A program made the position numbers and the translations under genes. Below the pieces are notes generated by a model. It ran no database searches. It worked only from the letters and a program-made list of their open reading frames with translations, and was not told the origin of the DNA. 64,000 bases of DNA, from assembly GCF_019175365.1 (NCBI RefSeq), contig NZ_CP059572.1:7006001-7070000 (forward strand). The letters are read 5' to 3'. Shown here one piece after another: positions 1-64,000 of the stretch. Numbering within the stretch: the stretch's first letter is position 1; each line of letters begins with the position of its first letter. This stretch comes from Actinomadura graeca (lineage in GTDB: Bacteria; Actinomycetota; Actinomycetes; Streptosporangiales; Streptosporangiaceae).

Positions 1-17
1 TCGGTAGGGTTCCGGGC

Positions 18-3316
<3,299 letters not shown>

Positions 3317-3532
3317 CCGGTTGTGGTTGTGCATACTGCCACCAGCGCCGCGTTACCCAGCGGTACAATCCCACTACCCACCGACGAGAGGCGGGTACGG
3401 AATGGGCATAACGGAACGTACGCAATCGGTTTCGCGAAGTTGAGCAAAGGCCGTACTCTCCCAGTCATCACGACCCACTGAACGTTCGGACGTCCCGCCC
3501 GGGGTGAGTCCCCCGCGGTCCGGCGCGCTCCG

Positions 3533-3564
3533 CTCCGGGGGACGGCCCCCCGAACCCCCCGAGG
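3533..3564 (-). repeat. G-run hairpin repeat R1
   Basis: On the minus strand this reads as two G6 runs followed by a C5 run (CGGGGGGT ... GGGGGGCCGTCCCCC). It is the same pattern as the copies at 25326-25364 and 48088-48163. It lies in the 5' region of the downstream GGDEF-EAL gene and ends just before its start codon, so it could fold over the ribosome binding site. Confidence 0.5.
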
Positions 3565-3569
3565 ATGTG

Positions 3570-5705
3570 ATGAAGGACCCGAACAACACGCGGAACACGG
3601 CGCCCCGCCGTGGCTCCCCGTTGTGGATCTACTTCGTCGTCGTCATCCTGCTCGGCGTCGCCGCGTGCGGCACCGCGTTCTCCGGGCTGAGCGGCGCCGA
3701 CCTGGACGCGCTCGCCCGCAACCCCGTCTTCTGGATCCTGGCCTGCTTCATCATCTTCGGCGAGCTGCGGCCGATCATCACGCCCGGCTCCACCGAGAAC
3801 AACGGCGCGACCACCTCCACCACCTTCGCGTTCGCCGCGCTCCTGTACGCCGGCCTCCCCGTCGCCGCCGCCCTCCAGGTCGTCGCCGTCGTCACCTGCG
3901 GGATCTTCCGCGGGCGCAGCGCGCACCGCATCGCCTTCAACGCCGCGCAGTACACCCTCAGCCTCGCCGCCGCCCAGCTCGTCCTGGCGGTCTCCGGCGA
4001 CATGGCCACCCCCACGGCCCTCTGGGTGCCCGCCGGCGAGGACCTGCCGGTGATCGCGCTCGCCGGCGCCGTCTACTTCGGCTGCAACGACACCCTCGTC
4101 GGCGCCGCCATCGCCCTGCACGAGCGCGTCTCGCTGCTCAAGGCGCTGCGCTGGGACCTCGGCTACCAGATCCTCGTGCACATGGCGCTGCTCGGCCTGG
4201 CCCCGCTGATGGTCGTCGCGATGGACAGGTCCGCCGTGTTCGTCCCGCTGATCGTCCTGCCGTTCATCGCCGTCTACCTGAACGCCTCGGTCTCCGTCCG
4301 CCGCGAGCACCAGGCCCTGCACGACGGCCTCACCGGGCTGCCCAACCGCAAGCTGCTGATCGTCCGCACCGAGGAGGCCCTCGCCGAGGCGCGCGGCGCC
4401 GAGCGGCGCGGCAAGGGCGGCGCCGGGCGCTTCGGCCGCCGCCCGGCCGTGATCAAGCCGTCCCGGCTGCTCAAGGTCGCCGAGCCGCCGCACCACCGGG
4501 CCGGGCTGTTCCTGCTGGACCTCGACCGGTTCAAGGAGGTCAACGACACCCTCGGGCATCACACCGGCGACCGGCTCCTCCAGCTCGTCGCGCACCGGCT
4601 CACCCACAGCGTCCGCCCCGGCGACCTCGTGGCCCGGCTCGGCGGCGACGAGTTCGCGGTGCTGCTGCCGACCGTCCGCGACGAGGCCGCCGCCCGCGAG
4701 GTCGCCGCCCGGCTGCGGGCCGCGCTCGGCGAGCCCGTCCGGCTGGACGGCATGTCGTTCGACCTGGAGGCCAGCGTCGGCATCGCGCTGTTCCCCGACC
4801 ACGCGCCCGACTTCGAGCTGCTGCTCCAGCGCGCCGACGTCGCGATGTACAACGCCAAGGAGGCCCGCACCGGCGTCGAGGTGTACTCGCCCGGCAAGGA
4901 CCGCAACTCCCCGGACCGGCTCAGCATGCTCGGCGACCTGCGCCGCGCCGTCGACCGCTCCGAGCTGGAGCTGTTCTACCAGCCCAAGATCTCCCTGCGG
5001 GACGGCCAGCTCGTCGGGATGGAGGCGCTGCTGCGCTGGCGCCACCCCGACCGGGGCCTGCTCGAACCCGAGACGTTCCTGCCGATCGCCGAGCAGACCT
5101 ACCTGATGCGCTCGATCACCCGGCACGTCGTCGAGGCGGCCCTCGCCCAGACCGCCGCGTGGTGGCGCGAGGACCTCGCCGTCCAGGTCGCGGTGAACGC
5201 CTCAGGCCGCGACCTGCTCGACACCGGCCTGACCGAGACCATCGAGGAGGGCCTGCTCGCCCGCGGGCTGCCCGCCGCGGCGCTCCAGCTGGAGATCACC
5301 GAGCGGATCCTAATGAACGAGCAGGCGTACGCCTCCGACACGGTGACGGCCCTCGCCGAGCTGGGCATCCCGCTCAGCCTGGACGATTTCGGCACCGGCT
5401 ACTCCTCCCTCGTCCGGCTCAAGCGCCTGCCGGTCGAGGAGATCAAGATCGACTCCTCGTTCGTGGGCCGGCTCACCGAGTCGTCCGACGACGCCGTCAT
5501 CGTCCGCTCGATCGTCGACCTCGTCCGCACCCTCGGCCTGCGCTCGGTCGCCGAGGGCGTCGAGGACCCGCAGACCGCCAGGATGCTCCGCGAGATGGGC
5601 TGCGACGCCGCCCAGGGCTGGCACTTCGGCCGTCCCATGGACGCCGCGACCGCCACCGACTGGCTCCGCCGCCGCATGGAACGCGCCCCCGAGCCCGCCG
5701 CGTAA
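3570..5705 (+). CDS. Membrane-anchored GGDEF-EAL hybrid (cyclic di-GMP turnover)
   Basis: The ~711-residue protein has about seven or eight membrane segments over the first ~240 residues, then GGDEF and EAL domains. The GGDEF active-site motif is intact (RLGGDEFAVLLP). EAL landmarks are also intact: EALLRW, LEITERIL, DDFGTGYSS and the Lys of EIKIDSSF. Both synthesis and hydrolysis of c-di-GMP are therefore chemically possible. A basic linker of ~35 residues rich in Gly/Arg/Lys interrupts the start of the GGDEF domain. ATG at 3570 is preferred over GTG at 3567; GAGG at 3561 serves either. It resembles membrane GGDEF-EAL proteins of Streptomyces such as RmdA/RmdB. The gene converges on the DUF6458 gene. 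Confidence 0.9.
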   Translation: MKDPNNTRNTAPRRGSPLWIYFVVVILLGVAACGTAFSGLSGADLDALARNPVFWILACFIIFGELRPIITPGSTENNGATTSTTFAFAALLYAGLPVAAALQVVAVVTCGIFRGRSAHRIAFNAAQYTLSLAAAQLVLAVSGDMATPTALWVPAGEDLPVIALAGAVYFGCNDTLVGAAIALHERVSLLKALRWDLGYQILVHMALLGLAPLMVVAMDRSAVFVPLIVLPFIAVYLNASVSVRREHQALHDGLTGLPNRKLLIVRTEEALAEARGAERRGKGGAGRFGRRPAVIKPSRLLKVAEPPHHRAGLFLLDLDRFKEVNDTLGHHTGDRLLQLVAHRLTHSVRPGDLVARLGGDEFAVLLPTVRDEAAAREVAARLRAALGEPVRLDGMSFDLEASVGIALFPDHAPDFELLLQRADVAMYNAKEARTGVEVYSPGKDRNSPDRLSMLGDLRRAVDRSELELFYQPKISLRDGQLVGMEALLRWRHPDRGLLEPETFLPIAEQTYLMRSITRHVVEAALAQTAAWWREDLAVQVAVNASGRDLLDTGLTETIEEGLLARGLPAAALQLEITERILMNEQAYASDTVTALAELGIPLSLDDFGTGYSSLVRLKRLPVEEIKIDSSFVGRLTESSDDAVIVRSIVDLVRTLGLRSVAEGVEDPQTARMLREMGCDAAQGWHFGRPMDAATATDWLRRRMERAPEPAA

Positions 5706-5820
5706 TCCCCCACGCGACATGAACAACGCGGCAGCGGAGTGATGCTCGGCCCGCACCCAGCCGGACCCCGCAGATATGCCCCCACGATCCTGAAGCCCGG
5801 GAGCACCAACCCAACGACCG

Positions 5821-5968
5821 AAACCGTCAAGCGAGCGCGGTGTCAGCCCAGCGGGGGCAAAGCCGAAGGCGAGCCCCCGCTGGGCTGATCGCGAAGCGAT
5901 GACGCGCTCGCACGATCACGGTCAAGCGGGCGAGCCGCCAGGCGAGCCCGCTTGGGCCGAGATCAAAA
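5821..5968 (-). repeat. Dispersed ~150-nt multi-hairpin element, copy A
   Basis: This copy is read on the minus strand and begins directly after the stop codon of the DUF6458 gene. Hairpin 1 has arms CAAGCGGGC/GCCCGCTTG. A small hairpin ATCGC-TTC-GCGAT follows, then hairpin 3 with arms AGCCCAGCGGGGGC/GCCCCCGCTGGGCT. GCGAGCGCG/CGCGCTCGC encloses the last two. All arms pair perfectly here, although hairpins 1 and 3 differ in sequence from copies B and C. It lies between two convergent genes and may act as a two-way terminator or 3'-UTR structure. Confidence 0.8.
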
Positions 5969-6226
5969 TCAATACTGCCGTCTGCGGTCGTAGCCGGGCG
6001 GGAGGTCCTCGTAGTAGTGCTCCTCACGCACCGCGGCGGGCGGACGGCGCTCGACCGTCCGGCGCGCCGAGGCCAGCCGCACGATGCCGATGACGAGCCC
6101 GATCAGCCCGCCCAGCATGAGGATCAGGCCGACCAGCCGGATGTCGACGCCGCTGAACTCGTAGTTGACCGCGTAGGCCAGGATCGCGCCGATGATGATC
6201 AGGGCGATGCTGCCGCCGATGGTCAC
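5969..6226 (-). CDS. DUF6458-type small membrane protein
   Basis: This 85-residue protein opens with [18 protein letters not shown], followed by a second hydrophobic segment ([18 protein letters not shown]) and a charged C-terminal tail rich in Arg, Glu and Tyr. Two membrane helices and this N-terminal signature match the DUF6458 family, of unknown function and common in actinobacteria. The GTG at 6226 is chosen because the family motif starts there and a GAGAGGAG ribosome binding site sits 5-8 nt upstream; an upstream ATG would add 29 poorly supported residues. The gene is divergent from gatC and convergent with the GGDEF-EAL gene. Confidence 0.8.
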
Positions 6227-6397
6227 GGCGGGCTCCTCTCGTCGTCCCGGGGTGGACGACACATCCCTTCCCACCACGAGGAAACGAAACGGCGCGGTGG
6301 CCGCGGCGGGCACGCCCGCGTAAACCGGTCGGTCGGCGCGGGCGCGGCCAATAGGATGACCGGTGAAACCACGTCATCGCAGGAACGGTTGTCTACC

Positions 6398-6697
6398 ATG
6401 TCCGCCATCACCCGCGACGAGGTCGCCCACCTCGCCCGGCTGTCCCGGCTGGCGCTCGGCGACGATGAGCTCGACCATCTCGCCGCCCAGCTCGACCAGA
6501 TCATCTCCGCGGTCGCGCGGGTGCAGGAGGTCGCCGCGCAGGACATCCCGCCGACCTCGCACGCGCTGCCGCTGACCAACGTCTACCGCGCCGACGAGGT
6601 CCGGCCGTCCCTGGCGCCCGAGCGGGCGCTCGCGGCGGCCCCGGCGGCCGAGGAGCAGCGTTTCCGCGTGCCGCGGATCCTGGACGAGGAGGCGTGA
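6398..6697 (+). CDS. gatC: Asp-tRNA(Asn)/Glu-tRNA(Gln) amidotransferase subunit C
   Basis: GatC is the small subunit that helps GatA fold and bind GatB in the enzyme that converts mischarged Glu-tRNA(Gln) or Asp-tRNA(Asn) to the correct aminoacyl-tRNA. The 99-residue product starts [19 protein letters not shown] and ends in a [12 protein letters not shown] tail, both typical, and its length is normal. It begins a gatC-gatA-gatB operon with a GTGA overlap to gatA. A tRNA-Gln gene lies further along at 40728, consistent with use of the indirect Gln pathway. Confidence 0.95.
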
Positions 6698-8199
6698 GCG
6701 CCATGGAGCTGGTCGGGAAGGGCGCGGCGGAGCTCGGCGGGCTGATCGCCGCCGGTGAGGTGTCGGCGGCCGAGGTCGCCGAAGCGCACCTGGACCGCAT
6801 CGCCGCGGTGGACGGGCAGGTCAAGGCGTTCCTGCACGTCGACCGCGAGGCGACGCTGGCGCAGGCGCGGAGGGTCGACGAGCGGCGCGCGGCGGGGGAG
6901 GAGCTCGGCCCGCTGGCCGGCGTGCCCATCGCGCACAAGGACGTCTTCACCACCGACGACATGCCCACCACCGCGGGGTCGAAGATCCTGGAGGGGTGGC
7001 GGCCCCCCTACGACGCGACCGTCACGGCGCGGCTGCGCGAGCGGGGCCTGGTGATCCTCGGTAAGACGAACATGGACGAGTTCGCCATGGGCTCCTCCAC
7101 CGAGAACAGCGCCTTCTTCACCACCCGCAACCCGTGGGACCTGGAGCGCGTCCCGGGCGGGTCGTCGGGCGGCAGTTCCGCGGCGGTCGCCGCGTACGAG
7201 GCGCCGCTGTCCACCGGCACCGACACGGGCGGGTCGATCCGGCAGCCCGCCGCCGTCACCGGCATCGTCGGGATGAAGCCGACCTATGGCGGCTCGTCCC
7301 GTTACGGGGTCATCGCGTTCGCGTCCTCGCTCGACACGCCGGGGCCGTTCGCGCGTAACGTCCTGGACGCGGCGCTGCTGCACGAGGCGTTCAGCGGCCA
7401 CGACCGGATGGACTCCACGTCCGTCGACGCGGCCGTCCCGCCGGTGGTGGAGGCGGCGCGGCGCGCCGACGTCGCCGGGCTGCGCGTCGGCGTCGTGAGG
7501 GAGTTCGCGGGGGAGGGCGCCGAGGCGGGCGTCTCGGCCCGTTTCGGCGAGGCCGTCGACCTGCTGGAGTCGCTCGGCGCAAAGGTCGTCGAGGTGTCCT
7601 GCCCGCACTTCTCCTACGCGCTGTCCGCGTACTACCTGATCGCGCCGTCGGAGGCGTCGTCCAACCTGGCCCGCTTCGACGCCATGCGCTACGGCCTGCG
7701 CGTCGGCGACGACGGCACCCGCAGCGCCGAGGAGGTCATGGCGCTGACCCGCGCCGAGGGCTTCGGCCCCGAGGTCAAGCGGCGCATCATGCTCGGCACG
7801 TACGCGCTGTCGTCGGGCTACTACGACGCCTACTACGGCAAGGCGCAGCAGGTCCGCACGCTGGTCAGGCGCGACTTCGACACCGCCTTCGAGCAGGTGG
7901 ACGTGCTGGTCTCGCCGACGACGCCGACCACCGCGTTCCCGATCGGCGAGCGCGCGGACGACCCGATGGCGATGTACCTGGCCGACCTGTACACCATCCC
8001 GGCGAACCTGACGGGCAACGCCGCGATCTCGGTGCCCTGCGGCCTGGCGGACGGCCTGCCGGTCGGCCTGCAGGTCATGGCGCCCGTCCTCGGCGACGAC
8101 CGCGCGTACCGCGTCGCCGCCGCCGTCGAGCGCGCCCTGGAGGACCGCTGGGGCGGCCCCTTGCTGGCCAAGGCCCCGGAACTGGTGGAGGCGAAGTGA
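6694..8199 (+). CDS. gatA: Asp-tRNA(Asn)/Glu-tRNA(Gln) amidotransferase subunit A
   Basis: GatA is the amidase that releases ammonia from glutamine for the transamidation. The 501-residue protein has the complete Ser-cisSer-Lys triad of amidase-signature enzymes: Lys82 in IAHKDVF, the Ser of the Gly/Ser-rich stretch around 155-162, and nucleophile Ser181 in [11 protein letters not shown]. The GTG at 6694 overlaps the gatC stop; an ATG nine bases later is an alternative start. It is followed by gatB with another GTGA overlap, so the three subunits should be translationally coupled. Confidence 0.96.
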
Positions 8200-9698
8200 G
8201 CACCCCGACGCTGATGGACTACGACGAGGCGCTGGCCAGGTTCGAGCCGGTCCTCGGCATCGAAACGCACATCGAGCTGGGCACGGCGTCGAAGATGTTC
8301 TGCGGCTGCCGGACGGGCTTCGGCGCCGAGCCGAACACGCAGGTCTGCCCGGTGTGCCTCGGGCTGCCGGGGTCGCTGCCGGTGACCAACCACGCGGCGA
8401 TCGAGGGCATCATCAAGATCGGCCTCGCGCTGAACTGCGAGATCGTCGAGTGGTGCAGGTTCGCCCGGAAGAACTACTTCTATCCGGACATGCCGAAGAA
8501 CTATCAGATCTCCCAGTACGACGAGCCGCTGTGCGTGGACGGGCACCTCGACGTCGAGGTGGACGGCGAGACGTACCGGATCGAGATCGAGCGCGTCCAC
8601 ATGGAGGAGGACACCGGCAAGTCGCTGCACGTCGGCGGCGCGACCGGCCGGATCCAGGGCGCCGAGTTCTCCCTGGTCGACTACAACCGGGCGGGGATCC
8701 CGCTGGTGGAGATCGTCACCAAGCCGATCCCCGCGACCGGCGACAAGGCGCCGCTCGTCGCCCGCGCCTACGCCACCGAGCTCCGCGAGCTGGTCCGCTC
8801 GCTCGGCGTCTCGGACGTGCGCATGGAGGAGGGCTCCATGCGCTGCGACGTCAACGTCTCCCTGATGCCGCGCGGCGCCGCCGAGTGGGGCACCCGCACA
8901 GAGACCAAGAACGTCAACTCGCTGCGCTCGGTCGAGCGCTCCGTCCGCTCGGAGATCGAGCGGCAGGCCGGCGTGCTGGCGGCGGGCGGGCGGATCGTCC
9001 AGGAGACCCGGCACTTCCACGAGGACACGGGCCGCACGACCGCCGGGCGGAGCAAGGAGGAGGCGCAGGATTACCGCTACTTCCCCGAGCCCGACCTGGT
9101 GCCGATGGCCCCGTCCCGCGAGTGGGTGGACGGGCTGCGCGCGTCCCTGCCGGAGCTCCCGGCCGCGCGCCGCGCCCGCATCCAGGGGGAGTGGGGCCTG
9201 TCCGACCTGGAGCTGCGCGACGTCGTCAACGCCGGGGCCGTCGACCTCATCGAGGCGACGATCGCGCGGGGCGCCCCCGCCCCGGCGGCCCGCAAGTGGT
9301 GGATGAACGAGCTGTCGCGCCGCGCCACCGAGCAGGGCGCCGAGCTGGCGGACCTGCCCATCACGCCCGAGCAGGTCGCCCGCGTCCAGGCGATGATCAC
9401 CGCGGGGGAGCTGAACGACAAGCTGGCCCGCCAGGTCTTCGAGGGCGTCCTCGCCGGTGAGGGCACCCCCGACGAGGTCGTCGCCGCCCGGGGGCTGAAG
9501 GTCGTCAGCGACGAGGGCGAGCTGGCCGCGATCGTCGACGAGGTCATCGCCAGCAACGCCGCCGTCGCCGACAAGGTCCGCGCGGGGAAGGTCGCCGCCG
9601 CGGGCGCCCTGGTCGGCGCCGTGATGAAGGCCACCCGCGGCCAGGCCGACGCCGGCCGCGCCCGCGAGCTCATCCTGGAGCGGCTCGGCGCGTCCTGA
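8196..9698 (+). CDS. gatB: Asp-tRNA(Asn)/Glu-tRNA(Gln) amidotransferase subunit B
   Basis: GatB binds the mischarged tRNA, activates its side chain with ATP and passes it ammonia from GatA. The 500-residue product shows the family core: [18 protein letters not shown] with zinc-type cysteines followed by [13 protein letters not shown], then the kinase-like body with [17 protein letters not shown]. The C-terminal YqeY-like helical domain ends in [19 protein letters not shown]. The GTG start overlaps the gatA stop. It is the last gene of the operon and a strong hairpin follows at 9705. Confidence 0.96.
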
Positions 9699-9704
9699 CC
9701 GCAC

Positions 9705-9742
9705 CGCCCGGCCGTCCCACGCCACCGCGGGACGGCCGGGCG
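9705..9742. terminator. Hairpin between convergent gatB and sugar dehydrogenase genes
   Basis: A perfect 14-bp stem (CGCCCGGCCGTCCC with its complement) closes a 10-nt loop. There is no U-tract on either strand. Its place between two convergent genes suggests termination for both. Confidence 0.65.
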
Positions 9743-9790
9743 CCCGTAGCCGCGAACAGCCCGATCGGGTGGGCGGAGCTGGAGTACTGA

Positions 9791-10870
9791 TCAGCGGACG
9801 GGGACGACGATGATGCGGTCGTCCCTGGAGGTGGCGGCGCCGCGGCCGTCCTTGTTGCTGGTGGTGATCCACAGGGAGCCGTCGGGGGCGGCGACCACGG
9901 CGCGGAGGCGGCCGTAGGTGTTCTCGAAGCGGGCGACGGGGCGGCCGGGCTCGCCGTTGTTCAGGGGGACCTGCCACAGGCGGCGGCCGCGGAGGCCGGC
10001 GGCCCACAGGGAGCCGCCCGCGTAGGCGAGGCCCGACGGGGACGCCTCCTCCGTCGTCCAGGTGAGCAGGGGGTCGGTGTAGCCCCGGCGGTCCCCGACG
10101 CCCTCCACCACCGGCCAGCCGTAGTTGTCGCCCTTCACGATGTGGTTGATCTCGTCGAAGCGGTCCTGTCCGAATTCGGTTGCGAAGAGTCGCTTCTCGT
10201 CGTCCCAGGCGAGGCCCTGGACGTTGCGGTGGCCGTAGGACCAGACGCGGGTGCCGAAGGGGTTGCCGGGGGCGGGCGCGCCGTCCGGGGTGACGCGGAG
10301 GATCTTGCCGCCGAGGGAGTCCCGGTCCTGGGACAGGCCGGTGTCGCCGGTCTCGCCCGTGGTGACGTAGAGCATGCCGTCGGGGCCGAAGGCGAGCCGG
10401 CCGCCGTTGTGGTTGCCGCCCTTGGGGATCCCGGTGATGATCGGTGCCGGGGTCTTCAGGCGGCCGTCGTAGGTGGCCTTGACCACGCGGTTGTCGGACG
10501 CGGCGGTGTAGTACAGGTAGATCTGCCGGTCCTGGGCGTAGGACGGGGAGACCGCGACGCCCATCAGGCCGCCCTCGCCCTCGGGCTCGACGCCCGGGAC
10601 CTTGCCGACGTCGGTCTTCCGACCCGACGGGGTGACCCGCAGGAGCCGGGCGGTGTCCCGTTCCGTCACGAGGGCGTCGCCTCCCGGCAGGAAGGCGACG
10701 GCCCACGGGATGTCCAAGCCCGTGACGAGTTCGCGGGGCTCGCCGGGTGCGCTGCTCTTCGCCGATGCCAGGGGCGTCGGGGTGTGCGCCCCGCCGTCCG
10801 TGGACGGGGACGAGGAGCAGGCCGCCAGGACCAGTGCGGCCACGGCGAGGATGAACGGGTGCTGTCGCAT
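9791..10870 (-). CDS. PQQ-dependent sugar (glucose/sorbosone) dehydrogenase-like lipoprotein
   Basis: The 359-residue protein starts with a lipoprotein signal whose lipobox LAAC places the anchored Cys at residue 18, followed by a Ser/Thr/Pro-rich linker. The body has the beta-propeller signatures of soluble sugar dehydrogenases (GSDH family): IPWAVAFLPGGDALVTERD, GGNHNGGRLAFGPDGMLYVTTGE, SYGHRNVQGLAW and ITTSNKDGRG. Family members oxidise sugars with PQQ outside the membrane. No PQQ synthesis gene is in this window, so cofactor use is an inference. It stands alone, convergent with gatB. Confidence 0.88.
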   Translation of the reverse strand: MRQHPFILAVAALVLAACSSSPSTDGGAHTPTPLASAKSSAPGEPRELVTGLDIPWAVAFLPGGDALVTERDTARLLRVTPSGRKTDVGKVPGVEPEGEGGLMGVAVSPSYAQDRQIYLYYTAASDNRVVKATYDGRLKTPAPIITGIPKGGNHNGGRLAFGPDGMLYVTTGETGDTGLSQDRDSLGGKILRVTPDGAPAPGNPFGTRVWSYGHRNVQGLAWDDEKRLFATEFGQDRFDEINHIVKGDNYGWPVVEGVGDRRGYTDPLLTWTTEEASPSGLAYAGGSLWAAGLRGRRLWQVPLNNGEPGRPVARFENTYGRLRAVVAAPDGSLWITTSNKDGRGAATSRDDRIIVVPVR

Positions 10871-11298
10871 GTATCGCCTCCGGCTACCAGCATGCCAGCA
10901 GGGACGAGGCGGGTATCACACTCTTCGGAGGGGTGAAAATGATCACTCACGGTGATGCGGACGAAGGTGACGAGTGGGTTTCGGACGTCCGAAGTGGGGC
11001 GATACCGCGGTCGTTTGTCGCCGGGAGGACGCCCAGCCTCAATCGCTCCGTGACCTACGGAACGTACATTGAGCGACACGGTGATCCCGCATTGCAGCAA
11101 CGTCGCTGATCTCCGGCCTGCGCAGGGCCATGCGCGCGCCGTCCGCCTCGCGCCGAACCCGCGCGGGGCACGATTCATGACCTTCCGGGCGTTACCCGAG
11201 CGGCCGGTGAGGTTCCCGGATTCATGCCCCCTTCCGGCGCGACGCCGCGCCCGGGAGGGGCCGGGCGTTCTCCTCGGGGCAGGAAGGGACAGGGCGCG
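10871..11298. other. Divergent intergenic region with a perfect 14-bp palindrome
   Basis: This 428-bp gap separates the sugar dehydrogenase (leftward) from the second GGDEF-EAL gene (rightward). It holds a perfect palindrome TTCGGACGTCCGAA at 10980-10993, a plausible operator between the two divergent promoters. An imperfect inverted pair GTGAAAATGATCACTCAC lies near 10933. No credible coding frame was seen. Confidence 0.4.
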
Positions 11299-14145
11299 AT
11301 GAGCGGCGAGTACGCGAGGCGGATGCCCCCGCGGGCGCTGCCGGTCGCCCTGGCCGCGATCGTCGGCGTCCTGTACGCGACCGGGTCGCTGCTGGGCTGG
11401 GGCGGCACGGCGTTCATCGCCTGGGCGGAGGCGGGCGCCGCGGGCGCCGCCGCGGTCTCACTGCTGATGTCGGCCCGCGCGCCCGGCGGACGGGGCGTGG
11501 ACGGCGCCGTCTGGCGGACGTCCTGGCGCTGGTACGGCCTCGCCGCGGCCTCCTGGTTCGCGGGCGCGCTAGGCGGGGCCCTCGCGGACGCCCCCAGCCG
11601 CAGCGCCCTGTCGCTGTCGGTCTCCGACCTGTTCTACCTGGTCGCCGTGGCCGCGCTGGTGACGGGCCTCGTGGTGCCGATCAGGCTGCCCCGGGAGGCG
11701 CGGACCTGGCTGCGGTACGCCGCCGACACCTACGTGTGCGCGTGCGGGCTGTTCGTCCTCGGCTGGGTGGGGGTGTTCAGCACCCTCTACCACCGGACCG
11801 GGGAGTCCCCGCCCGAGTTCTTCCTCGAACTGCTCTACCCGCTGATCGACATCGTGCTGATGTGCTGCGCGCTCCCGTTCGTGCTCGGGGCGGGACGCGG
11901 GCACCGGCGGCAGGCGTGGATGGGGTACGGGGCGCTCACCGCGTTCGCCGTCGCCGACATCGTCACGACCGTCGTGCGGCTGGACGGCGGCGCCCCCGCC
12001 GACGATCCCGCCGACATCCTGCGCCTCGGCGGGCTGCTGCTGCTCCTGCTCGTGCCGTGGACGGGCCCCGCGCCGGTCCCGGCGGGCGAGGTCGACGACA
12101 TCCCCGAGGACGTGGCGCCGCCCCCCGCCGGCGAGCGCGGCCGGATGATCGGGCCGGGCCTCGCGCCCGCCGCGATCGCCGCCGCGGCCGGCCTGTTCGT
12201 CGCGGGACACTCCCTGACCGGCAAGAACGGCCTGGAGCCGGTCGTGTCGATCGTCGCGGGCTCGGCGGTGCTGGTGCTGCTCGCCCGGCTCGCCGGGCTG
12301 CTGCGCGAGAACGACGCGCTGCGCCGGGCGGTCGGGACGGGGGAGGAGCACTTCCGCGCCCTGTCGGAGAGCATCAACGACGCGGTGCTGATCTGCGATC
12401 TGGACGCGACCGTCCAGTACGCGAGCGCGGGCGCCCTGCGCACCTACCGCTACACCTCCGAGGAACTGCTCGGGCGGCCGCTGCACGAGATCATCCATCC
12501 GGAGGACCTGCCGCGCGTCGAGGCGGTGTTCACCGAGTTCCTCGAAGAGGACACGCCACCGGACTCGCTCCGCGTGTCGTGCCGAGTACGGGCGGCGGAC
12601 GGCACCTGGCTGCCCACCGAGTCCACGATCTCCCGGTACGCGGGCACCGGTGAGGCGCCGGGGCGGCTGCTGGTCACCACCCGCGACCTCAGCGAGCAGG
12701 CGGCGCTCCAGCGGCAGGTCGCGCACCTGACGTTCCACGACGGGCTGACGGGCCTGCCGAACCGCTCCTACTTCGAGGAGCGGACGCGGGAGGTGCTGAC
12801 CCGGCAGCGGGAGGGCGGGCGGGTCGCGGTCGTCTTCGTCGACCTGGACGGCTTCACCGCGGTCAACGACTCGGCCGGGCACGCCGCCGGGGACCAGGTC
12901 CTCGCGCAGGCCGCGCGGCGGCTGCGCGCGACCGTCCAGGCCGACGACACGGTGGCGCGCTGGGGCGGCGACGAGTTCGCCGTGCTCGTCCAGCTCCCGT
13001 CCGACGACCGGGAGACGCAGGCCGCGGTGGAGCTGGCCGGGCGGCTGCTGCGCGTGCTGTCGGCGGACCCGTACCAGGTGGGCGGCAAGTACATGCTGCT
13101 GACGGCCAGCGTCGGCATCGCCTTCGCCGGTGACGAGGAGACGCCCGCCGACGAGGGGACGCCCGCGGGAGGCGCGGCGCCCGGCGGCTCGGGTACCGGG
13201 AAGGAGGCGGGACGGCGGGTCCGGCGCACCGCCGCCGACCTGATCCGCAACGGCGACCTCGCGATGGCGCGGGCGAAGGAGCTCGGCGGCGGGCGGGTCG
13301 AGGTGTTCGCCCCGCACATGCACGCCGACGTCGTCCGGCGGCTGGAACTCGGCAGCGATCTCCAGCGGGCGCTCGCCGAGGAGCAGTTCGCGGTGGAGTT
13401 CCAGCCGGTGGTCGACCTCGCCACGTCCCGGGTCACCGGGGTGGAGGCGCTGCTGCGCTGGTGGCGGGGGAGCGAGTCGGTGCCGCCGGAGGAGTTCATC
13501 GGCCCCGCCGAGGAGTCCGGCCTGATGGTCCCGCTCGGCGACTGGGTGCTGCGCGAGGCGTGCCGCGAGGTCGCCCGGTGGCGGCGTGACTCCTGGGACG
13601 TGGGCGTGTCGGTGAACTTCACCGCCCGGCAGATCGCCGCGCCGCGGTTCGTGGAGTCGGTCGCGGCGGCGCTGGCCGAGACCGGGCTGGCGCCGCACGC
13701 GCTGACGCTGGAGGTGCGCGAGGAGGTCCTCGTCGAGGACGCGGGCCAGAACGTGGAGCGCCTGTCGCAGCTGCGCGACCTCGGTGTCCGGCTCGCCATC
13801 GACGACTTCGGCACCGGATACGCCTCGCTCGCCTACCTCGGGCAGCTCCCGGTGGACGTCATCAAGATCGACCCGTCGTTCGTGGCCGGGCTCGGGTCGG
13901 ACGAGACGCTGACGCTGCTGACCCGCACGATCGTCCGGCTGGGCAGCGACCTCGGCATCACGGTGGTCGCGGAGGGCATCGAGCGGCCCGAGCAGCTGGA
14001 CCTGCTGCGGGGGATGGACTGCCCGCGCGGGCAGGGCTTCCTCGTGGCGCGGCCGATGGCGGCCGGGCGCGTGGAGTCGCTCGTCCGGACGAACCTGTCC
14101 GCGCAGGGCAGGCCGGGTGAGGTCCCGCTGCCGCTGCCCGGCTGA
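11299..14145 (+). CDS. Membrane PAS-GGDEF-EAL hybrid (cyclic di-GMP turnover)
   Basis: The ~948-residue protein has a long membrane region (about eight hydrophobic segments in residues 10-340), a PAS domain (about 350-470, with FRALSESINDAVLICDLD), a GGDEF domain (WGGDEFAVLV) and an EAL domain (EALLRWW, VSVNFTARQ, DDFGTGYAS, IKIDPSFV). The usual LEIT/LEVTE motif reads LEVREEV, so a Thr is replaced by Arg next to a retained metal-site Glu. A Gly/Pro/Ala-rich insertion of ~30 residues splits the end of the GGDEF domain. ATG 11299 is chosen for its AGGAAGGGA ribosome binding site; the open frame extends 25 codons upstream. The layout resembles GGDEF-EAL membrane proteins of Streptomyces. Confidence 0.9.
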   Translation: MSGEYARRMPPRALPVALAAIVGVLYATGSLLGWGGTAFIAWAEAGAAGAAAVSLLMSARAPGGRGVDGAVWRTSWRWYGLAAASWFAGALGGALADAPSRSALSLSVSDLFYLVAVAALVTGLVVPIRLPREARTWLRYAADTYVCACGLFVLGWVGVFSTLYHRTGESPPEFFLELLYPLIDIVLMCCALPFVLGAGRGHRRQAWMGYGALTAFAVADIVTTVVRLDGGAPADDPADILRLGGLLLLLLVPWTGPAPVPAGEVDDIPEDVAPPPAGERGRMIGPGLAPAAIAAAAGLFVAGHSLTGKNGLEPVVSIVAGSAVLVLLARLAGLLRENDALRRAVGTGEEHFRALSESINDAVLICDLDATVQYASAGALRTYRYTSEELLGRPLHEIIHPEDLPRVEAVFTEFLEEDTPPDSLRVSCRVRAADGTWLPTESTISRYAGTGEAPGRLLVTTRDLSEQAALQRQVAHLTFHDGLTGLPNRSYFEERTREVLTRQREGGRVAVVFVDLDGFTAVNDSAGHAAGDQVLAQAARRLRATVQADDTVARWGGDEFAVLVQLPSDDRETQAAVELAGRLLRVLSADPYQVGGKYMLLTASVGIAFAGDEETPADEGTPAGGAAPGGSGTGKEAGRRVRRTAADLIRNGDLAMARAKELGGGRVEVFAPHMHADVVRRLELGSDLQRALAEEQFAVEFQPVVDLATSRVTGVEALLRWWRGSESVPPEEFIGPAEESGLMVPLGDWVLREACREVARWRRDSWDVGVSVNFTARQIAAPRFVESVAAALAETGLAPHALTLEVREEVLVEDAGQNVERLSQLRDLGVRLAIDDFGTGYASLAYLGQLPVDVIKIDPSFVAGLGSDETLTLLTRTIVRLGSDLGITVVAEGIERPEQLDLLRGMDCPRGQGFLVARPMAAGRVESLVRTNLSAQGRPGEVPLPLPG

Positions 14146-14161
14146 CCGGAGCCGGTCGATG

Positions 14162-14176
14162 TCTCACGAGGTGAGA
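14162..14176. promoter_or_regulatory. Probable NdgR box upstream of ilvB
   Basis: Perfect inverted repeat TCTCA-CGAGG-TGAGA. The same 5-5-5 motif occurs at 27410, 32590 (one mismatch), 35076 and 58589, the last between ndgR and leuC. It sits about 60 bp upstream of the predicted transcription start, a position that suits an activator. Confidence 0.7.
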
Positions 14177-14192
14177 CAATGCGTCCACGGAT

Positions 14193-14221
14193 TTGACCGG
14201 CGGCCCGAAGTCGGCGACAGT
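14193..14221 (+). promoter_or_regulatory. Predicted ilvB leader promoter
   Basis: TTGACC and GACAGT are spaced 17 bp apart. The -10-like hexamer ends 7 bp before the GTG of the leader peptide, so the transcript would be leaderless. The cimA leader shows the same 7-bp spacing from GACTGT. Confidence 0.5.
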
Positions 14222-14228
14222 TGACTCC

Positions 14229-14279
14229 GTGCGGAGCACTACCACCATTCTCGTAGTACTTGGTCGGCGCGCAGGCTGA
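14229..14279 (+). CDS. ilvB leader peptide (attenuation)
   Basis: GTG starts a 16-residue peptide, VRSTTTILVVLGRRAG, with consecutive Thr-Thr-Thr-Ile-Leu-Val-Val-Leu codons. This is what a transcription attenuator sensing BCAA and threonine-family charging should look like. Stalling within these codons would leave the downstream GGTCGGCGCGCAGG free to pair. A ribosome reaching the stop at 14277 would cover that arm. Confidence 0.85.
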   Translation: MRSTTTILVVLGRRAG

Positions 14280-14337
14280 CCAAGCTTTCCGACCTGCGCG
14301 CCTCCCCTCGACCGCCTCACGGCGGCGGGGGTTTTTT
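14262..14337 (+). terminator. ilvB attenuator: antiterminator and intrinsic terminator
   Basis: The antiterminator arm GGCGCGCAGG (14266-14275) pairs perfectly with CCTGCGCGCC (14293-14302). GGTCG just before it can pair with CGACC at 14309-14313, which would take over the 5' side of the terminator. The terminator is CCCC...CCGCC-TCAC-GGCGG...GGGG (14304-14331) followed by six U at 14332-14337. The two folds are mutually exclusive, as expected for attenuation. Confidence 0.82.
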
Positions 14338-14382
14338 GTTGCCCGGCGATCTTAGATATCTCTCCCCAAGGAAACGCAGATC

Positions 14383-16131
14383 ATGACGACCGAACAGATG
14401 ACGGGAGCCCAGGCGCTGGTGCGCGCCCTGGAGAACGTCGGCGTCGACACCGTGTTCGGGATCCCGGGCGGCGCGATCCTCCCGGCCTACGACCCGCTGT
14501 ACGACTCCGGCAAGCTGCGTCACATCCTCGTCCGGCACGAGCAGGGCGCGGGCCACGCCGCCCAGGGCTACGCGATGGTGACCGGCAAGGTCGGGGTCTG
14601 CATGGCCACGAGCGGGCCCGGCGCGACGAACCTCGTCACCGCCATCTCCGACGCCTACATGGACTCGGTGCCGATCGTGGCGATCACCGGCCAGGTCGCC
14701 TCGTCCCTCATCGGGACCGACGGCTTCCAGGAGGCCGACATCGCCGGCATCACGATGCCGATCACCAAGCACAACTTCCTGGTGACCAAGGCCGAGGACA
14801 TCGGGCGCACGATCGCCGAGGCGTTCCACATCGCCGGGACGGGCCGCCCGGGGCCGGTCCTCGTCGACATCGCCAAGGACGCCCTCCAGGCCACCGTCGC
14901 GTTCGAGTGGCCCGTCCAGCTCCAGCTCCCGGGGTACCGCCCCGTCACCCGGCCGCACTCCAAACAGGTCCGCGAGGCGGCACGGCTGATCGGCGCGGCG
15001 CGGCGCCCGGTGCTGTACGTCGGCGGGGGGGTCCTGAAGGCCGGCGCGTCCGCCGAGCTGAAGGTGCTGGCCGAGCTGACCGGCGCCCCCGTCGTGACCA
15101 CGCTGATGGCCAAGGGCGCGCTGCCCGACAGCCACCCCCTGCACATGGGGATGCCGGGCATGCACGGCAGCGTCGGCGCGGTCGGCGCCCTCCAGCGCGC
15201 CGACCTGCTGGTCACCCTCGGCGCCCGGTTCGACGACCGGGTCACCGGCAAGCTGGACGGCTTCGCGCCCGGCGCCAAGGTCGTGCACGCCGACATCGAC
15301 CCCGCCGAGATCTCCAAGAACCGGCACGCCGACGTCCCGATCGTCGGCGACGCGCGGGAGGTCATCGCCGACCTGATCGTCGCCGTCCAGAACGAGCACG
15401 AGGCGGGCCGCAAGGGCGACTACGGGGACTGGTGGCGGCAGCTGAACGCCTGGCGGGACACCTACCCCCTCGGCTACGACACCCCGGCGGACGGGTCGGT
15501 GTCCCCGCAGTACGTGATCGAGCGCATCGGCGAGCTCGCCGGGCCCGAGGCGTACTACGTCGCGGGCGTCGGCCAGCACCAGATGTGGGCCGCGCAGTTC
15601 ATCAAGTACGAGCGGCCGGGAGCGTTCCTCAACTCCGGCGGCGCCGGGACGATGGGCTACGCCGTCCCCGCGGCGATGGGCGCCAAGGTCGGCGCGCCGG
15701 ACACGCAGGTGTGGGCGATCGACGGCGACGGCTGCTTCCAGATGACGAACCAGGAGCTGGCGACCTGCGCGATCGAGGGGATCCCGGTCAAGATCGCCGT
15801 GATCAACAACGGTAACCTGGGCATGGTCCGGCAGTGGCAGACGCTCTTCTACGACGGCCGCTACTCCAACACCGACCTGCACTCGGCCAGGCGCATCCCC
15901 GACTTCGTCAAGCTCGCGGAGGCGTACGGCTGCGTCGGGCTGCGCTGCGACCGCGCGGAGGACGTCGACGACGTCATCACCAAGGCCATGGAGATCAACG
16001 ACGCGCCGGTCGTCATCGACTTCGTCGTCCACCACGACGCGATGGTCTGGCCGATGGTCGCCGCCGGCACCACCAACGACGACATCAAGATCGCGCGGGA
16101 CATGGCCCCCGACTGGGAGAACGGAGACTGA
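14383..16131 (+). CDS. ilvB: Acetolactate synthase, large (catalytic) subunit
   Basis: IlvB is the TPP-, FAD- and Mg-dependent enzyme that condenses pyruvate with pyruvate or 2-oxobutyrate, the first common step to valine, leucine and isoleucine. The 582-residue protein has [14 protein letters not shown], the catalytic Glu in [26 protein letters not shown], and the TPP/Mg motif [14 protein letters not shown] followed by [12 protein letters not shown]. It is the first gene of ilvB-ilvN-ilvC, downstream of an attenuator. AAGGA lies about 12 nt before the ATG. Confidence 0.97.
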
Positions 16132-16136
16132 CCCCG

Positions 16137-16661
16137 ATGAGCCTGCACACCCTCTCGGTGCTGGTGGAGAACAAGCCCGGCATCCTGGCACGGGTCGCGG
16201 CGCTGTTCTCCCGGCGCGGCTTCAACATCGAGTCCCTCGCCGTCGGCACCACCGAGCACCCGGACATCTCCCGGATGACGATCGTGGTGAACGTCGCCGA
16301 CCTGCCACTGGAGCAGGTCACCAAGCAGCTCAACAAGCTGATCAACGTGCTGAAGATCGTCGAGCTCGACCAGCCGGCGTCGGTCCAGCGCGAACTGGTC
16401 CTGGTCAAGGTGCGCGCCGACGCCGAGACGCGCTCCCAGGTGCTGGAGACCGTCCAGCTGTTCCGCGCCAAGGTGGTGGACGTCGCGCCCGACGCGGTCA
16501 CCATCGAGGTCACCGGGAACCGCGACAAGCTGGACGCCTTCATCCGGGTCCTGGAGCCCTTCGGCATCAAGGAGATGGTGCAGTCGGGCATGGTGGCCAT
16601 CGGCCGCGGCGCCCGCTCCATCACCGACCGCTCGCTGCGCGCCATCGAGCGCAGCGCGTGA
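16137..16661 (+). CDS. ilvN: Acetolactate synthase, small (regulatory) subunit
   Basis: IlvN activates IlvB and gives it valine feedback inhibition. The 174-residue product has an N-terminal ACT domain starting LHTLSVLVENKPGILARVAALFSRRGFN and the C-terminal domain typical of the ~160-170-residue small subunits. ATG at 16137 follows the ilvB stop by only 5 bp, so the two subunits are probably translated together. Confidence 0.96.
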   Translation: MSLHTLSVLVENKPGILARVAALFSRRGFNIESLAVGTTEHPDISRMTIVVNVADLPLEQVTKQLNKLINVLKIVELDQPASVQRELVLVKVRADAETRSQVLETVQLFRAKVVDVAPDAVTIEVTGNRDKLDAFIRVLEPFGIKEMVQSGMVAIGRGARSITDRSLRAIERSA

Positions 16662-17702
<1,041 letters not shown>

Positions 17703-17703
17703 C

Positions 17704-17857
17704 TTTATTGCAATCCCGGCCCAGGAGGGCTCGCCTGGCGGCTCGCCCTCCTGACCGTGCTTGTGCGAGCGCGTCATCGCTTCGCGATCAGCCCGGGGAG
17801 GCTCGCCTTCGGCCTTGCCTCACCGGGCTGGTCGCGCGCTCGCGTGACGGTTGAGGT
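17704..17857 (+). repeat. Dispersed ~150-nt multi-hairpin element, copy B
   Basis: It begins one base after the ilvC stop. Hairpin 1 arms are CAGGAGGGC/GCCCTCCTG around a loop shared with copies A and C. ATCGC-TTC-GCGAT is unchanged. Hairpin 3 arms are AGCCCGGGGAGGC/GCCTCACCGGGCT, with one mismatch. The enclosing GCGAGCGCG/CGCGCTCGC stem is kept. It lies between convergent genes. Confidence 0.82.
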
Positions 17858-17879
17858 GCCTGGGCCCCTGCTCGTCTCC

Positions 17880-18653
17880 TCAGCTGAAGAGGCGGCGTAG
17901 CAGGCTTTCGCGGTGGGGGTTCCCGGTGTCTATCTGGACCGCCAGGTGGCCTTCCTTGGTGAAGTCGGCCGTGGCGCTCTTCGCCGCGCCGAGTGTGCGG
18001 CGCTGTGGGGCGGCTTTGAAGCGGGGCGCGCGGATGGCGCCGAAGGGGGCCTCTCTCGTCACGCCCAGAGCCGTGACGGCCACGTGCGCCTCCCAGCGGC
18101 CGGGGCCGAGGACGGCCGGGTCGGCGAAGACCTCGAAGCCCGCCTCGCGGGATTCCGCGGGAAAGCGCCGCTCGCCTCCGGACGCCCGGTTCCGGAGGAT
18201 CAGCTCGGCGTCCGTCCGTGGGGTCTCGACGCGCTGGAGGGCGGCCGTGCCGCGGATCCGCAGCCTTCCGCCCTGCCAGCCGACCGCGTCGAGCCGGTGG
18301 TCGACGCCGACCTCGGTGGTGATGTCGGCGTCCTGCCGGGAGACGCCGCGCAGGTACGGGTACAGCGCGTAGATCCGCCCGCCGACCACGACGGCGCCGC
18401 CGGGGGCGCCCTCCGCCTCGTCGCGGATCAGCCGCTCCAGCTCCTCGCGCAGGCCGTGCTGGATGCAGAACGCCCGGAGCCGGACGGAGGCGGGGAGCGC
18501 GGCCCGCGCGGCGTCGCTGAGGCCCTCCTCGCCGATCACCCGCCGGGTGCCCTCGACCAGCCGTTCCCGCTGGTGAAGGTCCAGGTCGAGGTAGCGGTGG
18601 TCGTACACGCGCAGGACGTCGCGCAGGACGCTGATGGTGCTGTCCGGGCTCAC
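17880..18653 (-). CDS. Unknown protein resembling the C-terminal domain of actinobacterial family 2 glycosyltransferases
   Basis: I do not recognise this 257-residue protein with certainty. It has a helical N-terminal part (VLRDVLRVYDHRYLDLDLHQRERLVEGTR region) and a beta-rich C-terminal part (GRIYALYPYLRGV ... LRIRGTAALQRVETPRTDAELILRNR). This pattern resembles the non-catalytic C-terminal region of large actinobacterial GT2 or teichoic-acid-type transferases. The catalytic GT domain is missing. It may be a free-standing accessory domain or the tail of a decayed gene. It is convergent with ilvC and divergent from the padR operon. The GTG or ATG choice near 18653 is not certain. Confidence 0.55.
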   Translation of the reverse strand: MSPDSTISVLRDVLRVYDHRYLDLDLHQRERLVEGTRRVIGEEGLSDAARAALPASVRLRAFCIQHGLREELERLIRDEAEGAPGGAVVVGGRIYALYPYLRGVSRQDADITTEVGVDHRLDAVGWQGGRLRIRGTAALQRVETPRTDAELILRNRASGGERRFPAESREAGFEVFADPAVLGPGRWEAHVAVTALGVTREAPFGAIRAPRFKAAPQRRTLGAAKSATADFTKEGHLAVQIDTGNPHRESLLRRLFS

Positions 18654-18745
18654 GGGCCCCTCCCTGTCGGTCGCTCGTCACGGTCACGCTAAGCCCCCGA
18701 TCGAGCGCGGACAGTGAAATCCGGGGAGCGTGTCCCGGGGGATGC

Positions 18746-18790
18746 ATACTCGGTATTGCCAGTGACATACGCGGTATGCATACTTGGTAG
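18746..18790. promoter_or_regulatory. Probable PadR operator array
   Basis: Three ATAC-N3-GTAT units occur just before the padR start: ATACTCGGTAT (18746-18756), ATACGCGGTAT (18767-18777) and ATACTTGGTAG (18780-18790, last base mismatched). The third ends 2 bp before the ATG. The array would let PadR block transcription or translation start of its own operon. Confidence 0.65.
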
Positions 18791-18792
18791 GT

Positions 18793-19380
18793 ATGTCGAT
18801 CCGTCACGGCCTGCTGGCACTGCTGTCCCAGGGGCCCCGCTACGGCTACCAGCTGCGCGCCGAGTTCGAGTCGTCCACCGGTGCGACCTGGCCGCTGAAC
18901 ATCGGGCAGGTGTACTCCACGCTGTCCCGCCTCGAACGCGACGAGATGGTCACCCGGGTCGGCGCCGACGACGAGGGGCGGTTCGTCTACCGGATCACCC
19001 CCGCGGGCGAGGAGGACGTGCGGCGCTGGTTCGCCACCCCGATCGCCCGCGCTGACCGGCCCCGCGACGAGCTGGCGATCAAGCTGGCGATGGCCGTCAC
19101 CACACCCGGCGTCGACGTCCGGCAGGTCGTGCAGACCCAGCGCACCGCGTCGCTGCGCGCCCTCCAGGACCTCACCCGGCTGAAGGCGGACGCGCCCGCC
19201 ACGCCCGCCGACCGGGGTGACACCGCGTGGCGGCTCGTCCTGGAATCCATGATCTTCCAGACGGAGGCGGAGGTGCGCTGGCTGGACCACTGCGAGTCCT
19301 ACGTCGTGCGCGCCTTCCCCGCCTCCGCGCCGCCGGCGCCCGCGCCGGACCCGGCCGACAACGAGGAGGCGCACCGATGA
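18793..19380 (+). CDS. PadR-family transcriptional regulator
   Basis: This 195-residue protein starts SIRHGLLALLSQGPRYGYQLRAEFE and continues NIGQVYSTLSRLERDEMV, the winged-helix signature of PadR repressors. The C-terminal dimerisation half (VRQVVQTQRTASLRALQ and onward) matches the Vir_act_alpha_C type. ATG 18793 is used; a GTG nine bases upstream is possible. The stop overlaps the ABC ATPase start by 4 bp. PadR regulators in this arrangement commonly repress the adjacent exporter until a toxic ligand binds. Confidence 0.9.
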   Translation: MSIRHGLLALLSQGPRYGYQLRAEFESSTGATWPLNIGQVYSTLSRLERDEMVTRVGADDEGRFVYRITPAGEEDVRRWFATPIARADRPRDELAIKLAMAVTTPGVDVRQVVQTQRTASLRALQDLTRLKADAPATPADRGDTAWRLVLESMIFQTEAEVRWLDHCESYVVRAFPASAPPAPAPDPADNEEAHR

Positions 19381-20093
19381 GCGTCCTGGCCATGCACGCC
19401 GTGTCACGCGACCACGGGACGGGCGCGGGGCTCGTCCACGCGCTGCGGGAGGTCGACCTGGAGGTCGCGGCGGGCGAGTTCGTCGCCGTGATGGGCCCGT
19501 CCGGATCGGGCAAGTCGACGCTCCTGACGCTGGCCGGGGGCCTGGACACCCCGACGTCCGGCCGGATCGTGGTCGAGGGCGCCGACCTCGGCGCGATCGG
19601 CGTGGCCGGGCGGTCGGCGCTGCGCCGCCGCAGCGTCGGCTACGTCTTCCAGGACCTCAACCTCATCCCGGCCCTCACCGCCGCCGAGAACGTCATGCTG
19701 CCGCGCGAGCTGGACGGCGTCCGGGCCCGCCGCGCCCGCCGCGAGGCGGTGGGCGCCCTCCAGGAGGTCGGCGTCGGCGACCTGGCCGGCCGCTTCCCCG
19801 ACGAGATGTCCGGCGGCCAGCAGCAGCGCGTCGCGATCGCCCGCGCGCTGGTCGGCGACCGGCGGCTCGTCCTGGCCGACGAGCCGACCGGCGCCCTCGA
19901 CAGCCAGACCGGCGAGGACGTGATGCGCATCCTGCGGAGCCGCTGCGACGCGGGCGCCGCCTGCCTGATGGTCACGCACGAGTCGCGGCACGCCGCCTGG
20001 GCCGACCGCGTGGTGTTCCTGCGCGACGGGCGGATCGTCGACGCCACGCCCGGCCGCCCCGGCCCGGAGACGCTCTTGCAGGAGACCCGGTGA
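19377..20093 (+). CDS. ABC exporter ATP-binding protein (MacB/LolD type)
   Basis: The 238-residue ATPase has Walker A GPSGSGKST (residues 40-48), the signature MSGGQQQRVAIARAL, Walker B RLVLADEP, D-loop GALDSQ and switch VTHE. The closest family is the MacB/LolD/FtsE-like ATPases that work with FtsX-type permeases. Its start overlaps the padR stop and its end overlaps the permease start, so padR, ATPase and permease form one operon. The substrate is not predictable from sequence. Confidence 0.94.
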   Translation: MSVLAMHAVSRDHGTGAGLVHALREVDLEVAAGEFVAVMGPSGSGKSTLLTLAGGLDTPTSGRIVVEGADLGAIGVAGRSALRRRSVGYVFQDLNLIPALTAAENVMLPRELDGVRARRARREAVGALQEVGVGDLAGRFPDEMSGGQQQRVAIARALVGDRRLVLADEPTGALDSQTGEDVMRILRSRCDAGAACLMVTHESRHAAWADRVVFLRDGRIVDATPGRPGPETLLQETR

Positions 20094-22708
20094 GGGGCTA
20101 CCGGCCGGCGCTGCGCATGGCGCGGCGGGACGCGCTGCGCGCCAAGGGCCGCACCACCCTCGTCATGTGCATGATCGGGCTGCCCGTCGCGGTGATCGTC
20201 GCCGTCGCCGTGCTGGTGGCGACCATGGACTGGTCCCCGCGCGAGTCGCTGCCCTACGAGCTCGGCACCGCCGACGCGCGGATCAGCGGGGCCGGGCACG
20301 CCCCCATCCGGCAGGACCCGGTGGACGACGAGATGACGTTCCCGCGGGGCGGGGCGTCCGCGGGCAGGCCCTGGACCACGCAGGAGATCACCCGGCGGAT
20401 CACCGCCGAGTACGGCCCGCGCGCCCGCGTCCTGCCCCTGAACCGGGGGAAGGGCGTGGAACTGAAGACCCCGCGGGGCTACCGGCGGTCCGAGGGCGTC
20501 GAAGTGGACGTGCGCGACCCCCTGGCGCGCGGCCTCTACAGGATCACCCGGGGCCGGGCGCCCGCCGGGCCCGGGGAGATCGCGCTCTCGCCGTCGCTGG
20601 CCGGACGCGAGTTCCCGATCGGCTCGGCCGCGCCGATCGACCGGCAGGGCACCGTCAAGCGCGTCGTCGGCACCGTCGAGGATCCCCGCGCGCCCGGCGA
20701 CCACCTCGCGCTCGCGCTGCCCGGCGTCCTTCCCGACCCGCTCGGCGCGACCGCGGTCCCGGGCTGGCTGGTCGGCACCGGCAGGCCGGTGACCTGGGCC
20801 GACGTCACCGAGCTCAACAAGGAGGGGATCGGGGTGCTGTCCCGCGCGGTCGTCGGGCACCCGCCGCCCGCGGCCTCGCCGCCGGGCGCCGGGAGCGACG
20901 GCGGCGCCGCGGGGGCGATCGTCGCGATGGTGGTCGTGATGATCGTGCTGGAGGTCGTGCTGCTGGCCGGGCCCGCGTTCGCCGTGGGCATCCGCCGCCG
21001 GCGGCGGATGCTGGCGCTCGTCGCGGTGGCGGGCGGGAGCGGCGGGCACCTGCGGGCCATCGTGCTGGCGGGCGGCCTGGTGCTCGGGGGCGCCGCCGCG
21101 CTGGCCGGAGGAGCGCTCGGCGTCGCCGGCGCGGGCGTGGCCACGCTGGTCGTCCAGTCCATGTCCGACGACGTGCTCGGCCCGTTCGACGTGCCGTGGC
21201 TCCAGGTCGCCCTGGCGATGGCGCTCGGCGCGGGCAGCGGCGTGGTCGCCGCGTACGTGCCCGCCCGGCAGGCCGCGCGGATGGACGTCGTCGCCGCCCT
21301 CGCGGGCCGCCGCGAGAGGGGCATGCCACGCGGCGGCTGGCCGATCGCGGGCGCCGCGGCCATCGCGGCGGGCGTGTTCCTCAGCCTCGTCGGCGTGCGG
21401 GTCCTGCGCGAGTTCGGGGCGGCCCTCGGCGCCGCGGCGATCATCGCGGGCTGCGTGATGGCCGGGCCGTGGCTGGTCGGCGCGGCGGGGCGGGCCGCCG
21501 GACGGCTGCCGGTGCCGCTGCGCCTCGCCGTCCGGGACGGCGCGCGCAACCGCGGCCGGTCCGCGCCCGCCGTCGCCGCGATCATGGCGGCGGTGGCGGG
21601 GGTCACCGCGCTGGCCATCGCCAACGCCAGCGACCTCCGCCAGGCCCGGATGGACTACGTCCCCCGGCTCCCGATGGGATCGGCGCTGATCCGCCCGCCA
21701 CTGGACCGGATCGACGCCCTGCGCCCGGCGTTCGCGCGGGAGCTCCCCGGCGTCCCGCTGCTCGACATGCGGGTGCTGCCGGGAGAGAACTCGTCGTGCC
21801 TGGAGGCCGACACGTCCAAATGTCCCTCGGTGCGGTTCGCCGGCCGCGACCTCGGCGGGACCAGGAGCGGGTACATGGACGCGGTCGTGGGCGGCGCCCC
21901 CGAGGCCCGGATGGTGCTGGGCCGCGACGACCCCGCCGTCACCGCGGCCCTCGCCCAGGGCAAGATCGTGGTGTTCGCCTCCCGGCCGCTGCCCGGCGGC
22001 ACGACGACGGCCACGGTGTCGGTCTGGGAGAACGACCGGCCGCGCGTCCTCAAGGAGGTTCCGGGGCTGCCCGCCGTCGGCGTCGAGGCCGACCCGCACG
22101 TGCCCGCCCTGGTGCCCCCGTCGGCCGCCGCCAAGATCGGCGTCCCCGCCCGGGTCGAGGGGCTCGGCGTGGACCGGGCCAGCCACCGGCTCACCGCGGA
22201 CGAGCAGGCCCGGCTGACCGAGGTGGTCGCCGGGGCGAGCGAGGTGCCCGCGGACGGCGCCGTCTACGTCGAGCGGGGCTTCACCCGGTCCGGTGACGTG
22301 GTCATGCTGCTGCTCGCGGCCGCGGGCGGGGTGCTGGCGCTCGGCGGCGCGCTGATCGCCACCGGGCTGTCGTCCGCCGACGCCCGCCCGGATCTCGCCA
22401 CGCTCGCCGCGATCGGCGCCCGGCCGAGGACCCGCAGGCTGCTGATGACGGGGCAGGCGGGTTTCGTCGCGACACTCGGCTGCTGGCTCGGGATCGCGGC
22501 GGGGGCCGTCCCGGGCATCGCCGCGGCCGGCCCCCTCACCAACGAGCCCGCCGAACCCGGGGGCGCCGCGCCGTCCCACGGGACGATCGTGGACATACCG
22601 GGGCAGGTCCTTCTGATCATCGGGGTGGCGGTGCCGCTGGTGGCGATGCTCGCGGCGGGGATCCTCACCCGGTCCCGCCTCCCCATGTCGCACCGCATCG
22701 CCTCCTGA
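20090..22708 (+). CDS. FtsX-like ABC transporter permease
   Basis: The 872-residue membrane protein starts with a basic stretch and a signal-anchor helix (LVMCMIGLPVAVIVAVAVLVA). It has a large extracellular domain to about residue 280, then a first FtsX block (about 280-440 with PARQAARMDVVAALAGR), a central part with further helices, and a second FtsX-like end. The motif DVVAALAGRRERG is typical of FtsX/MacB-type permeases. GTG at 20090 overlaps the ATPase stop. The two-block architecture means one polypeptide may form half of a MacB-like exporter. Its regulator is PadR. Confidence 0.88.
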   Translation: MRGYRPALRMARRDALRAKGRTTLVMCMIGLPVAVIVAVAVLVATMDWSPRESLPYELGTADARISGAGHAPIRQDPVDDEMTFPRGGASAGRPWTTQEITRRITAEYGPRARVLPLNRGKGVELKTPRGYRRSEGVEVDVRDPLARGLYRITRGRAPAGPGEIALSPSLAGREFPIGSAAPIDRQGTVKRVVGTVEDPRAPGDHLALALPGVLPDPLGATAVPGWLVGTGRPVTWADVTELNKEGIGVLSRAVVGHPPPAASPPGAGSDGGAAGAIVAMVVVMIVLEVVLLAGPAFAVGIRRRRRMLALVAVAGGSGGHLRAIVLAGGLVLGGAAALAGGALGVAGAGVATLVVQSMSDDVLGPFDVPWLQVALAMALGAGSGVVAAYVPARQAARMDVVAALAGRRERGMPRGGWPIAGAAAIAAGVFLSLVGVRVLREFGAALGAAAIIAGCVMAGPWLVGAAGRAAGRLPVPLRLAVRDGARNRGRSAPAVAAIMAAVAGVTALAIANASDLRQARMDYVPRLPMGSALIRPPLDRIDALRPAFARELPGVPLLDMRVLPGENSSCLEADTSKCPSVRFAGRDLGGTRSGYMDAVVGGAPEARMVLGRDDPAVTAALAQGKIVVFASRPLPGGTTTATVSVWENDRPRVLKEVPGLPAVGVEADPHVPALVPPSAAAKIGVPARVEGLGVDRASHRLTADEQARLTEVVAGASEVPADGAVYVERGFTRSGDVVMLLLAAAGGVLALGGALIATGLSSADARPDLATLAAIGARPRTRRLLMTGQAGFVATLGCWLGIAAGAVPGIAAAGPLTNEPAEPGGAAPSHGTIVDIPGQVLLIIGVAVPLVAMLAAGILTRSRLPMSHRIAS

Positions 22709-22747
22709 TCGCCCGGGCGGTGCCGGTGGGCTGGTAGCGTCCGGCGC

Positions 22748-24280
22748 GTGGCTGAGGCGGTTGTGGTGGAGGGGCCCGTGGACGAGGCCCCGGTCGGCCG
22801 CCGGGAAGGGACGCGGCGGCGGCGCGTGGCGCTGTGGGCGCTCGTCGCGGCGAGCGCGGCGCTGTACGCCGCGTACTCGCTCATGCGGCTGCGCGCGTTC
22901 CGGGCGAGCAGCTACGACCTGGTGATCTTCGACCAGGCCATCCGCTCCTACAGCCGGTTCGAGCTGCCCGTCGCGATGGTCAAGGGCGTCCACAACGGGT
23001 TCGGCCCCCACTTCGCGATCCTCGGCGACCACTTCTCTCCGATCCTCGCGCTGCTGGCCCCGCTGTACTGGGTCCACGACGGGCCGGGGACGCTGCTGGT
23101 CGCGCAGGCGGTGCTGTTCGCCCTCGCGATCGTGCCGATCTGGCGCTACGCCGAGCGCCGCTTCGGCGCGGGCGCCGCGTACTGCGCGGCCGCCGCGTAC
23201 GCGCTGTCCTGGCCCGTCGCCGAGGCCCTCGCCTTCGACTTCCACGAGGTCGCGTTCGTGCCGGTGCTGTCGGCGCTCATGGTCGAGCGCTACGACGCGG
23301 GGCGCCGCGGCGCGGCGGCGGCCGCCGCCCTGGCCCTCCTGCTGGTCAAGGAGGACATGGGCCTCCTGCTGGTGGGCTTCGGGATCTTCCTGCTCACCCG
23401 GCACGAGCACCGCGACGCCGACGGCGGGGGATGGCTGCCGCGCGGCGACCGGCGCGCGGGCCTCGCCTACATCGTCGGCGGCCTCGTCGCGACCTGGGTG
23501 TGCTCGCGGCTGATCATCGCCGTCTTCGGCGGCGACAACGACTACTACTGGGCCTACGGGTCGCTCGGCCCCGACCTGCCGCACGCCGCCGTGTACGCCC
23601 TCACGCACCCGTGGGACGTGCTGGCCGTCCTCGGCACGCCCCCGCACAAGCTCGGCACGATGGCGCTGCTCGTCCTGCCGCTGCTGCTGCTCCCGCTGGC
23701 GTCGCCGCTGACGCTGACCGTCCTGCCGCTGCTGGCCGAGCGGATGCTCGCCAGCCGCTTCGGCAACTGGTGGGAGCCCCACTACCACTACAACGCGTTC
23801 ATCGTCGCCGTGCTCGTCATGGCGGCCGTGGACGGGGCCGCGCGGCTGCGCGGGCGGTTCGGGCCGCTGCGGGCCACCCGGATCCCGCCCCCGCTGCCCG
23901 GCGCCGCGCTGCTGACCGCGGCGGTCGTGTGCGTGCCCTTCTTCGCCTTCGCCCACCTGGCCGATCCCGCGCTGTGGCGGCGGAACGAGCGCGCCCGCGC
24001 GGCGGCGGCCGTCGCGTCCCGGATCCCCGACGGGGTCCTCGTCGAGTCGGCCAACGCGATCGGCCCCGCGCTCACGACCCGCACCCGCGTCCTGCTGTGG
24101 GACGGGCAGCCGCGCCGCGCTCCCTGGGTGATCGCCGACGTCGAGCGTCTGGAGTTCCCCTTCCGGACGGTGGCCGAGCAGCGCCGCCGGGTGGAATCGC
24201 TGCTCGCGGCCGGATACCGGGAGGTCTACCGCCAGGACGGATACGTCGTCCTTCACCGGAACGTAGCCGATCCCTGGTGA
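22748..24280 (+). CDS. DUF2079 polytopic membrane protein
   Basis: The 510-residue protein has about ten membrane segments and the DUF2079 signature YDLVIFDQAIRSYSRFELP ... GDHFSPILALLAPLYW near the N-terminus, then EALAFDFHEVAFVP. DUF2079 members look like the GT-C glycosyltransferase fold, but their activity is not established. The first acidic luminal loop here (FDQA) would match the catalytic Asp of GT-C enzymes, which is inference. The GTG start lacks a clear ribosome binding site. The gene follows the ABC permease by 39 bp and could be in the same operon. Confidence 0.82.
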   Translation: MAEAVVVEGPVDEAPVGRREGTRRRRVALWALVAASAALYAAYSLMRLRAFRASSYDLVIFDQAIRSYSRFELPVAMVKGVHNGFGPHFAILGDHFSPILALLAPLYWVHDGPGTLLVAQAVLFALAIVPIWRYAERRFGAGAAYCAAAAYALSWPVAEALAFDFHEVAFVPVLSALMVERYDAGRRGAAAAAALALLLVKEDMGLLLVGFGIFLLTRHEHRDADGGGWLPRGDRRAGLAYIVGGLVATWVCSRLIIAVFGGDNDYYWAYGSLGPDLPHAAVYALTHPWDVLAVLGTPPHKLGTMALLVLPLLLLPLASPLTLTVLPLLAERMLASRFGNWWEPHYHYNAFIVAVLVMAAVDGAARLRGRFGPLRATRIPPPLPGAALLTAAVVCVPFFAFAHLADPALWRRNERARAAAAVASRIPDGVLVESANAIGPALTTRTRVLLWDGQPRRAPWVIADVERLEFPFRTVAEQRRRVESLLAAGYREVYRQDGYVVLHRNVADPW

Positions 24281-24658
24281 ACGCGGCCTGTACGGCCGAT
24301 AAACCCGGACCTTTGGACAAGGCGTCCAATGACAGTGCGTCACAGATCCAGTCAGAATGCCGGTGAAGGGCGGCGGAGGACGAATAAACCTACACTTTTC
24401 GTCTGCTTTGCTGGATACTTGAAGAAAGTCGCGACGGCCGCGGCCGGCCAGGAGACCTGCCTGCGCTAACACTCGTGTGACCGCTGCCGGGCGGCGTTGG
24501 GGCGGAGCGCATGAGCGGTGACGGGCTGATCGAGAACAACGCGAACGGGCTGCGGCGGCGGGCGGCGGAATTTCTTCCCCCCGCGCCAATGCCGGAGGCA
24601 GGTAATCACCCTCTCGGCAAAGCGGGCCGCAGGGCGGCCCTTGGCGGGGAGCCGTGAC
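24281..24658. other. 378-bp intergenic region, no gene recognised
   Basis: The first ~140 bases (to about 24430) are less GC-rich than the surroundings and include AATAAACC and a GTGCGTCAC stretch, so promoters may lie here. No coding frame with family similarity, no clear terminator and no RNA gene were seen. The leftward frame over 24466-25092 has antisense character. Confidence 0.35.
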
Positions 24659-25297
24659 ATGGCGGCGCCAGAGGGCCGTGAGGTCCAGCGATGGGAGACG
24701 TGCGGGCAGGCGTGGATCGGCGTGCTCCGGCACGTGTGGACGGCCGGCGAGGCCGGCATGGACGACCGCGGGCCCATCATCGAGGGCCCGCCGCTGCTCT
24801 TCGAGGTGGCCTCGCTGAGCTGGGAGGACCCGATCCTCCGCGAGCACGGCGACCGGGCGGGCCTCGTCCGGCGGGCCCAGGAGCGCACCAGGCGCGTCGT
24901 CCAGGGCCGGTACGGGCCGCGGCTGCACGACCTCGACGGGGTGGACCAGCTCGCCTGGGTCGTGGGCCTGCTGCGGGCCCGGCCGTGGACCACGAGCGCG
25001 TGGATCTCGCTGACGCTCCCGGGCGAGCCGTCCGAGGGCCTGCCCAGGCTGACCGCGCTGTCGTTCCGCATCCGCGGATACCGGCTGATCATGACCGGGA
25101 TGTTCCGGTCGCAGGACGTGTACCCCTGCTACCTCACCTACATCCCGCTGCGCGGCGTCCAGCTCCAGGTCGCCGAGGAGCTGGGACTGCCGGCGGGGCC
25201 CCTGCGGGTGTTCGTGGACGTCCCGCACCTGCTGGTGGCCGACGCCGAGCGGGTCGCCTCCGTGCTGACCGCGATGCCCGAGCACAACGCGGCCTGA
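24659..25297 (+). CDS. Thymidylate-synthase-fold protein lacking the catalytic cysteine
   Basis: The 212-residue protein shows the thymidylate synthase/dCMP hydroxymethylase fold pattern. RYGPRLHD, DQLAWVVGLLRARPWTTSAWISL, LTALSFRIRGYRLIMTGMFRSQDVYPCYLTYIPLRGVQLQVAEELG and the final GPLRVFVDVPHLL strand follow the expected order. The active-site P-C motif is replaced by LPRL in SEGLPRLTALSF, so normal dUMP methylation is not possible. Arg at MFRSQD matches the usual MRSND. ATG 24659 has GGGGAG 9 nt upstream. The gene stands alone between DUF2079 and serA. It may act on another pyrimidine nucleotide, or bind one without catalysis. Confidence 0.62.
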   Translation: MAAPEGREVQRWETCGQAWIGVLRHVWTAGEAGMDDRGPIIEGPPLLFEVASLSWEDPILREHGDRAGLVRRAQERTRRVVQGRYGPRLHDLDGVDQLAWVVGLLRARPWTTSAWISLTLPGEPSEGLPRLTALSFRIRGYRLIMTGMFRSQDVYPCYLTYIPLRGVQLQVAEELGLPAGPLRVFVDVPHLLVADAERVASVLTAMPEHNAA

Positions 25298-25325
25298 CGC
25301 GGCCTGACGCGGCCTGGACACCGCG

Positions 25326-25364
25326 CCGTTCCGGGGGGTGTGGGAGGTCGGCCCCCCACAAGGG
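25326..25364 (+). repeat. G-run hairpin repeat R2
   Basis: CCGTTCCGGGGGGTGTGGG and then GGTCGGCCCCCCAC match the repeat at 48088-48163. The G6 and C6 runs can pair. It is intergenic here, 28 bp after the TS-like gene, preceded by three copies of GCGGCCTGAC/G. Confidence 0.6.
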
Positions 25365-25633
25365 ACCGTGCCGGGGCCGGACCTGACCCGATTTGACGTG
25401 GCTTGACGGAATGTGGTGGGGCCAGGTCCGGACGGGCCGCCGCGGAAGTCCCGGCTGCCGCCGACCCGGAGGCCGGCGAGGGATAGACTCGCCTGCGGGG
25501 GCCGAGAGCACGACGAGGTGACTCGCGACTTCACCTGCACGCCTTCAGCGGCGCACCGTGCCCACCGGCACGCGCGCCGCCCCGCAGAGTGCACATCCGA
25601 CCGCGCACATCCGACATCCGAAGGACTGTTTCC
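25365..25633 (+). other. serA upstream region
   Basis: This 269-bp stretch has no gene. CGAGGGATAGACTCGCC near 25478 gives a -10-like GATAGACT. No TCTC-N5-TGAGA box and no leader peptide were found, unlike the ilvB and cimA upstream regions. AAGGA at 25620 is the serA ribosome binding site. Confidence 0.35.
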
Positions 25634-27223
25634 TTGAGCAAGCCCGTCGTCCTCGTCGCAGAAGAGCTCTCCCCGGCCGGCATCGCCGTGCTGGAGTCCG
25701 ATTTCGAGGTCCGTCACGTCGACGGCAGCGACAAGGCGCTCCTGCTGCCCGCCGTTGCCGACGTCGACGCGCTGATCGTCCGCAGCGCCACCAAGGTCAC
25801 CGCCGAGGTCTTCCAGAGCGCCCGGCGGCTCCGGGTCGTCGCCCGCGCCGGCGTCGGCCTCGACAACGTGGACGTGGAAGCCGCCACCAAGGCCGGCGTC
25901 ATGGTCGTCAACGCCCCGACCTCCAACATCGTCACCGCCGCCGAGCACGCCATCGCGCTGCTGCTGGCCACCGCGCGGAACGTGCCACAGGGCCATGCCG
26001 CCCTCAAGCAGGGCGAGTGGAAACGCTCCAAGTACACCGGCGTCGAGCTCCAGGGCAAGACCGCCGGCGTCCTCGGCCTCGGCCGCATCGGCGTGCTCGT
26101 CGCCCAGCGCCTCGCCGCGTTCGACATGAACGTGATCGCCTTCGACCCCTACGTCCAGGCCGCCCGCGCCGCGCAGCTCGGAGTGAAGCTCGTCACGCTC
26201 GACGAGCTGCTCCGCGAGAGCGACTTCATCACCGTCCACCTGCCGAAGACCCCCGAGACCCTCGGCCTCATCGGCGACCGCGAGCTGCACCGGGTCAAGC
26301 CGAGCGTGCGCGTCGTCAACGCCGCCCGCGGCGGGATCGTCGACGAGGAGGCCCTCGACCTCGCGCTGAAGGACGGCCGGGTCGCCGGCGCCGGCCTCGA
26401 CGTGTTCAGCACCGAGCCGTGCACCGACAGCCCCCTGTTCCACCACGACTCCGTCGTCGTCACCCCGCACCTCGGTGCGAGCACCCACGAGGCGCAGGAG
26501 AAGGCCGGCACGCAGGTCGCCCGCTCGGTGAAGCTGGCGCTGTCCGGCGAGTTCGTCCCCGACGCGGTGAACGTCCAGGGCGGCGCCGTCGCCGAGGACG
26601 TCAAGCCCGGCCTCCCGCTCGCCGAGAAGCTCGGACGGATCTTCACCGCGCTCGCCGGCGGCGTCCCCGTCCGGCTGGACGTGGTGGTGCGCGGCGAGAT
26701 CGCCGAGCACGACGTCAAGGTCCTGGAGCTCGCCGCGCTCAAGGGCGTGTTCGTGGACGTCACCGAGGAGGCCGTGACCTTCGTCAACGCGCCCCTCCTG
26801 GCCCGCGACCGCGGCGTCGAGGTCACGCTCACGACCAGCGAGGACAGCCCCGACTGGCGCAACGTCGTGCAGGTCCGCGGCACGATGTCCGACGGCTCGG
26901 TGGTCTCGGTGTCCGGCACCCTCACCGGCCCCCGGCACGCCGAGCGCATCATCGAGATCAACGGCTACAACATGGAGCTCGTCCCGACCGAGCACATGGC
27001 GTTCTTCACCTACGTCGACCGGCCCGGCATCGTCGGCGCCGTCGGCAAGCTGCTCGGCGACGCCGAGGTCAACATCGCCGGGATGCAGGTCGGCCGGGCC
27101 GCCAAGGGCGGCAAGGCGCTGATCGCGCTCACCGTCGACTCCGCCATCGCCCCGCAGCTCGTCGACGCGATCACCGCCGAGGTCGGCGCCGACATGGGCC
27201 GCCGGGTCGACCTCGAAGGCTGA
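25634..27223 (+). CDS. serA: D-3-phosphoglycerate dehydrogenase
   Basis: SerA oxidises 3-phosphoglycerate, the first step of serine synthesis. The 529-residue product is the long form, as in mycobacteria: NAD-binding core with GLGRIGVLVAQRLA, catalytic Arg in NAARGGIVDEEAL, Glu in DVFSTEP, His in VTPHLGAST, an intervening ASB-type domain, and a C-terminal ACT domain (FTYVDRPGIVGAVGKLLG) for serine feedback. The TTG at 25634 is chosen because the family N-terminus (SKPVVLVAEELSPAG) begins there, with AAGGA 9 nt upstream. Copy C of the multi-hairpin element follows the stop at once. Confidence 0.96.
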   Translation: MSKPVVLVAEELSPAGIAVLESDFEVRHVDGSDKALLLPAVADVDALIVRSATKVTAEVFQSARRLRVVARAGVGLDNVDVEAATKAGVMVVNAPTSNIVTAAEHAIALLLATARNVPQGHAALKQGEWKRSKYTGVELQGKTAGVLGLGRIGVLVAQRLAAFDMNVIAFDPYVQAARAAQLGVKLVTLDELLRESDFITVHLPKTPETLGLIGDRELHRVKPSVRVVNAARGGIVDEEALDLALKDGRVAGAGLDVFSTEPCTDSPLFHHDSVVVTPHLGASTHEAQEKAGTQVARSVKLALSGEFVPDAVNVQGGAVAEDVKPGLPLAEKLGRIFTALAGGVPVRLDVVVRGEIAEHDVKVLELAALKGVFVDVTEEAVTFVNAPLLARDRGVEVTLTTSEDSPDWRNVVQVRGTMSDGSVVSVSGTLTGPRHAERIIEINGYNMELVPTEHMAFFTYVDRPGIVGAVGKLLGDAEVNIAGMQVGRAAKGGKALIALTVDSAIAPQLVDAITAEVGADMGRRVDLEG

Positions 27224-27224
27224 A

Positions 27225-27378
27225 TTTATTGCAATCCCGGCCCAAGGGAGCTCGCCTGGCGGCTCGCCCCCTTGACCGTGCTTGGGCGAGCGCGTCATCG
27301 CTTCGCGATCAGCCCGGGAAGGCTCGCCTTCGGCATCGCCTTCCCGGGCTGGTAGCGCGCTCGCGTGACCGTTGAGGT
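27225..27378 (+). repeat. Dispersed ~150-nt multi-hairpin element, copy C
   Basis: It begins one base after the serA stop with TTTATTGCAATCCCGGCCCA, the same 20 bases as copy B. Hairpin 1 arms are CAAGGGAGC/GCCCCCTTG (one A-C mismatch). Hairpin 3 arms are AGCCCGGGAAGGC/GCCTTCCCGGGCT, perfectly paired but different from A and B. ATCGC-TTC-GCGAT and the outer GCGAGCGCG stem are kept. Confidence 0.82.
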
Positions 27379-27409
27379 CGTCCCGAGGGATGATCGTGGT
27401 CTTTGCGTG

Positions 27410-27424
27410 TCTCAGATTGTGAGA
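27410..27424. promoter_or_regulatory. Probable NdgR box upstream of an orphan leader
   Basis: Perfect inverted repeat TCTCA-GATTG-TGAGA, as at ilvB. It lies about 55-65 bp upstream of a TAACGT -10-like sequence (27464-27469) and the leader ORF at 27480. No BCAA enzyme gene follows. Confidence 0.65.
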
Positions 27425-27479
27425 TTTTACGCCACGGGTCGGGACGTTGGTCCGGACGGCGGGTAACGTGGCGGTAGTC

Positions 27480-27524
27480 ATGCGGCGCTTCGTGGTAATC
27501 CTTCGCTGCCGCAGCGGGGCCTGA
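27480..27524 (+). CDS. Orphan BCAA-type leader peptide
   Basis: ATG starts MRRFVVILRCRSGA, with Phe-Val-Val-Ile-Leu in a row. It has the same plan as the ilvB (VRSTTTILVVLGRRAG) and cimA (MRHSLVIIGWRAGI) leaders: about 14-16 residues, a run of branched-chain codons, then Arg- and Gly-rich codons running into a GC-rich hairpin arm. The start lies about 10 bp after a TAACGT -10 candidate, so it is nearly leaderless. Confidence 0.6.
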   Translation: MRRFVVILRCRSGA

Positions 27525-27551
27525 TCATCGGCAGGCCGGCACCCGCTGCGG
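27509..27551 (+). promoter_or_regulatory. Hairpin of the orphan leader
   Basis: CCGCAGCGGG (27509-27518) pairs perfectly with CCCGCTGCGG (27542-27551), and an inner GCCTG/CAGGC stem extends it. As at ilvB and cimA, the 5' arm overlaps the end of the leader ORF, so a translating ribosome would disrupt it. A second stem GGTCCGTG/CACGGACC lies at 27586-27606. Neither has a U-tract. Confidence 0.6.
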
Positions 27552-27652
27552 AGGCTCTGCCTGGCCGTGAGTCCGATACGACACCGGTCCGTGCGACCCA
27601 CGGACCCCCGGCGGCCCACGGCCACAGCACAGCGAATCCCGGAGTGAACGGC

Positions 27653-27763
27653 ATGAACCACGTCATGAACAACGCGCCCGCCGACGACGCGGAGGAAGAG
27701 GCGGCCCGCGCCCTGCAGACCGCCCTGGACCGCCGCGACAACGGCGGCCACCCGTCCAGGTAG
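27653..27763 (+). CDS. Possible 36-residue acidic microprotein
   Basis: ATG with GGAG 8 nt upstream opens a 36-codon frame that starts MNHVMNN, has an Asp/Glu/Ala-rich middle (DDAEEEAARAL) likely to be helical, and ends in a basic, Gly-containing tail. No family is recognised. It is the only plausible coding frame between the orphan leader and the strong hairpin at 27773, so it may be the gene the leader controls. Alternatives are that the transcript is a regulatory RNA, or that the frame is chance. Confidence 0.35.
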   Translation: MNHVMNNAPADDAEEEAARALQTALDRRDNGGHPSR

Positions 27764-27772
27764 GCGCCCGCC

Positions 27773-27809
27773 GATCAGGGACCGTCCCGTCCGGGGACGG
27801 TCCCTGATC
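27773..27809 (+). terminator. Strong hairpin after the 36-codon frame
   Basis: Perfect 16-bp stem, GATCAGGGACCGTCCC with its complement, around a 5-nt loop. There is no U-tract. It lies 9 bp after the small ORF stop and 17 bp before the FhuF-like gene, so it probably separates the two units. Confidence 0.7.
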
Positions 27810-27825
27810 GCATTACAGTGGGCGG

Positions 27826-28527
27826 ATGCTCCTCGCCGAGCCCTCCGAGGTCGTGGACGCGCTGCGTGAGGCCGCGCGGCTCGGGCCCTACTTCGAGATC
27901 GTCACCGAGCCCGCCGAGGAGGCGGACCCGACCTGGCGGCCGTTCCCCGAACGGGACCGCGACCGGCTCATGGACCTCACCGCCAAGTACGCCGAACGGC
28001 TCGGGACCGGTGAACGGCGTGTCGCCGCGTCCATCCTGTTCCAGGGGCTCGCGTCGCGGCTGTGGTCGCCCATGGTCGCGGCGGCGGCGCGCGGTGTCGT
28101 TCCCGACCTGTCCGGGCTGCACTGGCGCTGGGCGCCCGGCGCGCCCGTGGCGCTGTGGCTCGCCCGGCCCTCCGGATGGCGGGCCGCGAGTGTGCGGGAG
28201 ACCGCTGGGCTGCTCCACCGCGAGGTCGTCACCGGGCAGCTCGGGCCGCTGCGCGAGACGATGCTCACCTTCGTCGGCCTGGCGGACGGCCTGCTCTGGG
28301 GCAACGCGGCGTCGGCGCTCGCCGGGTCCCTGAACGTCGGCCCGCCCTCGCCGGAACGCGCCGCCCTCGTCCGCGAGGTGCTCGCCCGTGAGCCGCTCGC
28401 CGGGACGGGCGCGTTCGAGGCGGGCGGCTTCGTCCGCCGCAACTGCTGCCTGTACTACCGGGTGCCGCCGGGCGGCGAGATGTGCGGCGACTGCGCCCTG
28501 CTGCCCGGCCGGCCGGCCCGCCGCTGA
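27826..28527 (+). CDS. FhuF-like (2Fe-2S) siderophore ferric reductase family protein
   Basis: The 233-residue protein ends in the [2Fe-2S] cysteine pattern of the FhuF family, C-C-x11-C-x2-C (Cys207, 208, 220, 223 within RRNCCLYYR ... GEMCGDCALL). The upstream part is helical and weakly conserved, as in the family. FhuF-type proteins reduce ferric siderophores in the cytoplasm to release iron. No siderophore synthesis or uptake gene is nearby, so its substrate is unknown. The gene is convergent with cbtA, 33 bp away. Confidence 0.82.
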   Translation: MLLAEPSEVVDALREAARLGPYFEIVTEPAEEADPTWRPFPERDRDRLMDLTAKYAERLGTGERRVAASILFQGLASRLWSPMVAAAARGVVPDLSGLHWRWAPGAPVALWLARPSGWRAASVRETAGLLHREVVTGQLGPLRETMLTFVGLADGLLWGNAASALAGSLNVGPPSPERAALVREVLAREPLAGTGAFEAGGFVRRNCCLYYRVPPGGEMCGDCALLPGRPARR

Positions 28528-28560
28528 CCCGGAGGCCGGCGGCGGGGCGGCACGTGCGGG

Positions 28561-29301
28561 TCAGGCGCCGGCGGGGACCGCGGCGCCGGACGGACGGCGC
28601 GCGAACGCCCGTTCGGTGAGGTACCCGAACAGCAGCCCGATCGTCGCCCACAGGACGAGCTGGACGCCCAGCGAGGCGATCCGGAAGTCCCAGAGGACGG
28701 TGGCCGGGAAATGCTCAGGGATGGCGTCGGGCTTCGGCGTGAGCCGGTAGACCACCCCGACCACCACCGCGAACCCGAGGACGGACGCGATCGTCGCGTT
28801 CCAGGCGCCGAGCCGCGGGACCAGCCGCAGGCACACGATCACCGCGGCGATGGTGGCCAGCAGCCCCAGCGCGACCATGCCGAAGTACAGCGCCGTCCGG
28901 CTCCCGATGGACTCGGGGTCGCCGACCGCGGGCGGCGTCGCCGGGTACTTCAGGAACGGGACGAGCTCGATCGCCACGAACCCGGCCAGGGCGACCAGGG
29001 CCGCCGTGGCGCGGGCGCCGAGGTTCCCGAGCCGCCCGTGGGCGAACGCGAACGCGATCGAGAACAGCCCGCCGAGCGCCACCCCGTACACCGCCATCGC
29101 CGTGATCAGCCCGGACGTCTTCTGGACGGTCCGGCTCACCACCTCCGGCTCGTGCCCCTCGTGCGCGGCGTGCGCCTTGGCCTCCTCGAACGCGATGGCG
29201 TGGCCGACCTGCGGCTCGCCGTAGAGCCAGGCGATCAGCAGCGCGGCGGCCGCGGCGGCGAGACCGACGAGCATGCCGCGGACCAGCAGAGATCTCATCA
29301 T
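28561..29301 (-). CDS. cbtA: CbtA-type cobalt transporter subunit
   Basis: The 246-residue membrane protein has about five or six helices and the CbtA pattern: N-terminal LLVRGMLVGLAAAAAALLIAWLYGEPQV, an acidic and His-containing first loop (FEEAKAHAAHEGHEPEV), and further helices ending near LLFGYLTERAF. It lies 10 bp downstream of cbtB on the same strand. CbtAB families were proposed as cobalt transporters from their association with B12 riboswitches, and such a riboswitch is present upstream here. Confidence 0.88.
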   Translation of the reverse strand: MMRSLLVRGMLVGLAAAAAALLIAWLYGEPQVGHAIAFEEAKAHAAHEGHEPEVVSRTVQKTSGLITAMAVYGVALGGLFSIAFAFAHGRLGNLGARATAALVALAGFVAIELVPFLKYPATPPAVGDPESIGSRTALYFGMVALGLLATIAAVIVCLRLVPRLGAWNATIASVLGFAVVVGVVYRLTPKPDAIPEHFPATVLWDFRIASLGVQLVLWATIGLLFGYLTERAFARRPSGAAVPAGA

Positions 29302-29311
29302 GTGCGGCGGC

Positions 29312-29542
29312 TCAGTGGCAGGGGAAGCCGAGCAGGTGCCGGCCGTCGTGCGTGAACTCGTGCACCCACGTCCCGCCGAAGAGCGAGGTGGCGCCCTGCT
29401 CGGCGCCGACGAAGTAGATCAGGACAACGCCGAGGACGGCGGCGAGGACCGCCCACGGCAGGATCTCGCGGACCGGCACGCGCAGCGGCGCGGGCTCCGT
29501 CCGCGGGGACGGTGTCGCGGACGGGATGGCGGACTGGGCCAT
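29312..29542 (-). CDS. cbtB: CbtB-type cobalt transporter subunit
   Basis: The 76-residue protein has one membrane helix (ILPWAVLAAVLGVVLIYFVG) and a His-rich C-terminus (HEFTHDGRHLLGFPCH) that could bind metal, as is usual in CbtB. GAGGAG lies 6 nt before the ATG. It is the first gene after the cobalamin riboswitch and precedes cbtA. Confidence 0.9.
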   Translation of the reverse strand: MAQSAIPSATPSPRTEPAPLRVPVREILPWAVLAAVLGVVLIYFVGAEQGATSLFGGTWVHEFTHDGRHLLGFPCH

Positions 29543-29585
29543 GGGGGTCTCCTCACGGGGTGCACTCGCCCCGGTAGCGGGAGGA

Positions 29586-29731
29586 CGACGGGTCAGTGTC
29601 CTGACTCCCAGATCGCCGCCTCCTCCCGACCTTCCGGCCGGACGCCCGGCCGTGGTCGCGAAGCGGGGGAGACTCCCTGGTCACAGTGGCGGGACCGTCC
29701 TGGAATCGCACCAGGTTCCTGCGCACCGTCG
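29586..29731 (-). promoter_or_regulatory. Cobalamin riboswitch controlling cbtBA
   Basis: The minus strand carries the conserved elements in order: AGGAACCTGGTGCGATTCC, then ACGGTCCCGCCACTGTGA (the GCCACTG core), a variable stem, and finally GGGAGTCAGGACACTGACC. Terminal CGACGG/CCGTCG can close P1. The cbtB start is 44 nt beyond the 3' end, and a GGGG...CCCC hairpin lies before its ribosome binding site, which favours translational control. B12 should lower cobalt import. Confidence 0.92.
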
Positions 29732-29893
29732 CCTCTTATGTTGACTTGTCGCTCAGAGCGTCCCCTTTGCCCGCCCCTGCGTCAAGTCGGCGACCTGGGG
29801 AGCGGCCGGTTCCGGCGACCGGGCGGTGACGCGCCGTGGCCGTTTCCGGCTGCCGTGTATCCGTGGCGGGTCCCGCGTCCTTACCATCGGCAG

Positions 29894-32602
29894 GTGGGGA
29901 CAACCTGGCCTTTCACCGGCCGCGGGGCGACGCTGGACGAGGTGCGCGAACTGCTCGGGACGGGCGGCGGCGGGCGCGGTGTCGTGGTCGCGGGGGAGGC
30001 CGGAGTCGGCAAGACCCGTTTGGCGGCGGAGGCGCTGCGGGGGCTGGAGCCCGGCCGGTACCGGGTGGTGCGGGTCGGCGCCACCCGCGCGGGCGCCCGC
30101 ATCCCCTTCGGCGCGTTCGGCCACGTGCTGCCCGCGCGGCGGCCCGGGACCGCGGTGGTCAACCCGTTGCGGTGGGCGGCGGACGCGGTGGGCGCGCAGG
30201 GCGACCCGGCGCGGCTGCTGCTCGCGGTGGACGACGCGCACCTGCTCGACCCGAGCTCGGCGGCGCTCGTCCACCATCTGGTCGTGCACGAGCGGGCGCG
30301 GGTGCTCGCGACCGTCCGGGCCGGGGAGGCGATGCCCGACCCCGTCCTCGCGTTATGGAAGGACGAGCTGGCGCGGCGCCTGGAGCTGGAACCGCTGCCG
30401 GCGGCCGAGACCGGCGCGGTCCTGGAGGCGGTGCTCGGCGGGCAGGTGGAAGACGGCACGACCCGCAGGCTGTGGCGGGAGACCCGCGGCAACCTGCTGT
30501 TCCTGCGCGAGCTGGTGCTGGCCGGGACCGCCGCGGGACGGCTGGGGCAGGTGCGGGGCGTGTGGCGCTGGAAGGGCGACCTGCCGGTCTCGCCGCGGCT
30601 GGGGGAGCTGGTCGGGGCGCGTCTCGGCGCCGTCGGGCCCGAGGAACTGGCCGTCCTGGAGTACGTGACGTTCGGGGAGCCGGTCGGCGTGCCGGTGCTG
30701 GCCGCGCTCACCTCGCCGGAGGCCGTCGAGCGGGCCGAGGAACGGCACATGATCGTCTGCGCCCGGCGGGGGCGGCGGCTCCAGGCGTGGCTGGCGCATC
30801 CGCTGTTCGGCGAGGTGACCCGCGATCGCACGCCGGTGCTGCGGGCGCGGCGCCGGCGGGCCGCCCTCGCCGACACGGTGGAGCGCACCGGCATGCGCCG
30901 CCGCGAGGACCTGCTGCGCGTCGCGGTCTGGCGGCTGGACAGCGGCACCGCGGCCGACCCGGCGCTCGCCCTCCAGGCGTGCCTGCGGGCCCGCGGCGCC
31001 TACGACCTGGCCCTCGCCGAGCGGTTCGCGCGGGCGGCGCTGGACGCGGGGGGCGGGCTGGAGGCCGCGCTCCCGCTCGCCGGGATCCTGTACGTCACCG
31101 GCCGGGGCGAGGAGGGCGAGGCGCTGCTGGAGTCGGTGGCCGCGTCCCCGGCCGACCGTCCCCGCACCGACCGGGAGCGTTCCAGGTACGCCACGACCCG
31201 CGCGCTCGGGCTCGTCCTCGCGCTCGGGCGCGGCGATGACGCGCTGCGCCTGCTGGACGAGGCGAGGGCGGGCATGACCGGCCGTGTCGAGCTGCGGGAC
31301 ATCGACCTGCTCGGCGCCCGCGTCCACCTGCTCCTCGGCGAGTTCGCGCAGGCCCGGGAGGCGCTCGGCCGCGTCCGGTCGTCCGGGCGGCTGCGCGAGG
31401 ACCAGGCCGTCCACGCCATCGCGGCCGAGTGCCTGGAGACGGCGCACGCCGGGCGGACGGGGGAGTGCCTGCGGCTGGCCGGGGGGCTGCCTCGCGGCGC
31501 GGCCGGGCCGCGCCACGAGGTCTCGGTGGTGGAGCTCGACATCGCCTGCGCCCGGATGTCGGCCCTGCTGTTCTCGGGCGCGGCGGGCCGTGCCGAGACG
31601 GCGGGCCGCGGCATGATCGAACGCTTCGCCGGCTACGGCGAGTGGGACCTCGGCGTCGCCGGGCTCCTCGGTCACCGGGCGCAGGTCCAGCGGGCCCGCG
31701 GGGCCGTCCAGGACGCGCTGCGCTCCTGCCGGGAGGGCGTCGCCCGCCTCGGCGCCGGGTCCGGCGACGGGCGCACCGGGTTCGCGGGCCTGTGCCACGG
31801 CGAGATGGCGCACTCCGCCGCGCTGCTCGGCGACCTGCCCGCGGCCGAGCGGGCGCTGGCCGAGGCGGCGCGGCGGACGCTGCCCACCTACTACCTGGTC
31901 GACTTCCCGCACCGGCTTGCCGGGACGTGGGTGACGCTGCTGCGCGACGGCGCCTCCGCCGCCCGCGACGCCGCGCTCGCCACGGCCGCCGAGGCCGCCG
32001 CGCGGGGCATGCACGGCTACGAGATGTTCGCGCTGCACGACGCCGTCCGGCTGGGCGACCCCGGGCGGGCAGCCGCGCGCCTCGCCGAGCTGGCCGTGCG
32101 GGTGGACGGGCCGCTCGTGCGGGCCTGCGCCCGGCACGCCGCGTCCGCCGTCGCCCGGGACGGGGACGCGCTCGACGCGGTCGCCGAGGACTTCGCGGGG
32201 ATGGGGCTGCTCCTGCACGCCGCCGAGGCCGCCGCGATGGCCGCCCGCGCGCACCGGCGCGCCGGCGCCGCCCGCGCGTCCCAGGCGTCGGAGATCCGGG
32301 CGTGGGGCCTCGCGCGGCACTGCCAGGGCGCCCGCACGCCCGCGCTCACGGGCCTCGCGGCGCCGGGGCTCACCGAGCGGCAGCTGGAGGTCGCGCGACT
32401 CGCCGCGCAGGGCCTCGGGAACCGGGAGATCGCCGAGCGGCTCGTGCTGTCGGTCCGGACGGTCGCCAACCACCTCGGCGCGGTCTACGAACGGCTCGGC
32501 GTCCGTGACCGCGGCGACCTGCCCGCCGCGCTCACCCGGGACGGCCCTCCGGCGGGTCCGCAGGTAGAACGCCCGCGGCGAGACCGACGTCCCGGGATTT
32601 GA
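29894..32602 (+). CDS. LAL-type LuxR family regulator with AAA ATPase domain
   Basis: The ~902-residue protein has an N-terminal ATPase with Walker A GEAGVGKTR (about 34-42) and Walker B LLLAVDDAHLLD, a long helical TPR-like middle rich in Ala and Leu, and a C-terminal LuxR helix-turn-helix from about residue 826 (LTERQLEVARLAAQGLGNREIAERLVLSVRTV in outline). This is the large ATP-binding LuxR (MalT-like) architecture, common among pathway-specific activators. GTG 29894 is chosen because the ATPase begins VGTTWPFTGR; an in-frame GTG at 29855 is possible. No secondary-metabolite cluster lies beside it, so its targets are unknown. Confidence 0.9.
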   Translation: MGTTWPFTGRGATLDEVRELLGTGGGGRGVVVAGEAGVGKTRLAAEALRGLEPGRYRVVRVGATRAGARIPFGAFGHVLPARRPGTAVVNPLRWAADAVGAQGDPARLLLAVDDAHLLDPSSAALVHHLVVHERARVLATVRAGEAMPDPVLALWKDELARRLELEPLPAAETGAVLEAVLGGQVEDGTTRRLWRETRGNLLFLRELVLAGTAAGRLGQVRGVWRWKGDLPVSPRLGELVGARLGAVGPEELAVLEYVTFGEPVGVPVLAALTSPEAVERAEERHMIVCARRGRRLQAWLAHPLFGEVTRDRTPVLRARRRRAALADTVERTGMRRREDLLRVAVWRLDSGTAADPALALQACLRARGAYDLALAERFARAALDAGGGLEAALPLAGILYVTGRGEEGEALLESVAASPADRPRTDRERSRYATTRALGLVLALGRGDDALRLLDEARAGMTGRVELRDIDLLGARVHLLLGEFAQAREALGRVRSSGRLREDQAVHAIAAECLETAHAGRTGECLRLAGGLPRGAAGPRHEVSVVELDIACARMSALLFSGAAGRAETAGRGMIERFAGYGEWDLGVAGLLGHRAQVQRARGAVQDALRSCREGVARLGAGSGDGRTGFAGLCHGEMAHSAALLGDLPAAERALAEAARRTLPTYYLVDFPHRLAGTWVTLLRDGASAARDAALATAAEAAARGMHGYEMFALHDAVRLGDPGRAAARLAELAVRVDGPLVRACARHAASAVARDGDALDAVAEDFAGMGLLLHAAEAAAMAARAHRRAGAARASQASEIRAWGLARHCQGARTPALTGLAAPGLTERQLEVARLAAQGLGNREIAERLVLSVRTVANHLGAVYERLGVRDRGDLPAALTRDGPPAGPQVERPRRDRRPGI

Positions 32603-32604
32603 GA
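32590..32604. promoter_or_regulatory. Probable NdgR box upstream of leuB
   Basis: TCCCG-GGATT-TGAGA fits the 5-5-5 motif with one mismatch in the left arm. It overlaps the end of the LAL gene. TAGAGT at 32634-32639 ends 6 bp before the leuB ATG, so the transcript may be leaderless and the box would sit near -49. Confidence 0.55.
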
Positions 32605-32645
32605 TGAAAGCCCAAGCACTGAGACGTTTGCAGTAGAGTGCGCGC

Positions 32646-33701
32646 ATGGCTTCCCGCAGTATTCGACTGGCCGTCATCCCCGGTGACGGGATCGGCCCCG
32701 AGGTGGTCTCCGAGGGCCTGAAGGTCCTCGACGCCGTCGCGTCGTCCGGCGACCTGACGTTCGAGCGGACGTCCTACGACCTGGGCGCCGCGCGCTGGCA
32801 CCGCACCGGCGAGACGCTGCCGGACTCGGTCCTGGAGGAGCTGCGCGGCCAGGCCGTCATCCTGCTCGGCGCGGTCGGCGACCCCGGCGTCCCCAGCGGC
32901 ACGCTGGAGCGCGGTCTGCTGCTGCGGGCCCGGTTCGAGCTGGACCACTACGTCAACCTGCGGCCCGTCCGCCTGTACCCGGGGGTCGCCACCCCGCTGG
33001 CGGGCGTGACGCCCGAGGACATCGACATGGTCGTCGTCCGCGAGGGCACCGAGGGCCCCTACACCGGTGTCGGCGGCGTGCTGCGCAAGGACACCCCGCA
33101 CGAGGTCGCCACGCAGGAGAGCGTCAACACCGCCTACGGCGTCGAGCGCGTGATCCGCTACGCCTTCGAGGTCGCCGCGTCCCGCCCGCGGCGCAAGCTC
33201 ACGCTCGTCCACAAGGACAACGTCCTGACCTTCGCCGGTGATCTCTACCAGCGCGCCCTCAAGCGGGTCGCCGCGGAGTTCCCGCAGGTCACCACCGACT
33301 ACTGCCATGTCGACGCGGCCACGATGTTCTTCGTCAGCCAGCCGCGGCGGTTCGATGTGATCGTCACCGACAACCTGTTCGGCGACATCATCACCGACCT
33401 CGGCGCCGCCGTCGCCGGGGGGATCGGCCTCGCCGCGTCCGGCAACGTCAACCCGGGCCGCACCGCCCCGTCGATGTTCGAGCCCGTGCACGGCAGCGCC
33501 CCCGACATCGCGGGCCAGGGCAAGGCCGACCCGACCGCCACGATCCTGTCGGTCGCCATGCTGCTGGACCACGTCGGCGCCGCCGACGCCGCGCGCCGTG
33601 TCGAGCGCGCCGTCTCCGACGACCTCGCCGAGCGGGCCGCCCTCGGGGCCCGCTCGACCACCCAGATCGGCGACGCGATCGCCAAGCGAGTATCCGGCTA
33701 G
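32646..33701 (+). CDS. leuB: 3-isopropylmalate dehydrogenase
   Basis: LeuB oxidatively decarboxylates 3-isopropylmalate in leucine synthesis and can also act on the methylmalate formed by the citramalate route. The 351-residue protein has [24 protein letters not shown], the catalytic Lys/Asp regions ([26 protein letters not shown]) and [18 protein letters not shown]. Its length is normal. It stands alone with its own probable NdgR box and a strong terminator at 33732. ilvE follows. Confidence 0.96.
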
Positions 33702-33731
33702 GGCGCGCCTCCCCGGCTTGATCAGGGACAT

Positions 33732-33763
33732 TCCGGGCGCGCCGCGCGGCGCGCCCGGATTTC
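33732..33763 (+). terminator. leuB terminator
   Basis: TCCGGGCGCGCC and its complement form a perfect 12-bp stem around GCGCGGC-type loop bases, followed by TTTCT. It lies 31 bp after the leuB stop. Confidence 0.75.
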
Positions 33764-33872
33764 TGTGTGCGCCGTGCGCTGAGGAGCAGGGCTAGACGAA
33801 GTACGACAATGAGGACTAAGACGTCGATGTGGCAATGGGGCCGCACACGGCGATCCGCGAGAGGAAACCGCG

Positions 33873-34973
33873 ATGAGTACGACCCTGGACTTCGAGATCA
33901 CCCTCAGCGAACGGCCCGCGTCCGCCGAGGAGCGGGCGCGCGTCCTGGCCGATCCTGGCTTCGGGCGGCACTTCACCGATCACATGGTCACCATCCGGTA
34001 CTCCGCGGACCGGGGCTGGCACGACGCGAGGCTCGAACCCTACGGCCCCATCCCGATGGACCCGGCCAGCCAGGTGTTCCACTACGCCCAGGAGCTGTTC
34101 GAGGGCCTCAAGGCGTACAAGCAGCCGGACGGCTCCGTCGTCACCTTCCGCCCGTACATGAACGCCGCCCGGATGAACCGCTCCGCGCACCGGATGGCCA
34201 TGCCCGAGATCCCCGAGCAGCTGTTCGTGGACGCCGTCGAGCTGCTCGTCCGCACCGACCGCGCATGGGTCCCCGACGCCGAGGGGCACAGCCTCTACCT
34301 GCGGCCTTTCATGTTCGCCACCACCCGCGCCCTCGGCGTGAACAGCCCGGCGAACGAGTTCCTCTTCATGATCATCGCGTCCCCGTCCGGCCTGTACTAC
34401 CCCCGCGGCGTCAAGCCGGTCTCGGTGTGGCTGTCGCAGGACTACACCCGCGCCGCCCCGGGCGGCACCGGCGAGGCCAAGTTCGGCGGCAACTACGCGG
34501 CGTCCTTCGCCGGCCAGGCCGAGGCCGTCGCCCAGGGCTGTGACCAGGTCGTGTGGCTCGACGCGGTGGAGCACCGCTGGGTCGAGGAGGTCGGCTCCAT
34601 GAACCTGATGTTCGTCTACGGCTCCGGCTCGCGCGCCCGCCTGCTCACCCCCGCCCTCACCGGCACCCTCCTCGCCGGGGTGACCCGCGACTCCATGCTG
34701 AAGCTGGCCCCCGACCTCGGCATCCCCGCCGAGGAGGGCAAGATCAGCATCGACGAGTGGGAGGCCGGCTGTGCCTCCGGCGAGATCACCGAGGTGTTCG
34801 GCTGCGGCACCGCCGCGATCATCAGCCCGGTCGGGTACGTCAAGGGCGCCGACCGCGCCTGGTCGATCGGCTCCGGCGAGCCCGGCGAGGTGTCGATGCG
34901 GCTGCGCCAGGAACTGATCGGCATCCAGTACGGCACCCGCCCCGACCCCTACGGCTGGGTGCACCCGATCTGA
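33873..34973 (+). CDS. ilvE: Branched-chain amino acid aminotransferase
   Basis: IlvE makes the final transamination to valine, leucine and isoleucine. The 366-residue PLP fold-type IV enzyme has the PLP Lys at 203 in GEAKFGGNYAAS, the substrate-side FHYAQELFEGLKAY, LRPFMFATTRALGV, and EEVGSMNLMFVYG. The C-terminal EVFGCGTAAIISPVG binds the PLP phosphate. The ATG has AGAGGAAACCG upstream. No NdgR box was found upstream, so it may be constitutive or controlled in another way. Confidence 0.96.
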   Translation: MSTTLDFEITLSERPASAEERARVLADPGFGRHFTDHMVTIRYSADRGWHDARLEPYGPIPMDPASQVFHYAQELFEGLKAYKQPDGSVVTFRPYMNAARMNRSAHRMAMPEIPEQLFVDAVELLVRTDRAWVPDAEGHSLYLRPFMFATTRALGVNSPANEFLFMIIASPSGLYYPRGVKPVSVWLSQDYTRAAPGGTGEAKFGGNYAASFAGQAEAVAQGCDQVVWLDAVEHRWVEEVGSMNLMFVYGSGSRARLLTPALTGTLLAGVTRDSMLKLAPDLGIPAEEGKISIDEWEAGCASGEITEVFGCGTAAIISPVGYVKGADRAWSIGSGEPGEVSMRLRQELIGIQYGTRPDPYGWVHPI

Positions 34974-34979
34974 TCCGCC

Positions 34980-35075
34980 CGTCCGGCCCGGGTGAGCGCG
35001 ACCTCGCTTCGCGGTCGGCCCGGTCGGGGCGGCGCCCGCAGGCGATCCCCGGCCGGGCTGGTCGCGGGCGAGGTG
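34980..35075 (+). repeat. Shortened, diverged copy E of the multi-hairpin element
   Basis: Starting 7 bp after the ilvE stop, it keeps the plan of the 3' half of copies A-C: GAGCGCGA, a CTCGC-TTC-GCGG hairpin, then GGCCCGGTCGGGG ... CCCCGGCCGGGCTGGTCGCG. Hairpin 1 is missing. The similarity is structural and partial, so this assignment is less secure. Confidence 0.5.
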
Positions 35076-35090
35076 TCTCGTCATATGAGA
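35076..35090. promoter_or_regulatory. Probable NdgR box upstream of cimA
   Basis: TCTCG-TCATA-TGAGA, the 5-5-5 motif, centred about 52 bp upstream of the predicted leader start. It directly follows repeat copy E. Confidence 0.68.
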
Positions 35091-35134
35091 CGGGTGTGCC
35101 GTCATCGTGGACGGTGTGGCAGACTGTGGTCATC

Positions 35135-35179
35135 ATGCGCCACAGCCTCGTGATTATCGGCTGGCGCGCCGGCATCTAA
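35135..35179 (+). CDS. cimA leader peptide (attenuation)
   Basis: ATG starts MRHSLVIIGWRAGI, with Leu-Val-Ile-Ile in a row and a final Ile before the stop. GACTGT at 35122-35127 is a -10 candidate 7 bp before the ATG, the same spacing as in the ilvB leader, so the transcript is probably leaderless. The end of the ORF forms one arm of a 10-bp stem, as in the other leaders. Confidence 0.82.
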   Translation: MRHSLVIIGWRAGI

Positions 35180-35229
35180 CGGGACAGCGCCGGCGCGCAG
35201 ACCTCTCACGTCCGTGAGGGGTCTTTTTT
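35164..35229 (+). terminator. cimA attenuator: competing stem and terminator
   Basis: GCGCGCCGGC (35164-35173) pairs perfectly with GCCGGCGCGC (35189-35198). The terminator is GACC-T-CTCAC-GTCC-GTGAG-G-GGTC from 35200, followed by six U ending at 35229. The layout matches the ilvB attenuator. A clear overlap between the two folds is weaker here than at ilvB. Confidence 0.8.
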
Positions 35230-35263
35230 GTGTCCTGGCGCTGATCCCCTGGGGGTCCACACC

Positions 35264-36841
35264 ATGCAAGGCGACGCTTTCCACGTCTACGACACCACCC
35301 TGCGCGACGGCTCGCAGCAGGAGGGGCTCAACCTCTCCGTGCCCGACAAGCTCGCCATCGCGCGGCACCTCGACGACCTGGGCATCGGCTTCATCGAGGG
35401 TGGCTGGCCGGGCGCCAACCCCAAGGACACCGAGTTCTTCAGGCGGGCTCGAACAGAGCTCGGCCTGAGGCACGCGCAGCTCACCGCGTTCGGCGCGACC
35501 CGCCGGGCCGGTGTGAAGGCGGCCGACGACCCCCAGGTCGCCGCCCTGCGCGAATCCGGCGCGTCCGTCGTGACCCTGGTCGCCAAGAGTCACGACAGGC
35601 ACGTCGAGCTGGCCCTCCGCACGACGCTGGAGGAGAACCTCGCGATGATCCGCGACACGGTCTCCCACCTGCGTGCGGAGGGCCAACGGGTCTTCCTGGA
35701 CGCCGAGCACTTCTTCGACGGCTACCACGCCAACCGCGCCTACGCGCTGGAGGCCGTCCGCACCGCCGCCGAGGCCGGGGCGGACGTCGTCGCGCTCTGC
35801 GACACCAACGGCGGCATGCTCCCCGACGAACTGGCCGAGGTCGTCCACGACGTGGTCGCGCTGGGGGTACGGGTCGGCATCCACTGCCACGACGACTCCG
35901 GCTGCGCCGTCGCGAACACGCTCGCCGCCGTCCGGGCCGGCGCGACGCACGTCCAGGGCTGCGCGAACGGCTACGGCGAGCGCAGCGGCAACGCCAACCT
36001 GTTCACCGTGGTCGGGAACCTCCAGCTCAAGCGCGGGATGCCGCTCGTCACCGACGCCCAGCTCGCCGAGATGACCCGCATCGCGCACGCCGTCTCCGAG
36101 GTCACCAACGTCGCGGCCGGCTCGCAGCAGCCCTACGTGGGCGTGTCGGCGTTCGCGCACAAGGCCGGGCTGCACGCCTCCGCCGTCAAGATCGACCCCG
36201 ACCTGTACCAGCACATCGACCCGGCCGCCGTCGGCAACGACATGCGGATGCTCGTCTCCAGCATGGCCGGGCGCGCCTCCGTCGAGCTGAAGGGCAGGGA
36301 ACTCGGCTACGACCTGTCCGGCGAGAAGGCCAAGGCCGTCGTCGACCGGGTCAAGGACCTGGAATCCACCGGCTACACCTTCGAGGCCGCCGACGCCTCG
36401 TTCGAGCTGCTGCTCCGCGAGGAGCTCACCGGCGTCCGGCAGCGGCACTTCGAGGTCGAGTCGTGGCGGTCCATCGTGGAGCGCCGCCCCGACGGCTCCA
36501 TGATCAGCGAGGCCACCGTCAAGCTCCGCGCCAAGGGCGAGCGGATCATCGCCACCGGCGAGGGCAACGGCCCCGTCAACGCCCTGGACAACGCGCTGCG
36601 CGTCGCGCTCGGGCGCCTGTACCCCGAGCTCGCGCGGCTGGAGCTCATCGACTACAAGGTCCGCATCCTGGAGGGGACGCACGGCACCGGCGCGCGGACC
36701 CGCGTCCTCATCGAGTCCGCCGACGGCGAGCGCGAGTGGGGCACGGTCGGCGTAGAGGACAACGTCATCGCCGCGTCCTGGCAGGCGCTGGAGGAGGCCG
36801 TCACCTACTGCCTCCTGCGTGCGGGCTACGAGGCCGGATGA
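35264..36841 (+). CDS. cimA: (R)-citramalate synthase
   Basis: CimA condenses pyruvate with acetyl-CoA to give citramalate, which leads to 2-oxobutyrate and isoleucine without threonine dehydratase. The 525-residue protein starts YDTTLRDGSQQEGLNLSV, has the metal ligands in GIHCHDDSGCAVANTLA and the GCANGYGERSGNANL motif, then the C-terminal LeuA-type regulatory domain. Closest is the TIGR00977-type CimA rather than 2-isopropylmalate synthase. ATG 35264 is chosen; an in-frame TTG at 35228 lies within the terminator U-run. Ile-rich leader codons fit control by isoleucine. Confidence 0.92.
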   Translation: MQGDAFHVYDTTLRDGSQQEGLNLSVPDKLAIARHLDDLGIGFIEGGWPGANPKDTEFFRRARTELGLRHAQLTAFGATRRAGVKAADDPQVAALRESGASVVTLVAKSHDRHVELALRTTLEENLAMIRDTVSHLRAEGQRVFLDAEHFFDGYHANRAYALEAVRTAAEAGADVVALCDTNGGMLPDELAEVVHDVVALGVRVGIHCHDDSGCAVANTLAAVRAGATHVQGCANGYGERSGNANLFTVVGNLQLKRGMPLVTDAQLAEMTRIAHAVSEVTNVAAGSQQPYVGVSAFAHKAGLHASAVKIDPDLYQHIDPAAVGNDMRMLVSSMAGRASVELKGRELGYDLSGEKAKAVVDRVKDLESTGYTFEAADASFELLLREELTGVRQRHFEVESWRSIVERRPDGSMISEATVKLRAKGERIIATGEGNGPVNALDNALRVALGRLYPELARLELIDYKVRILEGTHGTGARTRVLIESADGEREWGTVGVEDNVIAASWQALEEAVTYCLLRAGYEAG

Positions 36842-36880
36842 TCCGGGAATGACCGGCGCCCCGCGGGCATTATCGGGGGC

Positions 36881-37162
36881 ATGGGAAACGAGATCACCGA
36901 CGACGCCGCCCGCGGCCGCTACGAGATCAGGGTGGACGGGGACCTCGCCGGGTTCGCCGAGTACGAGACGCGTCCCGGCCAGGTCGTCCTCACCCACACC
37001 GAGGTCGACGGCGCCTTCGAGGGGCAGGGCGTGGGCAGCGCCCTGGCCAGGGGAGTGCTCGACGACGTCCGGGCCAAGGGCCTGACGGTGGTGCCGCGCT
37101 GCCCGTTCATCAGGACATGGATCGACAAGCACCCCGACTACCGGGACCTCGTCGCCGCCTAA
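36881..37162 (+). CDS. Small GNAT-family N-acetyltransferase (YjdJ type)
   Basis: The 93-residue protein is a minimal GNAT domain. HTEVDGAFEGQGVGSALARGVLDDVRAKGL holds the acetyl-CoA pyrophosphate loop (GQGVGSAL), and PRCPFIRTWIDKHPDY is the typical end of this short class. Such proteins are about 90-100 residues. Substrates are not known. It lies 39 bp after cimA on the same strand and might be co-transcribed. Confidence 0.88.
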   Translation: MGNEITDDAARGRYEIRVDGDLAGFAEYETRPGQVVLTHTEVDGAFEGQGVGSALARGVLDDVRAKGLTVVPRCPFIRTWIDKHPDYRDLVAA

Positions 37163-37295
37163 ACGGGAGGAATTCCGGCGAAACTGGGGAAATCGGTGGC
37201 GGATTTCCTGTTCCGCCGTCACCATGGTCACCAGCACGGCACGTGTGACGTTCCCGCGCGCCGTCTCCCAGCCACCGGACCACCGGAGTGATCGC

Positions 37296-37667
37296 ATGCC
37301 TGTCCGACCCTGGAATCCCGAGGACCCTGGGCGTCCCGCGGGCGGGTCCTGGGCCGATGTGGCGTTCGGGCTGGGCGAGACGTACGAGCACGAGGACGAC
37401 CTGGAGTCGGCCGCCGACTGGTACCGGCGCGCCGCCGAGTCCGACCACGCCCGGGCCGCGCTGCGCCTCGGCGCCGTCCTCGGCCGCATGGCCGACGACG
37501 GCCGCGCCGACGACAGCGCCGAGGATCTGCTCGCCGAGGCCACCCGCTGGCTCAGCGGCGTCCCGCTCGCCGCCGCCCCCGACGCCATCGAGCTCATCAC
37601 CGACCTGCTCAACCGGCATCAGCGGCAGGCCGCCCGCCGCGGCCTAGAGTCCGCCGCCACCGGCTGA
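37296..37667 (+). CDS. Sel1/TPR-like repeat protein
   Basis: The 123-residue protein has a Sel1-type repeat pattern (DVAFGLGETYEHEDDLESAADWYRRAAESDHARAALRLGAVLG in outline), which is a two-helix repeat used in protein contacts. Only about two repeats are present. ATG 37296 has GGAG 7 nt upstream; an in-frame ATG at 37224 would add 24 unlikely residues. Function is unknown. Confidence 0.7.
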   Translation: MPVRPWNPEDPGRPAGGSWADVAFGLGETYEHEDDLESAADWYRRAAESDHARAALRLGAVLGRMADDGRADDSAEDLLAEATRWLSGVPLAAAPDAIELITDLLNRHQRQAARRGLESAATG

Positions 37668-37702
37668 CCCGAACCGATCGGCGCTTTCCGTCGTCGGACT
37701 CC

Positions 37703-39028
37703 ATGAGATCGACGACTGCGGAAGGTGACCAGTTGAGCGGCGAGGAGCCCGGGTACGTCCCCCCGGACCACAGGACCACCGCCGAGTTCGCCGCGCCCGG
37801 CGGCACCACCCCCGGCGCGGGCGCGACCTCCGTCGACGGGCCGGCGGACCCGAACGCGACGTCCCGGGACCTCCCGTCCGACGACATCGCGGACGACCCC
37901 ACCGACGACCTTCCGCCCGCCACGGTCACCGATTTCGCCGGGCCGCCGCCGGTCACGATGACCGACCCCGAGCCGGCCCCGGCGACGCTGACGGACCCCG
38001 AGAAGGCCCCGGCGACCCTGACCGACCCCGAGGAGGCCCTCGCGACGTCGGCGGACGCCGGAAAGGCCCCGACGACGCTGACCGACGCCGTCGTCGAGTC
38101 CCCGGCATCACCGGACGACTCGTCCACGGTGGAGTCGCCGCGCCCCGCGGCCGCCGGGGCTCCGTCGGTGCCCGCGGCGGGAACGTTCCCCTGGACGGCG
38201 CAGTTCGGCGCCGAGGAGGAGCGCCCGCCCGCGCCGCCCGCGCCGCCGGTCCCTCTCCCGGCCGCGGCCGCGATGCGCTCGCCCGCGCCCCCACCGCCCC
38301 CCTCGCCGTCTCCGGCACCGCCCGCGGCCGCTCCGCCGAACCAGGTGACGGCCCCGGCCTCACCGGTCTCCCTCCCGCCGGTCGCGTCCCCGGACGGCGG
38401 GACCCGGTCCCGCCGTCGCGGCCCGCTGCTCGCCGCCGCAGGCGCCGCCGCCGTGCTCATCGTCATCGGGGTCGTCGGCGCGGCGCTGCTCATGGGCGGC
38501 GGCTCCGGCGGGAAGGACGCCGCGTCCGCGACACCCTCGGCCGGGGCGTCGGGGGTGCCGACCGGCGCCTCCTCACCGGCCCCCACCGGCGGTCCGGGCG
38601 GCGGGCCGACCGGACCGGCGACGCCCGCCCCGTCCGGCGCGCCGGTCGCGACGCCCCCCGGGGCGCCGCCCGGAGGGACCACTCCAGCGGTGCCCGCCAC
38701 CCCGGCCGGACCCGTGCTGACCGGGAACGGCATCACCTACCGGCTCGTCCAGCAGGACGAGGGCTACTACGAGGGCAGCCTGGTCATCACCAACCGGACC
38801 GGACGGCCCATGACCACGTGGCGCCTCACGTTCGACGCGCCGTCGGCCGACGTCAAGAACATCTGGGGCGCCAGGCTCGTCCGCGGCGGCGGCAGGGCCG
38901 AGATCGAGAACCTGCCGGGTGCCGCCGCGATCCCGCCGGGCGGCACCTGGGAGGTCCGTTTCGGCGCCGAAGGGACGGCGGCGACGCCGGAGCGGTGCCG
39001 GATCAACGGCCGCGCCTGCGGTTTCTGA
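37703..39028 (+). CDS. Membrane protein with TDPE-type repeats and a C-terminal CBM2-like domain
   Basis: The 441-residue protein has three parts. The cytoplasmic N-terminal region (to about 235) is rich in Pro, Ala, Thr, Asp and Glu, with imperfect repeats around LTDPEKAPATLTDPEE. One membrane helix follows (LLAAAGAAAVLIVIGVVGAALL). Then comes a Pro/Gly/Thr-rich stalk and a ~95-residue domain with TTWRLTFDAP, NIWGARLV, IPPGGTWEVRFG and two Cys near the end, resembling a family 2 carbohydrate-binding module. It may bind cell wall or external polysaccharide while its disordered part faces the cytoplasm. No catalytic domain is present. Confidence 0.75.
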   Translation: MRSTTAEGDQLSGEEPGYVPPDHRTTAEFAAPGGTTPGAGATSVDGPADPNATSRDLPSDDIADDPTDDLPPATVTDFAGPPPVTMTDPEPAPATLTDPEKAPATLTDPEEALATSADAGKAPTTLTDAVVESPASPDDSSTVESPRPAAAGAPSVPAAGTFPWTAQFGAEEERPPAPPAPPVPLPAAAAMRSPAPPPPPSPSPAPPAAAPPNQVTAPASPVSLPPVASPDGGTRSRRRGPLLAAAGAAAVLIVIGVVGAALLMGGGSGGKDAASATPSAGASGVPTGASSPAPTGGPGGGPTGPATPAPSGAPVATPPGAPPGGTTPAVPATPAGPVLTGNGITYRLVQQDEGYYEGSLVITNRTGRPMTTWRLTFDAPSADVKNIWGARLVRGGGRAEIENLPGAAAIPPGGTWEVRFGAEGTAATPERCRINGRACGF

Positions 39029-39081
39029 CCGGCCTCCACGGCGCGGGAAACCCGCCGCCGACGCGGCGCTAGGCTTCTGAC

Positions 39082-39846
39082 ATGCGTATCGCCAGGTTCG
39101 CCACGGACGAGGGCATGTCCTTCGGAGTGGTGGAGGAGAACACCGTCGCCGCGGTCGCGGCCCATCCGTTCGGGGAGCTGACCTTCACCGGGCAGCGCCT
39201 CCCGCTCGCCGACGTCCGGCTGCTGGCGCCGATCCTGCCGAGCAAGGTCATCGCGATCGGCAAGAACTACGCGGAGCACGCCCGCGAGATGGGCGCCGAA
39301 CCGCCCGCCGAGCCGGTGCTCTTCGCCAAGCCCTCCACCGCCGTGATCGGGCCCGGAGAGGCCGTCGCCTACCCGCAGAAGCTGTCCGAGCGGGTGGACT
39401 ACGAAGGCGAGCTGGCCCTCGTCATCGGCCGCATGTGCCGCGAGGTGCCCGCCTCCCGCGCCGCCGAGGTGATCCTCGGTTACACCTGCGCCAACGACGT
39501 CACCGCCCGCGACCTGCAGAAGAAGGACGGGCAGTGGACGCGGGCCAAGGGCTTCGACACCTTCTGCCCCCTCGGCCCCTGGATCGAGACCGAGGCCGAC
39601 CCGTCCGACCTCGCGATCTCCACCACCGTCAACGGCGAGGCCCGCCAGGACGCGCGCACCTCCCAGCTGCTCCACGACGTCCCGGCGCTCGTCGAGTACG
39701 TCAGCCAGGTCATGACGCTGCTGCCCGGCGACGTGATCCTCACCGGCACCCCCGCCGGGGTCGGCCCCCTGGAGATCGGCGACGAGGTGACCGTGACCGT
39801 CGAGGGCGTCGGCTCCCTCACCAACCGCGTCGTCGCCCGGGAGTGA
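39082..39846 (+). CDS. Fumarylacetoacetate hydrolase family protein
   Basis: The 254-residue protein has the FAH C-terminal fold: AIGKNYAEHAREMG, metal-binding acids in VDYEGELALVIGR, GYTCANDVTARDLQ, KGFDTFCPLGPWI and GDVILTGTPAGVGP. Members cleave C-C bonds of acylpyruvates or act as hydratases or decarboxylases. The length fits the short 2-hydroxyhepta-2,4-diene-1,7-dioate isomerase/acylpyruvase group. In many actinomycetes this gene lies beside gltX, but no gltX is seen here. The substrate is uncertain. Confidence 0.92.
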   Translation: MRIARFATDEGMSFGVVEENTVAAVAAHPFGELTFTGQRLPLADVRLLAPILPSKVIAIGKNYAEHAREMGAEPPAEPVLFAKPSTAVIGPGEAVAYPQKLSERVDYEGELALVIGRMCREVPASRAAEVILGYTCANDVTARDLQKKDGQWTRAKGFDTFCPLGPWIETEADPSDLAISTTVNGEARQDARTSQLLHDVPALVEYVSQVMTLLPGDVILTGTPAGVGPLEIGDEVTVTVEGVGSLTNRVVARE

Positions 39847-39906
39847 CGGGCGGCCTGTCGTACGGCGTCCCTAAGCTGGGAGGGGCGCCGCACGAAGGGG
39901 GAGGTC

Positions 39907-40542
39907 ATGACGTTCACCGGTTTCACCAGTGAGACCTTCGAGTTCTATGAGGGCCTCCTGGCCGACAACAGCAAGTCCTACTGGACGGCCCACAAGGACA
40001 CCTACGAACAGCACGTGCGCGGGCCCATGACGGACCTGTGCGCCGAGCTCGAAGAGGAGTTCGGCACGGCCAAGCTGTTCCGCCCCTACCGCGACGTGCG
40101 GTTCAGCAAGGACAAGACCCCCTACAAGGCGCATCAGGGCGCTCACATCAGCGGTGGGTTCTACGTCCAGGTCGACGCCGACGGCCTCATGGTCGCCGGC
40201 GGCATGTACGCGCCCACGCCCGAGCAGCTCCGCCGCTACCGCGCCGCCGTCGACTCCAGCGCCTCCGGCAAGGAGCTCCAGGCCATCGTCGACGACCTCC
40301 GCTCGTCCGGGATGGAGATCGCGGGCGACCGGCTCAAGACCCGCCCGCGCGGCACCCCCGCGGACCATCCCCGCCTCGACCTGCTGCGGCACCGCTCCCT
40401 GTACGCCCACCAAGGCTGGCCCGCCGATCCGTGGATGCAGACCCCCGAGGTCCTGTCACGCGTCCGCGAGTCGTGGCGGCGCCTCCGCCCGCTCGTCGAC
40501 TGGGGGAACGAGCACATCGGCCCGGCCGAGTCCACCCGCTGA
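39907..40542 (+). CDS. DUF2461 family protein
   Basis: The 211-residue protein matches the DUF2461/TIGR02453 family: FTGFTSETFEFYEGLLADNSKSYW at the start, PYRDVRFSKDKTPYKAHQGAHISGGFYVQVDADGLMVAGGMY in the middle, and RGTPADHPRLDLLRHRSLY later. Function of the family is not established. The ATG has GGGGGAGGTC upstream. It lies 60 bp after the FAH-family gene. Confidence 0.92.
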   Translation: MTFTGFTSETFEFYEGLLADNSKSYWTAHKDTYEQHVRGPMTDLCAELEEEFGTAKLFRPYRDVRFSKDKTPYKAHQGAHISGGFYVQVDADGLMVAGGMYAPTPEQLRRYRAAVDSSASGKELQAIVDDLRSSGMEIAGDRLKTRPRGTPADHPRLDLLRHRSLYAHQGWPADPWMQTPEVLSRVRESWRRLRPLVDWGNEHIGPAESTR

Positions 40543-40727
40543 CGTCCCCGCGGCCTTCCGCCGGCCGCGCCCGGCGGGGCTCGCCGCCCCCTCCCGACCG
40601 CCCTCACCTCGGGCGTCGGGACCGTCCGCGTGAACCTCGGGAATCGTTTTGGCGCAGGTCCCCGGGTCCTGTATTCTCCTTGAGGCGCGAGCGACCGGCC
40701 GGAGACGGCCAGAGCTCCGTACCACAC

Positions 40728-40799
40728 TGGGGTATGGTGTAATCGGCAGCACGAGTGATTCTGGTTCACTTAGTCTAGGTTCGAGTCCTGGTACCCCAG
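40728..40799 (+). tRNA. tRNA-Gln (anticodon CTG)
   Basis: 72 nt. The acceptor stem TGGGGTA pairs with TACCCCA, and the anticodon stem AGTGA/TCACT holds the loop TTCTGGT with anticodon CTG. The T arm contains GGTTCGAGTCC. The discriminator is G. CCA is not encoded. Confidence 0.95.
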
Positions 40800-40821
40800 C
40801 TGCGTCCATTCTTATGGACAC

Positions 40822-40894
40822 GCCCCCGTCGTCTAGTGGCCTAGGACGCCGCCCTCTCAAGGCGGTAACGGCGGTTCGAATCCGCTCGGGGGTA
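40822..40894 (+). tRNA. tRNA-Glu (anticodon CTC), copy 1
   Basis: 73 nt. The acceptor stem GCCCCCG pairs with CGGGGGT (G-U at the end). Anticodon stem CCGCC/GGCGG holds loop CTCTCAA with anticodon CTC. The T loop is GGTTCGAATCC and the discriminator is A. It follows tRNA-Gln by 22 bp. Confidence 0.95.
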
Positions 40895-40911
40895 CACGGC
40901 ACGCAGTTTCC

Positions 40912-40946
40912 AGCCCCGTTCACCGTCAATGGTGACCGGGGCTTTT
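40912..40946 (+). terminator. Terminator after tRNA-Gln and tRNA-Glu copy 1
   Basis: AGCCCCG...CACC-GTCAAT-GGTG...CGGGGCT is followed by TTTT. It separates the first tRNA pair from the second tRNA-Glu. Confidence 0.75.
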
Positions 40947-41042
40947 CCGTCCCGCCGATATCGGGAATCCGGTTCGAGGCGCGGGCCGGGTTCCGGTAGG
41001 CTGGGCGAGGCCCGAGCGGGAGATCGCGAAGGCCGCAGTCCG

Positions 41043-41115
41043 GCCCCCGTCGTCTAGTGGCCTAGGACGCCGCCCTCTCAAGGCGGTAACGGCGGTTCGA
41101 ATCCGCTCGGGGGTA
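41043..41115 (+). tRNA. tRNA-Glu (anticodon CTC), copy 2
   Basis: Identical over all 73 nt to copy 1, 148 bp downstream of it. The flanks are not the same, so the duplicated unit is the tRNA itself. It marks the left edge of the accessory-looking block. Confidence 0.95.
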
Positions 41116-41197
41116 CCTTTCGCGCCACACGACCCGATGCCGGGATGTCCCCGAGGTCCGGGTCGAGCCGCACCGAGGCCATCACTACGCTGAGCCG

Positions 41198-42046
41198 ATG
41201 GTCATCGAGACCGATCTGGAACTGGACGACGGCCGGACCCTGCACGTCTACGACACCGGCGCGGGCGCCGCCGGGCGCCTCACCGTCTTCTGGCATCACG
41301 GCACACCGAACATCGGCGCGCCCCCCGCACCCCTGTTCCCGGCCGCCGCCCGTCTCGGTGTCCGCTGGGTGTCCCATGACCGGCCGGGATACGGCGGCTC
41401 CACGCCGCTCCCCGGCCGGGACGTGGCGTCCGCCGCCGCCGACGTCTCCCGCGTCGCCGACGCGCTGGGCATCGGGCGGTTCGCGGTCATGGGCCATTCC
41501 GGCGGAGGCCCGCACGCCCTCGCCTGTGGGACGCTGCTGGCCGACCGGGTCGTGGGCGTGGTCGCCATCGCCGGCCCCGCGCCGTTCCACGCGGAGGGCC
41601 TCGACTGGTACGAGGGGATGGGGGCGGCGTCCGCCGCGTCCCTGCGCGCCGCGGCGGGCGGACGCGCGGAGAAGGAACGTCACGAGGCGTCCGCCCGATT
41701 CGACCCGGAGATGTTCACCCCGGCGGACCACGACGCGCTCGCCGGAGCGTGGTCCTGGCTGAACGACGTCGTCGGACCGGCGGTCGAGGCCGGTCCGGCG
41801 GCGCTCATCGACGACGACCTCGCCTACGTCGCCCCCTGGGGGTTCGACCCCGCCCGCATGAGCGTCCCCGCCCTCTTCCTGCACGGGGCGCGTGACCGCA
41901 TCGTGCCGAGCGCGCACGGCGCATGGCTCGCCTCGCGATGCGGTCCCGCGGAGTTGCGGCTCTCTCCGGAAGACGGGCACATCTCCATCCTGAACTCCGC
42001 CGAAGCGGCCCTGGAATGGCTCGCTACACGTGACGCGGCAAGCTGA
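41198..42046 (+). CDS. Alpha/beta hydrolase
   Basis: The 282-residue protein has the alpha/beta hydrolase order: strand with HHGTPNIGAP (oxyanion region), SHDRPGYGGSTP, nucleophile elbow GHSGGGPHALAC, a cap region, FLHGARDRIVP with the acid, and the final His in EDGHISIL. It is a typical small serine hydrolase. The substrate is unknown. It is the first gene after the tandem tRNA-Glu genes. Confidence 0.9.
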   Translation: MVIETDLELDDGRTLHVYDTGAGAAGRLTVFWHHGTPNIGAPPAPLFPAAARLGVRWVSHDRPGYGGSTPLPGRDVASAAADVSRVADALGIGRFAVMGHSGGGPHALACGTLLADRVVGVVAIAGPAPFHAEGLDWYEGMGAASAASLRAAAGGRAEKERHEASARFDPEMFTPADHDALAGAWSWLNDVVGPAVEAGPAALIDDDLAYVAPWGFDPARMSVPALFLHGARDRIVPSAHGAWLASRCGPAELRLSPEDGHISILNSAEAALEWLATRDAAS

Positions 42047-42047
42047 G

Positions 42048-42290
42048 GGCGGCGGCGAGCAGGCCCCCAGCGAACAGCGTCCCCGCTGAGAGCGGCAGGC
42101 GCGCTCGTGACCTCGGGCGATCCGGACGGCGGCCGGGCTCGCGACCATCATGACAAGGGCGACCGGCAGCAGAATCAGCCCGGCCTCGGGCGCCGACGAA
42201 CCGAAATGCGCCGCGAGCTGGCCGCCTGCCCCGGGCTGGCGGAGATAGTGACGACCCGCGCGCAGCACGGCCCTGGCGCGCTGCGCAAGG
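42048..42290 (-). pseudogene. Remnant of an MFS (DHA2/EmrB-like) drug efflux gene
   Basis: On the minus strand one frame reads HFGSSAPEAGLILLPVALVM and continues MVASPAAVRIARGHE, like the mid-protein helix and loop of DHA2 efflux pumps. A few codons later the match continues in another frame as ARLPLSAGTLFAGGLLAAAL. The rest of a ~470-residue transporter is absent on both sides. This indicates a frameshifted and deleted relic. It fills most of the gap between the hydrolase and the TDT gene. Confidence 0.5.
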
Positions 42291-42463
42291 TGGAGCCGAC
42301 CTCGGCATCCTCGCCGACGCGGGCCTGGACGAGCGCCGGTCCGCCCGCCCCCATGTGCGCGATCAGCGGTGGCGGGGACGGCCTCCGATACGGACTGCCA
42401 CGCCGGTGGAAAGGGCGTGACCGCTCCTCGCCAACACCGCCGCGACACGGTAGTAGAAAGGCG

Positions 42464-43405
42464 GTGGACAGCCGAGCGACCGGACGCGCCGCCCAGCCCT
42501 GGGGCGCGCAGGTCATGGCCACCGGCATCGTCTCGCTGGGCCTGCGTCTCGCCGGGTTCCTCTGGGCCGCGCGTGGCCTGCTGGTGATCACCGCGGCGTT
42601 GTGGCTGGTCCTGGCGGTGACGTTCTGCGGGCTGCTGCTCGACGGCGCCCGCAGGGAGGAGCTGGCCGCCCCCGCCGTGCTGACGAGCGTGGCGGGTACC
42701 GGCGTCCTCGGCAACGGCATCGCGCTGACCGGCCATTCCGCGGCGGCCGCGGTCCTCCTCACCGTCACCGCGGTTCTTTGGCTGCTGCTCCTGCCGCGGG
42801 TGCTGCGCCGTCTCGGGCGGAGCCTGCCGGGGGCGGCGTACCTGGTGACGGTCGCGACGCAGTCGGTGGCCGGGCTCGCGGCGGCGCTGGCCGTCCCGCT
42901 GTCGGCGCCCTGGCTCACCTGGGCGGCGGGCGTGCTGCTCGCCGCGGGCCTCGCCCTGTACGCGCTGGTGCTCTCCCGCTTCGATCTCGGCCAGCTCCAC
43001 CGGGGCGCGGGCGACCACTGGGTGGTGGCCGGAAGCCTGTCGATCTCCGCTCTGGCCTGCGCCCGGCTGGCCGCCGCGACCGGCCGCCCGGAACCGCTGA
43101 CGTGGCTGACGCTGGCGATCCTGGCCGCGGCGCTCTCCTGGTACGCGGTGCTGGCCGTCCTGGAGGTCGTGCGCCCGCGTCCCCGCTACGACCCGCGCCG
43201 CTGGTCCACGGTCTTCCCGCTCGGCATGACGGCGGTGAGCGCGATGACGGCCGCGACGGTCTGCGCCGTCCCGTGGCTCAGGCCGGTCGGCGAGGCCCTC
43301 CTCTGCCCCGCCGTGCTCGCCTGGCTGATCGTCGCGTCCGGTGCCGTCCGCCGTGCGTCCGGACGGCCCCGGTCCCGGCGTCCCGGCCCCGTTCCGGTCG
43401 ACTAG
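42464..43405 (+). CDS. TDT family (tellurite-resistance/dicarboxylate transporter-like) membrane protein
   Basis: The ~313-residue protein has about ten hydrophobic helices and the N-terminal motif MATGIVSLGLRLAGF, like the GTGI(V) signature of the TDT/C4-dicarboxylate transporter family (TehA, Mae1, SLAC1-like). GTG 42464 is a choice by homology: AAAGG is only 2-3 nt before it, so a nearby internal ATG (about codon 18) could be used. The frame is open further upstream, but that part crosses the MFS relic. Substrate unknown. Confidence 0.7.
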   Translation: MDSRATGRAAQPWGAQVMATGIVSLGLRLAGFLWAARGLLVITAALWLVLAVTFCGLLLDGARREELAAPAVLTSVAGTGVLGNGIALTGHSAAAAVLLTVTAVLWLLLLPRVLRRLGRSLPGAAYLVTVATQSVAGLAAALAVPLSAPWLTWAAGVLLAAGLALYALVLSRFDLGQLHRGAGDHWVVAGSLSISALACARLAAATGRPEPLTWLTLAILAAALSWYAVLAVLEVVRPRPRYDPRRWSTVFPLGMTAVSAMTAATVCAVPWLRPVGEALLCPAVLAWLIVASGAVRRASGRPRSRRPGPVPVD

Positions 43406-43424
43406 GGGCCGGACGGCCGTGGAC

Positions 43425-43462
43425 GCGTGCGGGCCCCGGCCGGCCGGCCGGGGCCCGCACGC
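43425..43462. terminator. Bidirectional terminator between TDT and MMPL genes
   Basis: An 18-bp perfect stem begins GCGTGCGGGCCCCGGCCG around a 2-nt centre, between convergent genes. It lies 3 bp before the MMPL stop. No U-tract. Confidence 0.7.
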
Positions 43463-43464
43463 CG

Positions 43465-45525
43465 TCAGTGGTGGGCGACCTCGCGGGGGCGGGCGTGGGC
43501 GGAGGGGGTGCGGGACAGGCTGCCCGGCCACCAGAAGCGGCGGCCGGTGTCGAGGGCCAGGGCGGGCACGATGACCGAGCGGACGAGGAAGGTGTCCAGC
43601 AGGACGCCGAGGGCGACCAGGACCCCGATCTGCACCATCATCGTGATGGGCATGACCGCGAGGACGCCGAAGGTGCTGGCCAGGACGACCCCGGCGCTGG
43701 AGATGACGCCGCCGGTGAGGCCGAGGGCGCGCAGCGTGCCGGTGCGGTGGTCGGAGAGGGCGACCTCCTCGCGGACGCGGGAGACGAGGAACAGGTTGTA
43801 GTCGACGCCCAGGGCGACCATGAACAGGAAGCCCATGAGGGCCAGCTGGGTGTCCAGGGCGGGGAAGCCGAACGCGTACCGGAACAGCAGCCAGCCGCCG
43901 CCGAGCGCCGCGAAGTAGGACGCGACGACGGTGGCGATGATCAGGAGCGGGGCGACCAGCGCGCGGAGCAGGACCATGAGGATCAGCAGGACGACGCCGA
44001 GGACGAGCGGGATCACGACGCGGCGGTCGTGGGCCTGGGCCTCGTCCAGGTCGAGTTCACCGGCGGCGCCCGCGCCGACGTTCGCGTGCGGGACGGCCGC
44101 GCGGATCCGCTTGACGGCGTCTCTGGCGGCCTCGTTGTCGGGCGGCGCGGTGAGCACGACGTCCGTCCTGGTGAGGCGGCCGTCGGTGCTGGGCTGGGGC
44201 GTCCCGACGTCGGCGACCCCTGGGACGTTCCGCAGTGCGGCGGTGACCGGTGAGTCGGAGACGACCTGGATCGGGCGGGTCCGGTCGCCGGGGTAGTGCG
44301 CGTTCAGGAGCCGCTCGCCGACGGCGGAGGCGGGCGTGGTGGTGAGGAAGTGCTCGCGGTCCAGCCCGGTGCTGATGCCGAGCGCCCCGGCCGCGAGACC
44401 GGCGAGGACGGCCGTCCCGGCGATCCAGACGAGCCGGGGACGGGCGGCGACGCGGCGTCCGACGCGGTCCCAGACGCCGCCCCCGGCCGGCGGCGCGTCG
44501 CCGTGGCGCGGGATGCGGGGCCAGAAGATCCAGCGGCCGAAGATCACCAGCAGGGCGGGCAGCAGGGACATGACCACGACGAGGCCGCCGAGCACGCCGA
44601 TCGCGCCGATCGGGCCGAGCGCGTAGTTGAAGCCCATCTTCGCCGCGAGCAGGCACAGCAGGCCGAGGCACACGGTGGCGGCGGAGGCGATGACCGGGGC
44701 GGCGGCGCGCCGGAGGGCGACGCGCATCGCCTCGTGCCGGTCGGCGTGGCGGCGGAGCTCCTCGCGGTAGCGGGCGAGCAGGAGCAGCGCGTAGTCGGTG
44801 GTGATGCCGAAGACCAGCGCGTTGAGGATGGCGGACATGCCGTCCGCGACGTAGAGGCCGGCGTGCTCGGCCAGGAGGTAGACGGCGGCGCTGGTGACCT
44901 GGAGGGAGATCGCCGCGTTCACCAGCGGCAGCAGCCACAGGAGCGGGCTGCGGTAGGTGATGAGCAGGACGGCGGTGACCAGGACCATCGTGATGACCAG
45001 CAGCAGCTTGTCGATCTTCTCGAAGGCGTCGCCGACGTCGAGCGCGGAACCGGCGGGGCCGGTGAGGCGGACCCGCAGTCCCGGCGGCGCGTCCCGCTCG
45101 ACCCGGTCGCGGATCCTCCCGGCGTTCTCGGAGAGGTCGTCGCCGTCCGGCAGCGGGATGGTCAGCATCAGCGCCCGTCCGTCGCGGGACGGGACGGCCG
45201 GGGCGATCCGGCCCTCGGCGACGGGGGCCAGGGCGCGGCGGTCGGCTTCGGCGCGCGCGCGGTCGGCGGCGGTGATCCCGGAGTCGCGGACGTAGGCGAC
45301 GATGCCCGGTGCCATCTGGCCACCCGCGAAACGCGGCGTCAGCTCCTCGACCTTCGTGGACTGGGCTCCGCGTGGAAGCTCGGCGGTGGACCTGCCCTCG
45401 ACCACGTCCGACAGCTTCCCCGCCAGGGGGACGGCCAGGACGACGATCGCGATCCAGAGCAGCAGGACCGCCCATTTGGTGAGGCGCCCTGTGGGCAGCG
45501 CGGCGAGTTTGCGTGAGAGCAGCAC
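43465..45525 (-). CDS. MMPL family RND transporter
   Basis: The ~686-residue protein has the MMPL plan: one N-terminal helix, an extracytoplasmic domain with PRGAQSTKVEELTPRF, a block of five helices including the GITTDYALLLLARYREEL motif, a second extracytoplasmic domain, and a second block with LGVDYNLFLVSRVREE. These GxxxDY motifs belong to the proton relay. The GTG at 45525 has GGAAAGGAGAG upstream; longer starts are unlikely. MMPL proteins export lipids, siderophores or drugs in actinobacteria. It lies downstream of an ArsR-type regulator on the same strand. Confidence 0.93.
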   Translation of the reverse strand: MLLSRKLAALPTGRLTKWAVLLLWIAIVVLAVPLAGKLSDVVEGRSTAELPRGAQSTKVEELTPRFAGGQMAPGIVAYVRDSGITAADRARAEADRRALAPVAEGRIAPAVPSRDGRALMLTIPLPDGDDLSENAGRIRDRVERDAPPGLRVRLTGPAGSALDVGDAFEKIDKLLLVITMVLVTAVLLITYRSPLLWLLPLVNAAISLQVTSAAVYLLAEHAGLYVADGMSAILNALVFGITTDYALLLLARYREELRRHADRHEAMRVALRRAAAPVIASAATVCLGLLCLLAAKMGFNYALGPIGAIGVLGGLVVVMSLLPALLVIFGRWIFWPRIPRHGDAPPAGGGVWDRVGRRVAARPRLVWIAGTAVLAGLAAGALGISTGLDREHFLTTTPASAVGERLLNAHYPGDRTRPIQVVSDSPVTAALRNVPGVADVGTPQPSTDGRLTRTDVVLTAPPDNEAARDAVKRIRAAVPHANVGAGAAGELDLDEAQAHDRRVVIPLVLGVVLLILMVLLRALVAPLLIIATVVASYFAALGGGWLLFRYAFGFPALDTQLALMGFLFMVALGVDYNLFLVSRVREEVALSDHRTGTLRALGLTGGVISSAGVVLASTFGVLAVMPITMMVQIGVLVALGVLLDTFLVRSVIVPALALDTGRRFWWPGSLSRTPSAHARPREVAHH

Positions 45526-45639
45526 GAGGTGCTCTCCTTTCCGTGGAGGTGTCGTGTCGCGGTGAGCACGCCGGAAGGCGTGGTGATGCGGGGCTTCCGC
45601 CCGCCCGGGCCGCCGGGCTGCCACCCGGCGGCCCGGGCC

Positions 45640-46224
45640 TCAGTCGGCCGGGTCGTCCTCCTCGCGGGTCTCGGGGAACGCCAGGAACCTGACGAGGAGG
45701 GTGCGCGCGTCCGGCGGCGGGTCGCCGTCGGCCCGCTTGTAGCGGTACAGCAGCGCGATGTAGTCCTCGAAGAAGGGACGGACCTGGTCCATCGTCAGGG
45801 TGACGCTGGAGAAGGAGAACAGCAGCGCGTCCGCCCAGTCGCCGAGGCCGTCGCGGGCCCGCTGGAACCGGGCGAGCTGTTCCATCTCGGTCGCGAACTC
45901 CAGCCGGGTGAGCTCCTCCACCGCCTCGCGCATCCGCGGCGACTGCTCGCTGTAGCGGGGGAGACGCCGGTCGCCGGGGACGGTGCGCCACCAGCGTTCC
46001 CGGCCGCGTCCGAGCTCGGGGACCTCCTCGATGAAGCCGTGCTTGGCGAGCTGGCGCAGGTGGTAGCTCGTCGCGCCGGTGCTCTGGCCGAGCGCGCGGG
46101 CGAGCGTGGTGGACGAGACCGGGCCGTCCCGCATGATCTCGGCGATCCGCTGCCGCAGCGGGTGGGCGAGGAGCCGCACCTGGCGCGGGTCGGTGAGCTC
46201 CTCGGGAGGAGGCTGGTCCGTCAT
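45640..46224 (-). CDS. ArsR/SmtB-type winged-helix regulator
   Basis: The 194-residue protein has an N-terminal winged helix (QVRLLAHPLRQRIAEIMRDGPVSSTTLARALGQSTGATSYHLRQLAKHGFIEEV in outline) followed by a ~100-residue helical effector-type domain. The ATG at 46224 starts MTDQPPPEELTDP; an upstream ATG at 46260 would run through the TGCAAA palindrome. It precedes the MMPL gene by 114 bp on the same strand and probably controls it. No metal-binding Cys pair is seen. Confidence 0.88.
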   Translation of the reverse strand: MTDQPPPEELTDPRQVRLLAHPLRQRIAEIMRDGPVSSTTLARALGQSTGATSYHLRQLAKHGFIEEVPELGRGRERWWRTVPGDRRLPRYSEQSPRMREAVEELTRLEFATEMEQLARFQRARDGLGDWADALLFSFSSVTLTMDQVRPFFEDYIALLYRYKRADGDPPPDARTLLVRFLAFPETREEDDPAD

Positions 46225-46242
46225 GAGCAGGACGCTATGGCG

Positions 46243-46259
46243 TGCAAAGAGCCTTTGCA
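46243..46259. promoter_or_regulatory. Probable operator of the ArsR/MMPL unit
   Basis: Perfect inverted repeat TGCAAA-GAGCC-TTTGCA, 18 bp upstream of the ArsR-type gene start and between it and the rightward XRE gene. It fits autoregulation. Confidence 0.55.
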
Positions 46260-46431
46260 ACGGTTGTTGGCAAGGTTCACCGGACGGGGTGAGGGTGTGC
46301 CTTCCCGCACGACCTGAGAGGGAGCGGCGGGCTCACTCCGGGGGCCGAGAAGTGTTCCCGTGTCCATGGCTGACGGGCGCGACGGCGGTCAATTAAAATC
46401 ATTCGGCAGTCCGAGGAGGGAAGGGGACCAG

Positions 46432-46878
46432 GTGGGCACCGTTCAGGAGACCTCGCCAGGCGCGTCGCTCGCGGAGAGGGTCGAGTGGCTGATCCGCAAT
46501 CTGTGGCCCGCGGACGCCGAGCCGCCCCGCAACAACGTGGAGACGGCCGGCGCGATCGCGCGCGCCACCGGCGAGGACATCTCGTCCACCACGGTCTGGA
46601 AGCTGCGCACCGGCCGCCAGGAGAACCCCCAGCTCAAGACCCTCACCGCGCTCGCCACGTTCTTCGGGGTGCCGATCGGCTACTTCGGCTTCGCGGGCGA
46701 GGCGCGCCCGATCGACGACGACCTCACGCTCCAGGCGCTGCGCCGCGAGGTGGAACAGGGCCTCATCCGCCCGGAGGTGCTGCGCGCCCTGGTCGACCTG
46801 TCGCCGGAGGCCCGCTGGATCGTGGACGAGATGATCCTCGGCGCCGCCGCGGCCGACCGGAACCGCCGCGTGATCTAG
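46432..46878 (+). CDS. XRE family transcriptional regulator
   Basis: The 148-residue protein has a helix-turn-helix of XRE type (AIARATGEDISSTTVWKLRTGRQENPQLKTLTALATFFGVPIGYF in outline) and an acidic C-terminal helix pair (LRRE...LIRPEVLRALVDLSPEARWIVDEMI). GTG 46432 is chosen with AGGGAAGGGGA upstream. This layout is a common small regulator type in actinomycetes. It lies 60 bp before the complex-I-like cluster and may control it or be transcribed with it. Confidence 0.85.
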   Translation: MGTVQETSPGASLAERVEWLIRNLWPADAEPPRNNVETAGAIARATGEDISSTTVWKLRTGRQENPQLKTLTALATFFGVPIGYFGFAGEARPIDDDLTLQALRREVEQGLIRPEVLRALVDLSPEARWIVDEMILGAAAADRNRRVI

Positions 46879-46938
46879 CCGGAATGGCGGGGCCGTTTCC
46901 GGGGAGGAGGTGCACGTAGCCGCCACCGGGAGGGGACG

Positions 46939-47286
46939 ATGCCGCCGTATGCCGTGATCCTCTCGGTGCTCGGCCTGGTGGGGGCCGTGATCGCCGGGAT
47001 CTACGCCGTCTCGTGGCTGGCGGCGCCTCCGGGGACGGTGGACGCGGGGCCCTTCCTGTCCGGCGCCCGGCCCGCCGAGCACGCCCTGTCGCGCTTCCAC
47101 GTCCGCTGGTACGCGGTGAGCATGCTCTTCCTCGCCTTCGACATGGAGATGGTCTTCATGTACCCGTGGGCGCTCGTCGTCGCGTCCGTGGGGGCGAAGG
47201 CGGTGGTGGAGATGTTCGTCTTCCTCGGGCTGCTCCTGGTCGGCGTCCTCTACGCGTGGCGGGAGGGCGCGCTGCGGTGGGCCTGA
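46939..47286 (+). CDS. nuoA: NuoA-like membrane subunit (second, partial complex I)
   Basis: The 115-residue protein has three helices and the NuoA core RFHVRWYAVSMLFLAFDMEMVF, including the conserved Asp/Glu pair of helix 2, then YPWALV. GGGAGGGGACG precedes the ATG. It opens a run of eight genes, seven of them membrane-arm homologues of respiratory complex I. In normal complex I, NuoA helps form the quinone entry region with NuoH. Confidence 0.9.
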   Translation: MPPYAVILSVLGLVGAVIAGIYAVSWLAAPPGTVDAGPFLSGARPAEHALSRFHVRWYAVSMLFLAFDMEMVFMYPWALVVASVGAKAVVEMFVFLGLLLVGVLYAWREGALRWA

Positions 47287-48335
47287 GGGAGCGGCTCGCG
47301 GCGGACCGCCCGTTCGTGGTCACGGCGGCGGACGGGACGCGGGACCGGCTCGCGGTCGAGGCCGATCTCCGGGCCCGCGGCCGCCGCCAGGCGCTCTCTC
47401 CCGTGGAGACCGGCCACCTGGTGGTCTGCGGGGAACCCGGCGCGGCGCTGGGCGAGGCCATCGAGACGGTGTGGCGGGACATGCCGGAGCCTCGCGTCCG
47501 CGTCGGCCGCCCGCCTCGGAGCGCCCCGCCCCCTCGTGACGACGTCGCCATGGCCGACCGCGCGGACGACCGCGACGGGCTGCGGCTCGACGTGCTCCAC
47601 CTGCCGCTCGGCCCCGTCCTGGCGCACTGGCCCGCGGGACTGAGGCTGGACCTGGCGGTGCAGGGCGACGTCATCCAGAGCGCGGGCGTCACCCTGGTCG
47701 ACACCGCGAGCGGCTCGTTCTGGGACGAGCCGTGGCGGAACGGGGACGGCGGCGGCGCCGAACGGCGGCGCGCGGCGTCCCATCTCGACAGCATCGCGCG
47801 GTTCCTGCACGTGGCGGGCTGGCCGGTCGCGGCGGCGCGGGCGGCCGAGCTGCGTGACGCGGCCCTCGGCGGAGTCGCGGACGAGACGCTCTTGTCCAGG
47901 TTCGTCCCCTTCGCTCGGCGGGTGGGGCGGTCGCGGGCCCTGCGCTGGATGACACGCGGACTCGGCGTCCTGACATCGGACGAGGTGGAGCGGCACGGGG
48001 CGGGCGGCCCCGCACTGCGCCACCCGGGCGACGTGAAGGACCGCCTGGACGGATGGCTTGTCGAGACCGGCAGTGCTCTGGAAAGGGCCGTTTCGGGGGG
48101 TGTGGGGGGTCGTCCCCCCACGAGAGGTAGGTCCGTTTCGGGGGGTGTGGGGGGTCGTCTCCTTGGAAGAGGCCGCTCTGGGCGGGTGGCCGGGGACGAG
48201 GGGCCTCGCGGGAGGGTCGGCGCGGCGTCCGGTCAGGCGCTGGCGGGGCTCCTGCCCGCGCTGGTCGAGGGCACCGACCTGGCGGCGGCCCGGCTGATCG
48301 TCGCCAGCCTCGACCCGGATCTCGCCGATGGTTGA
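47277..48335 (+). CDS. Degenerate NuoB/NuoD-like protein
   Basis: The ~352-residue protein occupies the place of nuoB-nuoC-nuoD. Residues ~40-75 (ETGHLVVCGEPGAALGEAIETVWRDMPEPRV) look like the NuoB stretch ending in DQMPEP, but none of the Fe-S cysteines (CC...C...C) is present. Residues ~100-140 (GLRLDVLHLPLGPVLAHWPAGLRLDL in outline) and ASHLDSIARFLHVAGW look like parts of a NuoD-type protein. Two in-frame 15-residue repeats (SGGVGGR...RGR) near residue 272 come from a GC-rich DNA repeat. GTG 47277 overlaps nuoA. I infer a structural cap that cannot carry electrons. Confidence 0.6.
   Translation: MGLRERLAADRPFVVTAADGTRDRLAVEADLRARGRRQALSPVETGHLVVCGEPGAALGEAIETVWRDMPEPRVRVGRPPRSAPPPRDDVAMADRADDRDGLRLDVLHLPLGPVLAHWPAGLRLDLAVQGDVIQSAGVTLVDTASGSFWDEPWRNGDGGGAERRRAASHLDSIARFLHVAGWPVAAARAAELRDAALGGVADETLLSRFVPFARRVGRSRALRWMTRGLGVLTSDEVERHGAGGPALRHPGDVKDRLDGWLVETGSALERAVSGGVGGRPPTRGRSVSGGVGGRLLGRGRSGRVAGDEGPRGRVGAASGQALAGLLPALVEGTDLAAARLIVASLDPDLADG
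48088..48163 (+). repeat. Tandem G-run repeats R3 and R4 inside a coding region
   Basis: Two units 45 bp apart each read CCGTTTCGGGGGGTGTGG followed by GGGGTCGTC and C-runs. They resemble R2 (25326) and, inverted, R1 (3533). The 45-bp period keeps the reading frame, giving two 15-residue repeats in the NuoB/NuoD-like protein. Confidence 0.75.
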
Positions 48336-49218
48336 GGTGCTGGCGCTCGGCGTCCTCGCGCTCGCGGCCGCGTCGCTGGACGCGGTGCTCGCGGACGGCC
48401 GGTCCGGGCCGGGCGTGCGGGCCGCCGCCGCGCCCCTGCGGGAGGCCGGGAGGCTGCTGGCGCAGCAGCGCCGGACCACCTGGAGGGCCGACCGCCTCCT
48501 GGCGCGGACGGGGGTGGTCTCGCTGCCGGTGGCGGCCGCGCTCGCGGCGGTGGTGGTCCCGCTAGGCGACCGCGCGGCGGCGGACCTGCCGGTGGGGATC
48601 GTGTGGTTCAACGCGATGGAGGTCGTGGCCTGGGCGTCGGTGTGGCTTGCGGGGTGGGGGGCGAACTCGGCGTTCGCGCTGGTGGGCGGGTACCGCTTCC
48701 TCGCCCAGGGGCTCGCCTACGAGCTGCCGCACATGCTCGCGCTGATCACGGCCGCGCTGGCCGCGCATTCGCTGGACCCACGCGGGATCGCCGCCGCGCA
48801 GGAGGGCCTCTGGTTCGTCGTCTGGATGCCGGTCGCGTTCGCCGTCTACCTGCTGTCGGTGCCGGCCATGGCCTTCTGGGGGCCGCTCGCGCACCCGGTC
48901 GGGGCCGACCTCGCCGGGGGAGCCATGGCGGAGCTGTCCGGCCCGGACCGGCTGGTGCTCTCCGCCGGCCGGTACGGGCTGCTGACGGTGGCGGCGGCGG
49001 TCGCGGTGCCGCTGTTCCTCGGAGGCGGCGCGGGCCCGCTGCTGCCGGCCCCGCTGTGGTCGCTGGTGAAGACGTGCGCGGTCCTGGCGCTGCTGGTGTG
49101 GGTGCGGCGGCGCGTGCCGGTCCTGCGCATGGACCGGTTCATGGAGGCGGCGTGGACGGTGCTCATCCCGGCCGTCCTGCTCCAGATGCTCGTGGTCGGG
49201 ATCGTCGTCGTGAGTTAG
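48328..49218 (+). CDS. nuoH: NuoH-like membrane subunit, quinone-loop motif lost
   Basis: The 296-residue protein has the NuoH core GWGANSAFALVGGYRFLAQGLAYELP and about eight helices. After GLWFVVWMPVAFAVYLLS, where normal NuoH has the acidic loop ETNR-PFD-PEAESEL, it reads AMAFWGPLAHPVGADLAGG instead. Key carboxylates of the quinone cavity and E-channel are therefore missing. It is shorter than the ~330-450-residue standard. ATG 48328 overlaps the upstream stop. Coupling to quinone reduction looks unlikely. Confidence 0.85.
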   Translation: MVEVLALGVLALAAASLDAVLADGRSGPGVRAAAAPLREAGRLLAQQRRTTWRADRLLARTGVVSLPVAAALAAVVVPLGDRAAADLPVGIVWFNAMEVVAWASVWLAGWGANSAFALVGGYRFLAQGLAYELPHMLALITAALAAHSLDPRGIAAAQEGLWFVVWMPVAFAVYLLSVPAMAFWGPLAHPVGADLAGGAMAELSGPDRLVLSAGRYGLLTVAAAVAVPLFLGGGAGPLLPAPLWSLVKTCAVLALLVWVRRRVPVLRMDRFMEAAWTVLIPAVLLQMLVVGIVVVS

Positions 49219-49272
49219 AAGGGGACAAACGGGGCGGGACGGGCGGGAAGGGATATGGCCGGGAGGGGGAAC

Positions 49273-49785
49273 ATGGAAACGGTCGCGTTCTGGATCCTGG
49301 GAGTCGCGGCGGTCGGGACCGGTGCCGCGGTGTTCGCCGTGGACTCGATGGCACGGGCCACGTTCGCGCTGCTCGCCTCGTTCCTGTGCACCGGGGGCGA
49401 GCTGCTGCTCGCCGGCCTGCACTACCTCGGCGTGCTGGTGATCCTGATGATGATCATGGAGATGCTGGTGATGGCCGTCTTCATGGTCATGTACATGATG
49501 AACCCGGCCGGGCTCATGCCGATGACGATGCTGCACAACACGCGCGGCGCGCTCGCCATCGCGGGCGCCGCGTTCGCGGCGATGACGGCGGGGATCCTCA
49601 CGGTCCCGTGGCCGGAGCGCCGGGGCCGCCCGCCGCGCGACCCCGCCTTCGCGCTCGGGGAGGCGGTCATGGGACCGGCGATGCTCGTGATGATCGTGAT
49701 CGGCCTCGCCATCCTGGTCACCATGATCGCCACCGTGGTCCTGGCCACGGACCGCGGCCGCTACGACCGGGACCGCGCGCGGTGA
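49273..49785 (+). CDS. nuoJ: NuoJ-like membrane subunit
   Basis: The ~170-residue protein has five helices, as NuoJ does, starting VAFWILGVAAVGTGAAVFAVDSMARATFALLASFL in outline; the conserved helix-3 region LHYLGVLVILMMIMEMLVM is Met-rich here. ATG 49273 is preferred because GGGAGGGGG lies before it; an in-frame ATG at 49255 is possible. Its stop overlaps the nuoK GTG by 4 bp. Confidence 0.85.
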   Translation: METVAFWILGVAAVGTGAAVFAVDSMARATFALLASFLCTGGELLLAGLHYLGVLVILMMIMEMLVMAVFMVMYMMNPAGLMPMTMLHNTRGALAIAGAAFAAMTAGILTVPWPERRGRPPRDPAFALGEAVMGPAMLVMIVIGLAILVTMIATVVLATDRGRYDRDRAR

Positions 49786-50087
49786 GCCTCCAGGCGTTCC
49801 TGCTGCTCGCCGCCGCGCTCTTCTCGGTGGGACTGTTCGGCGCGCTGTCGCAGCAGTCGGTCGTGATGCTGCTGATGGGCCTCGAACTCATGATCAACGG
49901 GCTGCTGGTCGCGGCGGGCGGGTTCTGGCTGCGCGTCTCCCCGTCCGGCGCGGACGGGCAGGTCCTCGTGCTGGTCGCGATCACGGTGATGGCGCTGGAG
50001 ATGGCGATGGGGTTCGCCGTGGTCACCGCCCTGTTCCGGGCCCGCGACGTGGACGTCACCGACGACGCGGGGGACCTCAAGGGATGA
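49782..50087 (+). CDS. nuoK: NuoK-like membrane subunit
   Basis: The 101-residue protein has three helices with both proton-channel glutamates in place: GLELMINGLLV (helix 2) and MALEMAMGFAVV (helix 3). Length is normal. GTG 49782 overlaps nuoJ, and its stop overlaps the nuoL ATG. Proton translocation through the E-channel part formed by this subunit remains possible. Confidence 0.92.
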   Translation: MSLQAFLLLAAALFSVGLFGALSQQSVVMLLMGLELMINGLLVAAGGFWLRVSPSGADGQVLVLVAITVMALEMAMGFAVVTALFRARDVDVTDDAGDLKG

Positions 50088-51922
50088 TCTTCGCCCTCTG
50101 CGGGACGCCGTTGCTGGCCGGGACGCTGCTGCTGCTCGCGGCCCACCTGCCTGCGAGCCGTCTGTCCGCGGGTCACCTGCTCGCCGGCCACCGGGCCGAC
50201 CGAGTGGCGCCGGTTGCGGGCGTCGCCACCGCCCTCCTGGTGCTCGGCCTTGCGGTCACCGTGGCCGTCACCCGTCCGGTCGCGCGGTTCGCGTTGCTCC
50301 CGGGACGGCCGGGCGGATTGGCGGTGGACGCGCTGTCCGCCGTCCTGGCGCTGACCGTCGCGTCCGTCCTGCTGGCGGTCCTTTTGCACGCTGCGGGGGA
50401 GCGGTACGGGGCCCGGTTCACCGGGCTGATGCTGGTGTTCGCGGGCGCGATGCTGGTCACCGTCACCGCGTCCGACCTGGTCCTGCTCCTGATGGGCTGG
50501 GAGGTGATGGGCGCGATGTCGTACGCCCTCATCGGCTACCGCTGGCGGGACGCGGACCGCGTGCGCGCGGCGGATCTCGCCTTCCTCACCACCCGGGCCG
50601 CAGACGTCGGCCTGTACGTGGCGGCGGGCTTCGCCCTCGCGGGAACCCGGTCACTGGGGCTCGGAGACCTGGCCGCGGCCGGGTCGCCGTGGCGTGACCT
50701 CGTCGCGGCCGGTGTCGTCCTGGCGGCGATGGGAAAATCCGCGCAGCCGCCGTTCTCGTTCTGGCTGTCCAAGGCGATGGCAGGTCCCAGCCAGGTCTCG
50801 GCGCTGCTGCACTCGGCCACCATGGTCGCCGCCGGGGCCTACCTGCTGCTCCGCCTGAACCCGCTTCTGGACGCGACCGGCTGGGCGGACACGTTCGTCG
50901 CCTGGGCCGGTGCGCTGACCGCGCTCGTCCTCGGAGGGGTCGCGCTCGTCCAGGACGACCTGAAGCAGCTGCTGGCGGCGTCCACCTGCGCGCAGCTCGG
51001 CTTCATGATGCTGGGCGCCGGGGCCGGGACGGTGGTCGGCGGCGCGTCCCTCCTCGTCGCGCACGCGGCGGTGAAGAGCCTGCTGTTCCTGTGCGCGGGG
51101 TCGTGGCTGACCGCCCTCGGCACGCAACGCCTGGCCGGGCTGGAGGGCGCCGCCCGCCGTCGCCGCCTGACCGGCCTCACGTTCTCCGCGGGCGCGCTCG
51201 CCTTGGCCGGGCTGCCGCCCCTCTCGATCTGGATCACCAAGGACACCGTGCTTGTGGCGGCCGGGGAGCGCTCGTCCGCCCTGTTCGCCGTGGCGTTGGC
51301 CGCCTCCGCGCTGTCCGCCGCCTACGCGGCGAGGGCCCTGCGCATCGTGTGGCGTCCAGCCTCGGCCGTTGGACGCGGGACCGGGGCGGGCGCGCTGGAG
51401 TGGCTGCCGCTGACGGCGCTGGCCGTGGCCGCCTGCGTCCTCGGCGCCGTCCCGTGGCGGCGGGTCCTCGACGCCCCGCCCGCGGCTCCGGGCGCCGGCG
51501 GCCCGGACGTGCGGGGGCTGGCCGTGTCCGGGCTGCTGGCGATCCTGGTGATCGTCATCGCGTGGACGAGGCCGCGGGTCCCGCAGCCGGGGTGGGCCCT
51601 GGGATGGCTCTACCTGCAACGGGCGGCCGAGGCCGGTGTCGTCCGTCCCGTGTTCGGCCTGGCGCGGGCGCTGGCGTGGTTCGACGACCACGTCGTGGAC
51701 GGCGCGGTGCGAGGCGCCGCCCGCGGCGGGCTGCGGACGGCACGGCTGGCCGCACGCGGTGTCGAGCTCCGCGTGGACGGCCTGGTCGGCGCGGTCGCGC
51801 ACGCCACCCGCGCGCTCGCCGCGCTCGCCCGGCGCCCGCAGACCGGGCAGCTCCACATGTACCTCGCCCAGGCCGCGGTGGTGCTCGCGGTGCTCGTCGC
51901 CGTCGCGGTCCTGGCGGGGTGA
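50084..51922 (+). CDS. nuoL: NuoL-like antiporter subunit
   Basis: The 612-residue protein has the Mrp-type antiporter core: helix-5 Glu in LLLMGWEVMGAMSYALIGYRW, helix-7 Lys in MGKSAQPPFSFWLSKAM, then GPSQVSALLHSATMVAAGAYLL. A long C-terminal amphipathic region (about 510-590) and last helix match the NuoL lateral helix. The key charged residues are kept, so ion translocation by this subunit is plausible. Confidence 0.93.
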   Translation: MIFALCGTPLLAGTLLLLAAHLPASRLSAGHLLAGHRADRVAPVAGVATALLVLGLAVTVAVTRPVARFALLPGRPGGLAVDALSAVLALTVASVLLAVLLHAAGERYGARFTGLMLVFAGAMLVTVTASDLVLLLMGWEVMGAMSYALIGYRWRDADRVRAADLAFLTTRAADVGLYVAAGFALAGTRSLGLGDLAAAGSPWRDLVAAGVVLAAMGKSAQPPFSFWLSKAMAGPSQVSALLHSATMVAAGAYLLLRLNPLLDATGWADTFVAWAGALTALVLGGVALVQDDLKQLLAASTCAQLGFMMLGAGAGTVVGGASLLVAHAAVKSLLFLCAGSWLTALGTQRLAGLEGAARRRRLTGLTFSAGALALAGLPPLSIWITKDTVLVAAGERSSALFAVALAASALSAAYAARALRIVWRPASAVGRGTGAGALEWLPLTALAVAACVLGAVPWRRVLDAPPAAPGAGGPDVRGLAVSGLLAILVIVIAWTRPRVPQPGWALGWLYLQRAAEAGVVRPVFGLARALAWFDDHVVDGAVRGAARGGLRTARLAARGVELRVDGLVGAVAHATRALAALARRPQTGQLHMYLAQAAVVLAVLVAVAVLAG

Positions 51923-51923
51923 C

Positions 51924-53411
51924 GTGCTCTCGCTGCTGATCTTCCTTCCGCTGGCCGCCGCGCTCGGTGCGGCGGTCGTCCCCCGGCGCGCGGTGACGCG
52001 GGTGTGGGCGGGCGCGTGCCTCGCGGACCTGGCGCTCGTCATCGCCCTGTGGGTCGCGCACGGGACGCGTCCGGGGGTGTCGTACGAGACGGACGTCCGG
52101 TGGATCCCCTCCGTCCACGCGGGCTACCACGTGGGCGCCGACGGGCTGTCGCTGCCGCTGCTCACCCTGACCGCCGTGCTCTTCGCCGCGTGCGCGGTCT
52201 ACTCGCTGCGGCAGGAGCACCGGGTGCGCGAGTACGCCGTCCTGTTCCTCTTCCTGGAGACGGTGTGCCTGGGGGTGTTCGCGGCCCTCGACCTGCTGCT
52301 GTTCTTCGTCTTCTTCGACCTGTCGATCGTCGGCATGTACTTCGTGATCCTGCTGTGGGGTCACGGCGGCCGCGCGCGGTCGGCGCTGACGTTCTTCCTC
52401 TACACCTTCCTCGGGTCGCTCGTCCTGCTGCTGGGGTTCATCGGCCTGTACCTGGGCGCCGACCCCCACACCTTCGACATCGTCGAGCTGACCCGCACGC
52501 CGCCGCTGGCCGGATCCGCCGGTCTGGCCGGGCTGACATTGCTCGCCATCGGGATCGGCCTGGGGGTGAAGACGCCGGTCGTCCCGTTCCACACCTGGCT
52601 GCCGCCCGCGCACACCGACGCGCCCGCCGCCGGGTCGGCGATCCTCGCCGGGGTCATGCTGAAGATGGGGACGTACGGGCTCGTCCGGATCGCGATGCCG
52701 GTGCTGCCGGACGCGTGGCGCCGCTTCGCCTGGGTGTTCCTGGCGGTCGGCCTGGCCGGCGTCCTGTACGGGGCGCTGGTGGCGCTCGCGCAGGAGAACG
52801 CCAAGCGGCTCGTCGCGTACACCTCCGTCAACCACATGGGGTACGTGGTCCTGGCGCTCGGCGCGGCCGGGTACGCCTCCGGCGACGCCGACGCGCGGCG
52901 GCTGGCCGTGACGGGCGCGGTGACGCAGATGGTCAGCCACGGGCTCGTGACCGGCGCGCTGTTCCTGCTGTGCGGGGTCCTGTACGACCGGGCGGGCGAG
53001 TACGGCCTCGGACGGTTCGGCGGCGTCGCGGGCACCGCGCCCGTCTTCTCCGCGCTGCTCGCGGTGGCGGCGTTCGCCTCGCTCGGCCTGCCCGGGCTGT
53101 CCGGGTTCATCGCCGATTTCCAGATCTTCGCCGGGACGATCGGGAGCGGCACCACCGCGGCGGCCGTCGCCGGGGCCCTGGCCGTCCTCGGCATCCTCCT
53201 CACCGCCGGGCTGTTCCTGCGCGTGCTGCACCGCGTCCTGACGGGAGCGCCCGGCGAACTGACCGCCCGGGTCACCGACGTGCGGCGGGACGAGGCGGGG
53301 GCCGTCGTGCCGCTGCTCGCGGTGTCGGTGCTCGTCGGCGTCGTCCCGCGCGTGCTGCTCGACACGGTAGAGCCGCTGTCGGCCGCCGTGATCGCGCTGG
53401 TGGGACGGTGA
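51924..53411 (+). CDS. nuoM: NuoM-like antiporter subunit
   Basis: The ~495-residue protein has the NuoM core. GLGVKTPVVPFHTWLPPAHTDAP carries the helix-7 Lys, and QENAKRLVAYTSVNHMGYVVL follows. The helix-5 Glu (usually F-x-E) is Asp here, in FFVFFDLSIVGMYF, a conservative change. GTG 51924 lies 1 bp after the nuoL stop; ATG of nuoN overlaps its end. Confidence 0.92.
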   Translation: MLSLLIFLPLAAALGAAVVPRRAVTRVWAGACLADLALVIALWVAHGTRPGVSYETDVRWIPSVHAGYHVGADGLSLPLLTLTAVLFAACAVYSLRQEHRVREYAVLFLFLETVCLGVFAALDLLLFFVFFDLSIVGMYFVILLWGHGGRARSALTFFLYTFLGSLVLLLGFIGLYLGADPHTFDIVELTRTPPLAGSAGLAGLTLLAIGIGLGVKTPVVPFHTWLPPAHTDAPAAGSAILAGVMLKMGTYGLVRIAMPVLPDAWRRFAWVFLAVGLAGVLYGALVALAQENAKRLVAYTSVNHMGYVVLALGAAGYASGDADARRLAVTGAVTQMVSHGLVTGALFLLCGVLYDRAGEYGLGRFGGVAGTAPVFSALLAVAAFASLGLPGLSGFIADFQIFAGTIGSGTTAAAVAGALAVLGILLTAGLFLRVLHRVLTGAPGELTARVTDVRRDEAGAVVPLLAVSVLVGVVPRVLLDTVEPLSAAVIALVGR

Positions 53412-54844
53412 TGGCCGGTGGAGCGGTGATGGCCGGTGGGGCGGTCGTGGCCGGTGAAGCGATGATGAACGAGAACCCGGCCGACCTCGCGCCGGAGCTG
53501 TGCGTGCTCGCCGCCGCCGTGCTCGGGCTGGTCACGGGCCTCTTCCTGCCCCGCGCGCGGCAGTGGCCGGTGGCGGTGATCTGCTCGGCCGGTCTGCTCG
53601 CCGGGCTGGCCGCGACCGCCGCCGCCGCGACCCGCGCCGACCTCACGGCGTTCGCCTCGTTCGAGATCGACCCGGTCACCCACGTCACCCGGGCCGTCGT
53701 CCTCGGCTCGGCCCTGCCCGTCATCGTCCTCGCCGCCGCACGGGTGCGCGGGCATCCGCGTGAGAGCGAGCACTACGTCCTGATCCTGTTCTCGGCGCTG
53801 GGCACGCTCGTGCTGGGCGCCTCGTCCGACCTGCTGGTGCTGGTGAGCGCGTACCTGCTGGCGAGCATCCCCGCGTACGCGCTCGCCGGGTTCGGCAAGG
53901 ACCCCCCGGGGACCGAGGCCGCGCTGAAGTACTACCTGATGGGCGCGTTCCTCGGCGTGCTGATGCTGACCGGTGTCACCCTGCTGTACGGGGTGGGGCG
54001 CGGCACGTCCTTCACCGTGCTGCGGGAGAACCTGGGCGACGCACCGGCGGCGGCCGTCGCCGTGGGCGTCGTCGCGTTGCTGGCCGGGCCGCTGTTCAAG
54101 GCGGGCGCCGTCCCCGGGCACTTCTGGGTCCCGGACGTCGCGGAAGGGGCCTCACCGCCCGTCGCCGCGTTCGTCACCACCGTCCCGAAGATCGGCGCGT
54201 TCGCCGTCCTCTACCGGATCGGCGCCGCCGCGCTGCCTCCGGGCGCCGCCGGGTGGCCCGCCCTCGTCGGGGTGGTCGCCGCCGCGACGATGACGCTGGG
54301 CAACCTCGCCGCGTTCGGCCAGGACAACGTCCGGCGGCTGCTCGCCTACTCGACCGTCGGCCAGGCCGGTTACCTGCTGGTCCCGGTCGCCATGGCCGGG
54401 CGGACGGAACTCGCGCGCCCGGCGCTGCTGTACTACCTCGCCGCCTACGCCGTCACCAACATCGGCGCGTTCGCCGTGGTCGTCGCGGCGGGCCGGGACG
54501 GCCTGCCCGGCTACACCGGTCTCCTCCGCGCCTCACCGCCCCTCGGCCTCTCCCTGATCGTCTGCCTGCTCGGCTTCGTCGGCACGCCCCCGACCGCCGT
54601 GTTCGTCGGGAAGGTCCTGATGTTCGGCGCCGCGCTGGACGGCGGCTCCACCTGGCTCGCCGTGGTCGCCGCCGCCAACACGGTCGCGAGCGTCTTCTAC
54701 TACCTGCGCTGGATCGTCCCGCTGTTCGGCCGCCCGGACGGGAACGCGCCGCGCCCCGCACGCGCGCCCACGGCGGTCGCCGCCGTCGCCGCGCTCGCCT
54801 CGATCGCCCTCGGCGTCGGCAGCGGCATCGCGCTAGCCGCCTGA
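53411..54844 (+). CDS. nuoN: NuoN-like antiporter subunit, helix-5 Glu replaced
   Basis: The ~477-residue protein has the NuoN core with the helix-7 Lys in GPLFKAGAVPGHFWVPDVAEGASPP and NVRRLLAYSTVGQAGYLL. Where E. coli NuoN has GIELISLPLF with the essential Glu, this protein reads AYLLASIPAY, so Glu is replaced by Leu. ATG 53411 overlaps nuoM, but the first ~17 codons are an imperfect 18-bp repeat (MAGGAV, MAGGAV, VAGEA); ATG 53462 with GGTGAAG upstream may be the true start. It ends the cluster. Confidence 0.9.
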   Translation: MAGGAVMAGGAVVAGEAMMNENPADLAPELCVLAAAVLGLVTGLFLPRARQWPVAVICSAGLLAGLAATAAAATRADLTAFASFEIDPVTHVTRAVVLGSALPVIVLAAARVRGHPRESEHYVLILFSALGTLVLGASSDLLVLVSAYLLASIPAYALAGFGKDPPGTEAALKYYLMGAFLGVLMLTGVTLLYGVGRGTSFTVLRENLGDAPAAAVAVGVVALLAGPLFKAGAVPGHFWVPDVAEGASPPVAAFVTTVPKIGAFAVLYRIGAAALPPGAAGWPALVGVVAAATMTLGNLAAFGQDNVRRLLAYSTVGQAGYLLVPVAMAGRTELARPALLYYLAAYAVTNIGAFAVVVAAGRDGLPGYTGLLRASPPLGLSLIVCLLGFVGTPPTAVFVGKVLMFGAALDGGSTWLAVVAAANTVASVFYYLRWIVPLFGRPDGNAPRPARAPTAVAAVAALASIALGVGSGIALAA

Positions 54845-54901
54845 CCGGGGCGCGTACCGGCGTCCACGACGAAAGTCGGGGGGACCGCGCCCGAAGATCG
54901 A

Positions 54902-55297
54902 TCAGGCGAGCAGGCCGCGCTCCCCGGCGAGGTCGAGGGCGGCGCGGGAGGCGGGCGCGAGCAGATGCCGCTCGCCCGGTGCGACGTAGCGGTACTCGTC
55001 GACCTCCCCGGCGGCGGCCATCGCGCCGCTGTAGGACGCCGTGAAGCACGCCATCCGCACCCGCGCGAAGCCGGGCTGGTCGTGCGCGGCGGCGCGGACC
55101 ACGCCCAGCTCGCGGAAGGACGCCTCGTCCAGCTCCAGGTCGAGCTCCTCGCGCACCTCGCGGGACAGCGCGGACCAGTCGCTCTCGCCCGGCTCGCGCT
55201 TGCCGCCCGGCAGGTAGAGCAGGTCACGGCCGCGGGAGCGGACGGCGAGCAGCCGCCCCTCCGTCACCTGCACCCAGGCGACCACGTCGAGCTCCAT
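54902..55297 (-). CDS. Nudix hydrolase
   Basis: The 131-residue protein has a Nudix box GGKREPGESDWSALSREVREELDLE in outline: the REVREEL metal-binding part is intact, while the final Gly of the motif is Asp. An N-terminal MELDVVAWVQVTEGRLLAVRSRG and LYLPGG strand complete the fold. The substrate is a nucleoside diphosphate derivative not predictable here. It lies 5 bp downstream of the SAM hydrolase gene on the same strand, so the two form an operon. Confidence 0.9.
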   Translation of the reverse strand: MELDVVAWVQVTEGRLLAVRSRGRDLLYLPGGKREPGESDWSALSREVREELDLELDEASFRELGVVRAAAHDQPGFARVRMACFTASYSGAMAAAGEVDEYRYVAPGERHLLAPASRAALDLAGERGLLA

Positions 55298-55302
55298 GCC
55301 GG

Positions 55303-56124
55303 TCAGTCTGCCAGCCCGATCGTGACGGTGCCGTCGCGTCCCAGGCCGAACCGCGCCGCCGCGGAACCCTGGTTGACGGCCAGGCCGAGATGCCCGGACG
55401 AGTCGACCCACAGCAGCGGGTCGCCCACCGCGACGCTCCCGAACGTCTCCGCGAACACGACCGGTTCGGCGGCCGGGCCGCCCGTGCCGTGCACCCGGGC
55501 CACCAGCGCGGCGCCGTACTCCAGGTCGCCGAGGGCCTCGGCGAGGTCGCCGGGCCCGGCGTTGAGGATCACGCTGCCGAACCGGTCGACGTACAGGACG
55601 GCGGCGGTCAGGGCACGGCCGCCGGTCTCCGGTGGGGCGACGTCGAGGGGCAGCGGCACGGCGGGCGGGCCCAGCTCCGCGACGTCCACGCCGAGCGCGA
55701 GGTGCGCGGCGGCGGGGGAGAAGACGTCCCGCCCGTGGAACGTGGCGGACACCGAGGGCAGCCGGTACGACCGGTCCTCCAGGATGTGCGCGCGCACCAC
55801 GCCGCCCAGTTCCTCCGCCGCAGGGACGAACAGCCCGTTGTCGGGGCCGACGAGCAGGTCTCCGCGCCCGGTCTCGATCGCCAGCGGGAGCCGCGGCGTG
55901 CCGACACCGGGATCGACGATGCCGACGTGCACGCCCGGGGGCAGGTAGGGCAGCGCCTGCCGCAGCAGCATCGCGCCCTCGGCGACGGCGTACGGCGTCA
56001 CCTCGTCGGACAGCACCAGCACGGTCGCGGCCGGGGCGATCGAGTAGACGACACCGGCGCAGATGGCCGTGTAGGCGGCGCCGAAGTCGGTGGTGAGGCT
56101 GACGAAAGGGCGGGCGGCCGGCAC
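55303..56124 (-). CDS. SAM hydrolase (S-adenosyl-L-methionine hydroxide adenosyltransferase, DUF62)
   Basis: The 273-residue protein belongs to the family of fluorinase/chlorinase relatives that hydrolyse SAM to adenosine and methionine. It has SLTTDFGAAY at the start, IVDPGVGTPR (Asp and Arg of the D-R-H triad), GPDNGLF, and FHGRDVFSPAAAHLA with the His. The triad favours the hydroxide enzyme over halogenases. It is in an operon with a Nudix hydrolase, so both may clean up nucleotides. Confidence 0.92.
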   Translation of the reverse strand: MPAARPFVSLTTDFGAAYTAICAGVVYSIAPAATVLVLSDEVTPYAVAEGAMLLRQALPYLPPGVHVGIVDPGVGTPRLPLAIETGRGDLLVGPDNGLFVPAAEELGGVVRAHILEDRSYRLPSVSATFHGRDVFSPAAAHLALGVDVAELGPPAVPLPLDVAPPETGGRALTAAVLYVDRFGSVILNAGPGDLAEALGDLEYGAALVARVHGTGGPAAEPVVFAETFGSVAVGDPLLWVDSSGHLGLAVNQGSAAARFGLGRDGTVTIGLAD

Positions 56125-56150
56125 ACGACGACCCTACTCGCGGGACGGGC

Positions 56151-56510
56151 TCACCCCGGGAGGGCGGAGAGCACGCCCACCAGGCCCAGCATCATCGTCA
56201 CACCGGTCGCGATCAGGATGGACAGCGGGTCGGCGACCGTGCCCCGCGGTGCCGGTTCCCTGATCCGGCGGCGCCGGTCCCGCAGGGCGGCGCCGGACCG
56301 GCGGAGCAGGAGCGCCGCCCCGCCGCAGACGACCGCCGCCGCCGCGGCGGTCCCCGGCGCCGACGGCGCGAACCGCACGCACAGCAGCCCTCCGGCGATC
56401 AGCGCGAGCGTGGTGCGCGACCACGCCAGTGCCGTCCGCTCCGGCTGCGCGCCCCGGTCGGGCGGCGGACCCGCGCCCGGTCCGGGTGTCCGGCCCGTGT
56501 CCCGGGTCAC
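56151..56510 (-). CDS. DUF202 membrane protein, second of a pair
   Basis: The ~119-residue protein has the DUF202 pattern: an N-terminal soluble part ending in RGAQPERTALAWSRTTLALIAGG, then three helices. GTG 56510 overlaps the stop of the upstream DUF202 gene by 4 bp. The pair resembles YidG/YidH of E. coli, whose function is unknown. Confidence 0.85.
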   Translation of the reverse strand: MTRDTGRTPGPGAGPPPDRGAQPERTALAWSRTTLALIAGGLLCVRFAPSAPGTAAAAAVVCGGAALLLRRSGAALRDRRRRIREPAPRGTVADPLSILIATGVTMMLGLVGVLSALPG

Positions 56511-56890
56511 CGGGTGGCCAGCAGCGCCGCCAGGAGCGTCAGGGCGCCGACGGCCAGCCCGTAGGACATGATCGGCGCCAGCGCCGGAGGCGGCAGCGTC
56601 TCGCAGCGGCGGAGCGCCCGCTCGGTCCGCAGCCAGCGGCGGAAGGCCAGCGCGGCCACCAGCGCGCCGGTCGCGGAGAAGCCGATCGCCAGGGCGGCGC
56701 GCAGCGGTGCGCCCAGCAGGTCCCCGCTGAGGGCGGCCCCGACACCGCCCGCGATCAGGGCGAGGGCCGTGCGGATCCACGCCAGGAAGGTGCGTTCGTT
56801 GGCCAGGGAGAAGCGCGGGTCGGGGTCGGTGCCCTCGGACAGGAGGCGGTCGGTCCACCTGCCGCCCGGGGGGTCCGGTGCTGCGGTCAT
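56507..56890 (-). CDS. DUF202 (YidH-like) membrane protein, first of a pair
   Basis: The ~127-residue protein has DPRFSLANERTFLAWIRTALALIAGG, the hallmark of DUF202, then three helices. ATG 56890 is used; the frame is open further upstream but that part is AT-rich non-coding sequence. It is translationally coupled to the second DUF202 gene. Confidence 0.88.
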   Translation of the reverse strand: MTAAPDPPGGRWTDRLLSEGTDPDPRFSLANERTFLAWIRTALALIAGGVGAALSGDLLGAPLRAALAIGFSATGALVAALAFRRWLRTERALRRCETLPPPALAPIMSYGLAVGALTLLAALLATR

Positions 56891-57017
56891 CGAAGGGTCA
56901 CTCTGCAATGCTCGGTGTTCGGAGGCGGCGAACACCGCCCCCAGAGCATTCATATTAGGTGAAAAAGGGACATCGAATTCCGACACAATAAACCGGAATT
57001 AACGACAACGCCCCTGG

Positions 57018-57647
57018 TCAGCCGGTACCGAAGCGGCGGGCCGAGGCGTCCTCCTGGGCGAGCCGGTGGAGCGCCGTGAGGACCTGTTCGTACAGGACCG
57101 TGGACACCAGCAGCGAATGGACCGTCCTGGCGCGCGGCATGTCGGCGGCAACGCGGCCGATCTCGTGGTCGGCGACCTCGGTCGCGGCCTTCACGTAGGG
57201 CCGCAGGTCGGTCAGGGTGATCGGGAAGCCGAGCCGCCGCAGCGCGACGAAGGTGTGGGCCAGCAGGTCGCGGGCCGGGGCGCGGTCGGTCACGGTCCAG
57301 CCGAGCTCGCGGACGAGGGCGTCGACGTCCTCGCGGGCGGCGCGCCAGTGGGGGTCGTGGGGGGCGGCGACGTGCGGGCCGATGGCGTACTGGGTGGTGC
57401 CGAACAGCTCGTGCAGGCTGACCCCGTCGTCCTCGATGGCCGCGATGATCTGCTGGATCGCGGCGACGGGCAGGTCGCCGACGTCGCGCAGCGCGCTGAT
57501 CAGCCGCAGCCGTTCCAGGTGCGGCCGGCCGTACTCCGAGCGGGTCGCGCTCACCGACGACCCCTTCGGGAGCAATCCCTCCCGGATGTAGAACTTGATC
57601 GTCTGGACCGTCAGGCCGCTGCGATCGCTGAGCTCGGAGATCTGCAC
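57018..57647 (-). CDS. MerR family regulator
   Basis: The 209-residue protein starts MQISELSDRSGLTVQTIKFYIREGLLPKG, the MerR helix-turn-helix, followed by the wing (SEYGRPHLERLRLISALRDVGDLPVAAIQQII) and a ~120-residue helical effector domain. No Cys metal site of the classical MerR type is present, so it more likely senses an organic ligand. It stands alone. A 21-bp palindrome lies 46 bp upstream and suggests autoregulation. Confidence 0.9.
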   Translation of the reverse strand: MQISELSDRSGLTVQTIKFYIREGLLPKGSSVSATRSEYGRPHLERLRLISALRDVGDLPVAAIQQIIAAIEDDGVSLHELFGTTQYAIGPHVAAPHDPHWRAAREDVDALVRELGWTVTDRAPARDLLAHTFVALRRLGFPITLTDLRPYVKAATEVADHEIGRVAADMPRARTVHSLLVSTVLYEQVLTALHRLAQEDASARRFGTG

Positions 57648-57692
57648 CGCTCACCCCCTTGACTGGAGGTTAACGCTATCCAGGGTGACCCA

Positions 57693-57713
57693 TTGGATAC
57701 TGTCACTATCCAA
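57693..57713. promoter_or_regulatory. Probable MerR operator
   Basis: Perfect inverted repeat TTGGATA-CTGTCAC-TATCCAA, 46 bp upstream of the merR start. A half-site TATCCAG lies nearby at about 57677. The MerR gene is the only gene reading away from it on that side. Confidence 0.6.
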
Positions 57714-57853
57714 CGGGCTCACATGGTCAAGACCAGATCCGTACTGGAAACGAGACGCACCGGGGGCTGCGGGGCCGATGCCGACCCGTCCGGCCGGGGC
57801 ATGTCGGACATCGTGTCAAGTGGGCGGCACGGATTTGGGGGCCCGGTTCCGTG

Positions 57854-58573
57854 TCACGAGGCGGTGCGGCGCATGCCCTCGGAGATCTTCTCCGCGGCGG
57901 CGACGACGGGGCCGGCGTGCAGCCTGCCCGGCGCGCGGGTCAGGCGCTCCAGGGGGCCGGAGACGGAGACGGCGGCGATCACCCGACCGCCGGCGCCCCG
58001 GATCGGGGCCGAGACCGACCCGACGCCCTGCTCCCGCTCGCCGACGCTCTGGGCCCAGCCCCGGCGGCGGACGGAGGCCAGCGTCGCCGCCTCGAACTTC
58101 GCGCCGCGCAGCCCGCGGTGCAGCCGGTCGGGCTCCTCCCAGGCCAGCAGGATCTGCGCGGCCGAGCCCGCGGTCATGGGGAGGGCGGCGCCGACCGGGA
58201 TCGTGTCGCGCAGGCCGCTGGTGCGCTCGGCGGAGGCCACGCAGACCCGGACGTCCCCCTGGCGGCGGAACAGCGAGGCGCTCTCGCCGGTCAGGTCGCG
58301 CAACTGGGCCAGGATCGGCTGGGCGATGGCCAGCAGGCGGTCCTCGCCCGCCGCGACCGCCAGCTCCGCGAGCCTCGGGCCGAGGATGAAACGTCCCTGC
58401 GTGTCGCGGTGGACGAGGCGGTGGTGCTCCAGCGCGACGGCCAGCCGGTGCGCGGTCGGCCGGGCCAGCCCGGTGGTCTGGACGAGCTGCGCGAGCGAGG
58501 CCGGCCCCGCCTCCAGGGCGTTCAGCACGAGAACCGCTTTGTCAAGTACGCCGACTCCGCTAGAGTTGTCCAT
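57854..58573 (-). CDS. ndgR: IclR family regulator NdgR (LtbR)
   Basis: The 239-residue protein has an N-terminal winged helix ([42 protein letters not shown] in outline) and an IclR effector domain with the [33 protein letters not shown] and IAAVSVSGP motifs. Divergent placement from leuCD identifies it as NdgR/LtbR, which in Streptomyces and Corynebacterium controls leucine and other BCAA genes. It probably binds the TCTC-N5-TGAGA box that lies between it and leuC. Four similar boxes occur elsewhere in this window. Confidence 0.92.
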
Positions 58574-58588
58574 GACTTGATATTGCCG

Positions 58589-58603
58589 TCTCGCAATTTG
58601 AGA
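58589..58603. promoter_or_regulatory. Probable NdgR box between ndgR and leuC
   Basis: TCTCG-CAATT-TGAGA, 15 bp upstream of the ndgR start and 72 bp upstream of leuC. This copy anchors the motif to NdgR, because ndgR/LtbR regulators bind this intergenic region in related genera. Confidence 0.75.
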
Positions 58604-58675
58604 TGCAAGTCGGGGGACGAGCAGGGCTCCGCGACGCGACGGCGCGTCGCCGATCATGACAGTGAGGTGGGAGTG

Positions 58676-60091
58676 ATGGGCCGTACATTGGCCGAGAAGG
58701 TGTACGACGCGCACGCCGTGCGGCGTGCCGAGGGTGAGCCGGACCTCCTCTACATCGACCTCCACCTCGTCCACGAGGTCACCAGCCCGCAGGCGTTCGA
58801 CGGGCTGCGCATGGCCGGCCGCCAGGTCCGCCGCCCCGACCTGACGATCGCCACCGAGGACCACAACGTCCCGACGACGGACCTGCTCAAGCCGATCGCC
58901 GACCCGGTGTCGCGCACCCAGGTCGAGACGCTGCGCAAGAACTGCTCGGACTTCGGCGTCCGGCTGCACCCGATGGGCGACGAGGGACAGGGCATCGTCC
59001 ACGTCATCGGCCCGCAGCTGGGCCTGACCCAGCCGGGCATGACCGTCGTGTGCGGCGACTCGCACACCTCCACGCACGGCGCGTTCGGCGCCCTCGCCTT
59101 CGGCATCGGCACCAGCGAGGTCGAGCACGTCCTCGCCACGCAGACCCTCCCGCAGATCCAGCCGAAGACCATGGCCGTGACCGTGGACGGCGCGCTGCCC
59201 GAGGGCGTCACCGCCAAGGACCTCATCCTGGCGGTCATCGCCCGGATCGGCACGGGCGGCGGCCAGGGCCACATCATCGAGTACCGCGGCGAGGCGATCA
59301 GGTCGCTGTCGATGGAGGGCCGCATGACGGTCTGCAACATGTCCATCGAGGCCGGCGCCCGCGCCGGGATGATCGCCCCTGACGAGACGACCTTCGCCTA
59401 CCTGAAGGGCCGCCCCCACGCGCCCCAGGGCGCCGACTGGGACGCGGCCGTCGAGTACTGGAAATCCCTGCGCACCGACGACGACGCGGTCTTCGACAAG
59501 GAGGTCGTGATCGACGCGGCCGGGCTGACGCCGTTCGTCACCTGGGGCACCAACCCCGGGCAGGGCCTGCCGCTCGGCGAGTCCGTGCCGGACCCCGCGT
59601 CCTACGGCGACCCCGCCCAGCGGCAGGCCGCCGAGCGGGCCCTGGAGTACATGGGCCTGACCGCCGGCACGCCGCTGCGCGAGATCGCCGTGGACACCGT
59701 CTTCGTCGGCTCCTGCACCAACGGCCGCATCGAGGACCTCCGCGCGGTCGCGGGCGTCCTCCGGGGCCGCACGGTCGCCGACGGCGTCCGGATGCTGGTC
59801 GTCCCCGGCTCCATGAAGGTCAAGAAGCAGGCCGAGGACGAGGGCCTGGACGAGGTCATCTCCGCCGCCGGCGCCGAGTGGCGCGAGGCCGGCTGCTCGA
59901 TGTGCCTCGCCATGAACCCCGACAAGCTCACCCCGGGGGAGCGCAGCGCCTCCACGTCCAACCGCAACTTCGAAGGCCGGCAGGGCCCCGGCGGCCGCAC
60001 CCACCTGGTGTCGCCCGCCGTGGCCGCCGCGACCGCCGTGACCGGCCGCCTGGCCGCGCCCCAGGACCTCGGCGACTCTGGAAAGGGCTGA
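58676..60091 (+). CDS. leuC: 3-isopropylmalate dehydratase, large subunit
   Basis: LeuC with LeuD isomerises 2- to 3-isopropylmalate and can also process citramalate. The 471-residue protein has the three [4Fe-4S] cysteines at 347 (GSCTNGR), 407 and 410 (CSMC), and the aconitase-family [32 protein letters not shown] region. ATG 58676 has GGTGGGAG upstream. It starts leuCD, divergent from ndgR. Confidence 0.97.
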
Positions 60092-60092
60092 C

Positions 60093-60680
60093 ATGGAAGC
60101 GTTCACCACCTACACCGGCCGCGCGGTGCCGCTGCGGCGCAGCAACGTCGACACCGACCAGATCATCCCGGCGGTCTGGCTGAAGCAGGTCAGCCGCACC
60201 GGCTTCGACAAGGGCCTGTTCTCCGCCTGGCGCGAGGACCCGGAGTTCGTCCTGAACCAGCCCCGGTACGAGGGCGCGGGGATCCTGGTCGCCGGGCCCG
60301 ACTTCGGCACCGGCTCCTCCCGCGAGCACGCCGTCTGGGCGCTCCAGCAGTACGGGTTCCGCGTCGTCATCGCGCCGCGCTTCGGGGACATCTTCCGCAA
60401 CAACTCCACGAAGATGGGGCTGCTCCCGGTCGTCCTCGGCGGCGAGCAGGTCGAGGAGATCCAGGCCCGGGTCGAGGAGGACCCGGCCCTGGAGATCACC
60501 GTCGACCTGGCCGCCCGCGAGGTCCGCTATGGCGCCGTCACCGCCGCCTTCGAGATCGACGACTACACCCGCTGGCGCCTCATGGAGGGCCTGGACGACA
60601 TCGGGCTGACCCTCCGCCACGGCGACGCGATCACGGCGTTCGAGGCCCGGCGCGCCCCCTGGCTGCCCGTCACCGTCTGA
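60093..60680 (+). CDS. leuD: 3-isopropylmalate dehydratase, small subunit
   Basis: The 195-residue swivel domain has [28 protein letters not shown] (substrate-binding Ser-Arg) and [11 protein letters not shown], all typical. It starts 1 bp after the leuC stop, so the subunits are coupled. A hairpin follows at 60693. Confidence 0.97.
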
Positions 60681-60692
60681 CCCGTTCCGCCC

Positions 60693-60729
60693 AGGCCCGG
60701 CCCGCCGTCCGATACGGCGCGCCGGGCCT
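60693..60729 (+). terminator. leuCD terminator
   Basis: AGGCCCGGC...CGCCGT-CCGAT-ACGGCG...GCCGGGCCT forms a long stem starting 12 bp after the leuD stop. A short T pair follows, without a full U-tract. Confidence 0.65.
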
Positions 60730-60763
60730 TCGGCGACCCCGGATGTGCGCCCCCGACCTCGCG

Positions 60764-60781
60764 CAAGGGACAATTCCCTTG
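60764..60781. promoter_or_regulatory. 18-bp palindrome upstream of a small ORF
   Basis: Perfect inverted repeat CAAGGGA-CAAT-TCCCTTG, 33 bp before the TTG at 60815. It could be an operator. It argues against the upstream ATG at 60743 as the start of the next gene. Confidence 0.45.
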
Positions 60782-60814
60782 TACGAAGCCCGTTCGAACT
60801 GTTGGGGGCATGAT

Positions 60815-61048
60815 TTGAGCACGGTCCCATGGACCGCGCCGGAATGGGACGACCCGGCGCTGACCCGGCTCGCACGGCGGTTGCGCGACGCCCACAGGGC
60901 CGTCGCGCCGCTGCCGCCGGAGACGCGCCAGCGGCTCATCCGCCACCTGCTGGCGATCACCGATCTGGCCAAGAGGGACGCGGAATTGGCCGCACGCAGG
61001 CTCGACGCGTTCCTCGCCGATTTCCACGAGGTGCCCGACGTCCGTTAA
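60815..61048 (+). CDS. Small conserved-looking protein of unknown function
   Basis: TTG with GGGGG 6 nt upstream gives a 77-residue, mostly helical protein: STVPWTAPEWDDPALTRLARRL, then PPETRQRLIRHLLAITDLAKRDAELAARRLDAFLADF in outline. No family is recognised. Regular Arg and Leu spacing suggests a helical bundle or coiled coil. It lies between leuD and hup on the same strand. The frame is open back to an ATG at 60743, which would include the palindrome. Confidence 0.6.
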   Translation: MSTVPWTAPEWDDPALTRLARRLRDAHRAVAPLPPETRQRLIRHLLAITDLAKRDAELAARRLDAFLADFHEVPDVR

Positions 61049-61206
61049 CGTGCCCAGTGGCCGGATCCGGTCCGGTCACCCGGCGAGACGGGGGCGAGGC
61101 CGACAAAAACGCCAGCGACACGGCAACTCATGCGTGCAGGTGATTGTGTCAATGCTAGAGGTCCCTTAGTTTCGTTCGGGCAAGGGGGGAACTAGAGGAG
61201 TAACCC

Positions 61207-61488
61207 ATGAACAAGCGTGAGCTGGTCGACGCCATCTCTGGCCGGCTGGGCAGCAACAAGAAGATCGCAGGCGAGGCCCTCGACGCGATCCTGGAGACGA
61301 TCCAGGAAACCGTCGCCAAGGGCGACAAGGTCGCGATCACGGGGTTCGGTTCGTTCGAGAAGGCCGACCGGCCTGCCCGCACGGCCCGCAACCCCGCAAC
61401 GGGAAAGACGATCCAGGTCCCCGCGACGTCCGTGCCGAAGTTCAAGGCCGGCGCGGACTTCAAGAACCTGGTGGCGGGCAAGAAGTAG
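61207..61488 (+). CDS. hup: HU-family nucleoid protein
   Basis: The 93-residue protein is a short HU: MNKRELVDAISGRLG, GDKVAITGFGSFE, the DNA-arm region RPARTARNPATGKTI and KFKAGADFKNLV. It bends and compacts DNA. It lacks the long Lys/Ala-rich C-terminal tail found in the mycobacterial HU and in Streptomyces HupS, so it is the HupA type. GGGGGAACTAGAGGAG provides the ribosome binding site. A strong terminator follows. Confidence 0.96.
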   Translation: MNKRELVDAISGRLGSNKKIAGEALDAILETIQETVAKGDKVAITGFGSFEKADRPARTARNPATGKTIQVPATSVPKFKAGADFKNLVAGKK

Positions 61489-61513
61489 CCTCGCCGCGCG
61501 TTATTCGTTTTCC

Positions 61514-61549
61514 ATCAGGGCCAGGGGGGCTCGCCCCCTTGGCCCTGAT
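61514..61549 (+). terminator. hup terminator, related to the multi-hairpin element (copy D)
   Basis: ATCAGGGCCA...GGGG-GCTCG-CCCC...TGGCCCTGAT forms a stem of about 15 bp. The loop GGGCTCGCCC and following GATCGTGCGCGCGTCATGG resemble hairpin 1 and the next segment of repeat copies A-C. It lies 25 bp after hup. Confidence 0.75.
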
Positions 61550-61566
61550 CGTGCGCGCGTCATGGC

Positions 61567-61773
61567 CTAGGACGGCGGCAGCGGGAACGTCGAGAGCGTC
61601 ACGGCCGACACCCGGTCGCCGTCCATCGCCAGGTTGACCCGCTGCCCGAACCGCGCCAGCCTCAGCCCGCCCGCGTCGAACGCCCCGGCGTCGAAGGGCA
61701 GCTCGGTGCCGTCGTCGAGCAGCACGCTCCCCGATCGCGTCTCCGCGTCGAACGCCTTCACGGTCCCTTGCAT
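61567..61773 (-). CDS. Small cold-shock-like (CSD/OB-fold) protein
   Basis: The 68-residue protein starts MQGTVKAFDAETRSGSVLLDDGTELPF, like the first strands of a cold-shock domain, but lacks the RNP1 motif KGFGFI and most surface aromatics. It ends in VNLAMDGDRVSAVTLSTFPLP. It is therefore an OB-fold relative that probably does not bind RNA in the usual way. It lies 9 bp downstream of fbiD on the same strand and may be co-transcribed with it. Confidence 0.75.
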   Translation of the reverse strand: MQGTVKAFDAETRSGSVLLDDGTELPFDAGAFDAGGLRLARFGQRVNLAMDGDRVSAVTLSTFPLPPS

Positions 61774-61782
61774 GCCCGCACC

Positions 61783-62451
61783 CTACCCCGGCGCCGCGGT
61801 CCGGAGCCGGGCCGCGACCGCGGTGGTGCGCGGGCCCGCGCCGAGCGCCAGGGCGGCCCTCAGGTCCTCGGGGGTGTCGACGTCGCGGCGGACGCTGTCG
61901 GTCGCGGGCAGGAGCAGCTCGCGGGCGCCCCTCGCGCGGTGCGCGGCGCGGGAGCCGGCGCCGAAGGCGGGGGAGAAGGGGACGCCGGGCCGGACGGTGT
62001 AGAGGGTGGTCCCGGTGCCCGCGGCGTCCGGGAGGAACGCCTCGGGCGCCAGCGCGGCGGCTTCGAGGACGCGGGCGAGTTCATTCGCCCTCAAAGCGGG
62101 CAAGTCGGCTGAAAGTGCACCCACTCCGGCGTCCGGGGACAGCTCCCGGCCGCGTCCCGCGCCGTGCACCAGGGCCGGGTTCAGGCCGGCGTCCGGCTCG
62201 TCGGGGACCACACGGGCGCCGAGGGCGGCCAGCTCGGCGGCCGGGAGGGGATCGTCGGTGACCACTATCACATCGCCGACCCGGGGGCAGCGGAGCGCCG
62301 CGGCGACGGTGTCGGCCGCCAGCGCGAGCGCGAGGTCACGCCGGTGCGGGCCCGCCGCCGCGGACATGCGGGTCTTGGCCCGCGCCAGCACCTTGACCGG
62401 CACGACGAGCGACCACTGGAGATGAGGCGCGCTGGGCGCTGCTGTAGACAT
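61783..62451 (-). CDS. fbiD: Phosphoenolpyruvate/2-phospho-L-lactate guanylyltransferase (F420 synthesis)
   Basis: This 222-residue nucleotidyltransferase matches CofC/FbiD: WSLVVPVKVLARAKTRMS near the N-terminus, VIVVTDDPLPAAELAALGARVVPDEPDAGLNPALVHG, then GALSADLPALRANEL and FLPDAAGTGTTLYT. The enzyme makes the GTP-activated precursor of coenzyme F420. Divergent from the acyltransferase and near gpsA, as in other actinobacteria. Confidence 0.93.
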   Translation of the reverse strand: MSTAAPSAPHLQWSLVVPVKVLARAKTRMSAAAGPHRRDLALALAADTVAAALRCPRVGDVIVVTDDPLPAAELAALGARVVPDEPDAGLNPALVHGAGRGRELSPDAGVGALSADLPALRANELARVLEAAALAPEAFLPDAAGTGTTLYTVRPGVPFSPAFGAGSRAAHRARGARELLLPATDSVRRDVDTPEDLRAALALGAGPRTTAVAARLRTAAPG

Positions 62452-62536
62452 GGCAACTCGACACTATGCGCACGCAACCGCGAGACTTGAGGACACCCCG
62501 CGTTCACGTGGGGGACCGACCGAGGAGGGACGGGGC

Positions 62537-63388
62537 ATGGGCCACGGGTATTCGCCGGCATGGCGGAAGCTCACGATCGTCATCCTGCGCCCGCTGCTGT
62601 CCGGGCTCCTGAAGCGCGACTGGCAAGGCCAGGGGAACGTGCCCGGGAAGGGCGGCCTGATCATCGCCTCGAACCACATCTCCGAGTCGGACCCGCTGGC
62701 CCTCGCCCACTTCGTCTACGAGTCCGGCCGCTACCCGGTCTACCTGGCCAAGTCCACGCTGTTCGACGTCCGGTTCCTGCGGGGCGTGCTGCGCGGGACG
62801 GGCCAGATCCCCGTCCACCGCGACCGCGCCGACGCCGCGCTCGCGCTTGAGGACGCCGAGAAGGCGCTGGTGGACGGCGAATGCCTGATGTTCTACCCCG
62901 AGGGGAGCTGCACCCGCGACCCGGAGCTGTGGCCGATGACCGGCCAGACCGGGGTGGCGCGGATGGCGCTGCGAACCGGCGCCGCCGTCGTCCCGGTGGC
63001 GAACTGGGGCGCGCACGAGCTGCTGCCCTACAAGAAGGGCGAGCAGAAGGGGCTGGCGGGACGTCTGAAGAAGGGCTTCCACCCGTTCCCCCGCAAGACG
63101 ATGAAGGTCATCGCCGGGCCGCCCGTGGACCTGTCCCGCTACCGGGAGCGCCCGCTCGACAAGGGCACCCTGCGGGCCGCCACCGACGACATCATGGACG
63201 CCATCACCGGCCTGCTCGCCGAGCTGCGCGGCCAGCGTCCCCCGGCGGAGCGCTACGACCACCACAAGGTGCTGGAGGAGCGGCGCCGCGCGGGCGCGGC
63301 CGCCGTGCCCGGCCCGGGGCCGGACGGCGTCGCGTCACCGGACGCCGCCGTGTCCGAGGCCGCCGAAAGGAAGGCGGACGGCTCGTGA
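62537..63388 (+). CDS. 1-acyl-sn-glycerol-3-phosphate acyltransferase (PlsC family)
   Basis: The ~283-residue protein has the HX4D acyltransferase motif in SNHISESDPLAL and the glycerophosphate-binding YPEGSCTRDPELWPM, then GVARMALRTGAAVVPVANWG. It acylates lysophosphatidate or a related acceptor at the membrane. ATG 62537 has GAGGAGGGACGG upstream. The C-terminal ~40 residues are Pro/Ala/Gly-rich. Its stop overlaps the gpsA start, so the two glycerolipid genes are coupled. Confidence 0.93.
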   Translation: MGHGYSPAWRKLTIVILRPLLSGLLKRDWQGQGNVPGKGGLIIASNHISESDPLALAHFVYESGRYPVYLAKSTLFDVRFLRGVLRGTGQIPVHRDRADAALALEDAEKALVDGECLMFYPEGSCTRDPELWPMTGQTGVARMALRTGAAVVPVANWGAHELLPYKKGEQKGLAGRLKKGFHPFPRKTMKVIAGPPVDLSRYRERPLDKGTLRAATDDIMDAITGLLAELRGQRPPAERYDHHKVLEERRRAGAAAVPGPGPDGVASPDAAVSEAAERKADGS

Positions 63389-64000
63389 CCTTCCGCACCG
63401 CCGTGATGGGCTCCGGATCCTGGGGCACGACGTTCGCGAAGATGCTGCACGACGCCGGCGGCGAGGCCGTGCTGTGGGGCCGCCGCGCCGAGGTCGTCGA
63501 GGCGCTCAACGAACGGCACGAGAACACCGACTACCTCCCCGGCGTCCGGCTCCCCGAGGCGCTCCGGGCGACCACCGACCCCGCCGAGGCGCTCGCGGGC
63601 GCCGACTTCGTGGCGCTGGCCGTCCCGGCGCAGACGCTCCGCGCGAACCTGTCCGGGTGGGTGGCGCACCTGCCGCCGGACGCCGTCCTCGTCAGCCTGA
63701 TGAAGGGCGTCGAGCTCGGCACCACCCGGCGGATGTCGGAGGTGATAAGGGAGGTCGCCGACGTCCCCGAGGAGCGGGTCGCGGTGTTCAGCGGGCCGAA
63801 CCTGGCACGCGAGATCGCCAACGGCGAGCCCAGCGCCGCGGTCGCCGCGTGCGCGGACGAGGACGCGGCGCGGGGCCTCCAATCCGCCACCATGACGTCC
63901 TACTTCCGGGTCTACACCTCTGCCGACGTGATCGGCTGCGAGCTGGGCGGCGCGGTGAAGAACATCGTCGCGCTGTGCGTCGGGATGTCGGTCGGGCTCG
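63385..64000 (+). CDS. gpsA: Glycerol-3-phosphate dehydrogenase GpsA, 3' end outside the window
   Basis: The frame is open from GTG 63385 to the window end (205 codons visible of about 335). It has the NAD(P)-binding motif VMGSGSWGTTFAKMLHDAG, SLMKGVELGTTRRMSEV, VFSGPNLAREIANGEPSA and ELGGAVKNIVAL with the catalytic Lys. It reduces dihydroxyacetone phosphate to glycerol-3-phosphate for phospholipids. It overlaps the PlsC-family gene by 4 bp. Confidence 0.95.
   Translation, partial: MTFRTAVMGSGSWGTTFAKMLHDAGGEAVLWGRRAEVVEALNERHENTDYLPGVRLPEALRATTDPAEALAGADFVALAVPAQTLRANLSGWVAHLPPDAVLVSLMKGVELGTTRRMSEVIREVADVPEERVAVFSGPNLAREIANGEPSAAVAACADEDAARGLQSATMTSYFRVYTSADVIGCELGGAVKNIVALCVGMSVGL

Follow-up and report, generated by a model that had tools for sequence, protein, structure and literature searches.

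A branched-chain amino acid leader and a predicted LEU-type pseudoknot precede a conserved microprotein gene in Actinomadura graeca

What does a leader rich in branched-chain codons control when no biosynthetic gene stands behind it? The question is raised by a short interval of the Actinomadura graeca chromosome, lying within the 64,000-nucleotide stretch analysed here (the window). A sequence-only reading had described an upstream box, a TAACGT hexamer, a leader, a 10-bp stem, a 36-codon ORF and a 16-bp hairpin, all of which are confirmed and are listed in Table 1. We consider it likely that these parts form a stand-alone unit, comprising an NdgR-type operator, a leader, a LEU-type pseudoknot, a microprotein gene and a terminator-like hairpin, in which a LEU-type attenuator has been retuned to the three branched-chain amino acids and the microprotein is induced by starvation. 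Comparison of sequences supports the anatomy of the unit, the covariation of both helices, the homology to leuA leaders, selection on the ORF at the protein level, and synteny with serA and leuB; the transcription start, ribosome stalling, the direction of the response and the regulated step are what we infer. The rows in every count given below are related to one another, and the shuffles do not correct for this kinship; same-genus genomes are those of Actinomadura plus one Spirillospora.

Table 1. Features of the microprotein unit, in window coordinates
Feature	Position	Strand	Remark
Putative IclR/NdgR-type box TCTCAGATTGTGAGA	27410..27424	+	present as given; conserved in the genus
-10-like hexamer TAACGT	27464..27469	+	most relatives have a TAnnnT-like hexamer in this position
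Leader ORF MRRFVVILRCRSGA, including stop	27480..27524	+	codons Val-Val-Ile-Leu at 27492-27503
Helix A, 27509-27518 x 27542-27551 (10 bp)	27509..27551	+	inner stem 27519-27523 x 27532-27536
Helix B, 27534-27539 x 27561-27566	27534..27566	+	5' arm inside the helix A loop
Downstream 8-bp hairpin	27586..27606	+	loop CGACC
CAGCGAA (27630-27636) and Shine-Dalgarno GGAG (27641-27644)	27630..27644	+	CAGCGAA is the complement of leader UUCGCUG (27502-27508)
Microprotein ORF MNHVMNNAPADDAEEEAARALQTALDRRDNGGHPSR	27653..27763	+	36 codons plus stop
Terminator-like 16-bp hairpin, 27773-27788 x 27794-27809	27773..27809	+	end of the unit

The box is an exact TCTCA-N5-TGAGA palindrome, which occurs at five places in the 8.98-Mb genome, against none for the reversed control pattern. 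With at most one mismatch, the window holds four copies where 0.52 would be expected: before ilvB (14162), in the microprotein unit (27410), before cimA (35076) and before leuC (58589). The leuC gene was located via a family model, and its divergent neighbour encodes IclR domains. Because the box also stands before ilvB and leuC, the latter divergent from an IclR-domain gene, it is a candidate NdgR-type operator, and we read the copy in the unit as a putative one, with the operator layout common to the NdgR/LtbR targets ilvB and leuC of the window. Upstream of the microprotein ORF the box, again with at most one mismatch, recurs in 57 of 62 same-genus loci (30 of them exact) and in none of 62 reversed control windows, and its start lies 69–72 nt before the leader ATG in the 46 same-genus loci having both. 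Further exact boxes at L002 and L003 were set aside as seemingly intragenic when read by eye. The TAACGT hexamer is separated from the leader ATG by 10 nt, so that the mRNA probably begins at or just before the leader; with a predicted start near 27476, the leader mRNA would be nearly leaderless. We also note a 154-bp direct repeat, 92% identical, lying directly after ilvC (17704-17857) and directly after serA (27225-27378).

Of the 62 same-genus loci, 49 match the leader peptide plus its stop at 12 or more of the 15 positions. This conservation supports the claim of a branched-chain leader unit that is not followed by a biosynthetic gene: those close relatives retain both the leader codons and the stem, and the leader frame does not run on into the FhuF-like gene. 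Examples from other genera of the family are MRQVLVLITCRGGA and MTRQVFVLLTCRGGA; outside the family they include MRSVYVLIDCRGGA, MRHIFVLRCRGGAR, MRFVLILRCRDGA and MLWTVRILRCRDEAR. Counting by locus, 52 of 65 same-genus loci carry a strong element, 49 identified by leader match and three (L028, L035 and L059) by the covariance model introduced below (79–88 bits), and the leader frame is intact in all 52 except the frame-shifted L059. The model score is 28.9 bits or less at 13 loci (L011, L022, L029, L033, L034, L062-L066 and L240-L242). None of these same-genus loci with a weak element has a whole leader (start, codon run and stop), and all of them retain the microprotein; partial remnants are the ATG still present in L062 and part of the frame in L011. 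No leader was found in Acrocarpospora (L145, L152, L153) or in A. craniellae (L203), where the box lies 56–80 nt before the microprotein.

The leader end overlaps a conserved RNA fold. Two helices were assessed in an alignment of 38 of 82 leaders, chosen for diversity; the same-genus alignment holds 48 of 49 leaders (L060, whose start is seemingly misplaced in a locus that looks frame-shifted, was omitted), and that of the second genus group 29 of 33 (four short Herbidospora rows omitted). In the 38 sequences, helix A forms 98.4% of its possible pairs, with both-side changes at three pairs (21 cells), and helix B is 93.5% paired, with both-side changes likewise at three pairs (9 cells). For both helices the percentage paired, the number of both-side-changed cells and the covariation score exceed those of the shuffles (0 or 1 of 500), whereas the remaining two of the five measures, pair count and pair-type count, stay within the range of the shuffles (85 to 368 of 500). 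When the helix partners are shifted against each other, pairing falls to 11–53%. On single sequences, helix B does not reach significance in these GC-rich RNAs; the median p is 0.42 for Actinomadura, 0.15 for the second genus group and 0.13 for leuA. Fifteen elements outside the training set, quite different in sequence and drawn from other families too, contain helix A with at least 8 bp in all 15 cases and helix B with at least 6 bp in 13 (median p 0.049). The stem region 27509-27555, folded alone, gives a z of -3.15.

Helix B joins the loop of helix A to the sequence 3' of it. An arrangement as mutually exclusive hairpins was rejected, since helix B begins in the loop of helix A and ends past it, and both can stand. 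Helix A and the outer part of helix B can coexist as a predicted pseudoknot, whereas helix B and the inner stem of helix A are mutually exclusive. The 10-bp stem of the sequence-only reading is thus present, not as a lone stem but as one of two helices able to form a pseudoknot. An inner helix below helix B (alignment columns 68-73 x 79-84) holds in one genus group only and was discarded. The downstream hairpin keeps a YGANC-like loop in most Actinomadura loci, including several without the leader.

To which class of RNA does this fold belong? A covariance model trained solely on the 38 microprotein leaders matches 14 of 14 leuA leaders (E 2.5e-8 to 5.7e-4; 14 loci from 13 genomes, with three weaker matches left out) and does not match the ilvB leader at E ≤ 1. 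Across the whole genome of A. graeca, three matches are returned at E ≤ 5, namely the microprotein unit (108.1 bits), cimA (38.2) and leuA (34.9). As the model finds the leuA leader and not that of ilvB, the microprotein leader is akin to the leuA element and not to the ilvB attenuator; the earlier assignment of the unit to the same kind as the ilvB leader therefore has to be given up, the more so as the T-run is missing. Rfam 15, T-box included, yields no match at the unit or at seven related loci. The distant match at cimA (35135-35242), also seen before cimA in L189 and L203, ends in a T-run terminator, so that the RNA class may include both terminating and non-terminating members. The LEU element before actinobacterial leuA was described by Seliverstov et al. 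in 2005; in the accessible text of that paper its mechanism is left open, because the codon mutations reported for S. coelicolor leuA and ilvB are inconsistent with classical attenuation (PMC1262725).

The codons before leuA and before the microprotein differ. The 14 leuA leaders, of which that of A. graeca is MSRELLLLSGRSGGL, share the layout given for the LEU element in the accessible text of PMC1262725. Leu-only runs occur in 23 of 27 leuA leaders and in none of 97 microprotein leaders, every one of which contains Val or Ile, in sets partly chosen by similarity or by Ile/Leu/Val content (14 leuA leaders by Leu content). Free of this bias are the leaders found by the RNA model alone, with Leu-only runs in 10 of 13 before leuA and 0 of 15 before the microprotein (Fisher p 2e-5, with rows that are not independent). 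Judged from these sequences, the codon run tracks the target gene and the fold stays, and a related fold with differing codons is what would be expected were the codons the sensor. Because the run is Val-Val-Ile-Leu and not Leu only, the unit is classed as a LEU variant and not as a strict member. Alternatively, a regulatory protein might bind the pseudoknot, with the codon run of little importance, as suggested for leuA in the accessible text of PMC1262725. Such a site would fit the codon mutations published for leuA and ilvB, as recounted there, and also the conserved downstream loop hairpin; however, the codon runs of leuA and of the microprotein differ in line with the pathway, and loss of the element goes along with decay of the leader frame. 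We hold a protein-binding site to be improbable.

Under the preferred reading, that of a codon-sensing element, the box and the promoter would set transcription, and a ribosome starting at the 5' end of the mRNA would translate Val-Val-Ile-Leu. Scarcity of any branched-chain aminoacyl-tRNA would stall it on codons 5-8; with all of them ample, it would reach the stop codon and cover the 5' arm of helix A. These two ribosome positions would give two different folds, and stalling would switch the microprotein on, most likely by making the codon run unavailable for pairing with the Shine-Dalgarno sequence, as has been put forward for the LEU element of leuA, in which these two are said to pair (PMC1262725, accessible text). 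Less likely, stalling would avert early termination. In the predicted fold of 27480-27655, the leader UUCGCUG pairs with CAGCGAA and the Shine-Dalgarno sequence with early leader codons. A leader pairs better with its own Shine-Dalgarno region than across groups in 46 of 49 Actinomadura loci and 22 of 33 loci of the second genus group, and in the latter group shuffled Shine-Dalgarno regions do slightly better than the real ones; contiguous leader–Shine-Dalgarno pairing reaches p<0.05 in 8/44, in 1/29 and, for leuA itself, in 3/13. Given these group-level figures, masking of the Shine-Dalgarno sequence was dropped as a proven step.

Early termination is the core of another explanation, a transcription attenuator in which leader and helices determine whether transcription continues into the microprotein gene or ends early, perhaps with the help of Rho, ahead of it. 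The ilvB and cimA leaders of the window do end in T-run terminators, about 90–130 nt of untranslated C-rich RNA follow the leader, and a terminating ilvB1 attenuator has been described in M. tuberculosis (accessible part of PMC13236596). Yet no T-run follows helix A or helix B, a terminator scan of the + strand finds none between leader and ORF, and the leuA LEU elements are reported as lacking terminators (PMC1262725 and PMC8079986, as far as their accessible text goes). We therefore regard attenuation by termination as rather unlikely, if well short of far-fetched, and retain control of microprotein synthesis by the stalled ribosome as the preferred reading.

The output of the unit had been left as either a microprotein or a small RNA. 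A search with the ORF finds it in 62 of 65 same-genus genomes at E ≤ 0.01, and inspection reveals diverged copies in the other three, bringing the count to 65 of 65; a provisional absence from G003, G035 and G039 was thus wrong. The N-terminus varies from copy to copy and the core is almost invariant, over distant families too; 57 of the 62 chosen starts have an exact GGAG in front of them. Within the 14-codon core, pairwise differences at codon positions 1, 2 and 3 number 1280, 334 and 5933 (51 of the 62 copies, those fitting one core pattern), a third-position excess that points to selection on the protein. In the family (GTDB sense), matches at E ≤ 1 are found in 196 of 200 genomes, and the majority of those listed have far lower E-values; in a survey of the class, 96 of 296 genomes match at E ≤ 0.01, the weakest possibly by chance. 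The microprotein half of the earlier alternative is borne out by the codon-level selection and the class-wide conservation. The small-RNA half, by which the RNA would be the product and the ORF incidental, has in its favour the conserved structure of the 5' region and the strong hairpin at the end of the unit; against it stand the third-position bias and the protein core that is invariant across distant families. A small RNA in place of the microprotein is extremely unlikely, and as sole product it is contradicted by the codon pattern of the ORF; a second product of this kind is possible.

Wherever the name of a relative was read, in Streptomyces and Nocardioides, it was 'hypothetical protein'. 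Three copies searched against each of Pfam and NCBIfam gave no match, the PDB holds no meaningful relative of the microprotein, and no description of it was recognised in a literature search largely outside subscription journals. AlphaFold predicts one helix, at residues 11-30 (mean pLDDT 75, pTM 0.36). In the microproteins of family f26 (L273, L276, L279) the helical core is lost, and a WGPA stretch and the C-terminal RPDDN are kept.

The genes around the microprotein are conserved as well. The microprotein usually sits between serA and leuB: of 80 named loci, 70 have the end of serA no more than 700 nt upstream in the same orientation, and 51 have leuB within 4 kb downstream, several contigs ending too soon. 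In five 8-kb stretches of Streptomyces (L263-L267) leuB is downstream on the same strand; five stretches of family f19 (L256-L260), presumably Micromonosporaceae, have the ORF between serA and leuB, and two Nocardioides-type stretches (L252, L253) have it directly before leuB. In the window, a gene for an FhuF C-terminal domain is downstream of the microprotein and leuB starts about 5 kb away. The element could accordingly be thought to serve the downstream leuB or FhuF-like gene, the microprotein being a mere coupling ORF, as element and microprotein stand upstream of leuB in many families. However, a strong hairpin (-38.6 kcal/mol, z -7.1) follows the microprotein and the start of leuB is that far off in the window, leuB has its own boxes just upstream in some relatives, and the microprotein ORF is itself under selection, so we judge service to a downstream gene to be very unlikely and keep the microprotein as the target. 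In L189 and L201 the microprotein is on the strand opposite leuB and serA, and can therefore be a unit of its own. Elsewhere in the window are a cobalamin riboswitch (29574-29744, - strand) and three tRNA genes (40728-41115, + strand).

How widely the element accompanies the microprotein was followed with the RNA model. Among 28 chosen loci it matches 16, of which 13 are directly before the microprotein, two before cimA (L189, L203) and one elsewhere (L255). Across the class, at least 34 of the 96 genomes with a microprotein match, from six families, have the element no more than 450 nt upstream of the microprotein and in the same orientation, as counted among 55 rows of the model matches listed, which are an incomplete set; for 62 of the 96, no element stands beside the microprotein among the matches listed. 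The unit, which had been called an orphan, is thus an old actinobacterial one. Twenty further loci picked by model match comprise 13 at leuA, one at leuC (L287) and six with leuB 226–458 nt downstream. Each of these six has a small ORF in between; five are of 31–45 codons with an exact GGAG, and the sixth (L285) has 20 codons, starts with GTG and follows a weaker Shine-Dalgarno sequence. Since the protein profile had missed the microprotein behind the element at four Nocardioides-type loci (L271, L273, L276 and L279), it was the RNA that led to the microprotein there. The leuC locus L287 (G426:C11:51528-51639) has a LEU-type element with the leader MRRVVLLLSSRDGTSI directly before a gene 74% identical to the leuC of the window; on the strength of that sequence, leuC is a further predicted target of the LEU-type RNA class. 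In a literature search largely outside subscription journals, we found no report of the LEU element outside leuA leaders and one transposase gene.

The Streptomyces microprotein loci L113, L115 and L119 give no model match, and microprotein and element are therefore separable. Streptomyces-type copies (L113-L121, L123) have a very conserved region about 230 nt upstream, with neither a branched-chain leader nor a model match, which is possibly another regulatory RNA. The promoter part of the Streptomyces type (TCTCA..TAGGANGTCC..GAGAC) resembles that of Streptosporangium/Nonomuraea-type copies.

As for what the microprotein does, the natural guess is that it acts as a small regulator on a branched-chain or serine enzyme encoded nearby. 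In its full form the proposal, which we put forward with more doubt than conviction, is that of an old effector of branched-chain amino acid starvation, of about 27–47 residues, beside leuB in six or more families, which would be induced by a LEU-type pseudoknot whose codons were retuned from leucine only to the three branched-chain amino acids, and would tune a branched-chain or serine enzyme by direct binding. Were this true, the leuA/microprotein pair would show the codon run to be the sensor of the RNA class. Evolution appears to have made the codon swap already, with mostly Leu-only runs before leuA and Val/Ile/Leu before the microprotein in several families, and the role of the codons is thereby directly testable with two leaders of one genome. 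A conserved microprotein carried as a 'hypothetical protein' seems to be tied into branched-chain amino acid control, and points to an overlooked part of that control in many actinobacteria.

How does the unit compare with known systems? The cysteine attenuator uORFs of mycobacteria, reportedly the subject of work by Canestrari in 2020, resemble it, compared by description only, in using a short leaderless ORF ahead of an operon as an amino acid sensor, a role that is predicted for the microprotein leader, and differ in having cysteine codons. The ilvB-type attenuators, represented by the ilvB leader of the window (14229-14340) and by ilvB1 of M. tuberculosis, where a Val/Ile/Leu uORF is reported to be in control (PMC13236596, accessible part), have in common with it a short Ile/Val/Leu leader, a stem overlapping the leader end and an upstream box; the ilvB leader of the window has a T-run terminator, whereas the microprotein leader is without one. 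With the NdgR/LtbR regulon the unit shares its box, which by our reading fits the printed consensus KTYCRSMWYSYGRRM except at the second position (PMC8222616, accessible part), in the same layout as before ilvB and between leuC and the divergent IclR-family gene; the accessible text of PMC4340878 and PMC8222616 does not mention a microprotein target.

The likeness to the LEU element and to LeuL1 of S. lividans (MRFGLLLLSCRGEGL), which is described as leaderless and without a typical terminator (PMC8079986), extends to a leader ORF ending in a CRxGx-like stretch, a two-helix pseudoknot after it and a leaderless start, both of these predicted for the unit, and no T-run, as far as the accessible text of PMC1262725 and PMC8079986 describes them. 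The differences lie in the codons and in the gene that follows: leuA leaders carry a Leu run (PMC1262725, same limit), whereas Val, Ile and Leu codons are used here, and leuA is behind the LEU element, whereas here it is the microprotein, the leuA of the same genome having a separate element elsewhere.
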